Source of the DNA: [Eubacterium] eligens ATCC 27750
GTDB lineage: Bacteria > Bacillota > Clostridia > Lachnospirales > Lachnospiraceae
Reading direction: 5' to 3'
Assembly: GCF_000146185.1 (NCBI RefSeq)
Contig: NC_012778.1
Location: forward strand, 1,433,001-1,497,000
Length of the DNA stretch: 64,000 bases
In this document: positions 1 through 64,000 of the stretch, piece after piece
Numbering within the stretch: the first letter of the stretch is position 1
Layout of the letters: each line of letters begins with the position of its first letter
Notes under the pieces: model-generated
What the model was told of the DNA's origin: nothing
What the model saw: the letters and a program-made list of their open reading frames with translations, nothing else
Database searches by the model: none
Program-made: the position numbers and the translations under genes

Positions 1-175
1 ATAAATGTGGTGAATGCATATCATCCACGGTTCCATTAAGATACATATTTATCTGCTCGTCCGTTTCTAACCCTCTGTTACGGATAATTCTTGCCATAAC
101 CTGGTCAATGCCAAATCTTTCCCCAATTGCTTTGAAATCAGCTTTCTTAGTGTATACTTTCCAGTTGCTTTTCAC
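1..175 (-). CDS. recJ: RecJ, 5' end only (cut by window edge)
   Basis: N-terminal 58 codons of a single-stranded-DNA-specific 5'-3' exonuclease used in recombination and repair. The translation holds the RecJ start pattern KKADFKAIGERFGI, then ARIIRN and YLNGT, which precedes the DHH core (outside the window). I chose a GTG start at 175 because GGGAG lies 8 nt upstream and the nearest upstream ATG is in another frame. It follows secDF on the same strand with about 90 bp between. Identity rests on a short N-terminus, so confidence is moderate. Confidence 0.75.
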   Translation of the reverse strand, partial: MKSNWKVYTKKADFKAIGERFGIDQVMARIIRNRGLETDEQINMYLNGTVDDMHSPHL

Positions 176-207
176 TCTTTTCTCCCTGTTTCATTATTAA
201 ACCAATT

Positions 208-238
208 ATGGCGGGAACTGATATACAATCCCCGCCAT
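208..238 (-). terminator. Hairpin between secDF and recJ
   Basis: Perfect 8-bp stem (ATGGCGGG at 208-215, CCCGCCAT at 231-238) with a 15-nt loop, directly downstream of the secDF stop. Read on the minus strand it is followed by AATTGGTTTAAT, not a clean U-tract. It could be a weak terminator, an attenuator or a processing hairpin ahead of recJ. Confidence 0.5.
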
Positions 239-263
239 GTCATAAACTTATTGTATCTGTTAA

Positions 264-2504
264 TTAAACCTGAGAACCGTCTTCAAAAACCTCTTTCTTG
301 GAAGCTGCTTTTTTATTATTCTCTTCTACAACGCCTCTCTTCTTACCACCCATTACGTACCACATAGCACTTGTTAAGCATACTGATGAGTAAGCACCAA
401 CAACAATACCTACGATAAGTGGAAGTGTGAACTCCTTAACCGAAGTTACACCCATAATGAAAAGAACAATAAGCATTATAAGTGTTGTTATAGATGTATA
501 TACTGTTCTTGACATTGTGCTTGTTATTGATGAGTTAACAAGCTCTGTAATGTTAGTCTTTGAATTAGCTGTCTTTAACTGCTCTCTTATTCTGTCAAAG
601 ATAATAATTGTACCGTTAATAGAATAACCTACTATTGTAAGCATACATGCAATAAATGTTGTTCCAACCGGAATTCTTGCAAATGCATAGAATGCAAGAA
701 CAACAAGTACATCATGAAGAAGTGCTAATACAGCTGCAAGTGCAAATCTGATATCACGGAATCTTACAAAGATATATATCAACATACAGATTGTAGCAAG
801 TATAACTGAAAGAATAGCATCTCTCTTAACTGTTGCAGAAACTGATGAGCTGATTGTATCTGTCTCAACGATTGTTCCATCTTTGATTGGATACTTAGCT
901 GTAACCGCATTTTCAATAGCTTCTCTCTGTTCAAGTGAAAGATCTGATGTCTTGAATGAAACCTGTGTTGAATCTGCAACCTTCTGCTGCTGAACCTCTG
1001 TAATACCTGCAGCATCTCTGATTACAGGAATGATATTATCCTCAATCTCTTCTGCTGTATATTCTTTATCAAATGTAAATGTTGTTGTTGAACCACCAAC
1101 AAACTCAAGGCTGAAATTTAATGCTCTGTTTCCAAGACCAGCCTGAACTGCCATAGTTATGATACCTGCAGCAATAACTACTGCTGAGCCAATCGCAGCC
1201 CATTTCTTAATGCTAAGAACATCAAGCGTCTTTCTGTATACATTCTTACCATACCACTTAGCATCCCTGATACCAAAGTTATATAAAAGCTTCATAATAA
1301 CCTTAGTAATAACAAGTGATGTAAAAATTGATACTATATTACCAACTGCAAGAGTTGTAGCAAATCCCTTAACTGGACCTGTACCGAATATGTACAATAC
1401 TAAAGCAGCGATAAGTGTTGTTACGTTACCATCTACTATAGATGATGTTGCCTTGTTATAACCTGAAAGAATAGCACTTTCTACAGACTTTCCGGCACCA
1501 ATCTCTTCTCTTATTCTTGTGTAGATAATAACATTACCATCTACTGCCATACCAATACCAAGAATAATACCGGCAATACCCGGAAGTGTAAGAGTAAGAT
1601 CATATACACTTACAAGGAATAAAACAAGTGATGTATAGATAATCAGTGATAATGTTGCAACAAGTCCAGGAATTCTGAACATAACAATCATGAATAAGCA
1701 GAGTAATGCAAGACCTATAGCAGCAGCAATTAAACTTGATTTGATAGCAGCATGTCCAAGCTGTGCTCCAACGATGTTAGAGCTTACTTCTTCAAGTGTA
1801 AGAGGAATTGAACCAACTCTTATATATGTTGCAAGGTTATCTGCCTCATCGAATGATTCCATACCTGTGATAGTTGCTGTACCACCTGATATAGCTGTCT
1901 TAACGTTAGGTGCACTTACAACTTCTCCGTCGTATACTATATATATTCTGTTACCAATATTAGCTGATGTTGCATCATAGAATTTAGTAGCACCATCATC
2001 TGTAAATGTAAGCTGGACACCATAAGGTGTATCTTCTGAACTGTTAGTATCAGTGTAAGCCTGTGCTGCCTTTACATCTGAACCTGTAAGAAGTGGTGTG
2101 TAATCATTGCCCTGTGAGAATGCTGTATATCCTGTAGAATCGAGGAATTCCAATGAACCTGGTGTACCAAGTTCCTTAAGAATCTCATTAGCATCTGTTA
2201 CTCCAGGAATCTCAACAGTAATTCTGTTGTCACCTTCCTTATAAACCTGTGACTCTGTACTCTTTCCTTCTACTCGCTTCTGAAGCTTATAGATTGTATC
2301 CTCTACATCCTGTGATGTAAAGTTATCTTCCTTAATCTGATATGTGATACTTACACCACCTGCAAGATCAAGACCAAGATCTATATCATAGGTGCTTCCG
2401 TATCCCTTTCCATTAAGTCCGAAAAATGCTGTTAATACAAGTCCAACCAGTAAAACAGCAACGATTATTGAATAAATAATCTTCTTAGGTAAACTGTACT
2501 TCAT
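264..2504 (-). CDS. secDF: Protein translocase subunit SecDF (fused)
   Basis: A 746-residue fusion of SecD and SecF, the RND-like accessory subunits that use the proton-motive force to help pull proteins across the membrane after SecA/SecYEG. The N-terminal helix (about 8-28) is followed by the SecD signature GLDLAGG, an extracytoplasmic P1-type domain, and a first bundle of membrane helices (about 255-410). The second half repeats this: a helix near 435-455, LEFVGGSTTTF (the SecF signature), and a second bundle to about 725. The hydrophilic tail is rich in K/E. A single fused gene is common in Clostridia and Bacilli. The next gene on the strand is recJ. Confidence 0.95.
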   Translation of the reverse strand: MKYSLPKKIIYSIIVAVLLVGLVLTAFFGLNGKGYGSTYDIDLGLDLAGGVSITYQIKEDNFTSQDVEDTIYKLQKRVEGKSTESQVYKEGDNRITVEIPGVTDANEILKELGTPGSLEFLDSTGYTAFSQGNDYTPLLTGSDVKAAQAYTDTNSSEDTPYGVQLTFTDDGATKFYDATSANIGNRIYIVYDGEVVSAPNVKTAISGGTATITGMESFDEADNLATYIRVGSIPLTLEEVSSNIVGAQLGHAAIKSSLIAAAIGLALLCLFMIVMFRIPGLVATLSLIIYTSLVLFLVSVYDLTLTLPGIAGIILGIGMAVDGNVIIYTRIREEIGAGKSVESAILSGYNKATSSIVDGNVTTLIAALVLYIFGTGPVKGFATTLAVGNIVSIFTSLVITKVIMKLLYNFGIRDAKWYGKNVYRKTLDVLSIKKWAAIGSAVVIAAGIITMAVQAGLGNRALNFSLEFVGGSTTTFTFDKEYTAEEIEDNIIPVIRDAAGITEVQQQKVADSTQVSFKTSDLSLEQREAIENAVTAKYPIKDGTIVETDTISSSVSATVKRDAILSVILATICMLIYIFVRFRDIRFALAAVLALLHDVLVVLAFYAFARIPVGTTFIACMLTIVGYSINGTIIIFDRIREQLKTANSKTNITELVNSSITSTMSRTVYTSITTLIMLIVLFIMGVTSVKEFTLPLIVGIVVGAYSSVCLTSAMWYVMGGKKRGVVEENNKKAASKKEVFEDGSQV

Positions 2505-2525
2505 GTTAAAAACTCTCCCTTATAC

Positions 2526-3887
2526 TTATTCTTCCTCAGCCATGGCCGCACGAATCATTATTGCACATTCTATACGCTTTTTCTGAAGTTCACATCCAAC
2601 ATCATACGCATCATTGATATTACCATGGAAGTTATATGAGTTAGCTGCACAACCACCACTGCAATAGAATTTTGCAAAACAATTCTTACATTTTTCCTTT
2701 GAATAGACATTACTATTCTTAAACATGTCTCTGATGTCTGGTCTTACTATTCCATCATCAACATTACCCATAAGGAAATCTTCGTTACCAACAAACTGAT
2801 GACATGGGTAGAAATCTCCCCAAGGTGTAACTGCAAGATACTCACAGCCTGAACCACATCCTGACAATCTCTTGGCAACACATGGACCACCATTAATATC
2901 TATCATAAAGTGGAAGAAATTAAAGCCTTTACCAGCTTTCTTTCGCTTAATGATTTCTTTCGCAAGGATATCATACTGTTCACAAAGGAACGGAATATCC
3001 TCTTCTCTTATAGCATATGAATCTGTCGGCTGTGCAACAACAGGCTCAACAGAAATCTGCTCAAATCCCTCATCAGCAAGATGAAGAACATCTTCTGAAA
3101 AATCCAGATTATTATGTGTAAATGTACCTCTGACATAATAATTCATCTGATTTCTGCTCTCTGCCACCTTCTTAAACTTAGGCATTATAATGTCATATGA
3201 GCTGCCGTGGTTATTCCTTGTCGGACGCATAAGGTCATTAATCTCCTTACGTCCATCTATGCTAAGTACAATATTACTCATCTCCTTATTGGCGAAATCA
3301 AGAATCTCGTCATTAAGAAGAATACCATTAGTCGTAAGTGTGAATCTGAACTTCTTATTATTAGCCTCTTCTATGCTTCTTCCGTATTCAACAAGCTGCT
3401 TAACAACTTCAAAATTCATAGTTGGCTCACCGCCAAAGAAGTCTACCTCAAGATTCTTTCTTGAGCCTGAATTGGCAACAAGGAAATCAAGAGCCTTCTT
3501 TCCTACCTCGTAACTCATAAGAGCTCTTCTTCCATGATATTCGCCTTCTTCTGCAAAGCAATATTTACATGCAAGATTACAGTCATGTGCTATATGAAGA
3601 CATAAAGCCTTAACAACTGTAGGTCTGTCCTTAAAATTATCTATATATGGTTCATATATATCTTCTGTAAAGAGCTGACCTGCTTCCTTAAGTTCGTCAA
3701 TCTCTTCATATGCCTCTTTAATATCCTGAACAGAATATCTGTCTCTAAGTGCATCTGTAATCTGCTCAAGAGTATTATTCTCATAAAGTCCTATAATATC
3801 GTATACCATATCATCAACAACATGTACTGAGCCGCTGTTGACATCCAATACGATATTATAACCGTTATTCTTATACTGATGTATCAT
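2526..3887 (-). CDS. SCIFF peptide maturase (radical SAM/SPASM)
   Basis: A 453-residue radical SAM enzyme that installs thioether cross-links in the SCIFF ribosomal peptide encoded just upstream. The N-terminal about 90 residues resemble a peptide-recognition domain. The radical SAM motif CNLACKYC sits near residue 104. The C-terminal SPASM-type region has the clusters CVAKRLSGCGSGC and CKNCFAKFYCSGGC, which would bind auxiliary 4Fe-4S clusters. The start has GGAGG 7 nt upstream. The gene lies about 90 bp downstream of the SCIFF precursor and behind a hairpin that may set the ratio of peptide to enzyme. The pairing is the family's invariant arrangement, so the call is firm; the final product's role is unknown. 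Confidence 0.95.
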   Translation of the reverse strand: MIHQYKNNGYNIVLDVNSGSVHVVDDMVYDIIGLYENNTLEQITDALRDRYSVQDIKEAYEEIDELKEAGQLFTEDIYEPYIDNFKDRPTVVKALCLHIAHDCNLACKYCFAEEGEYHGRRALMSYEVGKKALDFLVANSGSRKNLEVDFFGGEPTMNFEVVKQLVEYGRSIEEANNKKFRFTLTTNGILLNDEILDFANKEMSNIVLSIDGRKEINDLMRPTRNNHGSSYDIIMPKFKKVAESRNQMNYYVRGTFTHNNLDFSEDVLHLADEGFEQISVEPVVAQPTDSYAIREEDIPFLCEQYDILAKEIIKRKKAGKGFNFFHFMIDINGGPCVAKRLSGCGSGCEYLAVTPWGDFYPCHQFVGNEDFLMGNVDDGIVRPDIRDMFKNSNVYSKEKCKNCFAKFYCSGGCAANSYNFHGNINDAYDVGCELQKKRIECAIMIRAAMAEEE

Positions 3888-3934
3888 TAAAAAGCCTCCA
3901 AACCGTAAATGTTCTCAATACATTTACGAAAAAT

Positions 3935-3965
3935 AAGAGAGTGCAGAATAGCTCGACACTCTCTT
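3935..3965 (-). terminator. Attenuator-like terminator between SCIFF and its maturase
   Basis: Perfect 9-bp stem (AAGAGAGTG at 3935-3943, CACTCTCTT at 3957-3965), followed on the minus strand by ATTTTTC. It lies between the peptide gene and the maturase gene, so partial read-through would give much more peptide than enzyme. Confidence 0.75.
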
Positions 3966-3975
3966 ACTAAAAATA

Positions 3976-4122
3976 CTAGTTATTCTTATTCTCACAGCTC
4001 TGGTTACCAACTGTGCAAGATGTCTTACATGCTGACTGGCATGATGTCTGGCACTCGCCACATCCGCCGTGCTTCATTGTATCCTTTAATACGCGGTTGC
4101 TGATTGTCTTAATATGTTTCAC
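3976..4122 (-). CDS. SCIFF ribosomal peptide precursor
   Basis: A 48-residue peptide of the 'six cysteines in forty-five residues' family, a ribosomally made precursor widespread in Clostridia. It starts VKHIKTISNRVLKDT (leader part) and carries six Cys in the pattern CGEC-x3-C-x3-C-x3-C-x6-C. It starts at GTG with a strong AAGGAGG 7 nt upstream, which is why it is easy to miss. A promoter lies just upstream and a hairpin follows, then the dedicated radical SAM maturase. Cys count and gene pairing make this call firm. Confidence 0.95.
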   Translation of the reverse strand: MKHIKTISNRVLKDTMKHGGCGECQTSCQSACKTSCTVGNQSCENKNN

Positions 4123-4157
4123 GACAATACCTCCTTCATATATTCAAATTATATCGT

Positions 4158-4186
4158 ATTATATCATGTACAAGTCTTATTTTCAA
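4158..4186 (-). promoter_or_regulatory. Promoter of the SCIFF operon
   Basis: On the minus strand: -35 TTGAAA (4181-4186), 17-bp spacer, -10 TATAAT (4158-4163). It lies about 35 bp upstream of the SCIFF start and matches the sigma-A consensus well. Confidence 0.8.
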
Positions 4187-4348
4187 TCATTTATTCTAAA
4201 GATTTGTTCAGATAATTATTCTTCTTTCAAAAGTCTTTTCGCAATTTTTATGTATTTTGCATTAAATACAGCTACTTTTCTTATGTTTTCACATAAATTA
4301 TTGTTTTATATTATTAAGATATGCTATGTATTAATATAGGAGATTATT

Positions 4349-5674
4349 ATGTTTACATCTAAAGATTTAAAGAAGCTTATTATTCCTCTGATATTTGAAC
4401 AGCTGCTGGCTGTCAGCGTAGGTTTTGTTGATACATTCATGGTATCAATAGCAGGAGAGGCGGCAGTTTCAGGTGTCGCACTTGTTGATAATATAAGCAA
4501 CCTGCTTATCCAGATATTATCAGCTCTTGCAACCGGAGGTGCTGTTGTATGCAGCCAGTATCTTGGCAGCAGGAACATTGATATGTCCAAGAAATCTGCC
4601 GGACAGCTTATATTTATTATGAGTGCACTATCATCATTACTAATGGTTATCTCTCTCATAGGCAATCACGGTATCATCAATTTCATATTTGGCAAGATTG
4701 AAACAGATGTATTTGAAAGTGCAAGTATATATTTCTATATAACAGCAATCTCATACCCGTTCCTCGGTGTTTATAATGCAGGTGCAGCTCTTTTTAGAAG
4801 TATTGGAAACAGCAAGATAAGTATGAACACAAGCCTTATCATGAACATAATCAATATTTGTGGGAATGCTTTATTTATATTTGTATTTGATATGGGAGTT
4901 GCCGGTGTAGCTTTAGCCACTCTTATTTCGCGAATCATATCAGCCATAATTATTATTGGATTTATGTTCAGAACAGAATCAGCAATAAGAATAAAGACCT
5001 GCAAAGATTTTCTTCCATCACCTTCTATCATTAAGAAGATTCTGTCTATTGGTCTTCCGAGCGGATTGGAAAACGGCATGTTCCAGATAGGTAAGCTTTC
5101 TGTTTCAAGCCTTGTTTCAACATTTGGTACTGCTGCCATCGCTGCCAACTCTGTTGCCAATTCTGTTACAATGTTTGCCAATATTCCGGGTAACGCAATT
5201 GGCATGGCAATGATTACTGTTATTGGCCAGTGTATAGGTGCAAAGAAGCCTGATGAAGCCAAAAGATATGGAAAAAAACTTATGTTTATTGCATATGCAG
5301 GTATTCTTGCAACCAACATTGTAATGACAATAGTTGCCGTTCCTGTGGTAGGACTTTTCCATCTGTCACCGGAAGCAACCAAAACCGGTTTAAGCCTTAT
5401 CCATTGCTTCTCAATTGTAGCAATATTCATATGGCCACTTAGCTTTACTATGCCTAATGCTCTCCGTGCTGCCGGTGATGCCAAATACACAATGATGGTA
5501 AGCATCTTCTCTATGTGGGCATTCCGTGTGGGAAGCAGTTACCTTCTTGGTGGTACATTAGGACTTGGCGTGCTCGGTGTATGGTTTGGTATGTTCATCG
5601 ACTGGGGATTCCGTTCACTTGCATTCCTTATAAGATTCATACGTGGAAAATGGACACAGAAGGCGGTTATATGA
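4349..5674 (+). CDS. MATE family efflux transporter
   Basis: A 441-residue multidrug and toxin extrusion (MATE) transporter, an integral membrane antiporter that exports cationic compounds using Na+ or H+ gradients. About twelve hydrophobic helices are visible. The N-terminal stretch LIIPLIFEQLLAVSVGFVDT and the later LSIGLPSGLENGMFQIGKL are the typical paired repeats of the two six-helix halves. The start has TAGGAGAT upstream. It is transcribed away from SCIFF, alone, and ends in the palindrome it shares with map. Substrate cannot be told. Confidence 0.92.
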   Translation: MFTSKDLKKLIIPLIFEQLLAVSVGFVDTFMVSIAGEAAVSGVALVDNISNLLIQILSALATGGAVVCSQYLGSRNIDMSKKSAGQLIFIMSALSSLLMVISLIGNHGIINFIFGKIETDVFESASIYFYITAISYPFLGVYNAGAALFRSIGNSKISMNTSLIMNIINICGNALFIFVFDMGVAGVALATLISRIISAIIIIGFMFRTESAIRIKTCKDFLPSPSIIKKILSIGLPSGLENGMFQIGKLSVSSLVSTFGTAAIAANSVANSVTMFANIPGNAIGMAMITVIGQCIGAKKPDEAKRYGKKLMFIAYAGILATNIVMTIVAVPVVGLFHLSPEATKTGLSLIHCFSIVAIFIWPLSFTMPNALRAAGDAKYTMMVSIFSMWAFRVGSSYLLGGTLGLGVLGVWFGMFIDWGFRSLAFLIRFIRGKWTQKAVI

Positions 5675-5824
5675 TGATAATTATATGACAGTCTGATGTC
5701 TGTGAACTGTCTCTTAACACCGGATATCTACTGTCAGATGGACGACAAGTCGTCTAATTCTGGATATACAATGTCATTTGTGTGCTGAATAATGCGACTA
5801 CCTATAGGTATCACATCAATAAAA

Positions 5825-5938
5825 AAGTTCCTGCCAATCAGGCGCTTTGAGCCCGCCGGTTCTTAATGAGCGTGTAACGCGAATTTAGTACCGCTGCGAG
5901 GCGAGAGCAGCGAAAGCGTGCCTGATTGGCAGGAACTT
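5825..5938. repeat. 114-bp palindromic intergenic element / bidirectional terminator
   Basis: Perfect 19-bp inverted arms (5825-5843 and 5920-5938), extended by GCTTT/AAAGC with a one-base bulge, enclose about 76 bp that itself folds (GCTGC/GCAGC; CGGT...ACCG). T-rich tracts flank both sides, so it can terminate both the MATE gene (+) and map (-). The large structured loop is more than a simple terminator needs and suggests a palindromic repeat element. The interval 5675-5824 ahead of it shows no gene that I can support. Confidence 0.75.
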
Positions 5939-5948
5939 ATTTTATTTC

Positions 5949-6824
5949 TTACCAACTTATTACTTCGTGTCCGTCCTCTGTTACAAGAACCTGAATTTCC
6001 CACTGTGCTGAAGGAAGTCCATCAGCTGTAGATACTTCCCAGCCGTTCTTTTCATCTGTAACAACATTTACCTTACCCATATTAACCATAGGCTCTATTG
6101 TAAACATCATTCCCGGAGCCATAACCATATCTGTTCCTTTTCTGGTGTTGTACCCAACCCATGGGTCTTCATGAAATTCAAGTCCGACTCCATGGCCGCC
6201 GATTTCTCTTACAACAGTATATCCATTAGCATATGCATGGTCATGTACTGCCTGTCCCATATCGCCTAAGAAGCCCCAAGGCTTAACCTGCTCAAGTCCT
6301 AATTCAACACATTCCTTAGTAACATCAACAAGCTTCTTTACCTCAGGCTTAACATCACCTATACAGAACATTCTTGATGAATCTGAAAAATATCCGTGAA
6401 GAATTGTAGAACAGTCAACATTTACAATATCACCTGACTTAAGGATAACATCCTTAGATGGAAATCCGTGGCATACCTGCTCATTAACAGATGTACACAC
6501 ACTGTAAGGATATCCTTCATAATTAAGTGGTGCTGGAATTCCTCCCATATCAGTGGTTACATCATATACAATCTTATCAATCTCCGCAGTGTTCATGCCC
6601 TCATGTATTTCTGCTGCAACCGCATCAAGGCACGCAACATTTATCCTGGCACTCTCTTTAATTTTCTCAATCTGTTCAGGTGTCTTGATTAACTTGTGTG
6701 ATGGCACAATATGTCCAATATCCTCGAGATATCTTAACTTATCGTCAAATGCTTCATGACACGCTTTGTATTTCTTACCACTGCCACACCAGCAATGGTC
6801 GTTTCTTCCTAATTTCTTAATCAT
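5949..6824 (-). CDS. map: Type I methionine aminopeptidase with SEC-C motif
   Basis: A 291-residue enzyme that removes the initiator Met from new proteins in the cytoplasm. The first about 25 residues form a zinc-binding SEC-C motif (GRNDHCWCGSGKKYKACH), an extension found in some Firmicute paralogues and linked to ribosome association. The pita-bread domain follows, with metal ligands visible in VNVDCST, SDSSRMF, GHGVGLEFHEDP, FTIEPM and WEIQVLV. It stands alone, between eno and the palindromic terminator. A second, shorter MetAP usually sits in the ribosomal-protein operon, so this may be the accessory copy. Confidence 0.95.
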   Translation of the reverse strand: MIKKLGRNDHCWCGSGKKYKACHEAFDDKLRYLEDIGHIVPSHKLIKTPEQIEKIKESARINVACLDAVAAEIHEGMNTAEIDKIVYDVTTDMGGIPAPLNYEGYPYSVCTSVNEQVCHGFPSKDVILKSGDIVNVDCSTILHGYFSDSSRMFCIGDVKPEVKKLVDVTKECVELGLEQVKPWGFLGDMGQAVHDHAYANGYTVVREIGGHGVGLEFHEDPWVGYNTRKGTDMVMAPGMMFTIEPMVNMGKVNVVTDEKNGWEVSTADGLPSAQWEIQVLVTEDGHEVISW

Positions 6825-6908
6825 TGTTCCGCCTTCCTGTTACATATATTATAATCATACACAACTATAAGGCTTTCTTAATATTTTTTCAATATCTGTT
6901 TCAAATGA

Positions 6909-8225
<1,317 letters not shown>

Positions 8226-8317
8226 CTAATCAAATGCTTTGTAATCTTTTAAGTTAGTTTCTTCTAACTTTAGCAATACAATTCTAGCATTATACAACCA
8301 AATCCACAATGCAAGAA

Positions 8318-8351
8318 AATGGGAAGTTTTCTCATTAAAAAACTTCCCATT
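8318..8351 (-). terminator. Terminator of the amino-acid ABC operon
   Basis: 13-bp stem (AATGGGAAGTTTT at 8318-8330, AAAACTTCCCATT at 8339-8351) downstream of the ATPase gene on the minus strand, before eno. Confidence 0.8.
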
Positions 8352-8390
8352 AACAATTATATCCAGCTATTTAGTTTGTATACACATAAA

Positions 8391-9152
8391 TTATTTTTCC
8401 ATCTTCTGTAAAAATGCTTTGGTTCTTTCATTACTTGGATTGTCAATAACATCCTCCGGCTTTCCCTGCTCAACAATAACTCCGCCATCCATGAATATTA
8501 CCCTGTCTGCAACCTTTCTTGCAAATTCAATCTCATGTGTAACTATAATCATTGTCATCTTTTCATCAGCAAGCTGTCTTAAAACCTTAAGAATTCCTGC
8601 AGTAATCTCAGGGTCAAGTGCTGATGTAGGCTCGTCGAAGAAAAGCATTTCAGGATTCATTGCAAGTGCTCTTGCTATCGCAACTCGCTGCTGCTGTCCT
8701 CCTGACAACTGGCATGGATAACTGTTCTCCTTGCCATCAAGTCCAACTTTCTTTAAAAGCTCTTTGGCTTCTTTCTCTACTTCATTCTTGTCCCTTTTCT
8801 GGACACAAACAGGTGCATCAGTAACATTTTTCATGACTGTATAATGTGGAAAAAGATTAAAGTTCTGAAACACAAGTCCATATGTATTCTTGATTTCTCT
8901 TAATTCTTTCTTTCCAACATACACTGAAACTCCGTCCTTGTCCTCACATGCAGTTTCACCACCTAACTTAAGAGTTCCTGCATCCATTGTCTCAAGAAGT
9001 GTTGCACATCGAAGCAATGTTGATTTACCTGATCCGGAAGGTCCAAGAATTGCAACAACCTCCCCCTCATTAACTTCCATTGATATATCCTTAAGCACCT
9101 CAGTATCGCCGAAGGATTTCTTTAAATGTGATATTTCTAATAATTTCTTCAT
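8391..9152 (-). CDS. Amino-acid ABC transporter ATPase (GlnQ-like)
   Basis: A 253-residue polar amino acid importer ATPase. Walker A GPSGSGKST, the signature LSGGQQQRVAIARALA, Walker B MLFFDEPTSALD and the switch His in IIVTHEIEF are all present, in the order of the GlnQ/HisP family. I chose ATG at 9152 because AAGGAGG, which overlaps the previous gene's stop region, sits 8 nt upstream; an upstream TTG in frame would place the RBS inside the gene. It is translationally linked to the fused binding-protein/permease gene, so the two make a full importer. Confidence 0.95.
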   Translation of the reverse strand: MKKLLEISHLKKSFGDTEVLKDISMEVNEGEVVAILGPSGSGKSTLLRCATLLETMDAGTLKLGGETACEDKDGVSVYVGKKELREIKNTYGLVFQNFNLFPHYTVMKNVTDAPVCVQKRDKNEVEKEAKELLKKVGLDGKENSYPCQLSGGQQQRVAIARALAMNPEMLFFDEPTSALDPEITAGILKVLRQLADEKMTMIIVTHEIEFARKVADRVIFMDGGVIVEQGKPEDVIDNPSNERTKAFLQKMEK

Positions 9153-9165
9153 ATTAAAATCCTCC

Positions 9166-10698
9166 TTAATCAAAATACTGCATACGCTTTTCTAGCTTTT
9201 CCATAACCATAGCAACAAGGAAATTGAAAATGTAATAGAACAATCCTGCTATGAATAATGGCATGATACTTGCTGTTGAAGCCGCTACCTGCTTGGCAAG
9301 TGTAAACATTTCTGTGTAAGCAAGTGCAAATGCAAGTGATGTATCCTTAACAAGTGTTATAACCTCGTTAGTAACCGGAGGAAGTACTCTCTTAACCATC
9401 TGAGGGAATATAATCTTCCAGAATGTCTGTACCTTGGAATATCCGAGTACCTCTGCTGCCTCGTACTGTCCCTTAGGTATGCTCTCAATTCCACCTCTGT
9501 ATATTTCTGCAAAATATGCTGCATAATTAAGTGCAAATCCAATAATTACAGCATAGAATCTGTATGTTGCCGTAACCTTCATTCCAAACAGATAATATGG
9601 TCCGAAGAACACAACAAGAAGCTGTAACATAAGAGGAGTTCCTCTCATTATAGATATGTATATTCTCGCAATCCATCTTACAATGCCTATTCTTGACTTT
9701 CTTATTTCACATACAAGAAGTCCTAGCGGCATTGAGAATATAAGTGTTAAGAAGAATATTGCAAGAGTTGCTAACATTCCTGATGAAAGCTGCTTAACTA
9801 TATCCACAAGTCTTTCACCAAATGAATCCTTAGTTGTACTGGTACTGTCAAGGAGATAGGCACTGTCTGTTCCTTCTTCTCCAAGACATACGCTGTCTGT
9901 AAGTCCCCATTTTTCAGCAATCTTGTCAAATGTGCCATCAGCAAGCATATCATTAAGGCTTGTCTGAACTTCATCTCTTAATGCTGTATTACCTAACTTA
10001 AAACCAATACCATACTGTTCGGATGAAACAGTCTCATCAAGCATTGTGAACTTGTTACCTCTCTGCTCAAGCTGGTACTTTGCAACACCCATATCCATAC
10101 ATACAGCATCTGCCGAACCTGATTCAAGGTTCATAAATGCTGAATTATAATCAGATACCTGCTGAAGTGTCTTAAATTGTGCCGCAAGTGCAAGATTTTC
10201 TTCTGTTGCATCCTCTCCTGTAAATGCTGCAAGAGCTGATGAATCAGCCTGTACAATAACAACCTTACCCTTAAGGTCTTCTAACTTCTTTATTCCTAAA
10301 CCAGATTTAACTATAACAACCTGTGAATTATCAATATATGCCTTAGACCATGTATACTCACGCTCTCTTCCATTAAGCGTGAAACCGTTCCATATACAGT
10401 CAATAGAGCCTGAACTAAGCTCCATATCTTTAGAATCCCAGTCAATAGGCTGCTTAACCAGATTCCAGCCATTTCTTTCACATACTTCCTGTGCAAGATC
10501 AAGGTCAAAACCTACATACTCTCCACTATCATCCTTGTAACCATAAGGTGGGAATTCCGCATCAAATCCTACTGTAAATGTAGTTCGTCCATCATCGCTC
10601 TTTTTATTACTGCATGCTGTGAACATTCCCACAATCACAGACAACATTGCCAGTAACAGGACGGCTTTTCTGATATTCTTAGCCATATAAAAATCCAT
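9166..10698 (-). CDS. Amino-acid ABC transporter, substrate-binding protein fused to permease
   Basis: A 510-residue fusion. The N-terminus has a lipoprotein signal ending in MFTAC, then a family-3 solute-binding domain (about 35-270; TVGFDAEFPPYGY, GFDLDLAQEVCERNGW) and a HisM/GlnP-type permease (about 295-505; the coupling-helix segment IYRGGIESIPKGQYEAAEVLGY is seen in pieces). In such proteins the binding domain is tethered to the transporter outside the membrane. An alternative ATG four codons in (10686) is also possible; GAGAAAGG is very close to the first ATG. The ATPase follows at once. The ligand is probably a polar amino acid such as glutamine. Confidence 0.93.
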   Translation of the reverse strand: MDFYMAKNIRKAVLLLAMLSVIVGMFTACSNKKSDDGRTTFTVGFDAEFPPYGYKDDSGEYVGFDLDLAQEVCERNGWNLVKQPIDWDSKDMELSSGSIDCIWNGFTLNGREREYTWSKAYIDNSQVVIVKSGLGIKKLEDLKGKVVIVQADSSALAAFTGEDATEENLALAAQFKTLQQVSDYNSAFMNLESGSADAVCMDMGVAKYQLEQRGNKFTMLDETVSSEQYGIGFKLGNTALRDEVQTSLNDMLADGTFDKIAEKWGLTDSVCLGEEGTDSAYLLDSTSTTKDSFGERLVDIVKQLSSGMLATLAIFFLTLIFSMPLGLLVCEIRKSRIGIVRWIARIYISIMRGTPLMLQLLVVFFGPYYLFGMKVTATYRFYAVIIGFALNYAAYFAEIYRGGIESIPKGQYEAAEVLGYSKVQTFWKIIFPQMVKRVLPPVTNEVITLVKDTSLAFALAYTEMFTLAKQVAASTASIMPLFIAGLFYYIFNFLVAMVMEKLEKRMQYFD

Positions 10699-10791
10699 GC
10701 CTTTCTCGCTTTAATATGCTTTCACTTTACCACAGTAAATCAAGCTTGTCTATTATAACATGAATTACCTGATAAAAGCACTATAAATATT

Positions 10792-11763
10792 CTAAATAAG
10801 TCCAAAATTTCTCAATATAAATATCCACGCTGTAAGAGTCACACTTGAAAGTAATGTTGTAAGCACAACTATGCTTGATGACAGCACCTCGTCATTATCC
10901 ATACCTTTAGCCATAACAAAGCAGGTAACTGTAGATGGTGAAGCAAGCATAATAAGAATTGCCATAAGTTCCTGATTACGAAATCCCATTTTTACTGCTA
11001 TAGGAAGAAATATTGCTGCTAGACCCACGAGTTTTAAAAATGTAGCAATAACCGTAGGTTTAATCTTCTTAATTGCCTTTTTCCCTTCAAATGACGCACC
11101 AATACATATAAGTGCAACAGGTGTAGCTGTCTGCGCAATATTATTAATTGTCTTATTGATAATTACCGGATATCTTAATCCTGCAAGAGAAGATAACAAC
11201 CCCAGCACAATTCCTATAATTATCGGATTAGTTGCAATATTAAAGCACGCTTTTTTAATGTTTTCTTTCTTATCCGTAGATTGTTCTTCTGTGCTGCCAT
11301 GACACTCAGGATGTGCCTTAAAGGTAAGCACTATTACCGAAAATATATTAAACAACGGAACTGCAGCAACTATCATAAGTGGTGCCATTCCTGTACTCTG
11401 GTACATATTCTGTATGAATGCCATCCCAAGTATCGCCGCACTGCTTCTGAATGATGCCTGCACAAATGCACCCTTCTGCGTATCATCCTTCATGAATATC
11501 TCTGTGCATATCCATATTCCGCTAAACATTATAGTAGTGACTATCATACAGTACAGTACAAACTTAACATCAAACTGCGATTTAAAATCTGCTGCTGCTA
11601 AATCCCTGAATAACAGTACTGGAAGTGCCACCTTAAATACATATTTATTAGCCACATTTGCAAAATGGTCATCTATAACGCCAATCTGCTTTATTACCCA
11701 GCCAACTATCATAACTAAAAATATTGGTACCGTTGCATTTATACTATATAAGAAGCTGTCCAT
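10792..11763 (-). CDS. AEC family transporter
   Basis: A 323-residue integral membrane protein of the auxin efflux carrier family, which in bacteria includes malate/malonate and other organic-anion permeases. About ten hydrophobic helices in two blocks are separated by a hydrophilic stretch (about 155-175, HPECHGSTEEQSTDKKEN). The C-terminal half has the family's conserved segment MLASPSTVTCFVMA. It starts 15 bp downstream of thiD, suggesting one transcript, though a functional link to thiamin is not obvious. Confidence 0.9.
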   Translation of the reverse strand: MDSFLYSINATVPIFLVMIVGWVIKQIGVIDDHFANVANKYVFKVALPVLLFRDLAAADFKSQFDVKFVLYCMIVTTIMFSGIWICTEIFMKDDTQKGAFVQASFRSSAAILGMAFIQNMYQSTGMAPLMIVAAVPLFNIFSVIVLTFKAHPECHGSTEEQSTDKKENIKKACFNIATNPIIIGIVLGLLSSLAGLRYPVIINKTINNIAQTATPVALICIGASFEGKKAIKKIKPTVIATFLKLVGLAAIFLPIAVKMGFRNQELMAILIMLASPSTVTCFVMAKGMDNDEVLSSSIVVLTTLLSSVTLTAWIFILRNFGLI

Positions 11764-11778
11764 CTGTCTCTCCTTCTA

Positions 11779-12585
11779 CTACTTATTAATATCAAGCCAG
11801 TATGTATGGTCAAGCGGGCCACTGCCGCTTCCAAGATTAAGCCCTGCTTTCAACGCACCTGTCAGGTACTCTTTAGCTGCCTTCACACTTTCTTCTATTG
11901 ATAATCCCTGTGCAAGATTAGCTGCAATGGCTGATGACAATGTACAGCCAGTTCCATGTGTGTTAGGATTATCAACTCTCTCCCCATTAAGCCACACTAT
12001 TCTGCCATCTACACACAGACAGTCGTTAGCCGTATGAACAGCATGTCCTCCTTTTACTAAGACAGCCGCATGTCCTCCTTTTGATTTAAGATTCTCATAT
12101 ATCTTTATTGCTGCTTTCTCCATTGAATCTGCACTGTCAACAGTCATTCCTGTAAGCACTTCTGTCTCCGGAATATTAGGTGTAATAACATCTGCAAGCA
12201 CCATCAGGCGTTCTTTAAGAACCTCTGCTGCATCTTCCTTAATAAGTCTGCTTCCACTTGTTGATACCATTACTGGGTCAAGAACAATATTTCTTGCCTT
12301 ATATGTAATTAACGCATCTGCTATTGTTTCTATAAGTTCCTTTGACGCAACCATTCCTATCTTAACTGCATCAGGATATATATCTGTAAATATTGCATCA
12401 AGCTGTGCCTTAAGAAATTCAGGTGAAGATTCCGATATTCCTGTAACTCCTAAAGTATTCTGTGCTGTAAGGGCAGTAATTGCTGACATTCCATATACCT
12501 TATGTGCTGCAAATGTTTTTAAGTCTGCCTGTATTCCTGCTCCACCACTGCAATCACTTCCTGCTATTGTTAATGCTGTATTCAT
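11779..12585 (-). CDS. thiD: Hydroxymethylpyrimidine/phosphomethylpyrimidine kinase
   Basis: A 268-residue ribokinase-fold enzyme that phosphorylates HMP and HMP-P in thiamin synthesis or salvage. Visible motifs: SDCSGGAGIQADLKTF at the N-terminus, DPVMVSTSG, TPNIPE, VKGGH and the anion hole/catalytic segment NTHGTGCTLSSAIAA. GAAAGGA lies upstream of the ATG. No thiamin riboswitch is visible upstream; the leader instead holds two copies of a short dispersed box (see repeats). AEC transporter follows. Confidence 0.96.
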   Translation of the reverse strand: MNTALTIAGSDCSGGAGIQADLKTFAAHKVYGMSAITALTAQNTLGVTGISESSPEFLKAQLDAIFTDIYPDAVKIGMVASKELIETIADALITYKARNIVLDPVMVSTSGSRLIKEDAAEVLKERLMVLADVITPNIPETEVLTGMTVDSADSMEKAAIKIYENLKSKGGHAAVLVKGGHAVHTANDCLCVDGRIVWLNGERVDNPNTHGTGCTLSSAIAANLAQGLSIEESVKAAKEYLTGALKAGLNLGSGSGPLDHTYWLDINK

Positions 12586-12607
12586 ATAATTTCCTTTCTA
12601 CATCTAT

Positions 12608-12660
12608 TCTCATCGCTTCCCGCACGACTGTGAACTTTCCATGTTTTCTCTCATCGCTGC
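12608..12660 (-). repeat. Paired GCAGCGATGAGA boxes upstream of thiD
   Basis: Two minus-strand copies of the box GCAGCGATGAGA (12649-12660 exact; 12608-12619 with one change), each preceded by TGCGGG. The first follows the tRNA terminator almost directly and the second is just before the thiD ribosome site. The same box occurs twice between the ncRNA terminator and speA (47945-47956, 48070-48081). Confidence 0.6.
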
Positions 12661-12666
12661 CCGCAC

Positions 12667-12699
12667 AAAAAAAGCACCGAGGTTACCTCGGTGCTTTTA
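12667..12699 (-). terminator. Terminator of tRNA-Leu(AAG)
   Basis: Strong GC-rich hairpin (AAGCACCGAGG ... CCTCGGTGCTT) followed on the minus strand by seven T, 2 bp past the tRNA. Confidence 0.92.
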
Positions 12700-12700
12700 G

Positions 12701-12785
12701 TGCAGTCGGCGGGACTTGAACCCGCACCCAAGCAATATGGACTAGATCCTTAGTCTAGCGCGTATGCCAATTCCGCCACGACTGC
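12701..12785 (-). tRNA. tRNA-Leu, anticodon AAG
   Basis: An 85-nt class II tRNA. Acceptor stem GCAGTCG/CGACTGC, D-loop region TGGCGGAATTGGCA, anticodon stem CTAGA/TCTAG with loop CTAAGGA giving anticodon AAG (Leu, CUU), a long variable arm typical of Leu, and T arm GCGGGTTCAAGTCCCGC. The 3' CCA is not encoded. A34 would be expected to be read as inosine or unmodified A. Confidence 0.95.
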
Positions 12786-12829
12786 TTGTTTTGTTTTCGT
12801 GTCGCTCGCTGCTCGCTGACGACTTGATT

Positions 12830-12858
12830 ATAATATCACCACATCAATATAATGTCAA
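12830..12858 (-). promoter_or_regulatory. Promoter of tRNA-Leu(AAG)
   Basis: Minus strand: -35 TTGACA (12853-12858), 17-bp spacer, -10 TATTAT (12830-12835), about 45 bp upstream of the mature tRNA. Confidence 0.85.
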
Positions 12859-12912
12859 CAGCTTTTTTAAACTTTTTTGAAATTTTTTGAATTTTCTGTT
12901 TTTTCATGCTTC

Positions 12913-13160
12913 GACTTCCTTTTTGGACTTTTTCGTGCCTTTCCTCTGCATAAACGTCCAATCCAACCAGCTTTGACTTCTTTTTTGGACTTCATCGTGC
13001 CTTCCCTCTGCTTCAACGTCCAATCCAACCAGCTTTGGCTTCTTTTTTGGACTTCATCGTGCCTTCCCTCTGCTTCAACGTCCAATCCGAACAGCTTTGA
13101 CTTCTTTTTTGGACTTCATCGTGCCTTCCCTCCACTTCAACGTCCAATCCAACCAGCCTC
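12913..13160. repeat. Tandem repeat, 4 x 62 bp
   Basis: Four head-to-tail units start at 12913, 12975, 13037 and 13099, each exactly 62 bp with a few substitutions. Each unit contains TTGGAC ... GTCCAA, a short dyad. Because 62 is not a multiple of three, and open frames on both strands are only by-products of the repeat, I do not call a protein. It fills the gap between two divergently placed tRNA-Leu genes. Confidence 0.93.
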
Positions 13161-13205
13161 GATTCCCTTTCAGATAAGAAATTTTAAAAATGACAGCTAT
13201 TCATA

Positions 13206-13234
13206 TTGACACATTTTCAAATCTCCTATAAAAT
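13206..13234 (+). promoter_or_regulatory. Promoter of tRNA-Leu(CAG)
   Basis: -35 TTGACA (13206-13211), 17-bp spacer, -10 TAAAAT (13229-13234), about 45 bp upstream of the tRNA. Confidence 0.8.
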
Positions 13235-13277
13235 ATCAATGTTGTGTAACTTATTAAGTTTGTTATACATCATATAT

Positions 13278-13360
13278 GCAGAAGTGTCGGAATGGCAGAC
13301 GAGCAAGATTCAGATTCTTGTGCGGGTTACCGCGTGTGGGTTCAAGTCCCATCTTCTGCA
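13278..13360 (+). tRNA. tRNA-Leu, anticodon CAG
   Basis: An 83-nt class II tRNA. Acceptor GCAGAAG/CTTCTGC, anticodon stem CAAGA/TCTTG with loop TTCAGAT giving anticodon CAG (Leu, CUG), a long variable arm (TGCGGGTTACCGCG), T arm GTGGGTTCAAGTCCCAT. No encoded CCA. Confidence 0.95.
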
Positions 13361-13365
13361 CTCAT

Positions 13366-13405
13366 TAAAAGAACCGTGTGATTTTGTGTCACACGGTTCT
13401 TTTTT
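13366..13405 (+). terminator. Terminator of tRNA-Leu(CAG)
   Basis: AAGAACCGTGTGA ... TCACACGGTTCTT followed by TTTT; strong stem with A-tract on the other side, so it can also end the convergent minus-strand gene at 13414. Confidence 0.92.
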
Positions 13406-13413
13406 CATATCAA

Positions 13414-14058
13414 TTATATAACTTTCCTTTTCAATATCTCCTGCATAACAAAAGCCTTGCGCATCTCATTCTTATCGAACTTAAGGTCATCAAGAATAAC
13501 TTTATCTCCCATCTGACTCTGTGGAACAATCTCATCATTATATTCATGTCCGCAGTCATACTGTGTAAATGTGTGTCCGCCTGTCATATCAGAATAAGTT
13601 CCTGTGCTTCCTGCCTGCATAACCGGTGAATGAAATTCTGCTTTATCAAAAGTCTTCATCACAGGTGCTGCATTATCTGCCGCTGGTGGCGGTGCAGTAT
13701 ACTGTGGCACAGGTGCCTCTGCCCTGTGTGAACTCACTGCGTCAGAGCCGGCAGTTTTTCCCTGAAAATTATTTCTCTCACGAATCTGCTGCTTGAGTCT
13801 TTCAGCTTCTGCGCTTGTCATCTTCTGACTACCTGAATATGTCTGTTGTTCCCTGTTAAGATTCGCTCCATGGCTTAATGTTCCCTGCTTTAACGGACCA
13901 TTAACAGGATAAGCATTCTGTGTCTGTTGCACATTCTGGTTATGTTCTTGCATATTACGCTGGTGTTCCTGCATGCGCTCCTGCTGCATCTTCTTGGCTT
14001 TATTCATATTCATTATAACTATAATAATGAATATTGCCCATATAATTATTATTTCCAT
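13414..14058 (-). CDS. Hypothetical membrane-anchored protein, low complexity
   Basis: A 214-residue protein I do not recognise. Residues 2-16 form one hydrophobic helix (IIIIWAIFIIIVI), followed by K/Q/M-rich, probably helical sequence and a long Q/N/P-rich region that looks disordered. The last about 35 residues (DKVILDDLKFDKNEMRKAF) look like a short folded tail. It lies 34 bp or so downstream of floA on the same strand, so it may share that transcript and act at the same membrane domains; this is only inference from position. Confidence 0.7.
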   Translation of the reverse strand: MEIIIIWAIFIIIVIMNMNKAKKMQQERMQEHQRNMQEHNQNVQQTQNAYPVNGPLKQGTLSHGANLNREQQTYSGSQKMTSAEAERLKQQIRERNNFQGKTAGSDAVSSHRAEAPVPQYTAPPPAADNAAPVMKTFDKAEFHSPVMQAGSTGTYSDMTGGHTFTQYDCGHEYNDEIVPQSQMGDKVILDDLKFDKNEMRKAFVMQEILKRKVI

Positions 14059-14091
14059 ACAAATCCGCTTTCCTTTTAATTCACAAGTTCA

Positions 14092-15042
14092 TTAAATAGT
14101 TGCCGGCTTCTCTGTTTCTCCTGCTATCGACTGTCTCATCTTAGTATCAGCCTTCAGATTCTGAAGGTCATAATAATCCTTAAAGCCCATTCTGCCTGTT
14201 CTTAAAGCTTCAGCCAAAGCCTTAGGTACTTCTGCCTCAGCAGCTACAACGCTTGCTTTCATCTCCTGCTCAAGAGCAACAGCGGCTGCTCTTCTTTCCT
14301 CTGCCTTAGCCTGTGCAATATTCTTATCAGCCTCAGCCTGAAGGCTCTGAAGATGAGCGCCTATATTTCTTCCGATATCAACATCCGCAATATCAATAGA
14401 AAGAATCTGGAAAGCTGTTCCAATATCAAGACCCTTCTGTAATATAGCCTTGGAGATAGAATCAGGATTCTCAAGCACGCTCTTGTGCGAATCTGCTGAA
14501 CCTACTGTTGTTACAATACCCTCACCAACTCTGGCAATTACAGTAGCCTCGCCTGCACCACCAACCAACTGGTTAATATTAGTTCTAACAGTAACTCTTG
14601 CCTTAACTAACAGTTCAATACCATCCTTGGCAACTGCTGAAATATTAGGTGTCTCAATAACCTTAGGGTTAACACTCATTCTGACAGCCTCTAAAACATC
14701 ACGGCCTGCAAGGTCGATAGCTGCTGCCATCTCAAATGGTATGTTCATACCGGCTCTGCTTGATGCAATAAGCGCATTAACAACAGCGTCTACATGACCA
14801 CCTGCCATATAATGTGACTCAAGCTGATTAGTGTTAAGCTGTAATCCGGCTTTTCTTGCCTGAATAAGTGGAAGCACAATTCTTGCTGGTGGAACCTTTC
14901 TCAGTCTCATACCGATAAGAGTTCCTATACCGACATGGCTTCCTGATGCTAATGCTGTAATCCATAATCTCATTGGTACAAATGCGAATAACAATATAAG
15001 CAGTACCACAATAATGATTGGAATAATTGGAATGTAAGGCAT
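14092..15042 (-). CDS. floA: Flotillin-like protein FloA
   Basis: A 316-residue scaffold protein of functional membrane microdomains (YqfA/FloA family). An N-terminal membrane segment (about 5-27) is followed by the SPFH-like domain with [16 protein letters not shown], and a helical Ala/Glu-rich region (about 240-290, [20 protein letters not shown]) that drives oligomerisation. I chose ATG at 15042 because AAAGGGGGA lies 8 nt upstream; a longer in-frame start would lack an RBS. A Q-rich membrane protein gene follows, possibly co-transcribed. Confidence 0.95.
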
Positions 15043-15194
15043 AATTAATCCCCCTTTATATATTTTGATTTTCAAAAATATTATTACATATAATGAGAAA
15101 AAATACCACATTTATATAGAATCATTTTAAAAAATCTGCTATAGTAATTAGTAATCGATAATTTTTTGTCAATTATTACAAAGGAGGTTTCATT

Positions 15195-16664
15195 ATGTTA
15201 TCTAATGATGCTACTATTCAGAATATCAAGCATGAAATCCTGTATGAAGTTGCCAAGCTCGCATATGCAGGAAGGTTTGAAGAAGAAAAGGACGAACTGG
15301 CATACAAGATGTTTCCCGGTCCTAAAGCAAGATTCCGCTGTTGTGTATATAAAGAAAGAGAAATCGCAAGACAGCGAATCCGCCTTGCAGAAGGCAAATG
15401 TCCAACAGAAAGTGACCATCCGGGTGCCAATAACATAATCCAGGTAATTGAAGCCGCATGTGCCGACTGTCCACTTTCTCACTATATCGTAACTGATAAT
15501 TGTAGAAAATGTATGATGAAAGCCTGCCAGCAGGCATGTAAGTTCGGTGCTGTAAGCATGACAAGAGACAGAGCCTACATAGACCCTGACAAATGCAAGG
15601 AATGCGGCATGTGTGCCAAAGCCTGTCCATACAATGCAATCGCAGACCTCATAAGGCCATGTAAGAAAATCTGTCCAGCCAATGCTATTACAATGGATGA
15701 GAATGGCATCTGTGAAATAGATGAAAACAAATGTATCCAGTGCGGACAGTGTATCCACGCCTGTCCATTCGGTGCTATCGGTTCTAAAACTGATATAGTT
15801 GATGTAATAAAGGCAATCGTAGACGGAAAGAAAGTCGTTGCCATGGTAGCACCTGCTGTTGAAGGACAGTTTGGAGACACAATAACAATGAGCAGCATCC
15901 GCACAGCATGCAAGAAGCTGGGCTTTAATGATATGTATGAGGTAGGTCTTGGCGGAGACCTTACTGCACAGGCCGAGGCAGAAGAATGGCTTGAAGCAGC
16001 TAAAGAAGGAAAGAAGCTTACAACCTCATGCTGTCCTGCATTTGTTAATCTGATTAAGAAACAGTATCCTGAGCTTGCAGAACATATATCAACAACTATA
16101 TCCCCTATGTTTGCACTTTCAAGACTTCTTAAGTCAGAAGATCCTGATACAATAACCGTATTTATCGGACCATGTATAGCCAAGAAGAATGAAAAGCAGG
16201 AATATAAGGGTCAGGGAAATGCTGATTTCGTACTTACACTCGGTGAATTCAGAGCAATGATGCGGGCTAAAGAAGTAGTTCTTGAGCCTGAGGAAAACAG
16301 CGACCAGCAGGCAAGCATATATGGTAAAAGATTCGGTAACGGAGGCGGTGTTTCCGCTGCTGTTGCACAATGTATGCGTGAAGCAGGTGCTGACCCTGAT
16401 AAATTCAATATAGAAAAATGCTCAGGTGCTGCCGAATGTAAGAAAGCACTTACACTTCTTAAAGTAGGAAAACTCCCTGCAGATTTCATTGAGGGAATGG
16501 TATGTGAAGGCGGCTGTGTTGGTGGACCAAGCCGTCACAGAAGCGGAAAGAATCCTGTTCTTGCTGCCAAAGACCGTGACAAGCTGCTCGCCGAAGCAGA
16601 CAACCGTAATGTTTCAGACAACTTAAGTAAATATGACTTAACAGCATTTTCAATGCACAAATAA
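15195..16664 (+). CDS. [FeFe] hydrogenase, group B-like, monomeric
   Basis: A 489-residue iron-only hydrogenase-type protein. The N-terminal about 130 residues include Cys motifs (CADCPLSHY, CRKCMMKACQQAC), then two 4Fe-4S ferredoxin motifs (CKECGMCAKACPYNAI; CIQCGQCIHACPFGAI). The H-cluster domain shows L1 TSCCPAFV, L2 GPCIAKKNE and L3 EGMVCEGGCVGG. TSCCPAF instead of TSCCPxW and the Cys arrangement fit the poorly studied group B enzymes of gut Clostridia more than the bifurcating group A. A strong AAGGAGG precedes the ATG. It has no maturase genes beside it and is divergent from floA. Confidence 0.9.
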   Translation: MLSNDATIQNIKHEILYEVAKLAYAGRFEEEKDELAYKMFPGPKARFRCCVYKEREIARQRIRLAEGKCPTESDHPGANNIIQVIEAACADCPLSHYIVTDNCRKCMMKACQQACKFGAVSMTRDRAYIDPDKCKECGMCAKACPYNAIADLIRPCKKICPANAITMDENGICEIDENKCIQCGQCIHACPFGAIGSKTDIVDVIKAIVDGKKVVAMVAPAVEGQFGDTITMSSIRTACKKLGFNDMYEVGLGGDLTAQAEAEEWLEAAKEGKKLTTSCCPAFVNLIKKQYPELAEHISTTISPMFALSRLLKSEDPDTITVFIGPCIAKKNEKQEYKGQGNADFVLTLGEFRAMMRAKEVVLEPEENSDQQASIYGKRFGNGGGVSAAVAQCMREAGADPDKFNIEKCSGAAECKKALTLLKVGKLPADFIEGMVCEGGCVGGPSRHRSGKNPVLAAKDRDKLLAEADNRNVSDNLSKYDLTAFSMHK

Positions 16665-16674
16665 AATTAACGCA

Positions 16675-16717
16675 AAATAGCGTTGGCAATATTCACATTG
16701 TCAACGCTATTTTTTTA
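16675..16717 (+). terminator. Terminator of the hydrogenase gene, shared with convergent permease
   Basis: 16-bp imperfect stem (16675-16690 and 16697-16712) followed by TTTTTTT. The convergent permease gene ends inside it. Confidence 0.88.
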
Positions 16718-17471
16718 GTGCTGCTTTTAAAGTAAGCACAACAAGTTTTTCAAATATCACACTCAATACAACAATTATAACCGTCCACGCCAGCAAATCA
16801 TCCGTATCAAGATATATTTTCGACATATAAAGCATTTGTCCAACAGAACCTTTGGGCATTCCGATAATCTCTGCTGCCACTCCTGCTTTCCAAGCCATAC
16901 CAGCAGTAACTCTTCCTGCTGATATAAGATAAGGTGAAAGCTGTGGCATGATAATATAACGTATTCTGCGAATCCAAGGAATATGAAATACATCTGCCAT
17001 TTCCCTAATGCCTTTATCAGTACTTCTAAGACCGGTCAGTGTATTCTGGTATATAACAGGCACAACTATTAAAAATGCAATGAACACCGACAGGTTCTTT
17101 GCCGTAAACCATATAAGACATATAACCACAAAAGACGCAACAGGTACTGCCTTAATTGTAACCATCCACGGCCACAGAATATATTCAACAGGCTTACATA
17201 TATATGCAAGCACTGCACATATAATTCCACACAATAATCCTGCGAGAAATCCACCGACAATATGATACATTGTAAACCACACAGTTCCTGCAAAATCCGG
17301 TTCATGCCATATAGTAAATAATCTGCCAAGCACCTGTACCGGTGTCACTAATAATATCGGTGAATCAATCTTTAGCGCAGCTATTTCCCATAAAATAAGT
17401 GCCAGCATAACTGCCAGCACTTTATATATTACATTCAATATCTTCTTATTAATATTCATAATAGAAATCAT
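16707..17471 (-). CDS. ABC transporter permease (SsuC/TauC-type)
   Basis: A 254-residue BPD-type permease of the nitrate/taurine/sulfonate class. About six hydrophobic helices are visible and the coupling region is GLRSTDKGIREMADVF with the family signature downstream (ISAGRVTAGMAWKAGVAAEIIG). It overlaps the end of the binding-protein gene by about 20 bp, so the two are translationally coupled. The start is uncertain: ATG at 17471 or at 17459. No ATPase gene follows before the terminator, so the ATPase must come from elsewhere in the genome. Confidence 0.88.
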   Translation of the reverse strand: MISIMNINKKILNVIYKVLAVMLALILWEIAALKIDSPILLVTPVQVLGRLFTIWHEPDFAGTVWFTMYHIVGGFLAGLLCGIICAVLAYICKPVEYILWPWMVTIKAVPVASFVVICLIWFTAKNLSVFIAFLIVVPVIYQNTLTGLRSTDKGIREMADVFHIPWIRRIRYIIMPQLSPYLISAGRVTAGMAWKAGVAAEIIGMPKGSVGQMLYMSKIYLDTDDLLAWTVIIVVLSVIFEKLVVLTLKAALKK

Positions 17472-18450
17472 CTTTCGGCATACTGCCACCTACCGACTTA
17501 GGATTCTGGTCATATAACACCTGTAAGAACCCTTCTAGTGCACTTCTCATGTTATTATTAATATAGCATACAATATGGCACTTAGGAAGAGCCTTATTAG
17601 CTATTGCTTCTGATGCAACAATTCCATACTCAGCAATAAGCTGTGCTGTCTCATCAATATTGCTTGAAGTATATGCAACACTTTCGTTATATTCATCAAT
17701 GAACTTCTTAAGCTGTTCTGGATATTTTTCAGCAAATTCTTTTCTTACAACAATTACACCTGTAACAATCTTAGAATTATTATTAATCTTCTCCCATGCT
17801 TCATTAAGATCCATAACAACTCTTAAACCACTAATCTGGGCACTTGCTGCTGTAACAAAAGGCTGTGGAAGAACAGCAATTGCACCATCTTCTGACTTTA
17901 ACTTAGAAAGTGCTTCTGTTGTATCTGAACACCACACAATATCAACATCTTTGTCGGCATCAAGTCCGTTACCTGAAAGAATATATCTTATGGTATATTC
18001 CGGCACAGCCCCCATTCCTGTAGCATATATAGTCTTACCCTTAAGGTCACTGATACTGTTAACAGTGTTGCCTCTTTCTACAAGATTAAGAACGCCAAGT
18101 GTATTAACAGCAACAACCTGGACCTTGCCTTCCGTCTTATTATATATATTAGCTGCAAGATTAGATGGTACAGCTGCTATATCAATCTCCCCGGTTGCAA
18201 GCGGCGTTACAAATGCAGATGCATCAGTAGCAAAATCTTCAAATGCATATGTGTTCTTAGTATTTCCATTCTCTGAATCTTTGCGTAGCTTAACCATCCC
18301 CATCGCTGTAGGTCCTGCCATAGCTCCGATTCTTATTGTTGTTGTCTCTTCTGTCTGACTCTCACCTTCATTATTGACTGATTTTCCTGCACATGCCGCA
18401 AATGAAAATACCATAATAACCGAAAGCATAACTGCTAGTAATTTCTTCAA
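17449..18450 (-). CDS. NMT1/SsuA-type ABC substrate-binding lipoprotein
   Basis: A 333-residue periplasmic-type binding protein anchored by a lipobox (FSFAAC). The mature part has the NMT1-like pattern IRIGAMAGPTAMG at the N-terminus, IDIAAVPSNLAANIYNKT and VNTLGVLNLVERGN. It would feed the overlapping SsuC-type permease. Family members carry sulfonates, nitrate, pyrimidine thiamin precursors and other small molecules; the ligand cannot be assigned. A small HPr-like gene lies 25 bp upstream and may be part of the same transcript. Confidence 0.88.
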   Translation of the reverse strand: MKKLLAVMLSVIMVFSFAACAGKSVNNEGESQTEETTTIRIGAMAGPTAMGMVKLRKDSENGNTKNTYAFEDFATDASAFVTPLATGEIDIAAVPSNLAANIYNKTEGKVQVVAVNTLGVLNLVERGNTVNSISDLKGKTIYATGMGAVPEYTIRYILSGNGLDADKDVDIVWCSDTTEALSKLKSEDGAIAVLPQPFVTAASAQISGLRVVMDLNEAWEKINNNSKIVTGVIVVRKEFAEKYPEQLKKFIDEYNESVAYTSSNIDETAQLIAEYGIVASEAIANKALPKCHIVCYINNNMRSALEGFLQVLYDQNPKSVGGSMPKDDFYYEY

Positions 18451-18475
18451 CTTATTATTCTCCTGATATATTTAA

Positions 18476-18712
18476 TTAGTATTCCATGAACTCCTGTATA
18501 TCCCTTAATACATCCTCTATCTCGCCTTCTCCGTCATTAATTGTAAGCTGCAATGGTTTACTGATATCCAGACTGAATAAACCAACTAAGGATTTGCCAT
18601 CAACACAGCTATACCCCGACTCCACATCAAATCCACATGAGTACTTACTAATTGTACTTACAAACCTTTGAACCTTCTCCACAGAATCCAAAAGAATCGT
18701 CACTGTCAGCAT
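18476..18712 (-). CDS. HPr-like small protein lacking the phosphorylatable His
   Basis: A 78-residue protein with an HPr fold signature: the segment DVESGYSCVDGKSLVGLFSL matches the region around Ser46 of HPr, with KS and the downstream helix. The N-terminal GxHxRP motif that carries His15 is absent (TVTILLDSVEKVQRF instead). It can therefore not act as a PTS phosphocarrier but could be a regulatory module. Such proteins are found in many Clostridia. It precedes the NMT1-type transporter genes. Confidence 0.75.
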   Translation of the reverse strand: MLTVTILLDSVEKVQRFVSTISKYSCGFDVESGYSCVDGKSLVGLFSLDISKPLQLTINDGEGEIEDVLRDIQEFMEY

Positions 18713-18773
18713 ATTATTTCCTCCGCTTCCTCATCTTGTAATTGCAATATCAGTCACTAATATACACCATTTC

Positions 18774-19913
18774 TTATGTAGAAGCAACTCTTGATGCCCC
18801 ATTCATTATACTGCCATAGACTTTTCCATCATAGACAATACAGTTTCTTCCATTCTTTTTGGCAAGATAAAGTGCATTATCCGCTTCCTGATATAGTTTC
18901 TTAAAATCATTATTATAAGCCGGAACAAATCCTGCGATTCCCATACTTACAGTAACATACTTTGAAACACCGTAATATGCATGTTCTATATGTTTCTGAT
19001 CCAGATTATTTCTTATCTTCATAGCAAGTGAAATAAGACTTTCCTCATCCATATCCTGCACAAAAACAATGAACTCTTCTCCACCTGTTCTTGTAACCAC
19101 ATCCGTACTTCTCTGTGCTGAATTTTTTAGTATGCCAGCAACTGTTTTTAAGCACTCATCTCCTTTGGGATGTCCAAATGTATCATTATATTTTTTAAAA
19201 TAATCCACATCAACTGCAATCATTGCCACAGATAATCTGTTTCTCTCGCAAAAAGGCCATATTGCTTTAATTCTTGCATCAAGTCCTCTCCTATTATAAA
19301 GACCTGTTAGTGCATCATGCTCAGAATAATCTTTCTTCCTTTTAAGCTGCATATTAACGCGGACTCTCTGTACTGCAAGATTATGCTGATATGCAACCAG
19401 CAGTATAGTTGCAGCCTGAATAATACAGACATCAAAAAACATTCTTAAATCCATACTGCTTACTATAGATAGTAAAATAACCACAACTGTCTGGAACATT
19501 AATATTCCTATACATTCTGCCTTAGTAAATGCAGGTATAAAAACTATGTATACACATGCTGCCAGATAAAACAGTATGCTCCCTGACTGTGCAATATCAC
19601 ATACAGCGCCAAACATAAGATACACAAATGTAACATAAAAATAAGCTGTATATATAGCATGAAATCTGTCAAACTCATCAAGACTATACTGCTTTCTTAA
19701 AACAAACATAAATAAAAGCTGAAAGACCTCCATAAGACCAGCCACAACAATATATGTATTTCTTGCAAAAACTCCACTCCAATTTCCAATACATGCAGCA
19801 ATTACCGATACGGGCACAGCTACAGACAGTAAAACAGAAGATAAATACGCCCTCTTCATATTAATATCAGAAACCCCTCGGTTTAATTCGATCATTTTTC
19901 CCTTCGCACCCAT
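18774..19913 (-). CDS. Membrane-bound diguanylate cyclase (GGDEF)
   Basis: A 379-residue signalling protein that would make cyclic di-GMP. Six or so membrane helices fill about 15-185; the GGDEF domain follows from about 205, with HDALTGLYNRRGLD, VDVDYFKKYNDTFGH and the active-site loop RTGGEEFIVFV (GGEEF, a functional variant). The C-terminal part contains VTVSMGIAG. No EAL domain is present. I took ATG 19913 because GGGGAG lies about 9 nt upstream; an ATG six codons earlier overlaps that RBS. It has no sensory neighbour that I can link. Confidence 0.92.
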   Translation of the reverse strand: MGAKGKMIELNRGVSDINMKRAYLSSVLLSVAVPVSVIAACIGNWSGVFARNTYIVVAGLMEVFQLLFMFVLRKQYSLDEFDRFHAIYTAYFYVTFVYLMFGAVCDIAQSGSILFYLAACVYIVFIPAFTKAECIGILMFQTVVVILLSIVSSMDLRMFFDVCIIQAATILLVAYQHNLAVQRVRVNMQLKRKKDYSEHDALTGLYNRRGLDARIKAIWPFCERNRLSVAMIAVDVDYFKKYNDTFGHPKGDECLKTVAGILKNSAQRSTDVVTRTGGEEFIVFVQDMDEESLISLAMKIRNNLDQKHIEHAYYGVSKYVTVSMGIAGFVPAYNNDFKKLYQEADNALYLAKKNGRNCIVYDGKVYGSIMNGASRVAST

Positions 19914-20001
19914 ACAATCCACTCTCCCCATTAATGAATTAAAACATCATGCTTTTAATAATACAACTTTATATACATTAAAACAATAGAAAATATGAAA
20001 T

Positions 20002-20040
20002 AAGCAGTCATGCACAATACAACATGCACAACTGCTTATT
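20002..20040 (-). terminator. Terminator of gltD
   Basis: AAGCAGT ... ACTGCTT with inner TGTGCATG/CATGCACA-type pairing and an A/T-rich tail on the minus strand, 10 bp past the gltD stop. Confidence 0.8.
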
Positions 20041-20049
20041 TTTTCATAA

Positions 20050-21534
20050 TTACAGATTAGTATATCCCATAAGGTAGTAATCAACTGCTCTTGCACAGTC
20101 TCTTCCCTGTCTTATAGCTTTAACAACAAGCGACTGTCCTGTATGCATATCTCCTGCTGTAAATACTCCCGGTACACTTGTTTCAAATCCGTCTGCTGCT
20201 GTCTTTACATTAGTTCTTTCTGTAAGCTCAACGCCAAATGCATCTGTAACATATTTCTGTGAGCCCAGGAAACCTGCTGCTATCAGTACAAGCTCACATG
20301 GAAGCTCTGCTTCTGTTCCCTCCACAGGGACCATCATTCTTCTTCCTGTCTTTTCATCAGTCTTAGACTCAAGCTTTACTGTAACAACACTTGTAAGATT
20401 ACCCTTCTTATCCTTCTTGAATTCCTTAACTGTAGTTGTATATATTCTTGGATCATGTCCGAATACTGCAATTGCTTCTTCCTGACCGTAATCTGTCTTG
20501 CAGACTAAAGGCCACTGTGGCCAAGGATTGTTCTCCGCACGCTCATCTGGTGCTTTTGGCATCATCTCAAGCTGTGTTACCGACTTACAGCCATGTCTTA
20601 TACATGTTCCGACACAGTCATTACCTGTATCACCACCACCGATAACGATAACATTTTTATCCTTTGCAGAAATGTATCTGCCATCCTTAAGTCCTGAATC
20701 AAGAAGACTCTTTGTAGTTGCTGTAAGGAAATCTACTGCAAAGTATATTCCATTGGCATCTCTTCCAGGAGCATTGATATCTCTTGGATTAGCAGCACCA
20801 CACGCAAGTACTACAGCATCATAATCTGCCATAAGCTTCTTAGCCTTAATGTTCTCACCAACATTTGCATTAGTTACGAACTCAATGCCTTCTTCCTTCA
20901 TAATATCAAGCTTTCTGTCAATTATATGCTTTTCAAGCTTCATATTAGGAATGCCATATCTTAAAAGTCCACCGATACGGTCAGCTCTTTCATATACAGT
21001 AACACTGTGTCCTCTCTGATTTAACTGGTCTGCTACAGCAAGTCCGGCAGGACCTGAACCCACTACAGCAATTCTTTTCTTAGTTCTTACCTTAGGAGGA
21101 TTTGCTTTCGCATAACCTTTGGCATACGCATGTTCAATGATTGCCATTTCATTCTCTTTAGTACATACTGCCTTGCCATTAAGTCCGCATGTACATGCCT
21201 TTTCACAGAGTGCAGGACACACACGGCTTGTAAATTCAGGGAAGTTACTTGTCTTATGTAACCTGTGATATGCCTGTTCCCAGTTTCCTGTGTAAAGAAG
21301 ATCATTCCATTCCGGAATAAGATTATTAAGAGGACATCCGCTAGTCATTCCCTTTATTGTCATACCAGACTGGCAGAATGGCACGCCACAGTCCATGCAG
21401 CGTGAACTCTGCTTTCTCTGCTCATCTTCTGACAGAGGTGTATGAAATTCATTAAAATTCTTTATTCTTTCCTTAGGTGAAACCGCTGTGGCTTCAACTC
21501 TTTCATAGTCTAAAAATCCTGTTGGCTTTCCCAT
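20050..21534 (-). CDS. gltD: Glutamate synthase small subunit
   Basis: A 494-residue NADPH-dependent subunit that passes electrons from NADPH via FAD and 4Fe-4S clusters to GltB. N-terminal cysteines (CMDCGVPFC, CPLNNLIPEW, CPALCEKACTCG) bind clusters. FAD site VGSGPAGLAVADQLNQRG near residue 150 and NADP site VIVIGGGDTGNDC near 295 are intact, and the C-terminal GDMHTGQSLVV is the second FAD segment. It lies 60 bp downstream of gltB in the same direction, the usual order gltB-gltD, ended by its own hairpin. Confidence 0.97.
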   Translation of the reverse strand: MGKPTGFLDYERVEATAVSPKERIKNFNEFHTPLSEDEQRKQSSRCMDCGVPFCQSGMTIKGMTSGCPLNNLIPEWNDLLYTGNWEQAYHRLHKTSNFPEFTSRVCPALCEKACTCGLNGKAVCTKENEMAIIEHAYAKGYAKANPPKVRTKKRIAVVGSGPAGLAVADQLNQRGHSVTVYERADRIGGLLRYGIPNMKLEKHIIDRKLDIMKEEGIEFVTNANVGENIKAKKLMADYDAVVLACGAANPRDINAPGRDANGIYFAVDFLTATTKSLLDSGLKDGRYISAKDKNVIVIGGGDTGNDCVGTCIRHGCKSVTQLEMMPKAPDERAENNPWPQWPLVCKTDYGQEEAIAVFGHDPRIYTTTVKEFKKDKKGNLTSVVTVKLESKTDEKTGRRMMVPVEGTEAELPCELVLIAAGFLGSQKYVTDAFGVELTERTNVKTAADGFETSVPGVFTAGDMHTGQSLVVKAIRQGRDCARAVDYYLMGYTNL

Positions 21535-21595
21535 GGTTAGCTCCTTTCATGTATGTTATAAACTTGCACTGTCCTTTTTCTACATCTTGCGCACC

Positions 21596-24500
21596 CTACT
21601 TGGTAGCCGCATAGAATGCTTCTATCTGAGCCTGTTCGCTGCTAAGTCCTTTTTCTTCCATCTGTACTATCATGTTAAGCATCTTCTTATAATCATGTGG
21701 CATGATTTTCTTGAACTTTGGAAGATATTCTCCGAAGTTGTCAAGTATTTCCTTGCCCTTCTTAGAATTAGTATAAGCAACATGTTCTGTTATAAGCTGC
21801 TTTAACTCAAGGACATCATATTTGTTAGAAACTGCTTCCATTGAAACGAGCTGCTTATTAACTCTCTTGTAAAGGCTTGTGTCTTCATCAAGAACATAAG
21901 CAATTCCACCGCTCATACCAGCAGCAAAGTTCTTGCCAGTCTTGCCTAATACTACTACTGTACCACCTGTCATATATTCACAGCCGTGGTCACCAGTTCC
22001 CTCAACAACTGCTGTTGCACCTGAATTTCTTACACAGAATCTTTCTCCGGCAACACCATTGATGAACGCCTTACCACTTGTAGCACCATATAATGCAACA
22101 TTACCGATGATGATATTCTCATCTTCCTTATAAGTACTTCCTGTTGGTGGATATACAATAAGCTTTCCACCTGAAAGTCCCTTTCCAAAGTAATCGTTAC
22201 TATCACCTACAAGTTCAAGTGTAAGTCCCTTAGGAATAAATGCACCAAAGCTCTGTCCGCCTGCGCCATTACATTTTACTGTATATGTATCATCATCAAG
22301 CTTATCATCAAATCTTCTTGTAATCTCAGCGCCAAGAAGTGTTCCTAATGTACGGTCTGTATTGGCAACATCGATTTCAAGACTTCTCTTGCTTCCTGTC
22401 TCCATGGCAGATTCGAACTTCTTAAGTAAAATCTTTTCATCAACTGTCTTCTCAAGTTCGAAATCAAATACATTTTTCTTATCATAATGTATCTTTGTCT
22501 GCTTAACATATGGATTATCAAGAATCTGTGATAAATCAATCTCTGCTGAACGTCCGCTCTTGGCAACATTCTTCTGCTCAAGCAGATCTGTTCTTCCTAC
22601 CAGCTCATCAAGTGTCTTAATTCCTAAGTCAGCCATTATCTCACGGAGTTCCTGTGCAATGAATCTCATGAAATTAACAACATATTCAGGCTTACCTGTA
22701 AATCTCTTGCGAAGCTCAGGATTCTGTGTTGCAACACCAACAGGGCATGTATCAAGGTTACATACTCTCATCATTACGCATCCCATAGTTACAAGTGGAG
22801 CTGTTGCAAATCCGAATTCCTCTGCACCAAGCATTGCTGCGATAGCAACGTCTCTTCCGCTCATTAACTTACCATCTGTCTCAATAATAACCTTATTACG
22901 CAGTCCGTTCATTGTAAGTGTCTGATGAGCCTCTGCAAGACCTAATTCCCAAGGAAGTCCGGCATTATGTATAGAGCTTCTTGGAGCTGCACCAGTACCT
23001 CCGTCATAACCAGAAATAAGAATTACCTGTGCGCCCGCCTTGGCAACACCTGATGCAACTGTACCAACACCAGCTTCTGAAACAAGCTTGACTGATATTC
23101 TTGCATTCTTGTTAGCATTCTTAAGGTCGTATATAAGCTGTGCCAGATCCTCAATTGAATATATATCATGATGTGGTGGTGGTGAAATAAGCGCAACACC
23201 CGGAGTTGAAAGACGAGTCTTTGCAATCCAAGGATACACCTTCTTTCCTGGAAGATGTCCACCTTCACCCGGCTTAGCGCCCTGTGCCATCTTAATCTGA
23301 ATCTCCTGTGCGCTTACAAGGTATCTTGAAGTAACGCCGAATCTTCCTGATGCAACCTGCTTGATTGCAGAGCATCTGTTAAGACCATCCGGACCAACCT
23401 TTAATCTGTCAATGTCCTCTCCACCTTCACCTGAGTTAGACTTACCATGAAGCATGTTCATGGCAATAGCCATAGTTTCATGTGCCTCTCTTGATATTGA
23501 ACCATATGACATAGCACCAGTCTTGAATCTTCTTACGATAGAATCAACACTTTCAACCTCATCAATGCTGATTCCCTTCTTAGGGAACTTAATGTTCATA
23601 AGACCTCTTAAGTTCTTAACACCCTCTTCCTTATTAACAAGAGCTGTATATTCCTTAAATGTCTTGTAATCTCCTGTTCTTGTAGCAAGCTGTAACAAAT
23701 GTATTGTCTGTGGGTTATACAGATGTTCTTCCTTGCCGCTTCTCATCTTATGAGCGCCTGAGCTGTCAAGAGTAGTATCTGTAGAAAGTCCAAGTGGATC
23801 AAATGCCTTAGAGTGAAGTGTCTCAACATCTTCCTGAATATCATTTAGTGACACGCCTTCAATTCTTGAAACTGTACCCTTAAAGTATTTATCTATAACA
23901 TCTGAATTAATTCCAATTGCCTCAAATATCTTAGCACCCTGATATGACTGGATTGTTGAAATACCCATCTTGGCAGCAATCTTAACAATACCTGTGATAA
24001 TTGCCTTATTGTAATCATCAACTGCTGCATAATAATCCTTGTCAAGCATATTAAGGTCGATAAGCTCCTGAATACTCTCCTGTGCAAGATATGGGTTAAT
24101 TGCAGAAGCACCATATCCAAGAAGAGTTGCAAAATGATGGACATCTCTTGGCTCACCACTCTCTAAGATTACAGCCATGCTTGTTCTCTTCTTAGTCTGT
24201 ACAAGATACTGCTGTAATGCAGCAACCGCAAGTAATGAAGGAATAGCAACATGGTTCTCATCAACACCTCTGTCTGAAAGAATAATAATATTAGCACCTT
24301 CTCTGTGTGCTCTGTCAACCTCAACAAATAAGTGGTCGATAGCTCTTTCAAGTGAAGTGTTCTTATAATATATAATAGGAATAGTCTCTACCTTAAATCC
24401 TTCAACATTCATATTCTTAATCTTAAGAAGGTCTGTGTTAGTAAGGATTGGATCATTAATTCTTAACTGTTTGCAGTTTTCAGCCTTTTCCTCAAGAATA

Positions 24501-26134
24501 TTACCCTCTGTTCCAAGATAAACAGTTGTTGATGTAACAACCTTCTCTCTTATTGAATCAATTGGTGGGTTAGTAACCTGTGCAAATAACTGTTTGAAAT
24601 AATTAAACAGTGGCTGATGCTTGTTAGAAAGTACTGCAAGTGGTGTATCAATACCCATTGCTCCTGTCTGCTCTGTTCCATTAAGCGCCATAGGAAGTAT
24701 TGAAGTCTTGAAGTCCTCGTATGTATAACCAAATGCTTTCTGGAGTCTTGCTCTTTCTTCCTTAGTATGAACAGGAACCTTCTTGTTAGGAATCTTTAAA
24801 TCCTTAAGCTGGATAAGATTACTGTCAAGCCACTCACCATAAGGATTCTTAGTTGCATACTCTTCCTTAAGCTTATCATCCTCTATAAGTTCACCCTTAA
24901 CGGTATCTATAAGAAGCATTTTACCAGGTCTTAATCTGTCCTTTAACTTAATTCTACTCTCTGGGATTGGGAGTGCACCAACCTCTGAAGAAAGAATAAG
25001 ATAACCATCGTTAGTGATATAATATCTTGAAGGACGAAGACCATTACGGTCAAGCACTGCTCCAAAGTAGTCTCCATCTGTAAATGCGATAGAAGCCGGA
25101 CCATCCCAAGGCTCCATCATTGTTGCATAATACTGGTAGAAGTCCTTCTTCTCCTGTGCCATTGCACCATTATTAATCCATGGTTCTGGAATTGTAATCA
25201 TAACAGCAAGTGGAAGCGGCATGCCATTCATAACAAAGAACTCAAGTGTGTTATCTAACATTGCTGAATCTGAACCATTAGTATTAACAACCGGAGTAAT
25301 CTTTGACATTTCATCTTCAAGATATGGAGATGTCATTGTCTCTTCTCTTGCTAACATTCTGTCGGCATTACCCTTGATAGTATTAATCTCACCGTTATGT
25401 ACCATGAATCTGTTAGGATGAGCTCTCTCCCAGCTTGGGTTAGTGTTAGTTGAGAATCTTGAATGAACAAGTGCAATAGCTGACTCATAATCAGGATTTT
25501 CAAGGTCGCCAAAGAACTGACGAAGCTGTCCTACAAGGAACATACCTTTGTATACAATCGTTCTGCTTGATAATGAACATACGTAAGTTGTATCTTCTGC
25601 TGTCTGCTCAAATACTCGTCTTGCAACATAAAGTCTTCTGTCGAACTCAATTCCTTTAGCTGCATTGGCAGGTCTTTTTACAAATCCCTGCATGATATAT
25701 GGCATACAGTCAACCGCCTTTTTACCAAGGACATTAGGAAATGTTGGAACATCTCTCCAACCTAAGAATTCAAGTCCTTCCTTCTCAACAATGATTTCGA
25801 ACATCTTCTTGGCTCTGTTTCTTGCCAGTTCATCCTGTGGGAAGAAAAACATTCCAACGCCATAATCGCGCTCATCTCCAAGCTCAATTCCTAATGGCTT
25901 TACGGCTTTCTTAAAGAATTTGTGTGATATCTGAAGAAGGATACCAACACCATCACCAGTCTTTCCTTCTGCATCTTTACCAGCTCTATGCTCAAGATTT
26001 TCTACAATGCTTAAAGCATCAGATACTGTCTGATGTGTCTTAATTCCATTAATACTTACAATAGCTCCGATACCACAGGCATCATGCTCAAGTTCAGATC
26101 TATAAAGACCAGGCTGTTTGATTTCATTTTCCAT
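21596..26134 (-). CDS. gltB: Glutamate synthase large subunit
   Basis: A 1512-residue enzyme converting glutamine and 2-oxoglutarate to two glutamates. After a short propeptide the glutaminase domain begins at the catalytic Cys of ACGIGAIVS. The FMN-binding synthase domain is in the middle, with the 3Fe-4S motif CVMMRVCNLDTC near residue 1140, and the C-terminal GXGXG beta-helix domain follows (GGQSFGAF, TGGTVVVLG). I chose ATG 26134: AAAGG is upstream and the promoter's likely start point (about 26173) lies downstream of the more distal in-frame start. Length is normal for the family. gltD follows. Confidence 0.97.
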   Translation of the reverse strand: MENEIKQPGLYRSELEHDACGIGAIVSINGIKTHQTVSDALSIVENLEHRAGKDAEGKTGDGVGILLQISHKFFKKAVKPLGIELGDERDYGVGMFFFPQDELARNRAKKMFEIIVEKEGLEFLGWRDVPTFPNVLGKKAVDCMPYIMQGFVKRPANAAKGIEFDRRLYVARRVFEQTAEDTTYVCSLSSRTIVYKGMFLVGQLRQFFGDLENPDYESAIALVHSRFSTNTNPSWERAHPNRFMVHNGEINTIKGNADRMLAREETMTSPYLEDEMSKITPVVNTNGSDSAMLDNTLEFFVMNGMPLPLAVMITIPEPWINNGAMAQEKKDFYQYYATMMEPWDGPASIAFTDGDYFGAVLDRNGLRPSRYYITNDGYLILSSEVGALPIPESRIKLKDRLRPGKMLLIDTVKGELIEDDKLKEEYATKNPYGEWLDSNLIQLKDLKIPNKKVPVHTKEERARLQKAFGYTYEDFKTSILPMALNGTEQTGAMGIDTPLAVLSNKHQPLFNYFKQLFAQVTNPPIDSIREKVVTSTTVYLGTEGNILEEKAENCKQLRINDPILTNTDLLKIKNMNVEGFKVETIPIIYYKNTSLERAIDHLFVEVDRAHREGANIIILSDRGVDENHVAIPSLLAVAALQQYLVQTKKRTSMAVILESGEPRDVHHFATLLGYGASAINPYLAQESIQELIDLNMLDKDYYAAVDDYNKAIITGIVKIAAKMGISTIQSYQGAKIFEAIGINSDVIDKYFKGTVSRIEGVSLNDIQEDVETLHSKAFDPLGLSTDTTLDSSGAHKMRSGKEEHLYNPQTIHLLQLATRTGDYKTFKEYTALVNKEEGVKNLRGLMNIKFPKKGISIDEVESVDSIVRRFKTGAMSYGSISREAHETMAIAMNMLHGKSNSGEGGEDIDRLKVGPDGLNRCSAIKQVASGRFGVTSRYLVSAQEIQIKMAQGAKPGEGGHLPGKKVYPWIAKTRLSTPGVALISPPPHHDIYSIEDLAQLIYDLKNANKNARISVKLVSEAGVGTVASGVAKAGAQVILISGYDGGTGAAPRSSIHNAGLPWELGLAEAHQTLTMNGLRNKVIIETDGKLMSGRDVAIAAMLGAEEFGFATAPLVTMGCVMMRVCNLDTCPVGVATQNPELRKRFTGKPEYVVNFMRFIAQELREIMADLGIKTLDELVGRTDLLEQKNVAKSGRSAEIDLSQILDNPYVKQTKIHYDKKNVFDFELEKTVDEKILLKKFESAMETGSKRSLEIDVANTDRTLGTLLGAEITRRFDDKLDDDTYTVKCNGAGGQSFGAFIPKGLTLELVGDSNDYFGKGLSGGKLIVYPPTGSTYKEDENIIIGNVALYGATSGKAFINGVAGERFCVRNSGATAVVEGTGDHGCEYMTGGTVVVLGKTGKNFAAGMSGGIAYVLDEDTSLYKRVNKQLVSMEAVSNKYDVLELKQLITEHVAYTNSKKGKEILDNFGEYLPKFKKIMPHDYKKMLNMIVQMEEKGLSSEQAQIEAFYAATK

Positions 26135-26179
26135 AAGTCTAATCATCCTTTCGTATATTCTAAAGCTTTGCTTGCACAT

Positions 26180-26209
26180 AATATACTCCTGTTTTATAGG
26201 TTTTGTAAA
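26180..26209 (-). promoter_or_regulatory. Promoter of gltBD
   Basis: Minus strand: -35 TTTACA (26204-26209), 18-bp spacer, -10 TATATT (26180-26185), about 45 bp before the gltB ATG. Confidence 0.7.
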
Positions 26210-26226
26210 TATTTTTTTGTTCTAAT

Positions 26227-26273
26227 TGTCTGATAATATGACTATTAGTGTTATTCATTATAATTATCAGACA
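26227..26273 (-). promoter_or_regulatory. 11-bp perfect dyad upstream of gltB promoter
   Basis: TGTCTGATAAT (26227-26237) and ATTATCAGACA (26263-26273) are perfect inverted repeats, centres 36 bp apart, lying just upstream of the gltB -35. The spacing fits a dimeric activator or two half-sites rather than a terminator, as no T-tract follows. The rest of 26274-26430 is A/T-rich with no gene that I see. Confidence 0.6.
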
Positions 26274-26428
26274 TTTTAGAGAATTGTTGCAATATTATCT
26301 CTTAAAACACAGATATTAACATTATTTATTATAATCTGATTTTTGCTTAATCTCTGCCTGTTTTTTAGATAAAAGTTGAATTGTTTCTAAATTGTGTCTC
26401 ATTTTTACCTATTCGTATAAAATTAGTA

Positions 26429-26481
26429 AAAAAATAAAGTGACAAAACCCTGCATATTAATTTACAAGGTTTTATCACTTT
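26429..26481 (-). terminator. Terminator of the lipid kinase transcript
   Basis: 14-bp stem (26436-26449 and 26468-26481) with one mismatch, followed on the minus strand by TTTTTTT at 26429-26435. Confidence 0.88.
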
Positions 26482-26501
26482 ATATTATTAATGATTATCA
26501 A

Positions 26502-27413
26502 TTAGTTATTAACAGGTACTCCTCCTATCAGGAAATCAACTGCTTTCTCCTTAACAGAAAACTGTATTTCTGTATGTTCTCCTCCATATTCACCATCAAG
26601 TGTCCATGATACAGGCTGTGGTGATTCAAACCTTACAGACTCGGTCTTCCATGTACATACCCAGTCACATTTGCTTAGGTCTTTAGTTATAAAAGCATTA
26701 ATAAGCGATTGGACTGCTATAGGATTGTTAAGCTCTCTTATCATGGTAACTTCAAATAATCCATCCTGCAGATTAACATCATTGCCGGTAAGATTCTTTA
26801 TTCCACCAACTGAATCTGTATTGCTTATCATTCCATATACAAAATTGCCCTCAACATTCATCTCCTCAGAATATACACGCATATACTGTGGTTTAATAGT
26901 TGATAAGCTTCTGACTGCTTCAATTACATAAGCCTGATGTCCAAGTATATTCTTAAGATTCTGTGGAGTTCCATAAGAAACCCTTGTAAACGCCCCAAAT
27001 GCAGCAACATAATTAAATGAGCGTTCTCCATTTACAATTCCTACATCACAAGGAAAACGTTTACCCTTTGCTATATTAACAGCGGCCTTCGTCATATTTC
27101 TTGGAATTCCCAGACTCGCAGCAAAATCATTCGTTGTTCCACTAGGAATATACCCTATCGGCGGCTTCTCTCCTTTATACTTAAGAACAGCCGCAACCGT
27201 TTCATTAAGAGTACCATCTCCACCACTACATGTTATGACATCATACCTGCCTTCATTATCTAAAATGTGCTGATAACCATCAAGCGGTGCCTTAGTCGGA
27301 TATACAGTAATCTCATATCCAGCCTTAGAAAACACCTGTATTATCTTCATCAGCTGATTCTTAATCTGAGCTTTTCCTGAGTTTGGATTAAAAACAAACA
27401 GCATCTTCATCAT
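26502..27413 (-). CDS. Diacylglycerol/lipid kinase family protein (YegS/DgkB-like)
   Basis: A 303-residue enzyme of the DAGK catalytic family that phosphorylates a membrane lipid such as diacylglycerol. Seen: LFVFNPNSGKAQ at the N-terminus, the nucleotide loop CSGGDGTLNE near residue 70, and PSGTTNDFAASLGIPR, followed by the beta-sandwich C-terminal domain with DGEYGGEHTEIQF. I chose ATG 27413 because AGGTGA, which includes the stop of the preceding gene, lies 4 nt upstream. It is thus coupled to the upstream MBL-fold gene. Confidence 0.93.
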   Translation of the reverse strand: MMKMLFVFNPNSGKAQIKNQLMKIIQVFSKAGYEITVYPTKAPLDGYQHILDNEGRYDVITCSGGDGTLNETVAAVLKYKGEKPPIGYIPSGTTNDFAASLGIPRNMTKAAVNIAKGKRFPCDVGIVNGERSFNYVAAFGAFTRVSYGTPQNLKNILGHQAYVIEAVRSLSTIKPQYMRVYSEEMNVEGNFVYGMISNTDSVGGIKNLTGNDVNLQDGLFEVTMIRELNNPIAVQSLINAFITKDLSKCDWVCTWKTESVRFESPQPVSWTLDGEYGGEHTEIQFSVKEKAVDFLIGGVPVNN

Positions 27414-27415
27414 AA

Positions 27416-29029
27416 TCACCTGTCCCATTTATCACATAATGCATTAATCTGATCTGTAAACTTAGCCAGATCTTTATTCGTACCACCCTCATTGTGTGTA
27501 ATAACTGTCATGAGACGCTTTCCAGCAGCAACAAGTCTGTCAAATACAGTTTTACCACGCTGTGTACTCGTCGTTCTTCTAGTCTTTCTTTCCTTAACTC
27601 CTTCAGAGATAACTCTGTCTGCAATAAAATCATAACTTCCGCCTGTATATGGTGCCATGGCATCATAACCATATTCTTCTTTAAGGCATTCCGTAAACTC
27701 GTCACACACACTGTCTTCGCCATGCACAACAAACACCTTTTTAGGCTTTGTGTCAAATGCATTAATCCAACAAAGAAGCCCATCTTTATCAGCATGACCA
27801 CTTGAACCCTTAAGCTGTACAATCTCTGCCTTTATCTGTATCGGTTCACCAAACAGTTTAATCTCCTCTGCGCCATCAACTATTATACGGCCTGTTGTTC
27901 CAACAGCCTGATAACCGACAAATACAATTGTACACTCTGGTCTCCACAAATTATGCTTCAGGTGATGTCTTATTCTTCCCGCTTCACACATACCTGATGA
28001 AGAAATAATAACCTTAGGATTAGGATCAAAGTTAATCTGCTTTGATTCATCACCCGTAGTTGCATACTTAAGTCCTGGAAATGAAAGCGGATTAATCCCC
28101 TTTCTTACAAGCTCGACTGCTTCATCATCAAAGCAGCTCTCAACATTCTTAATAAATATGTTAGTTGCCTCAATTGCAAGCGGACTGTCCATATATACAT
28201 CAAAGTCCCTGCCAACAAGATTATCTTCTTTAATCTTTCTTATAATATAGAGAAGCTCCTGTGTCCTTCCGACAGCGAATGAAGGAATAACAACATTACC
28301 TCCTCTTTCAAATGTTCTCTTGAATATATTCGTTAAATCTTCAACATAGTTAGGAGTTCCACCGTGGCTTCTGTTACCATAGGTTGATTCCATGACTACA
28401 TAATCAGCGTCTGTAACATGCTTCGGGTCTTTAATTATAGGCTTGTTAATATTACCTATATCACCCGAAAACACAATCTTCTCTGTTACATCACCATTCT
28501 CTGTCTTCTCTGTTGCCCATACCTCAATACTTGCTGAACCAAGAAGATGTCCTACATCTGTAAATCTTATCTTAATTCCTTCTGCAATATCATATACCCT
28601 GTCATACTCACAGCCTACGAACTGCTTGCAGACATTAACTGCTGCATCCATATCATACAATGGAACGAATTCCTTAAGCTTTCCACCTGATCTTGCAGCC
28701 TTTCTGTTTCTCCATTCAGCTTCAAACATCTGGATATGTGCGCTGTCTCTTAACATTATCTCACATAACTGTGCTGTAGCCGATGTTGAATACACCTGCC
28801 CCCTGAATCCATTCACATACATAAGTGGAATAAGACCTGAATGGTCAATGTGTGCGTGTGTCAGCAATATGCAATCCACATCAGATGCCACAACCGGAAG
28901 CTCCTGATTCTCATATACATCATTACCCTGTTCCATACCGCAGTCTACAAGAATATTAAGACCTGCCGCCTGTAAGAAATGACAGCTTCCTGTTACCTCA
29001 TGATCCGCGCCTAAAAATGTTAGTTTCAT
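27416..29029 (-). CDS. MBL-fold/beta-CASP RNA-specificity hydrolase
   Basis: A 537-residue metallo-beta-lactamase-fold protein with a beta-CASP insertion and a C-terminal RNA-specificity motif, like CPSF-73/YsH1-type ribonucleases. The zinc motif LTHAHIDHSGLIP, the later GHLLGSASIE and SGDIGN, and the KH/RMMBL-type segment LKGSSGHADKDGLL are intact. Residues beyond about 465 form an extra basic tail (KERKTRRTTSTQRG). ATG 29029 is preceded by GAGG at 6 nt. It overlaps or abuts the lipid kinase gene, so they are co-expressed. Likely an RNA nuclease, but substrates are unknown. Confidence 0.9.
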   Translation of the reverse strand: MKLTFLGADHEVTGSCHFLQAAGLNILVDCGMEQGNDVYENQELPVVASDVDCILLTHAHIDHSGLIPLMYVNGFRGQVYSTSATAQLCEIMLRDSAHIQMFEAEWRNRKAARSGGKLKEFVPLYDMDAAVNVCKQFVGCEYDRVYDIAEGIKIRFTDVGHLLGSASIEVWATEKTENGDVTEKIVFSGDIGNINKPIIKDPKHVTDADYVVMESTYGNRSHGGTPNYVEDLTNIFKRTFERGGNVVIPSFAVGRTQELLYIIRKIKEDNLVGRDFDVYMDSPLAIEATNIFIKNVESCFDDEAVELVRKGINPLSFPGLKYATTGDESKQINFDPNPKVIISSSGMCEAGRIRHHLKHNLWRPECTIVFVGYQAVGTTGRIIVDGAEEIKLFGEPIQIKAEIVQLKGSSGHADKDGLLCWINAFDTKPKKVFVVHGEDSVCDEFTECLKEEYGYDAMAPYTGGSYDFIADRVISEGVKERKTRRTTSTQRGKTVFDRLVAAGKRLMTVITHNEGGTNKDLAKFTDQINALCDKWDR

Positions 29030-29133
29030 AATATGCCTCATTTCCGCGTCAACGCTATTTTTTCACGATATTTCTGATGTAATTGTAACATTTTCCTATG
29101 TAAAATTAAATACAATCATATATAAAAATTGTA

Positions 29134-30564
29134 TTAATTCTCTGTATATTCTATATCCGTAAATGTAACATCCGCATTTCTCGAAACGAAGAATCCTGCG
29201 TATACATGCTTAGGGTCTACGGCTGTCAGCTTAAAATCAAATCCGCCTGTTAAGAACTCTCCATCGCCTAATTTTACTGCATAGCCGTCCGGATTAGACT
29301 TTATACATACTTCTACGGTATCACCCGGCTTAAGCTCTCTTCCTGTCACGCTTCCCTGCATAAGCTCGCTGTTCTTTCTTGCAAAACAACTCCATGCCTG
29401 GTCTTTATAAGTAAGGTTAAGCGGTGCTGCCGCTACATAATCGCCAAGTACATCGGGCATTTTCTTATCAATATACATGTCATCTCTTACCATAAGCCCA
29501 AATGACACCTGATTGTTATAGAAATAATCATTAATTGTCATCTTAGCCTTAAGGGTAAAGTTCACATTTACAGGAATCTTCTTATAGTACATTGCAATTC
29601 CGTCTGTAACAGCAGATATCTTGCCATCATTATTCTTAACCGCGATGTGTATTCCCCCTGGAACTTCTTCAAGTATATAATTATCAGATTCCGTTGGCAG
29701 AGTTGTAACATCCCCGAATACTGTGCCTTTGAATCCATATGCATCTTTAAAGTTCTTGCTGTCAGCAAGCTCATCGCTAAACTCTACCGGCTTGTATGAA
29801 GCATTTTTTTCAAGATATCTGTTCTTGTCTGGAAGCGGTTCATCTGCCCTTATATTAACTATATTCTCTGAAAGTCCTGATATTCCAGCCTTTTCAAGCT
29901 CCTGCATAACAAGGAACGCATTAACCCTGCCGCCCCATATATTAGTGTGTGTATTGTCAACACTTACTTCTTTATTAGATGGCCATGCGTGAAGATAAAT
30001 TGTCTCTTCTGGTCCTAACTCATCATATAAAGCCTTTGTCTTTTCGGTCATATCAACACAGACGATTCCAAGGTCTCTTGCAAGGTCACGGACTGCCTGT
30101 GAATAATCCCCTCCCTTAAACTGTGCAGCGTCATCAGTTATGTGAAGCTCCTGCTTTGTCCACTCTCCTGTTGCAGTTCTTCTTACAATAGGCGTACACA
30201 GTATTGGTGTACATGAAACATCAAGTGCCGGCTTTATATAATTATCATATAATGATGCTGCAAATGTGCCTTTCTTATCCCTGCCGCCTATCGGGCTTGT
30301 ATATCTTCCTGTCTCTGTTTTCTCATCATTATGTCCGAATCCGATTATAAGAAAATCTCCTGCTTTCATGCCTGCAAGAAGTTCCTTATAATTCTCTTCC
30401 TTAGTAAAGCTTAAGCTGCTTCTTCCTGAAAGTGCAAGATTATTAACCTGCACCATGCTGTTAAGATAACAGCCAAGCTTTGTTCCGTATCCATATCTTG
30501 GATAATAGTATTTGTCATCAAAAGAACTTAATGTTGAATCACCAACAACCCATAATGTACTCAT
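29134..30564 (-). CDS. SGNH/GDSL esterase, rhamnogalacturonan acetylesterase-like, with C-terminal beta domain
   Basis: A 476-residue cytoplasmic (no signal peptide) carbohydrate esterase. The GDS block VVGDSTLSSF, the block with ALSGRSSLSF, the GHND block FGHNDEK and the C-terminal DNTHTNIWGG (catalytic Asp/His) define an RGAE-type SGNH domain (about 1-235). The remaining about 200 residues look like a beta-rich accessory domain (VNFTLKAKMTINDYFYNNQVSF region). It would deacetylate rhamnogalacturonan fragments inside the cell, in line with a pectin-degrading lifestyle. It stands alone. Confidence 0.88.
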   Translation of the reverse strand: MSTLWVVGDSTLSSFDDKYYYPRYGYGTKLGCYLNSMVQVNNLALSGRSSLSFTKEENYKELLAGMKAGDFLIIGFGHNDEKTETGRYTSPIGGRDKKGTFAASLYDNYIKPALDVSCTPILCTPIVRRTATGEWTKQELHITDDAAQFKGGDYSQAVRDLARDLGIVCVDMTEKTKALYDELGPEETIYLHAWPSNKEVSVDNTHTNIWGGRVNAFLVMQELEKAGISGLSENIVNIRADEPLPDKNRYLEKNASYKPVEFSDELADSKNFKDAYGFKGTVFGDVTTLPTESDNYILEEVPGGIHIAVKNNDGKISAVTDGIAMYYKKIPVNVNFTLKAKMTINDYFYNNQVSFGLMVRDDMYIDKKMPDVLGDYVAAAPLNLTYKDQAWSCFARKNSELMQGSVTGRELKPGDTVEVCIKSNPDGYAVKLGDGEFLTGGFDFKLTAVDPKHVYAGFFVSRNADVTFTDIEYTEN

Positions 30565-30599
30565 CGTATGTCACCTCGTTTTAAATATATGTGTTATCA

Positions 30600-33209
30600 T
30601 CAATATGTTTTATTAAGGTAGTTTTCGCGGAGGTGTTCTTCCATCGCAGCTATCTCTTTCTCGAACTCTCTGGCAGATATAAGCAGGCATCCCTGTCCTC
30701 TTATAATTACCTGTTCTACGCCATCTGATGTTGCCACCGTTACATTATATTTCTTTCCATTCTCATGTGCAAATTTTTCTATATAATGGTCAGCAGTTTC
30801 CGCTGTCTTCGTAAATACAACATGAATATTATGAAAATCTATAAACTCCTCATCATGTCCCGGAACTCTGTATGCGTCAAATACCGCAATCAGTTCACAA
30901 CCCTTCATTGCCTGATAATTACACAATATATCAAGCAGCCTGCCTCTTGCACTGTCAAGATTGACCTGTGCAAGCTCTGAAAGTTCTTTAAATGCATGTA
31001 TTATATTATATCCATCAACAAGAAGGAAGCTTTTCTTAGCCGGATTATATTCAGGTGCTTTAGGATGATTCTTAACATTTGCATTACCGCCTGTAACATA
31101 TCTTCCAACTGCAGTGTCAGCTTTTCTTTTCGATAACTTTCTTCTCTCGTTATCTCCTCTGCTGTTAGAAAAATATGTTTCATTCAAGATTCTGTCTACC
31201 TCGTCTGTTCCAATCCACTCGTCAGACACTGTTCTTGAAGCCTGCTTTGCAGTCAGCTTAACCTCCCTGTCAGACTGTCCACCGGCAACCCCGGAATCCG
31301 TCACGGCTATCTCGACATGTGCATGCTCTCTTACTTCATTCCACGGCACAACATATCCCGAACCGCCTGCACAGAATACTGAATCTACCGGGTTTCTTGT
31401 ATCACGCTCAGGCTCATAGCCGAATTTTTCAATAACCTCTTCTGTATTATGGCATGGTCTGTAACCTGCCATCTTAAGTGCAAGCCTGCCTGTTCCTTTT
31501 GTATAGGCATTGACCTCTGCCTGATAGTTACCAATCACTGAAACCGGACCTTCACCTGTGATAACAACATTATCACCATCAGCCTCCTGCATGTTAAATG
31601 CTGCACCCATTCTCTCGAAGTCGGTCATTGCCCTGCCGACATAATCTCTCTTTACCTCAAGTGAAAATACGTAGAATGGCTCTAACAATACTGATTCTGC
31701 CTGCATAAGCCCCTGCCTTACAGCTCTGTAGGTTGCCTGCCTGAAATCTCCGCCTTCCGTATGCTTTGGATGCGCCCTTCCTGCAACCAGCGTAATCTTC
31801 ATGTCCGTGAGTTCAGAACCTGTAAGCACTCCTCTATGCATTTTTTCACACAAATGTGTATACACAAGCCTCTGCCAGTTCTTATCAAGTATATCCTCAC
31901 TGCAATGACATTCGTATCTCATGCCGCTTCCCGGCTCTCCCGGTTCAAGCAGCAGATGAACCTCCGCATAATGTCTTAAAGGCTCGAAATGTCCGATTCC
32001 ATATGCCTTATTCTTAATTGTCTCTTTATATACAATGCTTCCTTCACCAAATGTTACATCTACACCAAATCTTGTCCTGATAATATTGGTCAGCACCTCG
32101 ATAAGCACCGGACCCATTACGCTTACATGTATTTCTTTGAAGTTCTCATCCCATTCAACATGAAGCTCAGGTTCTTCCTCCTCTAGTGTACGAAGCTTTG
32201 AAAGAAGTGCCACCGGATCTGTCCCTGCCGGAAGATTAAGCTTGTAATTAAGTACCGGCTCAAGCACAGGTATATTATCCTCTCCGCCTGCTCCAATAAA
32301 CTGACCTGCCTTAGTCTCTGAAAGTCCTGTCACAGCACAGACAGTTCCGGCAACTGCTTCATTAATGCTTGTAAATTTATCTCCTGCATAGACTCTTATC
32401 TGGTTGACCTTCTCATTGCCAATAAGCATTTTTGATTTTAAAGAACCACCGCATACTTTAAGATGTGTAAGTCTTTCTCCTCTGTCATCTCTTGTAATCT
32501 TATACACCTTTGCCGAGAACTCTTCTCCGTAATCAGGACAGCTTACATATGTATCAATTCCATTTATAAGTTCCTCAACTCCGTTCATTCTGAGTGCCGA
32601 ACCAAAATATACAGGAAACATTTTTCTTTCCATAATCATGCGGCTCATAAGGGCATCATCAACATGTGCAGATTCAAGAAACTGCTCAAGCGCCTCTTCA
32701 TGGCACATTGCAACTTCTTCGTAATCTATATTATTAAAATCCACGCATGACTCTGACAGCCTGTTCTTTAGCTGCTCCATAATTCTTGCCCTGTTCGTTC
32801 CCTGCTGGTCCATCTTATTGACAAATATAAATACCGGAATTCCAAGTCTTTTAAGCAGACTCCACAAAGTCTCTGTATGTCCCTGTACTCCGTCCATTCC
32901 GCTTATTACAAGAACCGCTGCGTCAAGCACCCACAACGTTCTCTCTGTCTCAGCCGAAAAATCAACGTGTCCCGGTGTATCAAGCAGCGTGTATGAACTT
33001 CCATTGTAATTATAAGCCGCCTGCTTTGAGAATATGGTGATTCCTCTTGCTCTCTCCATATCCCCTGTATCAAGAAATGTATCCTGATTATCAACTCGTC
33101 CTAATTTTCTTATGCTTCCCGCACTATATAGTATCGCCTCTGACAGCGTCGTCTTTCCTGCATCAACATGTGCCAGCATGCCGATTGTTATCGGATTACT
33201 ATGTGCCAT
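30600..33209 (-). CDS. TetM-like translation GTPase fused to a YacP/Rae1-type NYN nuclease domain
   Basis: An 869-residue protein. The N-terminus is an EF-G/Tet(M)-type GTPase: P-loop HVDAGKTT, DTPGHVDF, NKMD; domains II-V follow to about 650 (GEGSIVYKET, EPFYVFSLEV). After a linker with SNSRGDNERRKLSKRKAD, residues about 705-860 match the YacP/NYN family: FLLVDGYNIIHAF, ARGRLLDILCNYQAM, AVFDAYRVPG, TAETADHYIEKFA, VATSDGVEQVIIRGQG. YacP (Rae1 in B. subtilis) cuts mRNA in the ribosomal A site. The fusion thus suggests a ribosome-rescue or stress factor rather than classic tetracycline resistance. ATG 33209 has AAAGGA 6 nt upstream. Confidence 0.88.
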   Translation of the reverse strand: MAHSNPITIGMLAHVDAGKTTLSEAILYSAGSIRKLGRVDNQDTFLDTGDMERARGITIFSKQAAYNYNGSSYTLLDTPGHVDFSAETERTLWVLDAAVLVISGMDGVQGHTETLWSLLKRLGIPVFIFVNKMDQQGTNRARIMEQLKNRLSESCVDFNNIDYEEVAMCHEEALEQFLESAHVDDALMSRMIMERKMFPVYFGSALRMNGVEELINGIDTYVSCPDYGEEFSAKVYKITRDDRGERLTHLKVCGGSLKSKMLIGNEKVNQIRVYAGDKFTSINEAVAGTVCAVTGLSETKAGQFIGAGGEDNIPVLEPVLNYKLNLPAGTDPVALLSKLRTLEEEEPELHVEWDENFKEIHVSVMGPVLIEVLTNIIRTRFGVDVTFGEGSIVYKETIKNKAYGIGHFEPLRHYAEVHLLLEPGEPGSGMRYECHCSEDILDKNWQRLVYTHLCEKMHRGVLTGSELTDMKITLVAGRAHPKHTEGGDFRQATYRAVRQGLMQAESVLLEPFYVFSLEVKRDYVGRAMTDFERMGAAFNMQEADGDNVVITGEGPVSVIGNYQAEVNAYTKGTGRLALKMAGYRPCHNTEEVIEKFGYEPERDTRNPVDSVFCAGGSGYVVPWNEVREHAHVEIAVTDSGVAGGQSDREVKLTAKQASRTVSDEWIGTDEVDRILNETYFSNSRGDNERRKLSKRKADTAVGRYVTGGNANVKNHPKAPEYNPAKKSFLLVDGYNIIHAFKELSELAQVNLDSARGRLLDILCNYQAMKGCELIAVFDAYRVPGHDEEFIDFHNIHVVFTKTAETADHYIEKFAHENGKKYNVTVATSDGVEQVIIRGQGCLLISAREFEKEIAAMEEHLRENYLNKTY

Positions 33210-33230
33210 ATCATTTCCTTTCTCCAAGTT

Positions 33231-33998
33231 TTATTCCATACCTTCTTTAAGCCATCTCGCAATATTAGTAAAATCAATCTTAAGTTCTCCATTATATATA
33301 TTCACCGGAACCGGCTTATCAAATCCATATATCACCGGATACACATCACTCTCAAAGAAATACACAAGGACCTTCTCCTGCGCAAAGTCCAGTATCCAGT
33401 ATTCACGCACTCCAGCCTCCATATACTTGGAAAGCTTCAATGCATAATCCTTCTTCTTGGTAGACGAAGAAACGACCTCCACAACAAAATCCGGTGCACC
33501 ATATATACCAAATCTCTTAATCTTAGATATATCGCATACTATTCCTACGTCCGGCTGAACCATAGTCCTCTCATCACAATCAAGCTGTACATCTACAGGT
33601 GCTATAAATGGACGACAGTTTCCACCAAGTTCCATAATATAATTAGCAATCTGCCTGTGAATCTCTCCACCAATCGACTGATGTCCGAAAGTAGGCGAAG
33701 CCATATCGTAAAAGTATCCGTCAATCAGCTCCACTCTCTGTTCATCAGGCAGTGCCCTGTAATCATCAATAGTGTATTCACCATTCTTTCTTGCCTTATA
33801 TAATCCACCCGGCTCCCTTACTTCCAACTGTTCATTAAAAACCTGTTCCAGTGCTGTAAGAGTATCATATCGCGGACTCTCTGTTTCCCCAGAAAAAATC
33901 TTCTGCACTGTTCCCAGAGGCACCCCAGACAATTCAGCTATCTTGGCATATGAATATCCTTTTTCCTTCTTCTTCTCTTTCATCTCATTAATTGTCAT
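33231..33998 (-). CDS. XRE-type HTH fused to Uma2 (PD-(D/E)XK) domain
   Basis: A 255-residue protein. Residues about 10-60 form a helix-turn-helix (YAKIAELSGVPLGTVQKIF), and about 80-250 a Uma2/DUF820 restriction-endonuclease-like domain (VELIDGYFYDM, VQPDVGIVCD, APDFVVEVVSSST, YWILDFAQEKVLVY); the motif PDxxxx...EVxS carries the nuclease Asp and Glu. ATG 33998 follows GGAGAGGG by 4 nt. It is the last ordinary gene before the CRISPR region. The function of Uma2 proteins is not settled; a mobile or defence link is only suspected. Confidence 0.85.
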   Translation of the reverse strand: MTINEMKEKKKEKGYSYAKIAELSGVPLGTVQKIFSGETESPRYDTLTALEQVFNEQLEVREPGGLYKARKNGEYTIDDYRALPDEQRVELIDGYFYDMASPTFGHQSIGGEIHRQIANYIMELGGNCRPFIAPVDVQLDCDERTMVQPDVGIVCDISKIKRFGIYGAPDFVVEVVSSSTKKKDYALKLSKYMEAGVREYWILDFAQEKVLVYFFESDVYPVIYGFDKPVPVNIYNGELKIDFTNIARWLKEGME

Positions 33999-34202
33999 AT
34001 AACCCTCTCCAATCAAAACATGAGTATCCGTACATGATTAAATATAATTTCTATACTCATTATAAGAGTTGTATATCCATTAGTCAACCAAAATATAGTA
34101 AATAAATATCCGTTTTGTAACCGTTTTATTTCCAAGCTTACTGGTTGTAACTTAAATAATGTTAAATATCGCACTTAAGCTTAGCTCACTCACCACATGA
34201 TT

Positions 34203-34325
34203 ATTCAATAACCTACTAGATTGCCTTATCATCATAATTTCGTAGGTCATTTTTGCACTAAAAAAGAGTTTTATATTCTAAAAAACATACTAAATGACTC
34301 AAGTTCCATTAAATAGTAGGTTATT
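34203..34325. repeat. Inverted AATAACCTACTA/TAGTAGGTTATT arms downstream of CRISPR
   Basis: AATAACCTACTA near 34206-34217 and TAGTAGGTTATT at 34314-34325 form a 12-bp perfect inverted repeat about 96 bp apart. The interval 34017-34360 otherwise holds no gene that I can support. Confidence 0.5.
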
Positions 34326-34361
34326 TCTTGGATTTTTCGTTGCGAATTGCTTGAAAAGCAG

Positions 34362-34408
34362 AAAAAACACCTACTAATCATGCGTAAAATGCAGTTATAG
34401 TAGGTGTT
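34362..34408 (-). terminator. Likely terminator of the CRISPR-cas transcript
   Basis: 11-bp perfect stem AACACCTACTA (34366-34376) and TAGTAGGTGTT (34398-34408), 21-nt loop, followed on the minus strand by TTTT. It is the first terminator-like hairpin downstream of the array when read in the cas12a direction. Confidence 0.6.
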
Positions 34409-34412
34409 GGTA

Positions 34413-34471
34413 TAGAAATTATTAAAGGTTATTCAACACGCCCATAAGGCTTGCAAGATTAACATCTACAA
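34413..34471 (-). CRISPR. Decayed CRISPR repeat, spacer-sized gap and truncated repeat
   Basis: TAGAAATTATTAAAGG at 34413 and on to 34437 is a degenerate copy of the array repeat (same orientation, one substitution and one deletion over about 25 nt). A 26-nt gap (34438-34463), the size of the true spacers, leads to ATCTACAA at 34464-34471, the first bases of another repeat, where cas12a-like sequence begins. I read it as the old leader-distal part of the array. Confidence 0.65.
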
Positions 34472-34679
34472 TAGTAACCTGAAATTATATACTCTGATGG
34501 TTTAAATGTTTTTATGCCTTTTTTGAAAAGAATACCTTAGGCAGCATTTTATTAGGTCCAGGAAGCAGATTGCATACCATTTTCTTATAATCAGCATCAC
34601 TCTTTCTATCCCCACTGCCCTAAATTATCTTTTTATCAGGCTTACTTTTTGCGTTAAAAACTGCAAGAAAATACTTGTC
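34472..34679 (-). pseudogene. Fragment of a second, divergent cas12a
   Basis: About 208 bp that, on the minus strand, encodes a piece of Cas12a homologous to residues around 560-630 of the intact gene: DDKYFLAVFNAKSKPDKKII, then a TAG stop, DYKKMVCNLLPGPNKMLPKV, then a frameshift and GIKTFKPSEYIISG. About three quarters of residues match the intact Cas12a. It lies exactly between the truncated repeat at 34464 and the last array repeat at 34680; the right junction falls on ATCT, shared by the repeat and by cas12a (Arg-Asp codons). It is non-functional and comes from a different cas12a allele. Confidence 0.88.
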
Positions 34680-35217
34680 ATCTACAAAGTAGAAATTATT
34701 TAAGATTATTCAAACTTATCTGTGCTAGGAAATGCCATATCCATCTACAAAGTAGAAATTATTTAAGGTTATTCAAACATGGCAGAAGATACGGCCAGAG
34801 CAATATCTACAAAGTAGAAATTATTTAAGGCTATTCAAACTAACACATATTGTATTGATCATGGAAATCTACAAAGTAGAAATTATTTAAGGTTATTCAA
34901 ACAAATTATAAAGTAACAACACAAGTAAAATCTACAAAGTAGAAATTATTTAAGGTTATTCAAACATAAACCAATGAGAAAATTACTTGGATATATCTAC
35001 AAAGTAGAAATTATTTAAGGTTATTCAAACCTGTAGCAAGGGCAGTAACCAATTACTATCTACAAAGTAGAAATTATTTAAGGTTATTCAAACACAACTA
35101 TTATATAATTATCGGGTGATCTACAAAGTAGAAATTATTTAAGGTTATTCAAACTGAGCCAGTACCAGACACTAAGTATCAATCTACAAAGTAGAAATTA
35201 TTTAAGGTTATTCAAAC
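34680..35217 (-). CRISPR. Type V-A CRISPR array, 9 repeats, 8 spacers
   Basis: 36-nt repeats start at 34680, 34743, 34805, 34867, 34930, 34995, 35058, 35119 and 35182. In the cas12a direction each starts GTTTGAATAACC and ends in the Cas12a handle TTTCTACTTTGTAGAT. Spacers are 27, 26, 26, 27, 29, 27, 25 and 27 nt (from low to high coordinate). The repeat at 34680 has one change (AAGATTATT) and that at 34805 one (AAGGCTATT), both toward the leader-distal end, so the leader is at the 35218 side and the array is read on the minus strand like cas12a. I know of no matches for the spacers. Confidence 0.98.
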
Positions 35218-35340
35218 TCTTAATTCGTCAAATTAAACAAATTATTAAGCATATAACCTTAAAAAACAATTTATTTGTGTATTTTTTCATATTTTATTGA
35301 ATAACCTTTAAATAATAATTTATCAAAGCCCATGTTTGCA
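35218..35340 (-). promoter_or_regulatory. Array leader with inverted repeat-like segment
   Basis: 123 bp of A/T-rich sequence between the cas2 remnant and the first repeat. On the plus strand, 35297-35317 reads TTGAATAACCTTTAAATAAT, matching the 5' part of the repeat with one inserted T but in the opposite orientation to the array. In a transcript it would be an anti-repeat able to pair with the repeats' 5' halves. No clear promoter is visible. Confidence 0.55.
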
Positions 35341-35568
35341 TTATGTAATAATAATAAAATCTTTTTCATCATTTTTTGCATATCCAAACCTTAGTACTTC
35401 ACAACTTGAAGATAATTTAAAGATCATAACACTGTCTTCCTGACTAAATCTCTTCTCATACTTATTCTTCAAATCACTGATTATATTATCTAATATTCTA
35501 GTGCTATTGTCAATTTCAAAAACCGAATACTGTATCCTGTGACCGAATTTAGACAAATATTTTGCAAA
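35341..35568 (-). pseudogene. cas2: cas2, 3' remnant
   Basis: Encodes the C-terminal about 75 residues of Cas2 (FAKYLSKFGHRIQYSVFEI, then DSVMIFKLS). The first beta strand with the conserved Asp (normally VxYDI) is missing. The reading frame runs directly out of the cas1 remnant in another frame, and any TTG start (35556) would make an inactive stub. It is the last of the collapsed cas4-cas1-cas2 block and ends 123 bp before the array. Confidence 0.85.
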
Positions 35569-35824
35569 AATTGTTCTTAAATTTTAAGCACCATCTATTA
35601 TTAATAACTTCGAAATCATTTTCTTTACATTGTCCAAGATTTATTGATTTTCTTACCTGATAATCAACAACCGGTCTTATTGGTTCCATCAAGTCACAAA
35701 CCAATGATTTTCTCATGTAAAAGCATTTATGAAATACCCCGTAATATGTGTCAAATCCATAAACCTGCAATATGGCATCCACAATATTAAACAGCATGGT
35801 ATGTAAGATTGTCCTGACTTCCAT
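35549..35824 (-). pseudogene. cas1: cas1, 3' remnant
   Basis: Encodes the C-terminal half-domain of Cas1, with YGFDTYYGVFHKCFYMRKSL, LVCDLMEPIRPVVD and KSINLGQCKENDFE. The N-terminal domain and the first active-site Glu are lost, and the C-terminal end is cut into cas2. Cas1 of type V-A is normally about 330 residues; fewer than 95 remain. Integration activity is not possible. Confidence 0.88.
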
Positions 35825-35900
35825 ATAACTTATGAAAATATATAGAAGCCGGACAAAATATAAAATCATTTAAGTTAGAAATAATTATGATATCATCCAT
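35787..35900 (-). pseudogene. cas4: cas4, 5' remnant
   Basis: Thirty-seven codons starting at an ATG that overlaps the cas12a stop (TAATG). The first about 28 residues, with ISNLNDFIFCPASIYFHKLY, match the start of Cas4, including the first cluster Cys (FCP), then the frame runs out-of-frame into cas1 sequence and stops. Too short for the usual ORF cut-off. The one-base overlap with cas12a shows the original operon order cas12a-cas4-cas1-cas2. Confidence 0.85.
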
Positions 35901-38900
35901 TATTCATACCTTTTATTCTGTATAAAATCCAACCATTCAGCATGAGGTAATTTCAGGCAGTTCCTGTCAAAACCATCTTCTGTCCACTCAGACTTTATCT
36001 TTAACACCTCATATAATCCCTTAAGCGCTATACAATATGCACCATTTGCATCTGCATCTTTTGGCATCTTGCATTCTTTATCATCTGATTCTTTATAATT
36101 ATCTGAGTCAAAAAATTCTCCTTCATCATTGATTACAGGTGATATTATTTTATCGTAACTTATTCCATTCTCCTGTTCCTCGGCTTCAGTATAACTGTTT
36201 CTCATCTGAACTGTAAGTTTATATAAAGATAACAGTTGTGCAAAGAATTCAGACTTTTTATCTTCATCCATCTTCTCCATATCTATCCTTATATCATGTC
36301 CATCAGCATAATTAATTTCATTATCTTCTAATAATAATTTTATTGTTTCTGTAAGATTTATTGATTTTGTTTTGCCTGTTCTCCTTGCATTGTTGAATTC
36401 ACTCTGCAGTCTCTCACCATTGGTATATACTGTCCATTGTGTCTTACCCATGGTAATGTTGTAGGTATCAAAATTATTATAATCAAATCCGAAACTGAAC
36501 ATGTCTTTTTCGGCACAATATCTTATTTCATCAAATTGCATAAAGAACTGTTTTCTTGAAGCATTTGTTGAAATGCTCTTAAAATTAAATGCACTGATAA
36601 ATCCGGTTGACGGATCTATTTTTGATGTAAATGCAGCAGGTACATAAAATATTACTCCACATTGTTTCCCAAGATTTTTTATATTATCTGGTACATATGT
36701 CAATTGATATCCTTTTAACAGTCCCCCTGGTTCATCTACAGATTTTTCTTTAGAAGCAAAATAATTCAGCTTATTAATAAGCATACTCTCGAACTTCTGG
36801 TATACCTGTCGTTCAACTTTAAAACGACCTCGCTTAAATCCATAATTCAAATCTTCCATAGCAATTATTGCATTATACTCAACTATAAGCATTGCTATCT
36901 CATGAACTACCCCCGAAATATATCCTTCTTTCAACTCTTTAATATTTCCTATAGATTTCCAGTTCTTTCTCGCATATTCTCTGGTCTTTTCCTTCTCAAC
37001 CAGCTTCTTCTTATAATCATAATTATTCAATATATTATAACTTTTCTGTTTAACTATATTTCCATGAGAATCTATAACAGAAATATATATAAGATTACGC
37101 TCACCCCTGTCAATTCCAATAACATGTATATCATCATTTTGTGCTATATATTTTACAACCATATCATTTACATTATTTCGTGCTGTCACTTTATAGTTAA
37201 TAGTAATTGGCGTATGTATAAAATATTTATCAACTGTATATCTGTAATCTTTAACAATATCCTTTTGGGCAGTCCTGACCTCTACTTTATCAAGATATTC
37301 CTTTGCAGCTTCTGACAAGTCACTTTCTTTAATATATCCATTATACATTTTATAAATTTCATTATATATATCATCTGGAATCGGTATTCTTACAACATCA
37401 CCATTATCAAGCTGATTTTTATATGTCTTATTAACTAATACAGAATCTTTTTTATGCTTAACTGGATTTTTTACGCTTGCCCTTCTGTAAAACAATTCAG
37501 CCTGTCCATTTAATTTAATAATGATATCCTTAAGATTTTCTTCACTAAAAATGTTCTTGAAATACATAGTGTGAAGATTTTCTTTTCCTGTACTGTTCTC
37601 TGCGAAGTCCTTATTATAAATCTGAAATAAATATATCTTGCCTTCCTCATCAAGCTTATTAATATCAGCTTCACTTATATAAGTCCAGTCAATTCTATAC
37701 CCCTGCATTTCAACTTCACGGTAGAATTCACTTATATCGCTATAACTATCAGTTGCAGAGAATTTAAATTCATATTTTCTCCATTCCGCATGTTTCTCTA
37801 TGCTGTTCTTAAAATAATCAATTAAATCCCTACAAAAACTGATATCAAAATTCTCACTTGTCTTAATATGTTTGTGTGCATTATAACCGGAAATTATATA
37901 ATCAGATGGCTTAAATGTTTCTATTCCTTTCTTTGATAAGAACACTTTAGGAAGCATTTTATTCGCCCCCGGCAACAGATTATATACCATCTTCTTATAA
38001 TCATTATCGTTCTTTTTATCAGAATTTCCCTGTATAATCTTTTTATCGGGTTTATTTTTAGCATTAAAAATTGCCAGATAATACTTATTATCTCTTATTA
38101 AAATTATTGCATTATTATCAAACTCTTTACTCTGCGACCAACCATTAGCAAGTGTAGGACTTTGAAAATTAAGTTTTATTTTCTTAGAATTGTATGGTTT
38201 CTGTGTAACATAATTTCTCACCCTGTTATATAATGGCACTATATTTTCTAATATATTATAGATATCGTCTATATCTGAATAAAACATTTCATCTCTATCC
38301 AGTACTTCATCAACAATAAATGCCTTTGCCCAATGATACATGTTCATATACATATCAAGCCTTTTCTTCATTTCATCAGCTTTTTCTTCGCTCTCAATCA
38401 GACTTATATGATCATCGTATTCCAAATGTGCTGTTTCTGTATCAGTTATTATATTACTAATTTCCCTTATATATTGCTTAGCATTAGAATTTTTAAATTC
38501 ATTTCGTTCTTTTTCATCTATATATTTCTCAACTAAATCATTAACATCATTAATACTCTTATATTTATCTTCTTTTACAGCTTTTTTAACTTTTTCTTCT
38601 TTAGACTTACCTTTTGCATGTATATTTTCATCATAAAAATTTTCAACGCAACCTGTAATTAAATTCCAGTTACCACTCATAAAACATGATAATGTCTCAT
38701 AAAAATCTTTTGATATATATATTCTTTTCTCATCTAATTCATCATATTTATTAACGATATCTTTCAGTTTTCCAATTATATTGCCTTTTTCTGTTTCATC
38801 AATAAACGCATTAACAGCATTATATACGCTCATATCATCTTCAAACATTTTAGGTACTTCAAATGAAGTTGATGTATACGCAAGGATTTGCTTATGCAGC

Positions 38901-39748
38901 TTACGCATTTTGAATAAATTGTAATTATTCTTTGTCTGCTGGCAATAAAGATTCATATGTGCATTAACCACACCACATATTTCATTGTAAAAGTCTATTC
39001 CTGACTGAATTAATACCATGTTATAAAAATCCGGATTAAATATCTGATTCAATTCCCAATCACCCATTTTATCCTGATTATTTTTTTCAATTACTTCTAT
39101 TTCATCCAATGCCTTTTCTGAGATTTTCTTATATGATGTCATATTAGCAAGAAAAATCAAAGAATTTTCATGCACAATTCTATAAGCTATAGATGTAGAA
39201 ACAGCCTCTTTAGTAAATACATTTTTTCTCTTTTCAAAAAAATCCGTAAAATATGTGCTAAAACCATTAAACAATGCTAATGTTTCCAGTTTGCCAGCTT
39301 TGTCTTTAACATCATATTGATTATAATTTTTAATAAAATCTGGCAGTATCTCTTTCAAAAGCTTTGCGTTAAATATATTTTTGTAATTAGAATCTGATTG
39401 CAGATGTGTGCATATCTGTTCTCTCATTTTGCTCTGCTCTTTTTCTAATGCTTTCTTATTATCTTTTGATGGACTTGACTGAACCAAATTCATTAATTCA
39501 AAAAGCAGAGTAAAATCTAGATCAGTTACACCTGATAATGATTTATCTATATATTCTCTATAATAATCATCCATTATATTTTTTAACTCTGTGCTTTTCT
39601 CTTGTCTTAACTCATCTTCCTGGATAAGTCCATTCTGTATTATATGCTCCTGTGTATGCCCAACAGGTCTTAATTCATTCCTTAGTGTCTTTGCTACTGG
39701 TATAACCCCCACAAACTCTCTGTAAACTATGCTACGATTTCCATTCAT
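35900..39748 (-). CDS. cas12a: Cas12a (Cpf1), type V-A effector nuclease
   Basis: A 1282-residue RNA-guided DNA nuclease that also processes its own pre-crRNA. I recognise it as the E. eligens Cas12a. The RuvC active site is complete: Asp880 in GIDRGERNLIY, Glu965 in AIIAMEDLNYGF and the Asp pair at 1231/1233 in PKDADANGAY. Other Cas12a landmarks are KTLRNELRPVG near the N-terminus, NYVTQKPYNSKKIKLNF, LLPGANKMLPKVF and KIDPSTGF. ATG 39748 follows AAAGGAGGATA; a more distal in-frame start would swallow that RBS. It stands downstream of a small RNA gene that may repress it and upstream of the collapsed adaptation genes. Confidence 0.98.
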   Translation of the reverse strand: MNGNRSIVYREFVGVIPVAKTLRNELRPVGHTQEHIIQNGLIQEDELRQEKSTELKNIMDDYYREYIDKSLSGVTDLDFTLLFELMNLVQSSPSKDNKKALEKEQSKMREQICTHLQSDSNYKNIFNAKLLKEILPDFIKNYNQYDVKDKAGKLETLALFNGFSTYFTDFFEKRKNVFTKEAVSTSIAYRIVHENSLIFLANMTSYKKISEKALDEIEVIEKNNQDKMGDWELNQIFNPDFYNMVLIQSGIDFYNEICGVVNAHMNLYCQQTKNNYNLFKMRKLHKQILAYTSTSFEVPKMFEDDMSVYNAVNAFIDETEKGNIIGKLKDIVNKYDELDEKRIYISKDFYETLSCFMSGNWNLITGCVENFYDENIHAKGKSKEEKVKKAVKEDKYKSINDVNDLVEKYIDEKERNEFKNSNAKQYIREISNIITDTETAHLEYDDHISLIESEEKADEMKKRLDMYMNMYHWAKAFIVDEVLDRDEMFYSDIDDIYNILENIVPLYNRVRNYVTQKPYNSKKIKLNFQSPTLANGWSQSKEFDNNAIILIRDNKYYLAIFNAKNKPDKKIIQGNSDKKNDNDYKKMVYNLLPGANKMLPKVFLSKKGIETFKPSDYIISGYNAHKHIKTSENFDISFCRDLIDYFKNSIEKHAEWRKYEFKFSATDSYSDISEFYREVEMQGYRIDWTYISEADINKLDEEGKIYLFQIYNKDFAENSTGKENLHTMYFKNIFSEENLKDIIIKLNGQAELFYRRASVKNPVKHKKDSVLVNKTYKNQLDNGDVVRIPIPDDIYNEIYKMYNGYIKESDLSEAAKEYLDKVEVRTAQKDIVKDYRYTVDKYFIHTPITINYKVTARNNVNDMVVKYIAQNDDIHVIGIDRGERNLIYISVIDSHGNIVKQKSYNILNNYDYKKKLVEKEKTREYARKNWKSIGNIKELKEGYISGVVHEIAMLIVEYNAIIAMEDLNYGFKRGRFKVERQVYQKFESMLINKLNYFASKEKSVDEPGGLLKGYQLTYVPDNIKNLGKQCGVIFYVPAAFTSKIDPSTGFISAFNFKSISTNASRKQFFMQFDEIRYCAEKDMFSFGFDYNNFDTYNITMGKTQWTVYTNGERLQSEFNNARRTGKTKSINLTETIKLLLEDNEINYADGHDIRIDMEKMDEDKKSEFFAQLLSLYKLTVQMRNSYTEAEEQENGISYDKIISPVINDEGEFFDSDNYKESDDKECKMPKDADANGAYCIALKGLYEVLKIKSEWTEDGFDRNCLKLPHAEWLDFIQNKRYE

Positions 39749-39777
39749 ATAAATATCCTCCTTTACTATGTTCAATT

Positions 39778-39790
39778 TTTATAAAGTGAT
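39778..39790 (+). promoter_or_regulatory. PAM plus 9-nt seed target of the creR-like guide in the cas12a leader
   Basis: TTTA (39778-39781), the canonical Cas12a PAM, is followed by TAAAGTGAT (39782-39790), identical to the first 9 nt of the guide of the small RNA just upstream. From position 10 on the match is at chance level. The site lies about 30 bp before the cas12a ATG, within the probable 5' leader, so a bound Cas12a would block the gene without cutting. Confidence 0.8.
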
Positions 39791-39804
39791 GTAATATATA
39801 CTCG

Positions 39805-39810
39805 ATTATA
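39805..39810 (-). promoter_or_regulatory. Possible -10 of cas12a
   Basis: TATAAT on the minus strand directly after the terminator of the small RNA. No good -35 is visible at 16-18 bp, so the promoter may be weak or the assignment wrong; TATATT at 39793-39798 is an alternative. Confidence 0.4.
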
Positions 39811-39813
39811 TTT

Positions 39814-39880
39814 AAAAAAATAACGCTTCCTATGCGTTACCTTTTAACAAATCACTTTAATCTACCTAAAAGTAGAAATT
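39814..39880 (-). ncRNA. creR-like Cas12a guide RNA (putative autorepressor)
   Basis: A compact RNA gene, about 67 nt, minus strand. Its 5' end is a Cas12a handle (AATTTCTAC, loop, GGTAGAT; 39880-39860) with the same UCUAC/GUAGA stem as the array repeat but a longer loop and none of the repeat's 5' half. A 20-nt guide TAAAGTGATTTGTTAAAAGG (39859-39840) follows, then a perfect 6-bp terminator stem TAACGC/GCGTTA (39839-39834, 39826-39821) and seven T. A consensus promoter would start it at 39880. The guide's first 9 nt match a TTTA-flanked site upstream of cas12a. CreR RNAs that repress type I and V-A cas genes by such limited pairing are known; function here is inferred. Confidence 0.85.
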
Positions 39881-39886
39881 AATTTT

Positions 39887-39915
39887 ATTATATTAACTTC
39901 TTATATATCCGTCAA
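39887..39915 (-). promoter_or_regulatory. Promoter of the creR-like RNA
   Basis: Minus strand: -35 TTGACG (39910-39915), 17-bp spacer, -10 TATAAT (39887-39892), discriminator AAAATT. Start expected at 39880, the first base of the handle, so the RNA needs no 5' processing. Confidence 0.9.
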
Positions 39916-39947
39916 TATTATTCTTTAAATATATTTTATAGATTATA

Positions 39948-39976
39948 TTGACATATTCTCTCTGTATTGTTATTAT
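39948..39976 (+). promoter_or_regulatory. Promoter of the Rpn-type nuclease gene
   Basis: -35 TTGACA (39948-39953), 17-bp spacer, -10 TATTAT (39971-39976), divergent from the creR-like promoter 33 bp away. Confidence 0.85.
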
Positions 39977-40048
39977 ATATTACACATTGGTGCATCATTT
40001 TATATTTTAACTATATCTCACATATGAAACATTTAAGAAAGGCGACAT

Positions 40049-41014
40049 ATGAATAATAGCAACCGCACTACTCACCAGAAAGATGTCTCCCTTAAGACTT
40101 TCTGGCGTGATAATGAACATTTTGCAGATCTTTTCAATGCTACTGTCTTTAATGGTAAACAGGTGCTTAAACCTGACAAACTTACAGAAATGGACACTGA
40201 TGTCTCTGCTACAATTCATTCCAAAAGTTACAATGAATCTATTACCAGAAACAGAGATGTAGTAAAGAAGATGTCTGATGGCGTTGAGTTCAATATTCTT
40301 GGTCTTGAGATTCAAGACAAGACCCATTATGCCATGCCTCTAAGAACTATGACTTATGATGCACTCGGCTACATAAAAGAATATAATGATATCAAAAAAC
40401 ATCATAAGCTGAATAAAGATTCTTTCAGTTCTCATGAAGAATTTCTTTCTGGAATTAACAAGTCTGACCGTTTCCACCCTATAATAACGCTCGTTCTTTA
40501 CTATGGTGAGTCGTTATGGGATGGTCCTACCTGCCTGTCTGACATGATGATTTCCATGCCTGATAATATCAAGGCTTACTTCTCCGACTATAAGTTAAAT
40601 CTGGTTCAGATACTTGATTCTGATAAATATACATTTTATAATGAAGATGTAAGAGATGTGTTTAATATTATAAGGAACATATATAATGATGATTTCGATT
40701 CAATATATCGTGAATATGAATCCCGCAATGTAGATATTGATGTAATGGAACTGATATGTAACATAACCTCAGTTCCAAAGCTTATGGACTTATGTACAGA
40801 TACTGAACAAGGAGGGACTGTCAATATGTGTGAAGCAATGAAACGATTTCAGGCTGAATGTGAAAGCAAAGGTATGAAAGAAGGTATCGATTCCGAAAAA
40901 GTCAACTCTATCATCTCCATGCTAGAATTCGGCATAACCAAAGAACAGATATTAACCAGGTACACTAAAGAGGATTTAGAAAGAGCAGAAGCTGCTATCG
41001 CTAATGAGAACTAA
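40049..41014 (+). CDS. Rpn family recombination-promoting nuclease / putative transposase
   Basis: A 321-residue PD-(D/E)XK-type nuclease of the Rpn/YhgA-like family. The N-terminal half shows FADLFNATVFNGKQVL and FNILGLEIQDKTHYAMPLR, where ExQ is the nuclease motif, then TYDALGYIKEYNDI and the block ITLVLYYGESLWDGP. The C-terminal part is helical and charged, ending with the frequent tail GITKEQILTRYTKEDLERA. Rpn proteins promote RecA-independent recombination and some act in phage defence. It is divergent from the creR-cas12a unit and the only plus-strand gene in this part. A shared terminator follows. Confidence 0.85.
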   Translation: MNNSNRTTHQKDVSLKTFWRDNEHFADLFNATVFNGKQVLKPDKLTEMDTDVSATIHSKSYNESITRNRDVVKKMSDGVEFNILGLEIQDKTHYAMPLRTMTYDALGYIKEYNDIKKHHKLNKDSFSSHEEFLSGINKSDRFHPIITLVLYYGESLWDGPTCLSDMMISMPDNIKAYFSDYKLNLVQILDSDKYTFYNEDVRDVFNIIRNIYNDDFDSIYREYESRNVDIDVMELICNITSVPKLMDLCTDTEQGGTVNMCEAMKRFQAECESKGMKEGIDSEKVNSIISMLEFGITKEQILTRYTKEDLERAEAAIANEN

Positions 41015-41033
41015 CACCATACTAATAATATTA

Positions 41034-41069
41034 AAGCCAGTTAATCTAGCAATTAAGATTAACTGGCTT
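41034..41069. terminator. Bidirectional terminator between Rpn gene and aguB
   Basis: 14-bp perfect stem (41034-41047 and 41056-41069), 8-nt loop, with A/T-rich tails on both sides; placed between convergent genes. Confidence 0.88.
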
Positions 41070-41072
41070 ATT

Positions 41073-41945
41073 TTATCTGATACCTTTATAGATTTCTGGT
41101 CTTCTGTCCCTGAACAGGCCCCAGCTCACGCGAAGGTCGGCATCTGCGTCAAGGTCGGATTCCCCATAGACAATTTCTTCCTTGTCTCTTGATGCCTGTG
41201 TCACTATCTCGCCTGTTGCATCTGTTACAAATGAAGAACCATAGAATAAAAGTGATGATTCCTGATAACCATTAGCTTCAGATGGTGTAACCTTCTCCTC
41301 ACCAATACGGTTGGCAGCTACTACAGGAACTATATTGCACGCTGAATGTCCCTGCATACATCTTCTCCAGTGCGGCATGCTGTCAACCTCAAGAATCGGC
41401 TCTGAGCCAATCGCTGTCGGATAGAAAAGGATTTCTGCTCCCTGTACCGCCATTCCTCTGGCTGTCTCTGGAAACCACTGATCCCAGCATATTCCTACTC
41501 CAATTCTCGCATATCTTGTATCCCACACCTTAAAACCTGTATCTCCCGGTGTGAAATAGAACTTTTCCTGATAATAATGGTCATCAGGAATATGTGTTTT
41601 TCTGTATATTCCAAGAACACTTCCATCTGCGTCAATAACTGCAACAGTGTTATAGAACACATTTATATCTCTTTCATAAAAGCTTATTGGAAGCACAACT
41701 TTAAGTTCGGCTGCCAGCTTCTGAAAATGCTTCACAGCCGGATTCTCATCAACAGGTGTTGCAAATGCGTAATAATCATAATTTCTCTCCTGACAGAAAT
41801 ACTGTCTTTCAAAAAGCTCAGGAAGCAGTATTATCTGTGCACCGTTAGCTGCCGCTTCACGAACCATCTTATCAGCCTTTGCAATGTTCTCTTCTACCGA
41901 CCGTGAACACTGCATCTGTATGCCTGCATACTTTACATTTCTCAC
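41073..41945 (-). CDS. aguB: N-carbamoylputrescine amidohydrolase
   Basis: A 290-residue nitrilase-superfamily enzyme that hydrolyses N-carbamoylputrescine to putrescine, CO2 and ammonia. The catalytic triad is visible: Glu in LLPELFE, Lys in YRKTHIP and Cys in VGICWDQWFPE. It is the last gene of a six-gene polyamine operon and follows aguA by 1 bp, so coupling is tight. Length is normal. Confidence 0.96.
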   Translation of the reverse strand: MRNVKYAGIQMQCSRSVEENIAKADKMVREAAANGAQIILLPELFERQYFCQERNYDYYAFATPVDENPAVKHFQKLAAELKVVLPISFYERDINVFYNTVAVIDADGSVLGIYRKTHIPDDHYYQEKFYFTPGDTGFKVWDTRYARIGVGICWDQWFPETARGMAVQGAEILFYPTAIGSEPILEVDSMPHWRRCMQGHSACNIVPVVAANRIGEEKVTPSEANGYQESSLLFYGSSFVTDATGEIVTQASRDKEEIVYGESDLDADADLRVSWGLFRDRRPEIYKGIR

Positions 41946-41946
41946 A

Positions 41947-43068
41947 CTATTTTACCTCCGGAATCTGTTGTGTAATACAGTGGATATTACCTCCACCGAC
42001 TATTATATCTCGCGCATATATCCCAACTATCTTTCTGTCTGGAAATGCTTCTTTAAGCACATTTATTGCAAGGCTGTCCGCCTCGTCATCAAATTGCGGC
42101 ACTATAACTGAGTCATTGGCAATATAGAAATTAACATAAGACGCAGCAAGACGCTCGCCTGCTTCTCTCATGTCCTCGCCTTCCTCAAATTCAAAGCCAT
42201 TAAGTTCTTCCTCAGTTATGCACACAGGTTTCTTAGGAATAAGCATTTTTCTTACTTTAATGTGTCTTCCTTTGGCATCAGTTACATTTTCAAGAACAGA
42301 AAGACAAGCCTTGCTCATCTCGTACTGCGGGTCATTCTCATCATCCGTCCACGCAAGCACAACTTCTCCTGGTGCTGTGAATGCACACACATTATCCACA
42401 TGCTCGTTAGTCTCATCGTTGTATATTCCACATGGAAGCCAGATTATCTTGCTTACATTGCAGTACTGTTTTAATTTATTCTCAATCTGTTCCCTGCTAA
42501 GCTGTGGATTTCTTCCCTTACTCAACAGACAGCTTTCAGTAACAAGCATTGTTCCTTCGCCATCTGTATGTATTGAACCACCTTCAAGAACAAATGGTGC
42601 TGCATTATATCCCTGACAGCCAAGATAAGACATAAACTGTCCGGCTACAAGGTTGTCATTGTCCCAGGCCGCGTACAGTCCGTCATATGTTCCGCCCCAC
42701 GCATTAAATTCCCAGTTAATTCCACGCAAATCACGCGCTTCATATGGTGTATCCACATTTCCACTCACAACGAATGTAGGACCTGTATCTCTTGCCCATG
42801 CATCGTCTGTATCCATGACTACAAGTCTGACCGTTTCCGGGAGCATCTTTGCTGCTTCCTCTTTTCTACCTTCTGATACAATCATGTATACCTGCTCGCT
42901 TTCACTGATTACAGACGCTATCTGTGCAAATGCTTTCTTAGCCGCCTTTGCTCCATAAGCCCAGGAACCCGGTCTTTCCGGCCATATCATAATGCAGCCC
43001 TGATGTCTTTCAAATTCAGCAGGCATGCGAAAACCATCTGCTGCCGGAGTACTGTTAATATAATCCAT
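41947..43068 (-). CDS. aguA: Agmatine deiminase
   Basis: A 373-residue guanidino-modifying enzyme turning agmatine into N-carbamoylputrescine. Family landmarks: MPAEFERHQGCIMIWPERPGSW, WARDTGPTFVV, FVLEGGSIHTDGEGT and the C-terminal Cys segment GGGNIHCITQQIP with the nucleophile. It lies between nspC (2 bp upstream) and aguB, all in one operon. Confidence 0.97.
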   Translation of the reverse strand: MDYINSTPAADGFRMPAEFERHQGCIMIWPERPGSWAYGAKAAKKAFAQIASVISESEQVYMIVSEGRKEEAAKMLPETVRLVVMDTDDAWARDTGPTFVVSGNVDTPYEARDLRGINWEFNAWGGTYDGLYAAWDNDNLVAGQFMSYLGCQGYNAAPFVLEGGSIHTDGEGTMLVTESCLLSKGRNPQLSREQIENKLKQYCNVSKIIWLPCGIYNDETNEHVDNVCAFTAPGEVVLAWTDDENDPQYEMSKACLSVLENVTDAKGRHIKVRKMLIPKKPVCITEEELNGFEFEEGEDMREAGERLAASYVNFYIANDSVIVPQFDDEADSLAINVLKEAFPDRKIVGIYARDIIVGGGNIHCITQQIPEVK

Positions 43069-43070
43069 AT

Positions 43071-44300
43071 CTATAATCTCCCTTTGAAATCTTCATAGCC
43101 AAAATGCTTCCATACCTTACATTCTCCATCACTATCCATAATTACAATATCCGGCAGCTGGATTCCGTTAAATGTATTGTTCTTAACCATTGAATATATA
43201 GCCATATCTTCAAATACGAGTCTGTCCCCGACATTGATTTCCCTGCCGAATTGATAATCACCTATGATATCTCCTGCAAGACATGTATAAGATGACAGTC
43301 TGTATCTGTATCTTCCATTCTTCGCCGGTTTCCATATACCTTCTTTTACGTCCATATCAAAATCAATCTCTATGTCCTTATCAATTCCATACTCATCTTC
43401 CATGTCCGATATTTTCAATCCACCACGAAGAGGTGGTGTATATGGCATTTCCAGTACATCTGGCATATGACACGCTGCAGATGCATCAAGTATAAGAGTT
43501 GTTATTCCATTTTCAACCTTATCAAGCACTGTAGTCACAAGATATCCTGCATTAAGTGCAACAGCTTCCCCCGGTTCAACATACACCTGCACATCATATT
43601 TCTTTTTTACATGACTGATACATTTTTCAAGAGTTTCAATGTCGTAATCTTCACGGGTTATATGATGTCCGCCGCCAAAATTAACCCACTTCATATCTTT
43701 CATGAGAAATCCGAATTTCTCTTCAACAGCCTTTAATGTTGCCTCTAAGTCATCTGAATTCTGCTCACATAATGTATGAAAATGTATTCCTTCCATACCT
43801 GATAACACATCAGGTTCTTCCTCAAGTGCAGCTTTCAGGTTCTTAAGTGTAACTCCAAGTCTGCTGCCCGGCGCGCATGGGTCATATATTGCATGGTCAC
43901 CCTGTGTAGAAAACTCTGGATTAACTCGAAGTCCAAAGCTTACTCCAGCCTCAATACATCTGGCTTTATGCTTCTTTAACTGTGAAACTGAGTTAAAGAC
44001 AACATGGTCACATATATTTACAAGCTCATCCATATCCTCATCAGTAAATGCCGGTGCAAATACATGATTTTCTTTTCCCATACACTCAGCACCAAGTCTG
44101 GCTTCATATATTCCACTTGCCGTAGTTCCGCTTATATATTTTCCAATCAGCGGATATTCTGCATATGCTGAAAATGCTTTCTGCGCCAGCAGTATGTGGC
44201 AGCCGGTATCTTCTTCTACTTTATGAAGTATCTCAAGATTATGAATAAGCATTTTTTCATCTATTACATATGCCGGTGTCTTTAACTCATCAAATCTCAT
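43071..44300 (-). CDS. nspC: Carboxynorspermidine/carboxyspermidine decarboxylase
   Basis: A 409-residue PLP enzyme of the alanine-racemase fold that removes CO2 from carboxyspermidine, the last step of the alternative spermidine route. PLP Lys in HILLAQKAFSAY, substrate and PLP loops GIHFHTLCEQN, NFGGGHHIT, VEPGEAVALNAG, and the cross-subunit Cys segment YTCLAGD are visible. It follows the synthase gene by 15 bp, the typical pair. Confidence 0.95.
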   Translation of the reverse strand: MRFDELKTPAYVIDEKMLIHNLEILHKVEEDTGCHILLAQKAFSAYAEYPLIGKYISGTTASGIYEARLGAECMGKENHVFAPAFTDEDMDELVNICDHVVFNSVSQLKKHKARCIEAGVSFGLRVNPEFSTQGDHAIYDPCAPGSRLGVTLKNLKAALEEEPDVLSGMEGIHFHTLCEQNSDDLEATLKAVEEKFGFLMKDMKWVNFGGGHHITREDYDIETLEKCISHVKKKYDVQVYVEPGEAVALNAGYLVTTVLDKVENGITTLILDASAACHMPDVLEMPYTPPLRGGLKISDMEDEYGIDKDIEIDFDMDVKEGIWKPAKNGRYRYRLSSYTCLAGDIIGDYQFGREINVGDRLVFEDMAIYSMVKNNTFNGIQLPDIVIMDSDGECKVWKHFGYEDFKGRL

Positions 44301-44315
44301 AATTAACCTCTCTTT

Positions 44316-45575
44316 TTAGTCTACTAAAACAGGATTTTCATCGACAACCCATGGAAGACCGTACTTATTAAGCGCATCCATGTATGGATCCGGATCAAAT
44401 TCATCTGTTGTGAATACTCCCGGCTTATTCCAGAGTCCCTTTGCAACAAGCATTGTACCAATCATAGCAGGTACGCCTGTTGTGTACGAAATAGCCTGTG
44501 AACCTACCTCACGGTAACATTCCTGATGGTCACACACATTGTAAATATATACCTTCTTCTCCTTGCCGTCTTTGATACCTGTGAAGATACAGCCGATATT
44601 AGTCTTACCTACTGTTCTTGGTCCAAGTGAAGCAGGGTCTGGAAGAAGTGCCTTTAAGAACTGGATTGGAACTATCTCCTGTCCGTTGAATTCAACCGGG
44701 TCAGTTCTTAACATTCCGACATTCTCAAGGCATTTCATATGTGTAAGATAGCTCTGTCCAAATGTCATGAAGAAACGTATTCTCTTAACATGCGGAATAT
44801 TAGCAGCAAGTGCCTCTATTTCCTCATGGTGAAGCAGGTACATATCCTTCATTCCTACTCCCTCAAAATTATACTCTCTCTTTATTGACATAGCAGGAAT
44901 CTCAACCCAGTGACCATCCTCCCAGTATGAGCCTGGTGCTGATACCTCACGAAGATTAATCTCCGGGTTAAAGTTAGTTGCAAACGGATATCCATGGTCG
45001 CCGCCGTTGCAGTCTAATATATCAATTGTATGTATCTCATCAAAATAGTGTTTCTGTGCATAAGCTGTGAATACGCTTGTTACACCCGGGTCAAAACCAG
45101 TTCCTAAAAGTGCTGTAATTCCGGCTTCTTTATATTTTTCTCTGTAAGCCCACTGCCATGAGTAGTCAAAATATGCTGTAAATCCAAGACGCTTGCATCT
45201 CTCCTCATATACCTTTCTCCACTCAGGATTGTCTGTATCCTCACACTCGTAATTAGCAGTATCAACATAAGGAACTTTACATGCAAGGCAGGCATCCATA
45301 ATCGTAAGGTCCTGATATGGAAGTGCCACATTAAGAACTACATCCGGCTTGAATTCATTGATAAGCGCAATAACCTCATCTGTGTTGTCAGCATCAACCT
45401 TTGCTGTTGTGATGTTAGTACTTGTCTTACCCTTCAATTCGTCTGCTAATTTGTCACATTTGCTCACTGTTCTGCTCGCTATGCACAGGTCTGAAAACAC
45501 CTCGCTCACCTGACATATCTTGTGGATTGCTACTGAAGCAACTCCTCCGCAACCAATTACTAATACTCTGCTCAT
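44316..45575 (-). CDS. Carboxynorspermidine/carboxyspermidine synthase (saccharopine dehydrogenase family)
   Basis: A 419-residue NAD(P)H-dependent enzyme that condenses aspartate semialdehyde with putrescine (or diaminopropane) to carboxyspermidine. Rossmann start VLVIGCGGVASVAIHKICQ, then NVALPYQDLTIMDAC, GFDPGVTSVF and the lysine-1-like C-terminal fold. It overlaps speE by 4 bp (ATGA-type coupling) and is followed by nspC. Also known as CASDH, often annotated lys1. Confidence 0.94.
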   Translation of the reverse strand: MSRVLVIGCGGVASVAIHKICQVSEVFSDLCIASRTVSKCDKLADELKGKTSTNITTAKVDADNTDEVIALINEFKPDVVLNVALPYQDLTIMDACLACKVPYVDTANYECEDTDNPEWRKVYEERCKRLGFTAYFDYSWQWAYREKYKEAGITALLGTGFDPGVTSVFTAYAQKHYFDEIHTIDILDCNGGDHGYPFATNFNPEINLREVSAPGSYWEDGHWVEIPAMSIKREYNFEGVGMKDMYLLHHEEIEALAANIPHVKRIRFFMTFGQSYLTHMKCLENVGMLRTDPVEFNGQEIVPIQFLKALLPDPASLGPRTVGKTNIGCIFTGIKDGKEKKVYIYNVCDHQECYREVGSQAISYTTGVPAMIGTMLVAKGLWNKPGVFTTDEFDPDPYMDALNKYGLPWVVDENPVLVD

Positions 45576-46429
45576 CTTTCTTCCTCCTGTTCTAATAATT
45601 CTTCAACATACTTTGGCAGCATGAATGCACCTGTATGAAGATTAGTTGTGTAATATTCTGTATGTATATTTCTTCTCTTCCACTCTGCCGGCTTGAAATC
45701 CTTAAGCGGATGATATTTCTTTGACGCAAATCCAAACAGCCAGTATCCTGACGGACTTGTTGGTATATGTGCCTGATACACGCGGCTTATTGGAAATGTG
45801 TGGAACACCTTCCTGTGCATGCTTCTGCATGCATCCTCATCTTCATCATAGAAAGGACTTCCATGCTGGTACACAAGTATTCCATCCTCCTTAAGTGCCT
45901 TATAACAGTTACCATAGAATTCCCTTGTAAACAGTCCCTCACTCGCACCAAACGGGTCTGTTGCGTCATTAATTATAAGGTCATACATATCCTGCTTGGA
46001 GCGTAAGAACCTTAATGCATCTGAATTATAAATGTGCACTCTCTCATCTTCTAATCCTGATGCCGTCTCTGGAAAATACTCCCTGCACACATCAACAAAC
46101 ATGTTGTCCTGTTCAACTATGTCAATATTTTCGATATTGTCATACTGCAACAGTTCCTTTGATACACCTCCGTCACCGCCACCGATTATCAATACATTTT
46201 TAACATCTGGATGGACTGACATTGGCACATGCACCACCATCTCGTTATAGATGAAACAATCCTGTTCTGAAAATATAACACTTCCATTAAGTGTCAGGAA
46301 TTTTCCGAACTCTGGCGACTGAAATACATCTATTCTCTGATAGTCGCTCTCTCCAGAAAACAGTTGTTTTTCAACCCTGATATCAAACTTCACATGTGGT
46401 GAATGAAGTTCTGAAAACCAAAATTCCAT
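45572..46429 (-). CDS. speE: Spermidine synthase (aminopropyltransferase)
   Basis: A 285-residue enzyme that moves an aminopropyl group from decarboxylated SAM to putrescine. Seen: GGGDGGVSKELLQYD, the Glu of IVEQDN, the DxTDP-like loop NDATDPFGASEGLF and SPSGYWLFGFASK. Its co-substrate needs SpeD, which I do not find in this window, while the neighbours CASDH/CASDC form a different spermidine route. Start at ATG 46429; coupled to CASDH. Confidence 0.93.
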   Translation of the reverse strand: MEFWFSELHSPHVKFDIRVEKQLFSGESDYQRIDVFQSPEFGKFLTLNGSVIFSEQDCFIYNEMVVHVPMSVHPDVKNVLIIGGGDGGVSKELLQYDNIENIDIVEQDNMFVDVCREYFPETASGLEDERVHIYNSDALRFLRSKQDMYDLIINDATDPFGASEGLFTREFYGNCYKALKEDGILVYQHGSPFYDEDEDACRSMHRKVFHTFPISRVYQAHIPTSPSGYWLFGFASKKYHPLKDFKPAEWKRRNIHTEYYTTNLHTGAFMLPKYVEELLEQEEER

Positions 46430-46476
46430 AGAAACTTTCTCCCTTCTATATTTGACCGATTGAACAAATCGGACAT

Positions 46477-47931
46477 TTACATTCTTAATACATTCAGTGT
46501 CTGCAATGTTGAATCTTCCATTCCCTGCATTGAACAGCCCTTCTCTACTGAATACTGAATATAGTCTATTATCTCGTCTGTGATTTCTTCACCCGGCGCA
46601 AGTATAGGAATTCCTGGCGGATATGCCATTACGAACTCCCCTGATATATGTCCTGCTGCCTCACGGATTGGAACTTTAATCTTATCGGCATAGAAGGCTT
46701 CCTGTGGTGAAGCAAGTACCCTTGGAAGCAGCATTTGTCTGTCTACTTCAAAGCGTTTTTCTTCTTTTGAATACAGACGGCTGATTTCAGCCAATGCTCC
46801 GACAAGTCTTTCTATATCCTGTATTCTGTCACCAATTGATATGTACGCCATTATATTTCCAATGTCGCCGAATTCTATCTGGATATCATACTCATCTCTT
46901 AAGATATCATACACCTCAATTCCATCAAGTCCGATATCCCTTGTATAAACACAAAGCTTGGTAACATCATAATCATAGACTGTTCCACCATTAATCAGTT
47001 CTTTTCCGTATGCATAATAACCCCCTACCATATTAATCTCATCTCTTGCATACTGTGCCCACTCGCTCACCTTTGCAAATGACTGTCTGCCGCGCAGGGC
47101 AAGATTTCTTCTTGATATATCAAGGCTTGTCATAAGAAGATATGACGCGCTCGTTGTCTGCGTAATATTAATAATTGTCTGTACATAATCAGCATTCATA
47201 CCATTATTGGTAAGAAGGATCGAACTCTGCGTAAGCGAACCGCCTGACTTATGCATTGATATTGCTGCAAGGTCTGCTCCTGCTTTCATTGAATTCATAG
47301 GAAGGTTGTCACCAAAATACAGATGCGTTCCATGTGCCTCATCGGCAAGCACCTTAAGTCCATATGAATGTGCTATATCACATATTCCTTTAATGTCTGA
47401 ACAGATTCCATAATATGTAGGATTATTCACCAAAACCGCCACCGCATTCGGATGCTCCTGTATTGTCTTTTCAACCTGCTGCACAGTTACTCCAAGCACT
47501 ATTCCAAGCTTTGCATTAATTTCTGTATTAAGATAAACAGGAATCGCACCACACAGAATCAATGCATTAATTACGCTTTTATGCACATTTCTTGGAACGA
47601 TAATCTCATCTCCAGCCTTACATACAGATAACACCATGTTCTGTACTGCCTGCGTAGTTCCTCCTACCATGAAAAATGCGTGTTCTGCCCCAAATGCCTC
47701 TGCTGTGAGCTCCTCTGCCTCCTTAATAACAGAAACAGGGTGGCACAGGTTATCAAGTGGCTTCATTGAATTAACATCTATTCCAACACATCTTTCTCCA
47801 AGTAAATCTACCAGTTCTGGGTTGCCTCTTCCTCTCTTATGTCCCGGAACATCAAACGGAACAATTCTTTTCTTTCTGAATTTCTCAATTGCTTCGTAAA
47901 GCGGCGCACTCGCCTGTCTTTTTAAGTCCAT
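46477..47931 (-). CDS. speA: Arginine decarboxylase (aspartate-aminotransferase-fold, Orn/Lys/Arg type)
   Basis: A 484-residue PLP decarboxylase of the group III (YaaO/SpeA of Bacillus) kind. PGHKRGRGNPE near the N-terminus, VGGTTQAVQNMVLS, LADEAHGTHLYFG and the PLP Lys in AAISMHKSGGSLTQSS mark the family. The C-terminal PPGIPILAPGEEIT is typical. Because aguA and aguB follow in the operon, arginine to agmatine is the likely reaction. It is the operon's first gene; GGGGGAG precedes the ATG. Confidence 0.94.
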   Translation of the reverse strand: MDLKRQASAPLYEAIEKFRKKRIVPFDVPGHKRGRGNPELVDLLGERCVGIDVNSMKPLDNLCHPVSVIKEAEELTAEAFGAEHAFFMVGGTTQAVQNMVLSVCKAGDEIIVPRNVHKSVINALILCGAIPVYLNTEINAKLGIVLGVTVQQVEKTIQEHPNAVAVLVNNPTYYGICSDIKGICDIAHSYGLKVLADEAHGTHLYFGDNLPMNSMKAGADLAAISMHKSGGSLTQSSILLTNNGMNADYVQTIINITQTTSASYLLMTSLDISRRNLALRGRQSFAKVSEWAQYARDEINMVGGYYAYGKELINGGTVYDYDVTKLCVYTRDIGLDGIEVYDILRDEYDIQIEFGDIGNIMAYISIGDRIQDIERLVGALAEISRLYSKEEKRFEVDRQMLLPRVLASPQEAFYADKIKVPIREAAGHISGEFVMAYPPGIPILAPGEEITDEIIDYIQYSVEKGCSMQGMEDSTLQTLNVLRM

Positions 47932-47944
47932 AATCTCCCCCTGT

Positions 47945-48081
47945 TCTCATCGCTGCTCGCGCTCGCAGCTTTATTCCAGAGCTTCGCTCTGTCATTGTCG
48001 CGGCGCTCCTCGAATATCCGTGAAGAAATCCCAATTCATGCAAGCATGATTGTGATTTTTCACTTCTATTCTCATCGCTGC
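47945..48081 (-). repeat. Leader of speA with two GCAGCGATGAGA boxes and hairpins
   Basis: Exact boxes at 47945-47956 and 48070-48081, 114 bp apart, each preceded by GCGCGA. Between them are short palindromes (ACAGAGCGAAGCTCTG) and no gene. The distal copy sits directly after the ncRNA terminator's T-tract and the proximal one just before the speA RBS, as at thiD. Confidence 0.55.
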
Positions 48082-48087
48082 TCGCGC

Positions 48088-48122
48088 AAAAAGGCGTGAT
48101 TGATTTAAAATCAATCACGCCT
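48088..48122 (-). terminator. Terminator of the orphan ncRNA
   Basis: Near-perfect 12-bp GC/AT stem (AGGCGTGATTGA at 48092-48103, TCAATCACGCCT at 48110-48121) followed on the minus strand by TTTTT. Confidence 0.92.
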
Positions 48123-48409
48123 GTATAATCATATTCTATCTTCTTTTTGATTACTGTATTGCCAAATACAGAAAATCTGACCTTTCAGAGTTTATCCAAG
48201 TAAGTCACTGTTACCGCTCTTATTGACCGTTTCACAAGATGATATGCTCTCTCGCATGATAATTTTAAAATCAACTTATAAAATTTGAGCTTCTAACTCA
48301 ATCAATAATGTGTGCCCTCGTCACACTCGGCAACCGACCCGCCCGTCCGCAAGGCTTAACATGTAAACATGTGGTCTGTATTTGCGATATCTTTTTATAT
48401 CCAAAATAC
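48123..48409 (-). ncRNA. Orphan structured ncRNA, family uncertain
   Basis: A transcript unit without an open frame: strong promoter, about 290 nt, strong terminator. CAAATACAGA near the 5' end (complement of 48375-48384) can pair over all 10 bp with TCTGTATTTG near the 3' end (complement of 48163-48172), closing a multi-stem RNA. Inside are small hairpins: ACATG-TTTA-CATGT, a GC-rich block with GGACGGGCGGGTCGG and GTTGCCGAGTGTGACGAGGG, GAG-TTAGAA-GCTC, and ATGC-GAGAGA-GCAT. The 3' strand of the closing stem can also form a local hairpin. The layout and GC-rich core remind me of the clostridial raiA-type RNA, but I cannot verify this; it is not tRNA, tmRNA, SRP or RNase P RNA by their known signatures. 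Confidence 0.7.
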
Positions 48410-48415
48410 CTTTAA

Positions 48416-48444
48416 AATATAATATAACTGTCTGCTGGTGTCAA
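48416..48444 (-). promoter_or_regulatory. Promoter of the orphan ncRNA
   Basis: Minus strand: -35 TTGACA (48439-48444), 17-bp spacer, -10 TATATT (48416-48421); start expected near 48409. Confidence 0.88.
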
Positions 48445-48535
48445 TAACATTTTTTATATTTACCCCATATTTTACCTGAACTTTTCGGATATATTACATT
48501 ATTAACCCTGAAACCTAAAGACATTATTTCCTTTT

Positions 48536-49600
48536 TTATTTGTTACCATACAACTTCCGTGCTACCACAAATGCTTCCTCAGGAATCCCCATTTCTCTAT
48601 ACATTTCCTTCCAGTCTTCTGTAAGTTGTCCTTTTAATTCGAGCTGTGTTTTCCTGTTTATACCCGAAAATACCCCAAACCATTTACGGACATCCGGATT
48701 GCTTTTGTAAAAACTGCCACCCTCACGCTTTATCTGCATGTCCATAACTGCTGTTATCTGTAACATAAGATGCAATTCACCGGTTACATCAGACGCCTCC
48801 ATGAGAACATCAGGTCTTTTATTGTAAAAGTCCATAAAGTACTGCATAGCACCCTTTGTATCCTCTTTTGCAAGATAAGACGACAAAACTGCTTTCAGCT
48901 CCCTTGTTTCGGCTTTTTCGCCAACCATTCCAACCTTGCATTCCTTTACCTTGATATTGTTTACTCTCACCCACACAAGCAATAAGAATTCAGATATAAA
49001 GCCAAACACACGCCTGTGGTATGAATCCTTATCAGTCTCCATATCAATGCGTTTCTGAACCTCAAAAAATATGGTAAACAGCCACTCAGCATATTTATCA
49101 AAAAGCTCTTTAGAAGTGACTATCATATTTCCAAAATATGTCTCATTGCCATTAACAAGCTGTATAAATGTATCATAATACTCGGGATATAATTCCTTAA
49201 TAACTTCACCTGTCATGTCAAGCGCAGTTACATTATGATTAGCAGAAAATCCGTAATGATATGAATTATTAAGAACGACTCTCTTGGTTGTAACAAGTTC
49301 GTACTCCTTAAAAATCTGCTCATACTGCTTTTCATTCATAATATGCTCGTTCTCATCAATAAGATATCTTCTGTAATGGCATGTTCCAACATAATTAATA
49401 TCATGCACATTTTTCCATATCCAGTATAATCCTGTAAGTTCACTGTAATAACCGTTAAGAGCCGATATATTATCTCCTGTATCGTCCCGAAGATACCCCA
49501 GTGGTGAATTAATGGCTGTACCTACCTGAAGCGGCACATACATATTATCATCAGGCTTTGTAAAATATTTATGTGTAAGTGTGTAAATTGTTAAGTCCAT
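48536..49600 (-). CDS. DUF4422 protein, putative glycosyltransferase
   Basis: A 354-residue protein with the DUF4422 pattern: IYTLTHKYFTKPDDNMYVPLQVG, LNGYYSELTGLYWIWKN, YVGTCHYRRYL and, later, GNMIVTSKELFDKYAEWLF. Such proteins occur in capsule and cell-wall polysaccharide loci and are thought to be glycosyltransferases. The C-terminal about 130 residues are extra helical sequence. ATG 49600 is preceded by AAAGGG; a GTG two codons earlier overlaps the stop of niaR. Its place at the end of the NAD operon is unexpected. Confidence 0.82.
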   Translation of the reverse strand: MDLTIYTLTHKYFTKPDDNMYVPLQVGTAINSPLGYLRDDTGDNISALNGYYSELTGLYWIWKNVHDINYVGTCHYRRYLIDENEHIMNEKQYEQIFKEYELVTTKRVVLNNSYHYGFSANHNVTALDMTGEVIKELYPEYYDTFIQLVNGNETYFGNMIVTSKELFDKYAEWLFTIFFEVQKRIDMETDKDSYHRRVFGFISEFLLLVWVRVNNIKVKECKVGMVGEKAETRELKAVLSSYLAKEDTKGAMQYFMDFYNKRPDVLMEASDVTGELHLMLQITAVMDMQIKREGGSFYKSNPDVRKWFGVFSGINRKTQLELKGQLTEDWKEMYREMGIPEEAFVVARKLYGNK

Positions 49601-49602
49601 AT

Positions 49603-50148
49603 TCACCCTTTATGCCAGAAATCCACTGGCTCATACTCCTGCAATTTTGCAAGAAATCCAAGTTTTCCAAGCTCCTCCTGAATTAAATCCAGTGTCTGTT
49701 CGTCATCCGCAACAATTGTATGATAATGATATCCTGATGTCACATTCATCAATAGGCTGCTCTTTCCATTTGCAATTTCCTCAAGATATTTCCTGATATC
49801 ACGCCTTGAATGTATATTCATCTCCGCTCTTATAACACCATATACCTTGTGATATACGAAAACATCTCTTATCCAGCCACCCATGTCAACTATTGCTCCG
49901 AGTTCTGCTTCCACCTCATCATCTCCATGTTTAACCTTAAGTATACGGCTGTACTCCTGCTTATCATTAAGCACATAGCCTCTGTTAGTTGAGAAAACAT
50001 CTATATTCTTCGCGCGGATAAGCGCTATATCCTGCACTATAACCTGCCTGCTTACATCTAATATCTGTGCAAGCTGTGTACCCGGCACAGGACTTGACGA
50101 ATGTTTTAATATATCTACTATCTGATTTCTTCTCTCTTCTCCATTCAT
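49603..50148 (-). CDS. niaR: NiaR-type transcriptional repressor of NAD synthesis (3H domain)
   Basis: A 181-residue regulator. Residues 1-60 form a winged helix-turn-helix (RRNQIVDILK, LAQILDVSRQVIVQDIALIR), and the rest a 3H ligand domain, named for three His, seen in VYHKVYGVIRAEM, IHSRRDIRKYL and SGYHYHTIVADDE. NiaR senses nicotinic acid and represses niacin and NAD genes. ATG 50148 follows GGGGAG by 8 nt. It lies downstream of nadC, so the repressor is part of its own regulon. Confidence 0.93.
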   Translation of the reverse strand: MNGEERRNQIVDILKHSSSPVPGTQLAQILDVSRQVIVQDIALIRAKNIDVFSTNRGYVLNDKQEYSRILKVKHGDDEVEAELGAIVDMGGWIRDVFVYHKVYGVIRAEMNIHSRRDIRKYLEEIANGKSSLLMNVTSGYHYHTIVADDEQTLDLIQEELGKLGFLAKLQEYEPVDFWHKG

Positions 50149-50180
50149 TGCTACAACTCCCCGGTTCACCCCGACAATGA

Positions 50181-51041
50181 TTACTCCTGTACAGGATGAA
50201 GATTTTTTAATGAAATGTCCATAATTGGTGCAGAATGTGTAAGTGCACCACTTGATACAAAGTCTACACCAAGGTCAGTAATTTTTGCAATGTTTTCTTT
50301 AGTTACATTTCCAGAAACTTCAACTAAAGCTTTTCCACCAATTATATTCATAGCCTCTCGCATATCCTCATGACTCATATTATCAAGCATAATAATATCA
50401 GCGCCTGCCTCAACAGCTTCACGCACCATTGAAAGGTTCTCAACTTCAACTTCTATCTTTCTTACAAATGGTGCATATTCCTTAGCCATTGTAACTGCCT
50501 GCTTAACTCCGCCTGCAGCACCTATATGGTTATCCTTAAGGAGTACTCCGTCTGTAAGATTATATCTGTGGTTATTACCACCTCCGATTCTGACAGCATA
50601 CTTCTCAAATATACGGTTATTAGGTGATGTCTTTCTTGTATCAAGAAGCTTTGTCTTAGTTCCTGCAAGCAGCTTCGCAACACCATTAGTATATGTCGCA
50701 ATTCCACTCATTCTCTGGAGATAATTAAGTGCTGTTCTTTCTCCACACAGAAGAACTCTTATATCTCCTCTTACAACTGCCATCTTCTGACCTTTCTTAA
50801 CCTCATCCCCGTCTTTTGCAAAAAATGTAATCTCTACATCTTCATCAAGCAGTTCAAATGTTCTTGCAAATACCTGCAAGCCACATATTATTCCGTCCTG
50901 CTTGCATATAAGCTCGACTTCTCCAAGTTTTGGTTCTGGCATAACACTGTTAGTTGACACATCCTCACTTGTAATATCTTCTTTAAGTGCTCCAAGAATG
51001 AGCGGATCCACATTTAACTTTAAAGTAACTTTATCAAACAT
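50181..51041 (-). CDS. nadC: Quinolinate phosphoribosyltransferase
   Basis: A 286-residue enzyme that makes nicotinate mononucleotide from quinolinate and PRPP. Visible: ALNYLQRMSGIATYT, LDTRKTSPNNR (normally RKTTPG), GGGNNHRYNLTDGVLLKDNH, EVEVENL and the C-terminal VDFVSSGALTHS. It is the third gene of nadA-nadB-nadC and is followed by niaR. Confidence 0.97.
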   Translation of the reverse strand: MFDKVTLKLNVDPLILGALKEDITSEDVSTNSVMPEPKLGEVELICKQDGIICGLQVFARTFELLDEDVEITFFAKDGDEVKKGQKMAVVRGDIRVLLCGERTALNYLQRMSGIATYTNGVAKLLAGTKTKLLDTRKTSPNNRIFEKYAVRIGGGNNHRYNLTDGVLLKDNHIGAAGGVKQAVTMAKEYAPFVRKIEVEVENLSMVREAVEAGADIIMLDNMSHEDMREAMNIIGGKALVEVSGNVTKENIAKITDLGVDFVSSGALTHSAPIMDISLKNLHPVQE

Positions 51042-51063
51042 ATCATTTCTCCATTTCTATATA

Positions 51064-52401
51064 TTATGCGTAATTCTTCTTCTGGCTTTCTTCATAGGCT
51101 TTATCTGCCTCTTCAATCTTTTTATTGACTAATTTTGCATATTCTCCGTCAATTTTCGACTCATCTGCATATTTTTCTGCATCAAATGTATCAAAATATG
51201 TAATCTCATCCTGTGTCGGTTTTACAACTGCATTTTCAGTAATATCAAGTGCTGCCCTCTTTGCAAACACAAGACTTTCAAGAAGTGAGTTGCTTGCAAG
51301 CCTGTTTCTTCCATGAACTCCGTTGCAGGCTGTCTCACCTATTGCATACAGGTTATCCATTGTTGTTCTGCTCTCATGGTCTACCTTAATTCCTCCCATG
51401 AAATAGTGCTGTGCAGGAACAACCGGAATACACTCTTTTGACGGGTCATATCCCTTATCAATACAATACTGCACTATATTAGGAAAATGCGTTTTTAATT
51501 CTTCTTCAGGTATTGTCCTTAAATCTTCCCATACAAAGTCTGTATTGTCCTTTGCCATCTGTTTTCTAATCTCTTCTGTAAGCAGGTCTCTTGGAAGCAA
51601 CTCATTAACAAATCTTTTTCCATTCTTATCATAAAGCTTTGCGCCTTCACCCCTTACCGATTCAGATATAAGAAAGCTTCTGTCTTCCTCTTTGTCAGAA
51701 TAAAATGTTGTTGGATGAATCTGGACATAATTAATATCCTTTAATTCTACTCCATGCTTTATAGCAATTGCAATTGCATCTCCTGTAAGATGTCTGAAAT
51801 TCGTTGAATGTCTGTATAAACCACCAATTCCACCTGTAGCAAGTACAACATCTGAAGCTTCTACCTTAATAAGCTCTCCATTTTCTGTCCTTATAACCGC
51901 ACCAAGGCATCTGTTATCTCTGCTTATTATATCAAGCAGTCTTGTGTATTCCATAATTGTCACATTGGGAAGAGTTCTCACCTTCTCTAACAGATGACTT
52001 GTTATCTCTTTACCTGTAATATCTTCATGGAATATTATCCTGTTAGATGAATGAGCTCCTTCTCTTGTGTATGCAAGACTTCCGTCAGCCTCTCTTGCAA
52101 ATCTTGCTCCACAATCGACAAGATCTTTTACTACATCTGCTGATGAACGGATCATTATTTCAACAGATTTCTTATCATTTTCATAATGGCCGGCTTTCAT
52201 TGTATCTTCAAAATAACTGTCGTAATCTTCTTCACATTTTAGCATACACATACCGCCCTGTGCCAGAAATGAATCACTGCTCTCACAATCAGACTTTGTT
52301 ATCATAAGAATCTTCTTATCAGCAGGCAGATTCATTGCCATATACAGACCAGAACAGCCACATCCGGCTATCAGCACATCTGTTTTAATTGTATTATTCA
52401 T
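51064..52401 (-). CDS. nadB: L-aspartate oxidase
   Basis: A 445-residue FAD enzyme oxidising aspartate to iminoaspartate. FAD site VLIAGCGCSGLYMAMNL, then SDSFLAQGGM, active-site segments HPTTFYS, RGEGAKLYD and HYFMGGIKVD, and GETACNGVHGRNRLASNSLLE. The C-terminal helical domain is shorter than in E. coli NadB (about 540), as is usual for clostridial versions. It lies 35 bp downstream of nadA. Confidence 0.96.
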   Translation of the reverse strand: MNNTIKTDVLIAGCGCSGLYMAMNLPADKKILMITKSDCESSDSFLAQGGMCMLKCEEDYDSYFEDTMKAGHYENDKKSVEIMIRSSADVVKDLVDCGARFAREADGSLAYTREGAHSSNRIIFHEDITGKEITSHLLEKVRTLPNVTIMEYTRLLDIISRDNRCLGAVIRTENGELIKVEASDVVLATGGIGGLYRHSTNFRHLTGDAIAIAIKHGVELKDINYVQIHPTTFYSDKEEDRSFLISESVRGEGAKLYDKNGKRFVNELLPRDLLTEEIRKQMAKDNTDFVWEDLRTIPEEELKTHFPNIVQYCIDKGYDPSKECIPVVPAQHYFMGGIKVDHESRTTMDNLYAIGETACNGVHGRNRLASNSLLESLVFAKRAALDITENAVVKPTQDEITYFDTFDAEKYADESKIDGEYAKLVNKKIEEADKAYEESQKKNYA

Positions 52402-52436
52402 AGGATACCTCCATTCTTTCTGCGCATACTACAATC

Positions 52437-53342
52437 TTATTTTGCAAGCTCAAGCATTCTTGTAAGTGGCTTCATTGCTTTCTTTGCAACTTCTTCATCT
52501 ACAAACACTTCATTATTTTCCTGTTCAAGAACATCAAGCACCTTATCTAAGGTTACCATCTTCATGTTGACACATACCTGGTCAGGCTTTAATGTATACA
52601 GTTTCTTGCCAGGTGCCTTTTTTCTTATCTCACCAAATACACCATCAACTGTTGCAATTATGAATTCCTCACAATCTGTATCTACAACATAATCAATAAT
52701 TCCTGATGTACTGCCTATGTAATCAGCATATTTTAATACTTCCTCTGTACATTCAGGGTGTGCTGCAAGCTTTGCCTGTGGATATTTCTTCTTAATTTCA
52801 ACGACCATATTCTCTGTTATCGCGACATGTCTTGGACAGAAGCCTTTATTAAGAATCACATTTTTCTCTGGCACCTGCTTTGCAACGAATCTTCCAAGAT
52901 TCTGATCAGGAATAAAGAAGATGTTTTTATTAGGAAGGTTCTTTACTATCTTTACTGCATTTGATGATGTCACACAGACGTCTGAATAAGTCTTTAGCTC
53001 TGCTGTTGAATTGATGTAACAGACAACTGCAAGGTCATCATACTGTTCACGCATCTTAAAAATTTCTTCCTTAGTTGCCATATGTGCCATTGGACAATCA
53101 GCCCCCGGCTCTGGCATAAGCACCTTCTTTTCCGGATTAAGAATCTTAGCACTCTCACCCATGAACTCAACACCCGCAAATACTATAATATCCTGATCTA
53201 CCTTAGTAGCTACCTTGCTAAGATAGAATGAATCCCCGACATAATCAGCAACTTCCTGAACATCTTCATCTACATAATAATGTGCAAGAATAACTGCATT
53301 CTTCTCTTTTTTCAACTTTAAAATATCACTTGTAACTGACAT
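52437..53342 (-). CDS. nadA: Quinolinate synthase
   Basis: A 301-residue 4Fe-4S enzyme joining iminoaspartate with dihydroxyacetone phosphate. HYYVDEDVQEVADYVGDS, the first cluster Cys in MPEPGADCPMA, CVTSSNAV, FIPDQNLG, AHPECTEEV and the last Cys region PDQVCVNMKMVTL are seen. It is the first gene of the operon and has candidate NiaR boxes upstream. Confidence 0.97.
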   Translation of the reverse strand: MSVTSDILKLKKEKNAVILAHYYVDEDVQEVADYVGDSFYLSKVATKVDQDIIVFAGVEFMGESAKILNPEKKVLMPEPGADCPMAHMATKEEIFKMREQYDDLAVVCYINSTAELKTYSDVCVTSSNAVKIVKNLPNKNIFFIPDQNLGRFVAKQVPEKNVILNKGFCPRHVAITENMVVEIKKKYPQAKLAAHPECTEEVLKYADYIGSTSGIIDYVVDTDCEEFIIATVDGVFGEIRKKAPGKKLYTLKPDQVCVNMKMVTLDKVLDVLEQENNEVFVDEEVAKKAMKPLTRMLELAK

Positions 53343-53363
53343 ATTGCTTCTCCAATCGTTAAG

Positions 53364-53434
53364 GTTTACATATGCTTGACTTGCGTTTTACATACATTGT
53401 GCTAGAGTATACCACGAATGTTTACATGTGACAA
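53364..53434 (-). promoter_or_regulatory. nadABC promoter with repeated ATGTAAAC boxes
   Basis: Minus strand: -35 TTGTCA (53429-53434), 17-bp spacer, -10 TATACT (53406-53411). Three direct copies of an ATGTAAA(A)C box lie at 53420-53427 (within the spacer), 53385-53393 and 53364-53371 (leader). They are good NiaR operator candidates given the niaR gene in the operon; the exact consensus of this lineage is not known to me. Confidence 0.65.
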
Positions 53435-53502
53435 GACAGTTGTAAAATTTTCTGTACAGTTAATGTAAAAGCCATTCCTGATGCAATATTTAGATTAAAT
53501 GC

Positions 53503-53552
53503 AAAAAGCCCCGGGGGAATCATTTCTTAATTGATTTCTCCGGGGACTTTTT
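53503..53552 (-). terminator. Terminator of the heavy-metal operon
   Basis: GTCCCCGG ... CCGGGGCT-type stem with inner GAATCA/TGATTTC pairing and a T-tract on both sides, 50 bp past the arsR-type gene. Confidence 0.88.
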
Positions 53553-53598
53553 CCTAATCCATTACCTATTCATTATGAATTTTCAATCATATCAAAAC

Positions 53599-53958
53599 TT
53601 ATAAATCTTCTTCAATATGTTCTCTTCCCTGTGCGATTATGCTTCTTACATGATCGTCTGCCAGTGAATAGAATATTGATTTACCTTCTCTTCTGTTCTT
53701 TACTAACTTGTTCTGCTTTAATATTCTTAACTGATGAGATATTGCAGACTGTGTCATATTGAGAGCCTGTGCTAAATCACATACGCACACTTCTGCCTCA
53801 AATAATACATACAGTATTCTAATTCTCGTTGAATCACCGAATACCTTGAACAATTCTGCAAGGTCGTATAATTCATTCTCATCTGGCATTGTTTCATTAA
53901 CTATCTTTAATAAGTCCTCATGTATTTCTATTGACTCACAGCATTCACAATCTGCCAT
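53599..53958 (-). CDS. ArsR/SmtB family metal sensor (CadC-like)
   Basis: A 119-residue winged-helix repressor that leaves DNA when it binds metal. Metal ligands of both known sites are visible: N-terminal CECC plus ELCVCD-like EVCVCDLA (alpha3N site, for Cd/Pb/Zn) and DDHVRSIIAQGREHIEE (alpha5 site). The recognition helix is LNMTQSAISHQLRIL. It follows the P-type ATPase gene by 16 bp and would repress the operon from its end. Confidence 0.95.
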   Translation of the reverse strand: MADCECCESIEIHEDLLKIVNETMPDENELYDLAELFKVFGDSTRIRILYVLFEAEVCVCDLAQALNMTQSAISHQLRILKQNKLVKNRREGKSIFYSLADDHVRSIIAQGREHIEEDL

Positions 53959-53974
53959 TATATTACCTCTTTCT

Positions 53975-55870
53975 TTATAAGTTCTTTACGAATAATGCTC
54001 TTATTGCATTGATTACAGCAATAACCATTACACCTACATCTGCAAATATTGCTACCCACATGTTTGCTATACCTATTGCACCAAGCACCAGACATATAAG
54101 CTTTATGCCTATTGCAAAATAAATATTTTCATAAACAATACGTAAGCATTTTCTTGATATCTTAATTGCCTTGGATATCTTTAACGGGTCATCGTCCATC
54201 AATACTATGTCAGCTGCTTCTATAGCGGCATCACTTCCTAATGCGCCCATTGCTATTCCGATATCTGCTCTTGAAAGTACCGGTGCATCATTAATACCAT
54301 CACCTACAAATGCAAGCTTTTTCTTTGATTTCTTATGTTCTAACAGCTCCTCAACCTTAGAAACCTTATCTGCCGGAAGCAATTCACTGTACACAGCATC
54401 TATATTTAATTCTTTAGCTACAGCATCTGCTACATTCTTTGCATCACCGGTAAGCATTACTGTCTTACGTACTCCAGCTTTCTTAAGTTCTTCTATAGCC
54501 TGCTTTGCATGAGGCTTTAACAAATCTGATATTAGTATAAGTCCTGCATATGCCCCGTCAACTGCCACATGAACCTGAGTTCCGGCCTCGTTGCACTCTG
54601 CATATTCAAGACCGAGTCTTCTCATAAGCTTTCTGTTACCTGCAGCCACTTCTCTTCCTGATACATTAGCCTTAACACCTTCACCACTGATTTCCTCAAC
54701 ATCTGTAACTAATGTCTTGTCAATCTCTTTTCCATAAGCTTTCTGTAAACTCTTGCTTATAGGGTGTGTTGAATAGCTTTCTGCAAATGCAGCATATTTT
54801 ATAAGTTCATCTTTGTCAATAGTGTTATTATATACACCACTGACCTCAAATACTCCCTGTGTCATAGTTCCTGTCTTATCAAAGACAACAATGTCTGTCT
54901 CTGCAAGTGCTTCAAGATAACTTGAACCTTTTACAAGAACACCCTGATTACTTGCTCCACCGATTCCTGCAAAGAAGCTGAGCGGAATACTTATGACAAG
55001 TGCGCAAGGACAACTTATTACTAAAAATGTAAGTGCTCTGTATATCCACATTCCCCACTGAGGAGATACTCCTAAGAATATCATGCTTACAAGTGGTGGA
55101 ATTATAGCAAGTGCCAGCGCACCGTAACAGACTGCAGGTGTATATATCTTTGCAAATTTACTGATAAAGTTCTCTGAACGAGATTTCTTGGAACTTGCAT
55201 TCTCTACAAGATCAAGTATCTTAGATACTGTGGAATCACCAAATTCCTTAGTTGTGCGGATCTTAAGCACACCTGACATATTAATGCAGCCGCTTATTAC
55301 TTCATCACCAGCCTTTGCCTGTCTTGGAAGGCTTTCACCTGTAAGTGCACTTGTATTAAGAGTTGTATTACCTTCTTCAATAATACCATCAATAGGAACT
55401 TTCTCTCCCGGCTGGACAACAATAACTGTACCAACCTCTACTTCATCAGGATCTACCTGCTCAAGCTTTCCATCAACTTCAATATTGGCATAATCAGGTC
55501 TGATGTCCATAAGCTCACTTATGTTCTTACGGCTCTTTCCAACTGCAATATTCTGGAACAGCTCACCAATCTGATAAAAGAGCATAACCGCAATTGCTTC
55601 TGTAAAATCACCATCATCTACAAGTGCAATTATAATTGCACCTACAGTTGCAACTGCCATAAGGAAATTCTCATCAAATACCTGTCTGTTAAGAATTCCC
55701 TTAATTGCTTTCCTTAAAATATCATATCCAATAACAAAATAAGGAACCATGTACATTATAAAAAGAACAATCGTAGGAATATCAACAAATGTGCTTATCA
55801 CCTTAAAAGCAATCATAAGGACTGCTGCGATAATGATTCTTGTAAGCATCTTTTTCTGCTTTTTATTCAT
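53975..55870 (-). CDS. Heavy-metal translocating P1B-type ATPase (CadA/ZntA-like)
   Basis: A 631-residue ATP-driven exporter for Zn/Cd/Pb. Membrane helices fill about 8-115, 270-340 and 590-630. Actuator TGES, the metal-binding CPC of SCPCALVIS, phosphorylation DKTGTMTQG, and the hinge GDGINDAPVLSRADIG are intact. It has no N-terminal HMA domain; a separate 72-residue HMA protein is encoded 41 bp upstream and replaces it. The operon ends with the sensor gene. Confidence 0.95.
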   Translation of the reverse strand: MNKKQKKMLTRIIIAAVLMIAFKVISTFVDIPTIVLFIMYMVPYFVIGYDILRKAIKGILNRQVFDENFLMAVATVGAIIIALVDDGDFTEAIAVMLFYQIGELFQNIAVGKSRKNISELMDIRPDYANIEVDGKLEQVDPDEVEVGTVIVVQPGEKVPIDGIIEEGNTTLNTSALTGESLPRQAKAGDEVISGCINMSGVLKIRTTKEFGDSTVSKILDLVENASSKKSRSENFISKFAKIYTPAVCYGALALAIIPPLVSMIFLGVSPQWGMWIYRALTFLVISCPCALVISIPLSFFAGIGGASNQGVLVKGSSYLEALAETDIVVFDKTGTMTQGVFEVSGVYNNTIDKDELIKYAAFAESYSTHPISKSLQKAYGKEIDKTLVTDVEEISGEGVKANVSGREVAAGNRKLMRRLGLEYAECNEAGTQVHVAVDGAYAGLILISDLLKPHAKQAIEELKKAGVRKTVMLTGDAKNVADAVAKELNIDAVYSELLPADKVSKVEELLEHKKSKKKLAFVGDGINDAPVLSRADIGIAMGALGSDAAIEAADIVLMDDDPLKISKAIKISRKCLRIVYENIYFAIGIKLICLVLGAIGIANMWVAIFADVGVMVIAVINAIRALFVKNL

Positions 55871-55911
55871 ATTCTACTCCAATCTGCCAGAACAACTCTC
55901 ACGGCTTTCTA

Positions 55912-56130
55912 TTACAGATATATCTCGCAATCATCTTCTACTTTCTTGCAGTTCTTAAGAACATCCTGCATAACAGCCTTAGGATCCTGTCCTTCTTCAA
56001 ATTCAACAATCATCTTAAGTGCCATAAAATTAACTGTGGCATCCTTAACACCTGCTGTATTCTTAGCTGCATCTTCCATCTTATTAGCACAGTTTGCACA
56101 ATCAACATCAATCTTATAAGTCTTCTTCAT
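55912..56130 (-). CDS. Stand-alone heavy-metal-associated (HMA) domain protein
   Basis: A 72-residue ferredoxin-fold metal-binding protein with the motif DCANCANKME (CxxC) in loop 1, and the usual second half VNFMALKMIVEFEEG. It probably hands metal to the ATPase that lacks this domain. It ends in DDCEIYL. It is the first gene of the operon. Confidence 0.93.
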   Translation of the reverse strand: MKKTYKIDVDCANCANKMEDAAKNTAGVKDATVNFMALKMIVEFEEGQDPKAVMQDVLKNCKKVEDDCEIYL

Positions 56131-56175
56131 AATATTCTCTCCTTAAAAACATTAAATAATCAAAGCTCTTTCATA

Positions 56176-56230
56176 TGAACATTCATTCATATGTTCATTT
56201 TCATTATAACACCTATAAAACTTCTGTCAA
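56176..56230 (-). promoter_or_regulatory. Promoter and ArsR-type operator of the metal operon
   Basis: Minus strand: -35 TTGACA (56225-56230), 16-bp spacer, -10 TATAAT (56203-56208). Directly after it lies the dyad TGAACAT (56176-56182) and ATGTTCA (56191-56197), 8 bp apart, of the kind bound by ArsR/CadC proteins. The -35 lies just past the stop of the preceding gene. Confidence 0.8.
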
Positions 56231-56839
56231 CAAGAATTCACTATATTTTTCCGCAAACATTTTATGTCCTTTCTCATCTAAATGCTGTCTGTCAACTTCA
56301 CTTGGTTCAGCAGCACCAGCGGCATCAAAATAATAAAATCCATTTTCCTTTGCTATCTTTTCATATTCCCATGCAAGCTGCCTTGAAACATTTTCAGAAC
56401 TTTCATTAAATTCAGGATCAAAGCCTTCTTCACCTACACCTTTTCCAAGATGAATCGGAGAAATTATAACTATCTTTGCATGTTCTCCTGCTGTCTTGTT
56501 AGCCTTTCTTGCAACTGCCTCCATTCCTTTTGCAATTGTCTTTGCATCAGCATGAAATTCAGTCTTGCAGTCATTCGTACCAAGCATTATAGCTATAACA
56601 TCTACCGGCTTATGTGATTCAACAACTACTCCAATAAGATCAATGCCCTTTCTTGCATCTCTTACAGCATCTGGAAATATAGTTGTTCTTCCGCACAGTC
56701 CCTCTTCAATAATATTATATTCATTTCCAAGAAGATTAGCTATTCTGCCTGTCCATCTTACATCATAATCATATCTTCCTGATTTATCAGGCTTATATCC
56801 ATAAGTATTAGAATCCCCAAAAAACAAAATATTTTTCAT
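56213..56839 (-). CDS. SGNH/GDSL hydrolase (TesA/arylesterase-like)
   Basis: A 208-residue lipase/esterase-type protein: GDSN of block I (ILFFGDSNTYGY), block II Gly in LLGNEYNIIEEGLCGRTT, block III GTNDCKTEF, and block V DRQHLDEKGH with the catalytic Asp and His. No signal peptide, so it acts inside the cell. ATG 56839 follows GGGAGG by 8 nt. It stands alone ahead of the metal operon. Confidence 0.92.
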   Translation of the reverse strand: MKNILFFGDSNTYGYKPDKSGRYDYDVRWTGRIANLLGNEYNIIEEGLCGRTTIFPDAVRDARKGIDLIGVVVESHKPVDVIAIMLGTNDCKTEFHADAKTIAKGMEAVARKANKTAGEHAKIVIISPIHLGKGVGEEGFDPEFNESSENVSRQLAWEYEKIAKENGFYYFDAAGAAEPSEVDRQHLDEKGHKMFAEKYSEFLLTEVL

Positions 56840-56993
56840 TGCCACATCCTCCCACAAAACATCTGTTAAATATACTGTTATCTTAATTCATACTTACTTT
56901 GTATGTTTATATGTTATAACTTCTTCGTGGCTTTGTCAACAAGGAATCACTATAAAAAATGCTCAGCCCTCCAGCATGTTGTGTCAGTCTATA

Positions 56994-57209
56994 TTTCCAA
57001 GTGATATTTTACAGTATAGCATGCTTGATTTTTTATGAGCTGTGTGGGAGTTAAAGCTGCTATATACAAAAAATCAGTGCTAAAAAACGCGTTCAAGCGA
57101 AGCGCGTTGTTTTTTAGCACTGTAATATATTCTGTATATGGCAGCTTTTACTCCCACTAGGCGAATAAATCCATGAAAGCATGTTGTACTGTAAAACATC
57201 ACTTGGAAA
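56994..57209. repeat. About 216-bp palindromic element (MITE-like or giant hairpin)
   Basis: Nested inverted repeats cover the interval: outer imperfect arms (56994-57026 and 57177-57209), middle arms GTGGGAGTTAAAGCTGC (57044-57060) and GCAGCTTTTACTCCCAC (57141-57157) with one mismatch, and an apical hairpin with AGTGCTAAAAAACGCG and CGCGTTGTTTTTTAGCACT (57076-57122). No open frame. It lies between rnhA and the SGNH gene and may also end rnhA. Confidence 0.8.
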
Positions 57210-57218
57210 TCTTCATAC

Positions 57219-57845
57219 CTAACACAACCCTACTGCTCTCTTTGCAAGCCTGTCAGCCTCTTCATTTCCTTCAACCCCTGAATGTCCCCTGACCTTCACG
57301 AATCTGATATTAATTGAATCCCTGACAGATGTAATATAATTATAATATTCTATTGTTCCTTTTTTGTTTCGTTTCCATTCTCCCACAGCCCATGCCTTGA
57401 TACCTGCATAATCATAGAATATAGAAATATCTTTAAGTCCAAGCTCTATTGCTTTTTTTACAGCAGACATGCTTCCAAGAATCTCTCCTGCGACATTACG
57501 CATTGAAGCCATCTCTTTATCACTGCCATTACCTGACAATTCATATCTTACACCATCATGCATAAGAAAACCGCCATATCCATACACTCCCGTTACAATA
57601 TTAAAAGAACCATCAACAAATGCATAATCATTGTCAGGCATTACATCTTCCATATTGCTACTTCCGGTCTTTCCATTAATCTCCTGTACAGCTTCCCTTC
57701 CCATATAAGCCTTCGCCTCTTCCATAGACATGAAGCTCTTATATTCGGCAGCTGGAAAACCATGTACATTCTTCTTACATTCGTCCCATGTCTGATATAT
57801 TCCGGGAACTTTACCTACACGCACAGCATAATATTTCTTAGCCAT
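57219..57845 (-). CDS. rnhA: Ribonuclease HI with N-terminal RNA-DNA hybrid-binding domain
   Basis: A 208-residue nuclease that cuts the RNA strand of RNA-DNA hybrids. Residues 1-50 are the hybrid-binding (viroplasmin-like) domain (YYAVRVGKVPGIYQTWDEC, FKSF-like AEYKSFMSMEEAKAYM). The catalytic domain shows Asp in AFVDGSFN, Glu in AGEILGS, Asp in IFYDYAGI and Asp in GNEEADRLAK. It lies 20 bp downstream of hom on the same strand, probably by chance of packing. Confidence 0.95.
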   Translation of the reverse strand: MAKKYYAVRVGKVPGIYQTWDECKKNVHGFPAAEYKSFMSMEEAKAYMGREAVQEINGKTGSSNMEDVMPDNDYAFVDGSFNIVTGVYGYGGFLMHDGVRYELSGNGSDKEMASMRNVAGEILGSMSAVKKAIELGLKDISIFYDYAGIKAWAVGEWKRNKKGTIEYYNYITSVRDSINIRFVKVRGHSGVEGNEEADRLAKRAVGLC

Positions 57846-57864
57846 ATATATTTCCCTATTCTGA

Positions 57865-59145
57865 TTAATAAACTCGGATTACTCCGGCAATCTCTTTTAC
57901 CACTGAAAGTCCGTTAAATACTGTCATTGCATCATTAAAATTCTTCTCTGCAACAACATCTGTAATAATAACAAGTTCAGCAACACCGTCCTTACGGCTC
58001 TTCTGGACCACCTGCGCAATACTTACATCATTGTTTCCAAGAACACTTGCAATGTTAGCAAGAACCCCCTGCTTGTCTAATGCTTCTATTCTTAAGAAGA
58101 ATTTGCTCTTGGTTTCAGATATATCCTTAACAGGAAGCTCTTTGTAGCATGAGCAGCCAATCTTGCCGCATGAGCCATGAACTATGTTACGGCATACATC
58201 TATAATGTCCCCCATAACAGCAGAAGCTGTTGGCATCTGACCTGCGCCCCTGCCCATAAACATAGTATCATCACTTGCCTCACCATGAACAAATACTGCA
58301 TTAAATGAATCTCTTACTGTAGCCAGAGGGTGATTCTCGTCAATAAGCATAGGATGAACCTTAACTTCTATTCCATCCGGTGTATTTCTGGCAAGTCCAA
58401 GAAGCTTGATAACATATCCGAATTCCTTAGCATACTTAATATCTTCTGCTGTAATCTTAGTAATACCCTCTGTATATACCTGATTAAATGTTACCCTTGA
58501 ATTAAATGCGATTGATGACATAATAGCCATCTTTCTTCCTGCATCATATCCTTCAACATCTGCTGTAGGGTCTGCCTCTGCATATCCTAATTCTGTAGCC
58601 TTTGCAAGAGCGTCCTTATAATTCATTCCTGATTCAGTCATCTTTGTAAGGATATAATTAGTTGTTCCGTTAACAATACCAATAATCTCTGTGATATTGT
58701 TGCCAGCCATGCTCTGCTTTAATGGTCTGATTATTGGAATTGCTCCCGCAACAGCCGCCTCAAACTGAAGGTCAGCATGCATTTTGTCTGCCATTCCCAT
58801 AACCTCTTCACCATGCTCAGCAAGAAGATCCTTATTGGCAGTAACAACCTGCTTTCCAGCCTCAAGTGCCTCAAGAATATACTGCTTTGCAGGAGTAGTT
58901 CCACCCATAAGCTCTATTACAATCTCAATATCCTTATCTTCAATAATATCCTTCCAGTTGTCAGTCAGTAATTCTCTGTCAATTGGATCACGGTCTTTAT
59001 CAAGATTTCTTACAAGAACCTTCTTAACTACAAGTTCTGCACCCGTCTTACTAATCACATCATCTTTCATACTCTGACATAACTTGTATACACCTGTTCC
59101 AACTGTTCCTGCTCCTAATATAGCCGCATAAATCTTTCTGCTCAT
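57865..59145 (-). CDS. hom: Homoserine dehydrogenase
   Basis: A 426-residue NAD(P)H enzyme converting aspartate semialdehyde to homoserine, for threonine and methionine. Rossmann motif ILGAGTVGTGVYKL, VTANKDLL, GGTTPAKQYI, VNGTTNYILTKM, and catalytic AEADPTADVEGYDAGRK are present; an ACT domain fills the last about 80 residues (FLRIEALDKQGVLANIASVL) for threonine feedback. The start is uncertain: ATG 59145 or an in-frame ATG six codons earlier. Confidence 0.95.
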   Translation of the reverse strand: MSRKIYAAILGAGTVGTGVYKLCQSMKDDVISKTGAELVVKKVLVRNLDKDRDPIDRELLTDNWKDIIEDKDIEIVIELMGGTTPAKQYILEALEAGKQVVTANKDLLAEHGEEVMGMADKMHADLQFEAAVAGAIPIIRPLKQSMAGNNITEIIGIVNGTTNYILTKMTESGMNYKDALAKATELGYAEADPTADVEGYDAGRKMAIMSSIAFNSRVTFNQVYTEGITKITAEDIKYAKEFGYVIKLLGLARNTPDGIEVKVHPMLIDENHPLATVRDSFNAVFVHGEASDDTMFMGRGAGQMPTASAVMGDIIDVCRNIVHGSCGKIGCSCYKELPVKDISETKSKFFLRIEALDKQGVLANIASVLGNNDVSIAQVVQKSRKDGVAELVIITDVVAEKNFNDAMTVFNGLSVVKEIAGVIRVY

Positions 59146-59207
59146 TACTTTGTACGCCCTCATTCCTGTTTATTATGTTAAGTTTATTATATTAATCTGT
59201 GATACAT

Positions 59208-59813
59208 TTATTTCATATCTACAGCATCAACCTGATCCTTAAAGTTCTTTATAGCCTTCCCAGCCTTCTTTGTTACAGATACAATTCTCATAAGAGATAT
59301 AAAATCCCATAACCCCTCTATCATCAGAGCAATTCCAATAAATACTATAAGTGCTGATGATGTTGAAAATGGATTCAATAATGCAATGATGCCAATAACA
59401 ACCATTACAACTGCACCTATAAGCTCAATCCACCATTTGTCTGACTCAAGATGGTAGAAATCCACAGCATACTGAAGTTTAAGGATTCCATCAACAATAA
59501 TAATAATTGCAAGTGCTGTTCCTAAAAAAACCGCAATAAAACCTGGTTTAATCACGAAAAACATACCAAATGCAAGAAGCGTAACTCCCTGTACAAGACC
59601 ATATGATCCAAGAATCTCACTTCCCGCAATCCTGAAATAATTGATAAGTCTTAATACTCCCCAGACACATAAGGCAACTCCAATTCCTTTACATATGATT
59701 TCCTGGGATGCTGTTGGAAATATTACCAGCAGTAAGCCAAGAACAAACAATGCAATTGAAACAATAATAATCTCAAACTTAATTGTCTTTAACTTCTTAT
59801 AAATACTGTTCAT
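59208..59813 (-). CDS. HdeD/DUF308 family membrane protein
   Basis: A 201-residue integral membrane protein with six hydrophobic helices in three pairs, the pattern of HdeD-like DUF308 proteins (ALFVLGLLLVIFPTAS; ALLNPFSTSSALIVFIG). E. coli HdeD is linked to acid resistance; here the function is unknown. ATG 59813 follows AAGGAG by 9 nt; longer in-frame starts lack an RBS. Confidence 0.8.
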   Translation of the reverse strand: MNSIYKKLKTIKFEIIIVSIALFVLGLLLVIFPTASQEIICKGIGVALCVWGVLRLINYFRIAGSEILGSYGLVQGVTLLAFGMFFVIKPGFIAVFLGTALAIIIIVDGILKLQYAVDFYHLESDKWWIELIGAVVMVVIGIIALLNPFSTSSALIVFIGIALMIEGLWDFISLMRIVSVTKKAGKAIKNFKDQVDAVDMK

Positions 59814-59877
59814 ATGCTCCATCTCCTTTTCACTCATTTCAAAGTTCCGTAGTTCTTTTGTCTTTTGATTATACACA

Positions 59878-59942
59878 AAAAAGAACATCACTTCAAGACA
59901 TGCATTTTTCTGCACTTTAATCTGTCTGTGATGTTCTTTATT
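59878..59942 (-). terminator. Terminator of the DUF5692 gene
   Basis: AAAGAACATCAC and GTGATGTTCTTT arms with a long A/T-rich loop and T-tract on the minus strand. Confidence 0.8.
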
Positions 59943-59972
59943 ATTATTTAATATTAAGTTAACATATACAGA

Positions 59973-61070
59973 TTACTCTGCTCTTGACATAGCCTGCTCG
60001 TAGTCTCTTGTTCCAACCCAGATTTCCTTAGTATATGGACACTTCTTCTGTTCAATAGAGCGCTTGATAATAACCGAAATACATACCACATTCGCTATTA
60101 TTGCAAGCATTGCAACAACTCCCTGTGCTGTCGGGTTAGCTGTTATACCAAAGTTGGCAATTGCATCTCCTGCACTTGCACCTGTAGTGTGACATGTAAT
60201 TGCTGCGTTATAAAGATCAAGTGCCTTAACACCAGCCTTAGTTGCTCCACCATATAATGATGGCAATACACTGAATGTATTGCTTAACTGGAATAATGGT
60301 AATACCTGTGCAAACATGCACCATGTCGCAAGTGTCATGGCTCTGTTCTGAATCCATCCACCCTTATTCCATAATGCATTAGCAAATGTAGGAGCAAGAA
60401 GAAGAGCTACACCACAGTACCATGTATGTGTTGGAAGATTACAATATGTATACTCAAAATTCCAGATGTCATAAGCAACGATAAACCATATTGTCATATC
60501 CGGCCAGAGCATATCATCCTTTTTCTTAGATGAGTAAATTCCCCACCAGCCTGTCATACAGAAGATATTAATAAGTCCTGCAATTCCATTAACAATATTC
60601 CACCAGCCACCATAAAGGAATACACCTTCATTAGATGCCCACCATGCACCAGAAAAATCTCCAGTAATCTGGTAAGCTCTTATGGCTGATTCAAAATCAG
60701 ATACTACCGCAATAAGAATATTAATAGCAACAATTACGAATGGCCAAGGTTTAAACCATTCTTTCTTTCCAATTCCCCACTTATACTTAATCATGAGGAA
60801 ACCGACAACTCCGATATCTGCTGCATAAAGCTTAGCATAATGGAACCATCCGTTCATATACTCATATGTCTGATTGCTGTGACCGCCAAACAGACCTGCC
60901 TGAATTGTTATGAAATAGATTGTGAGTACAGCCGGAATGATAACGAATAACACGATACCACCAATCTTAGTACGACGACCTATCTCATTAAGAATTACTA
61001 ATCCTGCAAACACAAGCACCCAACCCAGTAACTGAGTCATGGCTGTGCTGCCATAAAGTTGAAATAACAT
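59973..61070 (-). CDS. DUF5692 multi-pass membrane protein
   Basis: A 365-residue protein with about nine hydrophobic helices and unusually many Trp in the loops (GAWWASNEGVFLYGGWWNIVNG; MTGWWGIYSSKK; WPDMTIWFIVAYDIWNFEYTYCNLPTHTWYCG in pieces). I recognise the DUF5692 pattern. No function is known. A short soluble protein and a NhaC-type antiporter lie upstream on the same strand. Confidence 0.8.
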   Translation of the reverse strand: MLFQLYGSTAMTQLLGWVLVFAGLVILNEIGRRTKIGGIVLFVIIPAVLTIYFITIQAGLFGGHSNQTYEYMNGWFHYAKLYAADIGVVGFLMIKYKWGIGKKEWFKPWPFVIVAINILIAVVSDFESAIRAYQITGDFSGAWWASNEGVFLYGGWWNIVNGIAGLINIFCMTGWWGIYSSKKKDDMLWPDMTIWFIVAYDIWNFEYTYCNLPTHTWYCGVALLLAPTFANALWNKGGWIQNRAMTLATWCMFAQVLPLFQLSNTFSVLPSLYGGATKAGVKALDLYNAAITCHTTGASAGDAIANFGITANPTAQGVVAMLAIIANVVCISVIIKRSIEQKKCPYTKEIWVGTRDYEQAMSRAE

Positions 61071-61159
61071 TGTTCACGCCTCCAATCGCTTGATTGATTT
61101 TATAAGTATTTTACACTTTTTTAATAAATATTTCAAGTAAAAATGATAGTCTATATGGG

Positions 61160-61540
61160 CTATCCTAAACATTTTAATATCTGCGATTTCTTGTTGTTGA
61201 CAACTGCAAGGTTTTGCAAGGCCGAACGAATATTTTTCTGAATCACTGCCGCCCTTATTCCTTCGAATGGTTTAAGAAAGCTGTTAATTCCAAGTTCTTT
61301 AGCATTCTGTTCCAGTCTTGTAATTGAAGTAAACGCTGCAGACCACTGTGTATTATTAAGTGTCTGTTCTAGTCTTATGAAGTCATAACACGCCATATAT
61401 TCCCTTACATCCTTTATATATACGGTCATAACAACTTCATTCTCTATATCTTTATCCTTGAATTTTGAATTAGAAATATCTATTCCGAGTCTTCTAAGAT
61501 TCGCGATTATTTTCATCAATACCTGTTCGCGGGCTGACAT
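61160..61540 (-). CDS. Hypothetical soluble helical protein
   Basis: A 126-residue protein that I do not recognise. It starts MSAREQVLMKIIANLRRLGID, contains a strand-like EVVMTVYIKDVREYM, and ends in a helical stretch with IRAAVIQKNIRSALQNLAVV. ATG 61540 follows GAGGGG by 10 nt. It lies 54 bp downstream of the NhaC-type gene, so it may be co-transcribed. It could be a small adapter or phosphotransfer-like helical domain, but there is no motif to support it. Confidence 0.6.
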   Translation of the reverse strand: MSAREQVLMKIIANLRRLGIDISNSKFKDKDIENEVVMTVYIKDVREYMACYDFIRLEQTLNNTQWSAAFTSITRLEQNAKELGINSFLKPFEGIRAAVIQKNIRSALQNLAVVNNKKSQILKCLG

Positions 61541-61593
61541 ACTAACACTTCCCCTCACACTCAGCTTTCTTATATATTCTTGGCAGTACATTA

Positions 61594-62925
61594 TTATGCT
61601 TTAGTTTTACTTTTTCCTTCAGGAATAACATATATCCATATAAGTGAACTTACAAACAAAAACATTGGATAAAACAGCTTTGGTAGAATCTGAAATGCTG
61701 TAATGCTATATCCAAGCTCTGAAACCGCTGATATGGCAACCAGCATCTGAGCACCATATGGTATTATTCCTTGAAATATACATGAAAATGTATCAAGAAG
61801 CGAAGCCGCTTTTCTTGGAGTAATATCATAATCATCAGCCATCTCTTTTGCAATAGGGTTAGCCATTACAATAGCAACTGTATTATTAGCTGTAGCAATA
61901 TCCATTGTTCCAACTAAAAGTCCCATTCCAAGCTGTCCGCCTTTTTTCCCTTTAAATAATCTTCTTATTCCATTAAGTAAAGCATCAAATCCACCATATT
62001 CTTTAATAAGTGAACACATTACAGATACAAGAACTGCAACCATACATGTCTCAAACATTCCTGACGCACCACTTCCCATATTAAGAAGCAGAGTCTCCAA
62101 TGTAACCTCTCCCATAACAAGCATAATAACTATTCCCGAAATAATACCTGTTATAAGTACAACAAAAACATTTACACCAATAATTCCACCCGCAAGTACA
62201 AGCACATATGGAATAATCTGAAAAAGATTATATGAATGTGCAATCTCACCATGAATATCTGTACTAAAAGAAAGCACAAGAATTATAACAAGGGTCACAA
62301 TTGCTGCCGGAAGTGCTATCCAGAAATTCTCCCTGAACTTGTCTTTCATGGCACAGCCCTGACCATTACAAGCTGCAATAGTAGTATCTGATATAAAAGA
62401 AAGATTGTCTCCAAACATTGCACCACCCATGACAGATGCAACACATAATGCCATACTAAATCCTGATGCTTCTGATACCGCAACCGCTATTGGTGTAATA
62501 AGTGTTATTGTTCCAACAGATGTACCCATTGCAGTAGATACAAAGCAGGCAACAATAAAAAGTACCGCTACTGCAAACTTTGCAGGAATAATGCTTAACA
62601 TAAAATAAGCTACACTCTCTGCACTGCTTCTTCCTACAACTCCGACAAATATTCCGGCTGTAATGAATATCAGAAGCATTGTAACAATGTTCCTGTCAGC
62701 CAACCCTTTTGCCATTACATCAAGCTTTTCATCAAACTTAAGCTGTGAATTCTGCATGCACGCTACTAGTATTGCAGCCATAAATGCAACAATAATTGGT
62801 ACATTATAGAATCCCATTGGAATCTTCATGACATATTCAAATATAATTCCAGTTCCAAGATACAACACAAGAAAAACAAGTATAGGTACCAGCGCAACCG
62901 GATTAGAATTCCTATCCTTTTTCAT
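61594..62925 (-). CDS. NhaC-family Na+/H+ antiporter
   Basis: A 443-residue membrane antiporter of the NhaC/ArsB-like fold with about twelve hydrophobic helices. Family patterns include CFVSTAMGTSVGTITLITPIA, MGGAMFGDNLSFISDTTIAA and GTMDIATANNTVAIVMANPIA. It might also move an organic or amino acid anion; some NhaC paralogues are malate/lactate antiporters. It starts 8 bp downstream of prfA, so it is possibly co-transcribed. Confidence 0.9.
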   Translation of the reverse strand: MKKDRNSNPVALVPILVFLVLYLGTGIIFEYVMKIPMGFYNVPIIVAFMAAILVACMQNSQLKFDEKLDVMAKGLADRNIVTMLLIFITAGIFVGVVGRSSAESVAYFMLSIIPAKFAVAVLFIVACFVSTAMGTSVGTITLITPIAVAVSEASGFSMALCVASVMGGAMFGDNLSFISDTTIAACNGQGCAMKDKFRENFWIALPAAIVTLVIILVLSFSTDIHGEIAHSYNLFQIIPYVLVLAGGIIGVNVFVVLITGIISGIVIMLVMGEVTLETLLLNMGSGASGMFETCMVAVLVSVMCSLIKEYGGFDALLNGIRRLFKGKKGGQLGMGLLVGTMDIATANNTVAIVMANPIAKEMADDYDITPRKAASLLDTFSCIFQGIIPYGAQMLVAISAVSELGYSITAFQILPKLFYPMFLFVSSLIWIYVIPEGKSKTKA

Positions 62926-62933
62926 AATACCAA

Positions 62934-64000
62934 TTAATCCTCGCCCATCTTAGCAAGCTTGGCAGCCTGGTCGGCAGCGATACATGCATCAATAATATCC
63001 TGGATGTCTCCATCCATAATCTTGTCAAGCTTATATAATGTAAGACCAATTCTGTGGTCTGTTACTCTTCCCTGTGGGAAATTATAAGTTCTTATCTTCT
63101 CAGCTCTGTCACCTGTACCAATCTGGCTTCTTCTTGCATCTGCCTCTGCGTCATGTGCTTTCTGAGTCTCAATGTCATATAACTTGGCTCTTAAAAGTGC
63201 AAATGCTTTCTCCTTATTCTGTATCTGTGACTTCTCTGTCTGTGAATAAATAACTATTCCTGTTGGATAATGAGTAAGTCGTACAGCAGAATCAGTTGTA
63301 TTGACACACTGTCCACCATTACCTGACGCTCGCATAACATCAATACGGATGTCCTTCTCATCAATGTGGATATCAACCTCTTCTGCCTCTGGCATAACAG
63401 CTACAGAAGCAGTAGAAGTCTGTATTCGTCCGTTAGATTCAGTTACCGGGATTCTCTGTACTCTGTGTACACCAGACTCATATTTCATGATAGAGTAAGC
63501 TCCCTGTCCCTTAACCATGAATTCTACTTCCTTCATTCCACCAATACCGGTTTCATCGCCACTTAATACTTCAACCTTCCAGCCTCTTGCCTGTGCATAG
63601 TGTACATACATTCTGAAAAGCTCTGCTGCAAAAAGTGCCGCCTCTTCTCCACCTGCACCCGCTCTGATTTCAACAACAATATCCTTATCATCATTAGGGT
63701 CTTTAGGTAAAAGAAGAATCTTTAATTCATGCTCTAATTCTTCTACTCTTGCCTTAGATTCATTAAGCTCTTCCTTCGCCATCTCTTTAAGTTCTTCATC
63801 TGTCTCTTCATCAAGAATAGCAAGACTGTCCTCAATATTCTTCTTACAGTTCTTATACTCAGTATAAGTTTCTATAAGTGGTGCAAGACTACTCTGTTCT
63901 TTCATAAGCTTTTTGAACTTTTCCTGATCATTAACCACATCAGGATTACCAAGTTCAGCAGTTATATCTTCATATCTGTTGACTGTATCTTCAAGTCTAT
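62934..64000 (-). CDS. prfA: Peptide chain release factor 1 (5' end outside window)
   Basis: At least 355 residues are encoded up to the window edge; the frame is open through 64000 ([21 protein letters not shown]), so only the first few codons are missing. The stop-codon reading tripeptide PVT lies in [10 protein letters not shown] and the peptide-release GGQ in [12 protein letters not shown]. It recognises UAA and UAG. prmC (methylase) is usually next to it but not on this side. Confidence 0.97.

Follow-up and report, generated by a model that had tools for sequence, protein, structure and literature searches.

A candidate creR-like guide RNA gene upstream of cas12a in [Eubacterium] eligens that would direct Cas12a to its own leader

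Background

CreR is reportedly the name given by Liu et al. (2023, Cell Host Microbe, doi 10.1016/j.chom.2023.08.005) to a cas-regulating RNA. According to the text available from a review, CreRs have been described for type I-B, I-E and V-A systems (PMC13131331), which bears out what a preliminary description of the DNA analysed here had stated, and they are described as autorepressing V-A systems through a partial match to the promoter (PMC13131331, PMC12737573). As far as these excerpts go, the unit reported here resembles a CreR in that it is a crRNA-like RNA predicted beside a cas gene, shows limited, PAM-flanked complementarity to a cas control region and belongs to a V-A effector. It differs in that its one handle comes with a dedicated promoter and terminator, whereas one review, in the portion consulted, words CreR as encoded by a mini-CRISPR (PMC12948488). 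The mini-CRISPR feature is absent from the window (the whole 64,000-nt stretch of DNA that was analysed), which has a single handle, and two repeats are present in the sister species (locus L028); the contrast with a mini-array drawn in the preliminary description thus holds for the window and fails for the sister species. By the mini-CRISPR wording, the unit is therefore a CreR-like variant and not a CreR. In the literature covered, to which the primary CreR paper (Liu et al. 2023) does not belong, no description of a solitary single-handle V-A form was found.

The study cited for tracr-L is reportedly that of Workman et al. (2021). In the accessible text of two other sources, this type II-A RNA matches its own cas promoter over 11 nt beside a PAM and represses it without cutting (PMC8616872, PMC11417352). 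Judged from the same text, tracr-L is, like the window unit, a natural single-guide-like RNA aimed at the control region of its own cas gene; however, it consists of an extended tracrRNA working with Cas9 and its function has been demonstrated, whereas the window unit goes with Cas12a, would give a handle-first RNA and is known from sequence. Identity with tracr-L is ruled out, because the neighbouring effector is Cas12a and the handle is of the Cas12a type.

CreA of the CreTA module, according to the part of the source consulted, represses a toxin RNA through the multi-subunit effector Cascade (PMC9458426), and it is likewise an ectopic, partly degenerate repeat that guides an effector to a promoter by a partial match. 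A CreTA antitoxin is not supported here, since the genome's sole PAM-plus-9 match falls in the cas12a leader and not at a toxin gene. The Racrs, some of them V-A, share with the window unit a solitary repeat behind a promoter, but in the available text they are mobile-element-encoded inhibitors of immunity that are not cas-associated, whereas the window unit adjoins cas12a (PMC10651486).

Results and Discussion

Anatomy of the guide RNA gene and its target

The features of the locus are as follows.
39915-39814, minus strand: guide RNA gene, whole unit of 102 bp (promoter, handle, guide, hairpin and T7), read directly
39887..39915, minus strand: predicted promoter TTGACG-17-TATAAT (-35 at 39915-39910, -10 at 39892-39887)
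39860..39880, minus strand: Cas12a crRNA handle AATTTCTACTTTTAGGTAGAT, a motif common to the array repeats, which folds
39840..39859, minus strand: 20-nt guide TAAAGTGATTTGTTAAAAGG, of which bases 1-9 are the seed
39859-39851, minus strand: guide seed TAAAGTGAT, the first 9 nt, which matches the cas12a leader
39814..39839, minus strand: terminator-like hairpin TAACGC-ATAGGAA-GCGTTA plus T7, called by folding and recurring in L028, L014 and L017
39778-39790, plus strand: target, consisting of the PAM TTTA (39778-39781) and the protospacer seed TAAAGTGAT (39782-39790), read directly
39757..39764, minus strand: Shine-Dalgarno-like AAAGGAGG of cas12a, read directly
35900..39748, minus strand: cas12a, frame intact, 1282 aa, start codon ATG at 39748
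34672..35221, minus strand: CRISPR array of the same system, 9 repeats and 8 spacers of 25-29 nt

The promoter, handle, 20-nt guide, hairpin and T7 were all found at 39915-39814 as the preliminary description had claimed. The predicted promoter matches 11 of 12 consensus bases and is one of four promoter-like sites in a scan of 39700-40050, for which shuffles average 3.5; TTGACG-17-TATAAT also precedes the two-repeat version of the sister species. The first base of the handle (39880) lies 7 nt past the -10 and is the expected transcript start. The handle motif occurs 10 times in the genome, namely in the 9 array repeats and in the guide RNA gene, against 0 occurrences of the reversed control, and its loop reads TTTTAG in the guide RNA gene and TTT in the array. 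As in a CreR, the handle is thus derived from the repeat of the cognate effector. Of the 18 bases that precede the handle in the repeat, 6 agree with the array repeat, so the handle has been kept and the 5' half of the repeat lost.

The stem TAACGC/GCGTTA lies in 39839-39821 and encloses a 7-nt loop, and the T7 run follows at 39820-39814. Taken alone, this stretch folds at -6.7 kcal/mol (z -3.9), and 1 of 200 shuffles folds as well. An automatic terminator scan of 39700-40050 lists none at this hairpin, and the terminator-like call rests on the folding and on the recurrence in relatives. A search of 39600-40060 against Rfam gave nothing up to E 1.

The 9-nt guide match behind TTTA at 39782-39790, also described previously, was verified; it ends at position 10, where T in the guide faces G in the target. 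The site is located 30-42 nt upstream of the cas12a ATG (39748). The PAM plus 9-mer occurs once in the 64-kb window, where 0.04 would be expected from shuffles, and this 13-mer occurs once in the 2,831,389-base genome, in which the reversed control pattern is found 3 times. Limited PAM-flanked complementarity to the cognate cas control region, a feature of CreR, is therefore present in the window, and it is present in relatives too. The scan of 39700-40050 lists no cas12a promoter over the target. The only candidate in the window, TAGGAA-16-TATAAT (9/12), is upstream of the target and does not overlap it, so that the target would sit just past the transcription start. The guide pairs with the coding strand of cas12a.

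The Cas12a of the window is complete by Pfam, with REC1, REC2, PI-like, RuvC and NUC domains, and has the DNase motifs IDRGER, MEDLN and DADANGAY. In an alignment, a His and two Lys coincide with the H, K and K of FnCas12a that we take to be its RNA-processing residues. Given these domains, motifs and residues, the enzyme should load the guide RNA and should not cut at nine matches.

Guide and leader change together in close relatives

Among 22 genomes of the genus, Cas12a was found in one other species (G018, carrying locus L028), with 59% identity. Upstream of cas12a this species has two repeats, the second of which carries the guide TGAAGAATTTTTGTTAAAAG followed by the hairpin TAACGCATTTATGCGTTA and T7, and its cas12a leader contains TTTA-TGAAGAATT, matching its own guide seed. 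Four of the nine seed positions differ between the window and L028, in guide and site alike, although the 3' part (TTGTTAAAAG, stem and T7) is kept. The same correspondence was observed in L014, from another genus of the same family group (Cas12a 53%), with the seed TAAAGTTAT and the site TTTA-TAAAGTTAT, and in L045 from Lachnospiraceae bacterium GAM79 (Cas12a 50%), with the seed TAAAGCTGT and the site TTTG-TAAAGCTGT. The hairpin stem of L014 has T-A where the window has C-G, both sides being changed. Hairpin-plus-T ends were folded in four loci (window, L028, L014 and L017), and the guide RNA unit recurs at the same place beside cas12a in relatives. The window, L028, L014 and L045 form one group with a support of 100 in a FastTree phylogeny of 90 Cas12a proteins. 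Covariation of guide and leader among these four sequences lends support to the earlier proposal of a creR-like RNA.

Solitary handles and array units in a survey of Cas12a loci

Cas12a loci were taken from 397 family, 392 order and 398 phylum genomes, from two genus searches and from a genome_contigs scan; the latter kept 80 of 316 confirmed relatives, and the counts below are not a prevalence estimate. Removal of five duplicates (L003, L113, L015, L018 and L055, of L028, L104, L043, L083 and L041, respectively) gave 90 distinct loci, 88 of them with a usable leader (>=130 nt); L096 and L102, being without upstream sequence, were left out. For every exact-handle unit, the score was the longest exact guide match behind TTTV in its own cas12a leader, from -300 to +20 on both strands with its own guide masked. 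Units at most 200 nt apart were regarded as one array, and bridging 300 nt gives an identical result.

An exact TTTV-flanked seed of 7-15 nt in the own cas12a leader was found for 9 of 12 solitary handles, the lengths being 7, 8, 9 (five times), 11 and 15. The 812 array units, from 49 loci, include a single one that scored 7 or more, and no other exceeds 6. With a looser grouping (110 nt bridged), the values are 10/14 for solitary handles and 0/810 for array units. The difference between 9/12 and 1/812 is what would be expected of a dedicated regulatory RNA, and at the level of sequence it argues for such a role. The one array unit, with 12 nt, is the last unit of the array in L056. An earlier control of 832 array units had two high scorers of 12 and 9 nt, in L056 and L067; the former sits behind one degenerate repeat, and the latter is truly separate, 488 nt away.

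As for the remaining solitary handles, that of L048 has 4 nt exact and 10 nt if one rG-dT wobble is allowed; that of L068 scores 1 in the leader and has 8 nt at -951, a promoter-like place before the gene preceding cas12a; and that of L038 has no match in its own leader. The two-unit loci gave 9 nt in the second unit of L028 and 0 in L057, whose upstream sequence is only 175 nt. A unit at the contig edge in L087 scores 1. Most of the Cas12a loci examined have no creR-like unit, and the genera of G062 (2 genomes) and G208 (26 genomes) yielded one further Cas12a locus, L110, likewise without one. Allowing degenerate handles (<=2 mismatches) gave 1469 candidates with 10 leader matches, none of them new; shuffled leaders gave 0.5 per run. 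No Cas12a was found in viral contigs (7 pattern matches, 0 confirmed).

Some of these loci have features of their own. The array-end guide of L056 lies at +6680 from cas12a, and its leader match is TTTA-flanked, so this may be a creR at an array end. The 15-nt seed belongs to L017, at -194 from cas12a; it is close to what Cas12a might cut, and its PAM directly adjoins the -35 of a strong promoter-like site. The solitary handle of L068 is at -1018 from cas12a, and the gene of about 210 codons that follows its target is perhaps the head of an operon.

Specificity of the pairing

Thirteen loci were considered candidates, i.e. those of the nine scoring solitary handles plus L048, L068, L028 and L056. 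A guide-by-leader matrix was computed for ten of the 13, L056, L067 and L068 not being included. The diagonal values are 9, 9, 9, 9, 15, 8, 4, 11, 7 and 9 (mean 9), and the own leader gives the top score in all ten rows, while the 90 off-diagonal cells have a mean of 2.6 and a maximum of 6. None of 100000 permutations reached the diagonal sum. For nine guides, leaders generated by a Markov model came up to the own score in no more than 3 of 2000 trials (0 to 3); for L048 they did so in 92 of 2000.

Of the 128 positions past the first mismatch, 37 are identical between guide and site, compared with 39.9 expected from composition. Since a fading duplication would leave an excess, identity at chance level indicates that matching breaks off at the end of the seed and does not fade. 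The 18 bases upstream in the repeat agree with the commonest repeat of the array at 3 to 10 positions in nine of ten comparable loci, and at 13 in L028. As the 5' half of the repeat is degraded and the handle kept, the part retained is the part that Cas12a needs.

Phylogenetic spread and position of the target

From the titles or group codes of their records, the 13 candidates are assigned to Bacillota, Actinomycetota, Bacteroidota, Campylobacterota and Lentisphaerota, mostly as metagenome bins, so single assignments may err. On the Cas12a tree the candidate label requires at least 9 changes (shuffled mean 12.4; 1 of 500 shuffles as low), so that either several origins or many losses must be assumed.

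Of the 12 plus-strand candidates, 5 (L001, L017, L052, L048 and L099) have an exact TATAAT no more than 24 nt upstream of the handle. In 8 of the 13 loci (L028, L045, L017, L048, L052, L056, L067 and L068), a promoter-like site (at least 9/12) either overlaps the target or has its start no more than 20 nt away, a count that has no shuffle control. No promoter-like site of this kind was found in L014, L089 or L099, and the sites of L066 do not touch the target. Judged from these positions, promoter occlusion would be the natural mechanism for many of the relatives. For the window, an early block to transcription and read-through that starts at the creR promoter are both conceivable.

Proposed autorepression of Cas12a

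The anatomy of the unit, the genome-unique site, the seed-limited match and the pairing kept across divergent relatives together make it very probable that the window unit is a monocistronic creR-like gene, which would steer Cas12a to its own leader without cutting and thereby lower the expression of Cas12a. We infer the transcription of this gene, the loading of its RNA, repression and release to proceed as follows. The transcript would begin with the first base of the handle or a neighbouring one and end at its own hairpin and U-run; with such a start and terminator, a second repeat and 5' processing would be unneeded. Cas12a would load this transcript as a guide, and seed bases 1-9 would pair beside the TTTA PAM in the cas12a leader, 30-42 nt before the start codon. 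Because the match ends at 9 nt, Cas12a would sit over its own start region, probably briefly, and leave it uncut. Such occupancy would lower cas12a transcription. Array crRNAs occupying Cas12a, or an inhibitor disabling it, would free the site, and more Cas12a would be made.

The strength of the binding and the orientation of the guide are the weak points of this proposal. The preliminary description had taken binding as the expected result of a match too short for cutting, a step which is not automatic: in the text available, AsCas12a is stated to bind stably only with about 17 matched nt and to leave easily below that (PMC6050341). A 9-nt match may give weak occupancy. The natural seeds below 17 nt suggest either that this family of enzymes behaves differently or that a promoter can be controlled by brief visits if they are frequent. 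Furthermore, dead Cas12a placed at a promoter can repress whichever strand the guide addresses, but it blocks elongation well only with a template-strand guide, according to the portion of the source consulted (PMC5460296). Pairing with the coding strand, as in the window, is therefore the weaker orientation for an elongation block, which counts against the proposal. So do the position of the only promoter candidate in the window, upstream of the target, the failure of L038 and L057 to match, the mere 4 exact nt of L048 and the lack of a creR-like unit at most of the Cas12a loci examined.

A wider reading was also considered, which we regard as rather unlikely. In it, cas12a mRNA could come largely from read-through of the creR promoter, each message beginning with a Cas12a handle, so that Cas12a would bind and trim its own message in cis and block the leader DNA in trans; pairs of guide and leader would have originated repeatedly across V-A loci from several phyla, every pair having its own co-evolving seed of 7-15 nt. 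It is the lack of a convincing separate cas12a promoter between the creR terminator and the start codon that points to such read-through.

Less probable still is that the RNA is really bound by Cas12a and exerts its main effect off the DNA, by stabilising Cas12a or competing with array crRNAs, binding through 9 bp being too weak. The 17-nt need of AsCas12a, as given in the available text (PMC6050341), would fit this, yet it leaves unexplained both why a PAM-flanked seed tracks the leader of each relative and why there is a single match in the genome.

We consider it quite improbable that the unit is a remnant of a dead array or mini-array without present function, with an accidental 9-nt match. 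The locus has decayed in part, since the adaptation genes are reduced to Cas1 and Cas2 pieces, and the degenerate repeat and cas12a fragment beyond the array indicate rearrangement; the two-repeat version of the sister species would also suit a remnant. However, an accident does not account for exact PAM-flanked seeds in nine of twelve solitary handles as opposed to one of 812 array units, nor for seeds that differ among relatives and still match their own leaders, and a remnant would not retain pairing while the rest of the repeat decays.

An ordinary immune crRNA against a phage or plasmid deserves very little credence: a handle and a 20-nt guide are present, but the 3' half of the guide runs into the conserved hairpin instead of being a free spacer, and it is kept between species with differing seeds. 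That the unit is an RNA anti-CRISPR, a solitary repeat from a phage or plasmid tying up Cas12a, is scarcely credible, for although a Racr likewise consists of a solitary repeat preceded by a promoter, and the Moraxella V-A system was inhibited by three V-A Racrs, the source, as far as consulted, describes them without cas gene association (PMC10651486), whereas the window unit keeps its place next to cas12a in relatives and carries a guide fitting the host leader; the exact 26-base handle-plus-seed, searched as an exact pattern only, has no match in viral_contigs.

If the creR-like reading is right, self-regulation of Cas12a becomes testable from sequence, since a solitary handle together with a PAM-flanked leader seed would predict self-repressed loci, and the seed pairs of relatives offer ready-made swaps between species. 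The natural seeds of 7-15 nt, set against the 17-nt requirement stated for AsCas12a in the text consulted (PMC6050341), sharpen the biochemical question. Should the pairs repress, it would follow that a promoter can be silenced by brief binding, a point of relevance to off-target silencing by Cas12a tools. With one handle and its own terminator, the unit resembles an engineered single-guide cassette, made by nature.

Neighbouring DNA

Decayed adaptation genes lie on the minus strand between cas12a and the array (35344-35869), comprising a C-terminal part of Cas1 (E 9.5e-16) and a Cas2 piece (E 4.6e-10); the Cas2 frame of the sister species looks complete. A 37-aa piece directly past cas12a is Cas4-like by eye and has no Pfam match. 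Adjoining the last array repeat is a cas12a fragment (34509-34685, minus strand), 71% identical to residues 553-611 and with two stops, after which a degenerate repeat follows at 34413-34436; the arrangement looks like the result of recombination with a second copy of cas12a. On the other side of the guide RNA gene, a divergent gene (40049-41014, plus strand) has a weak Transposase_31/YhgA-like match, at 19.9 bits below the cut-off of 21, and its own promoter-like site TTGACA-17-TATTAT at 39948-39976.
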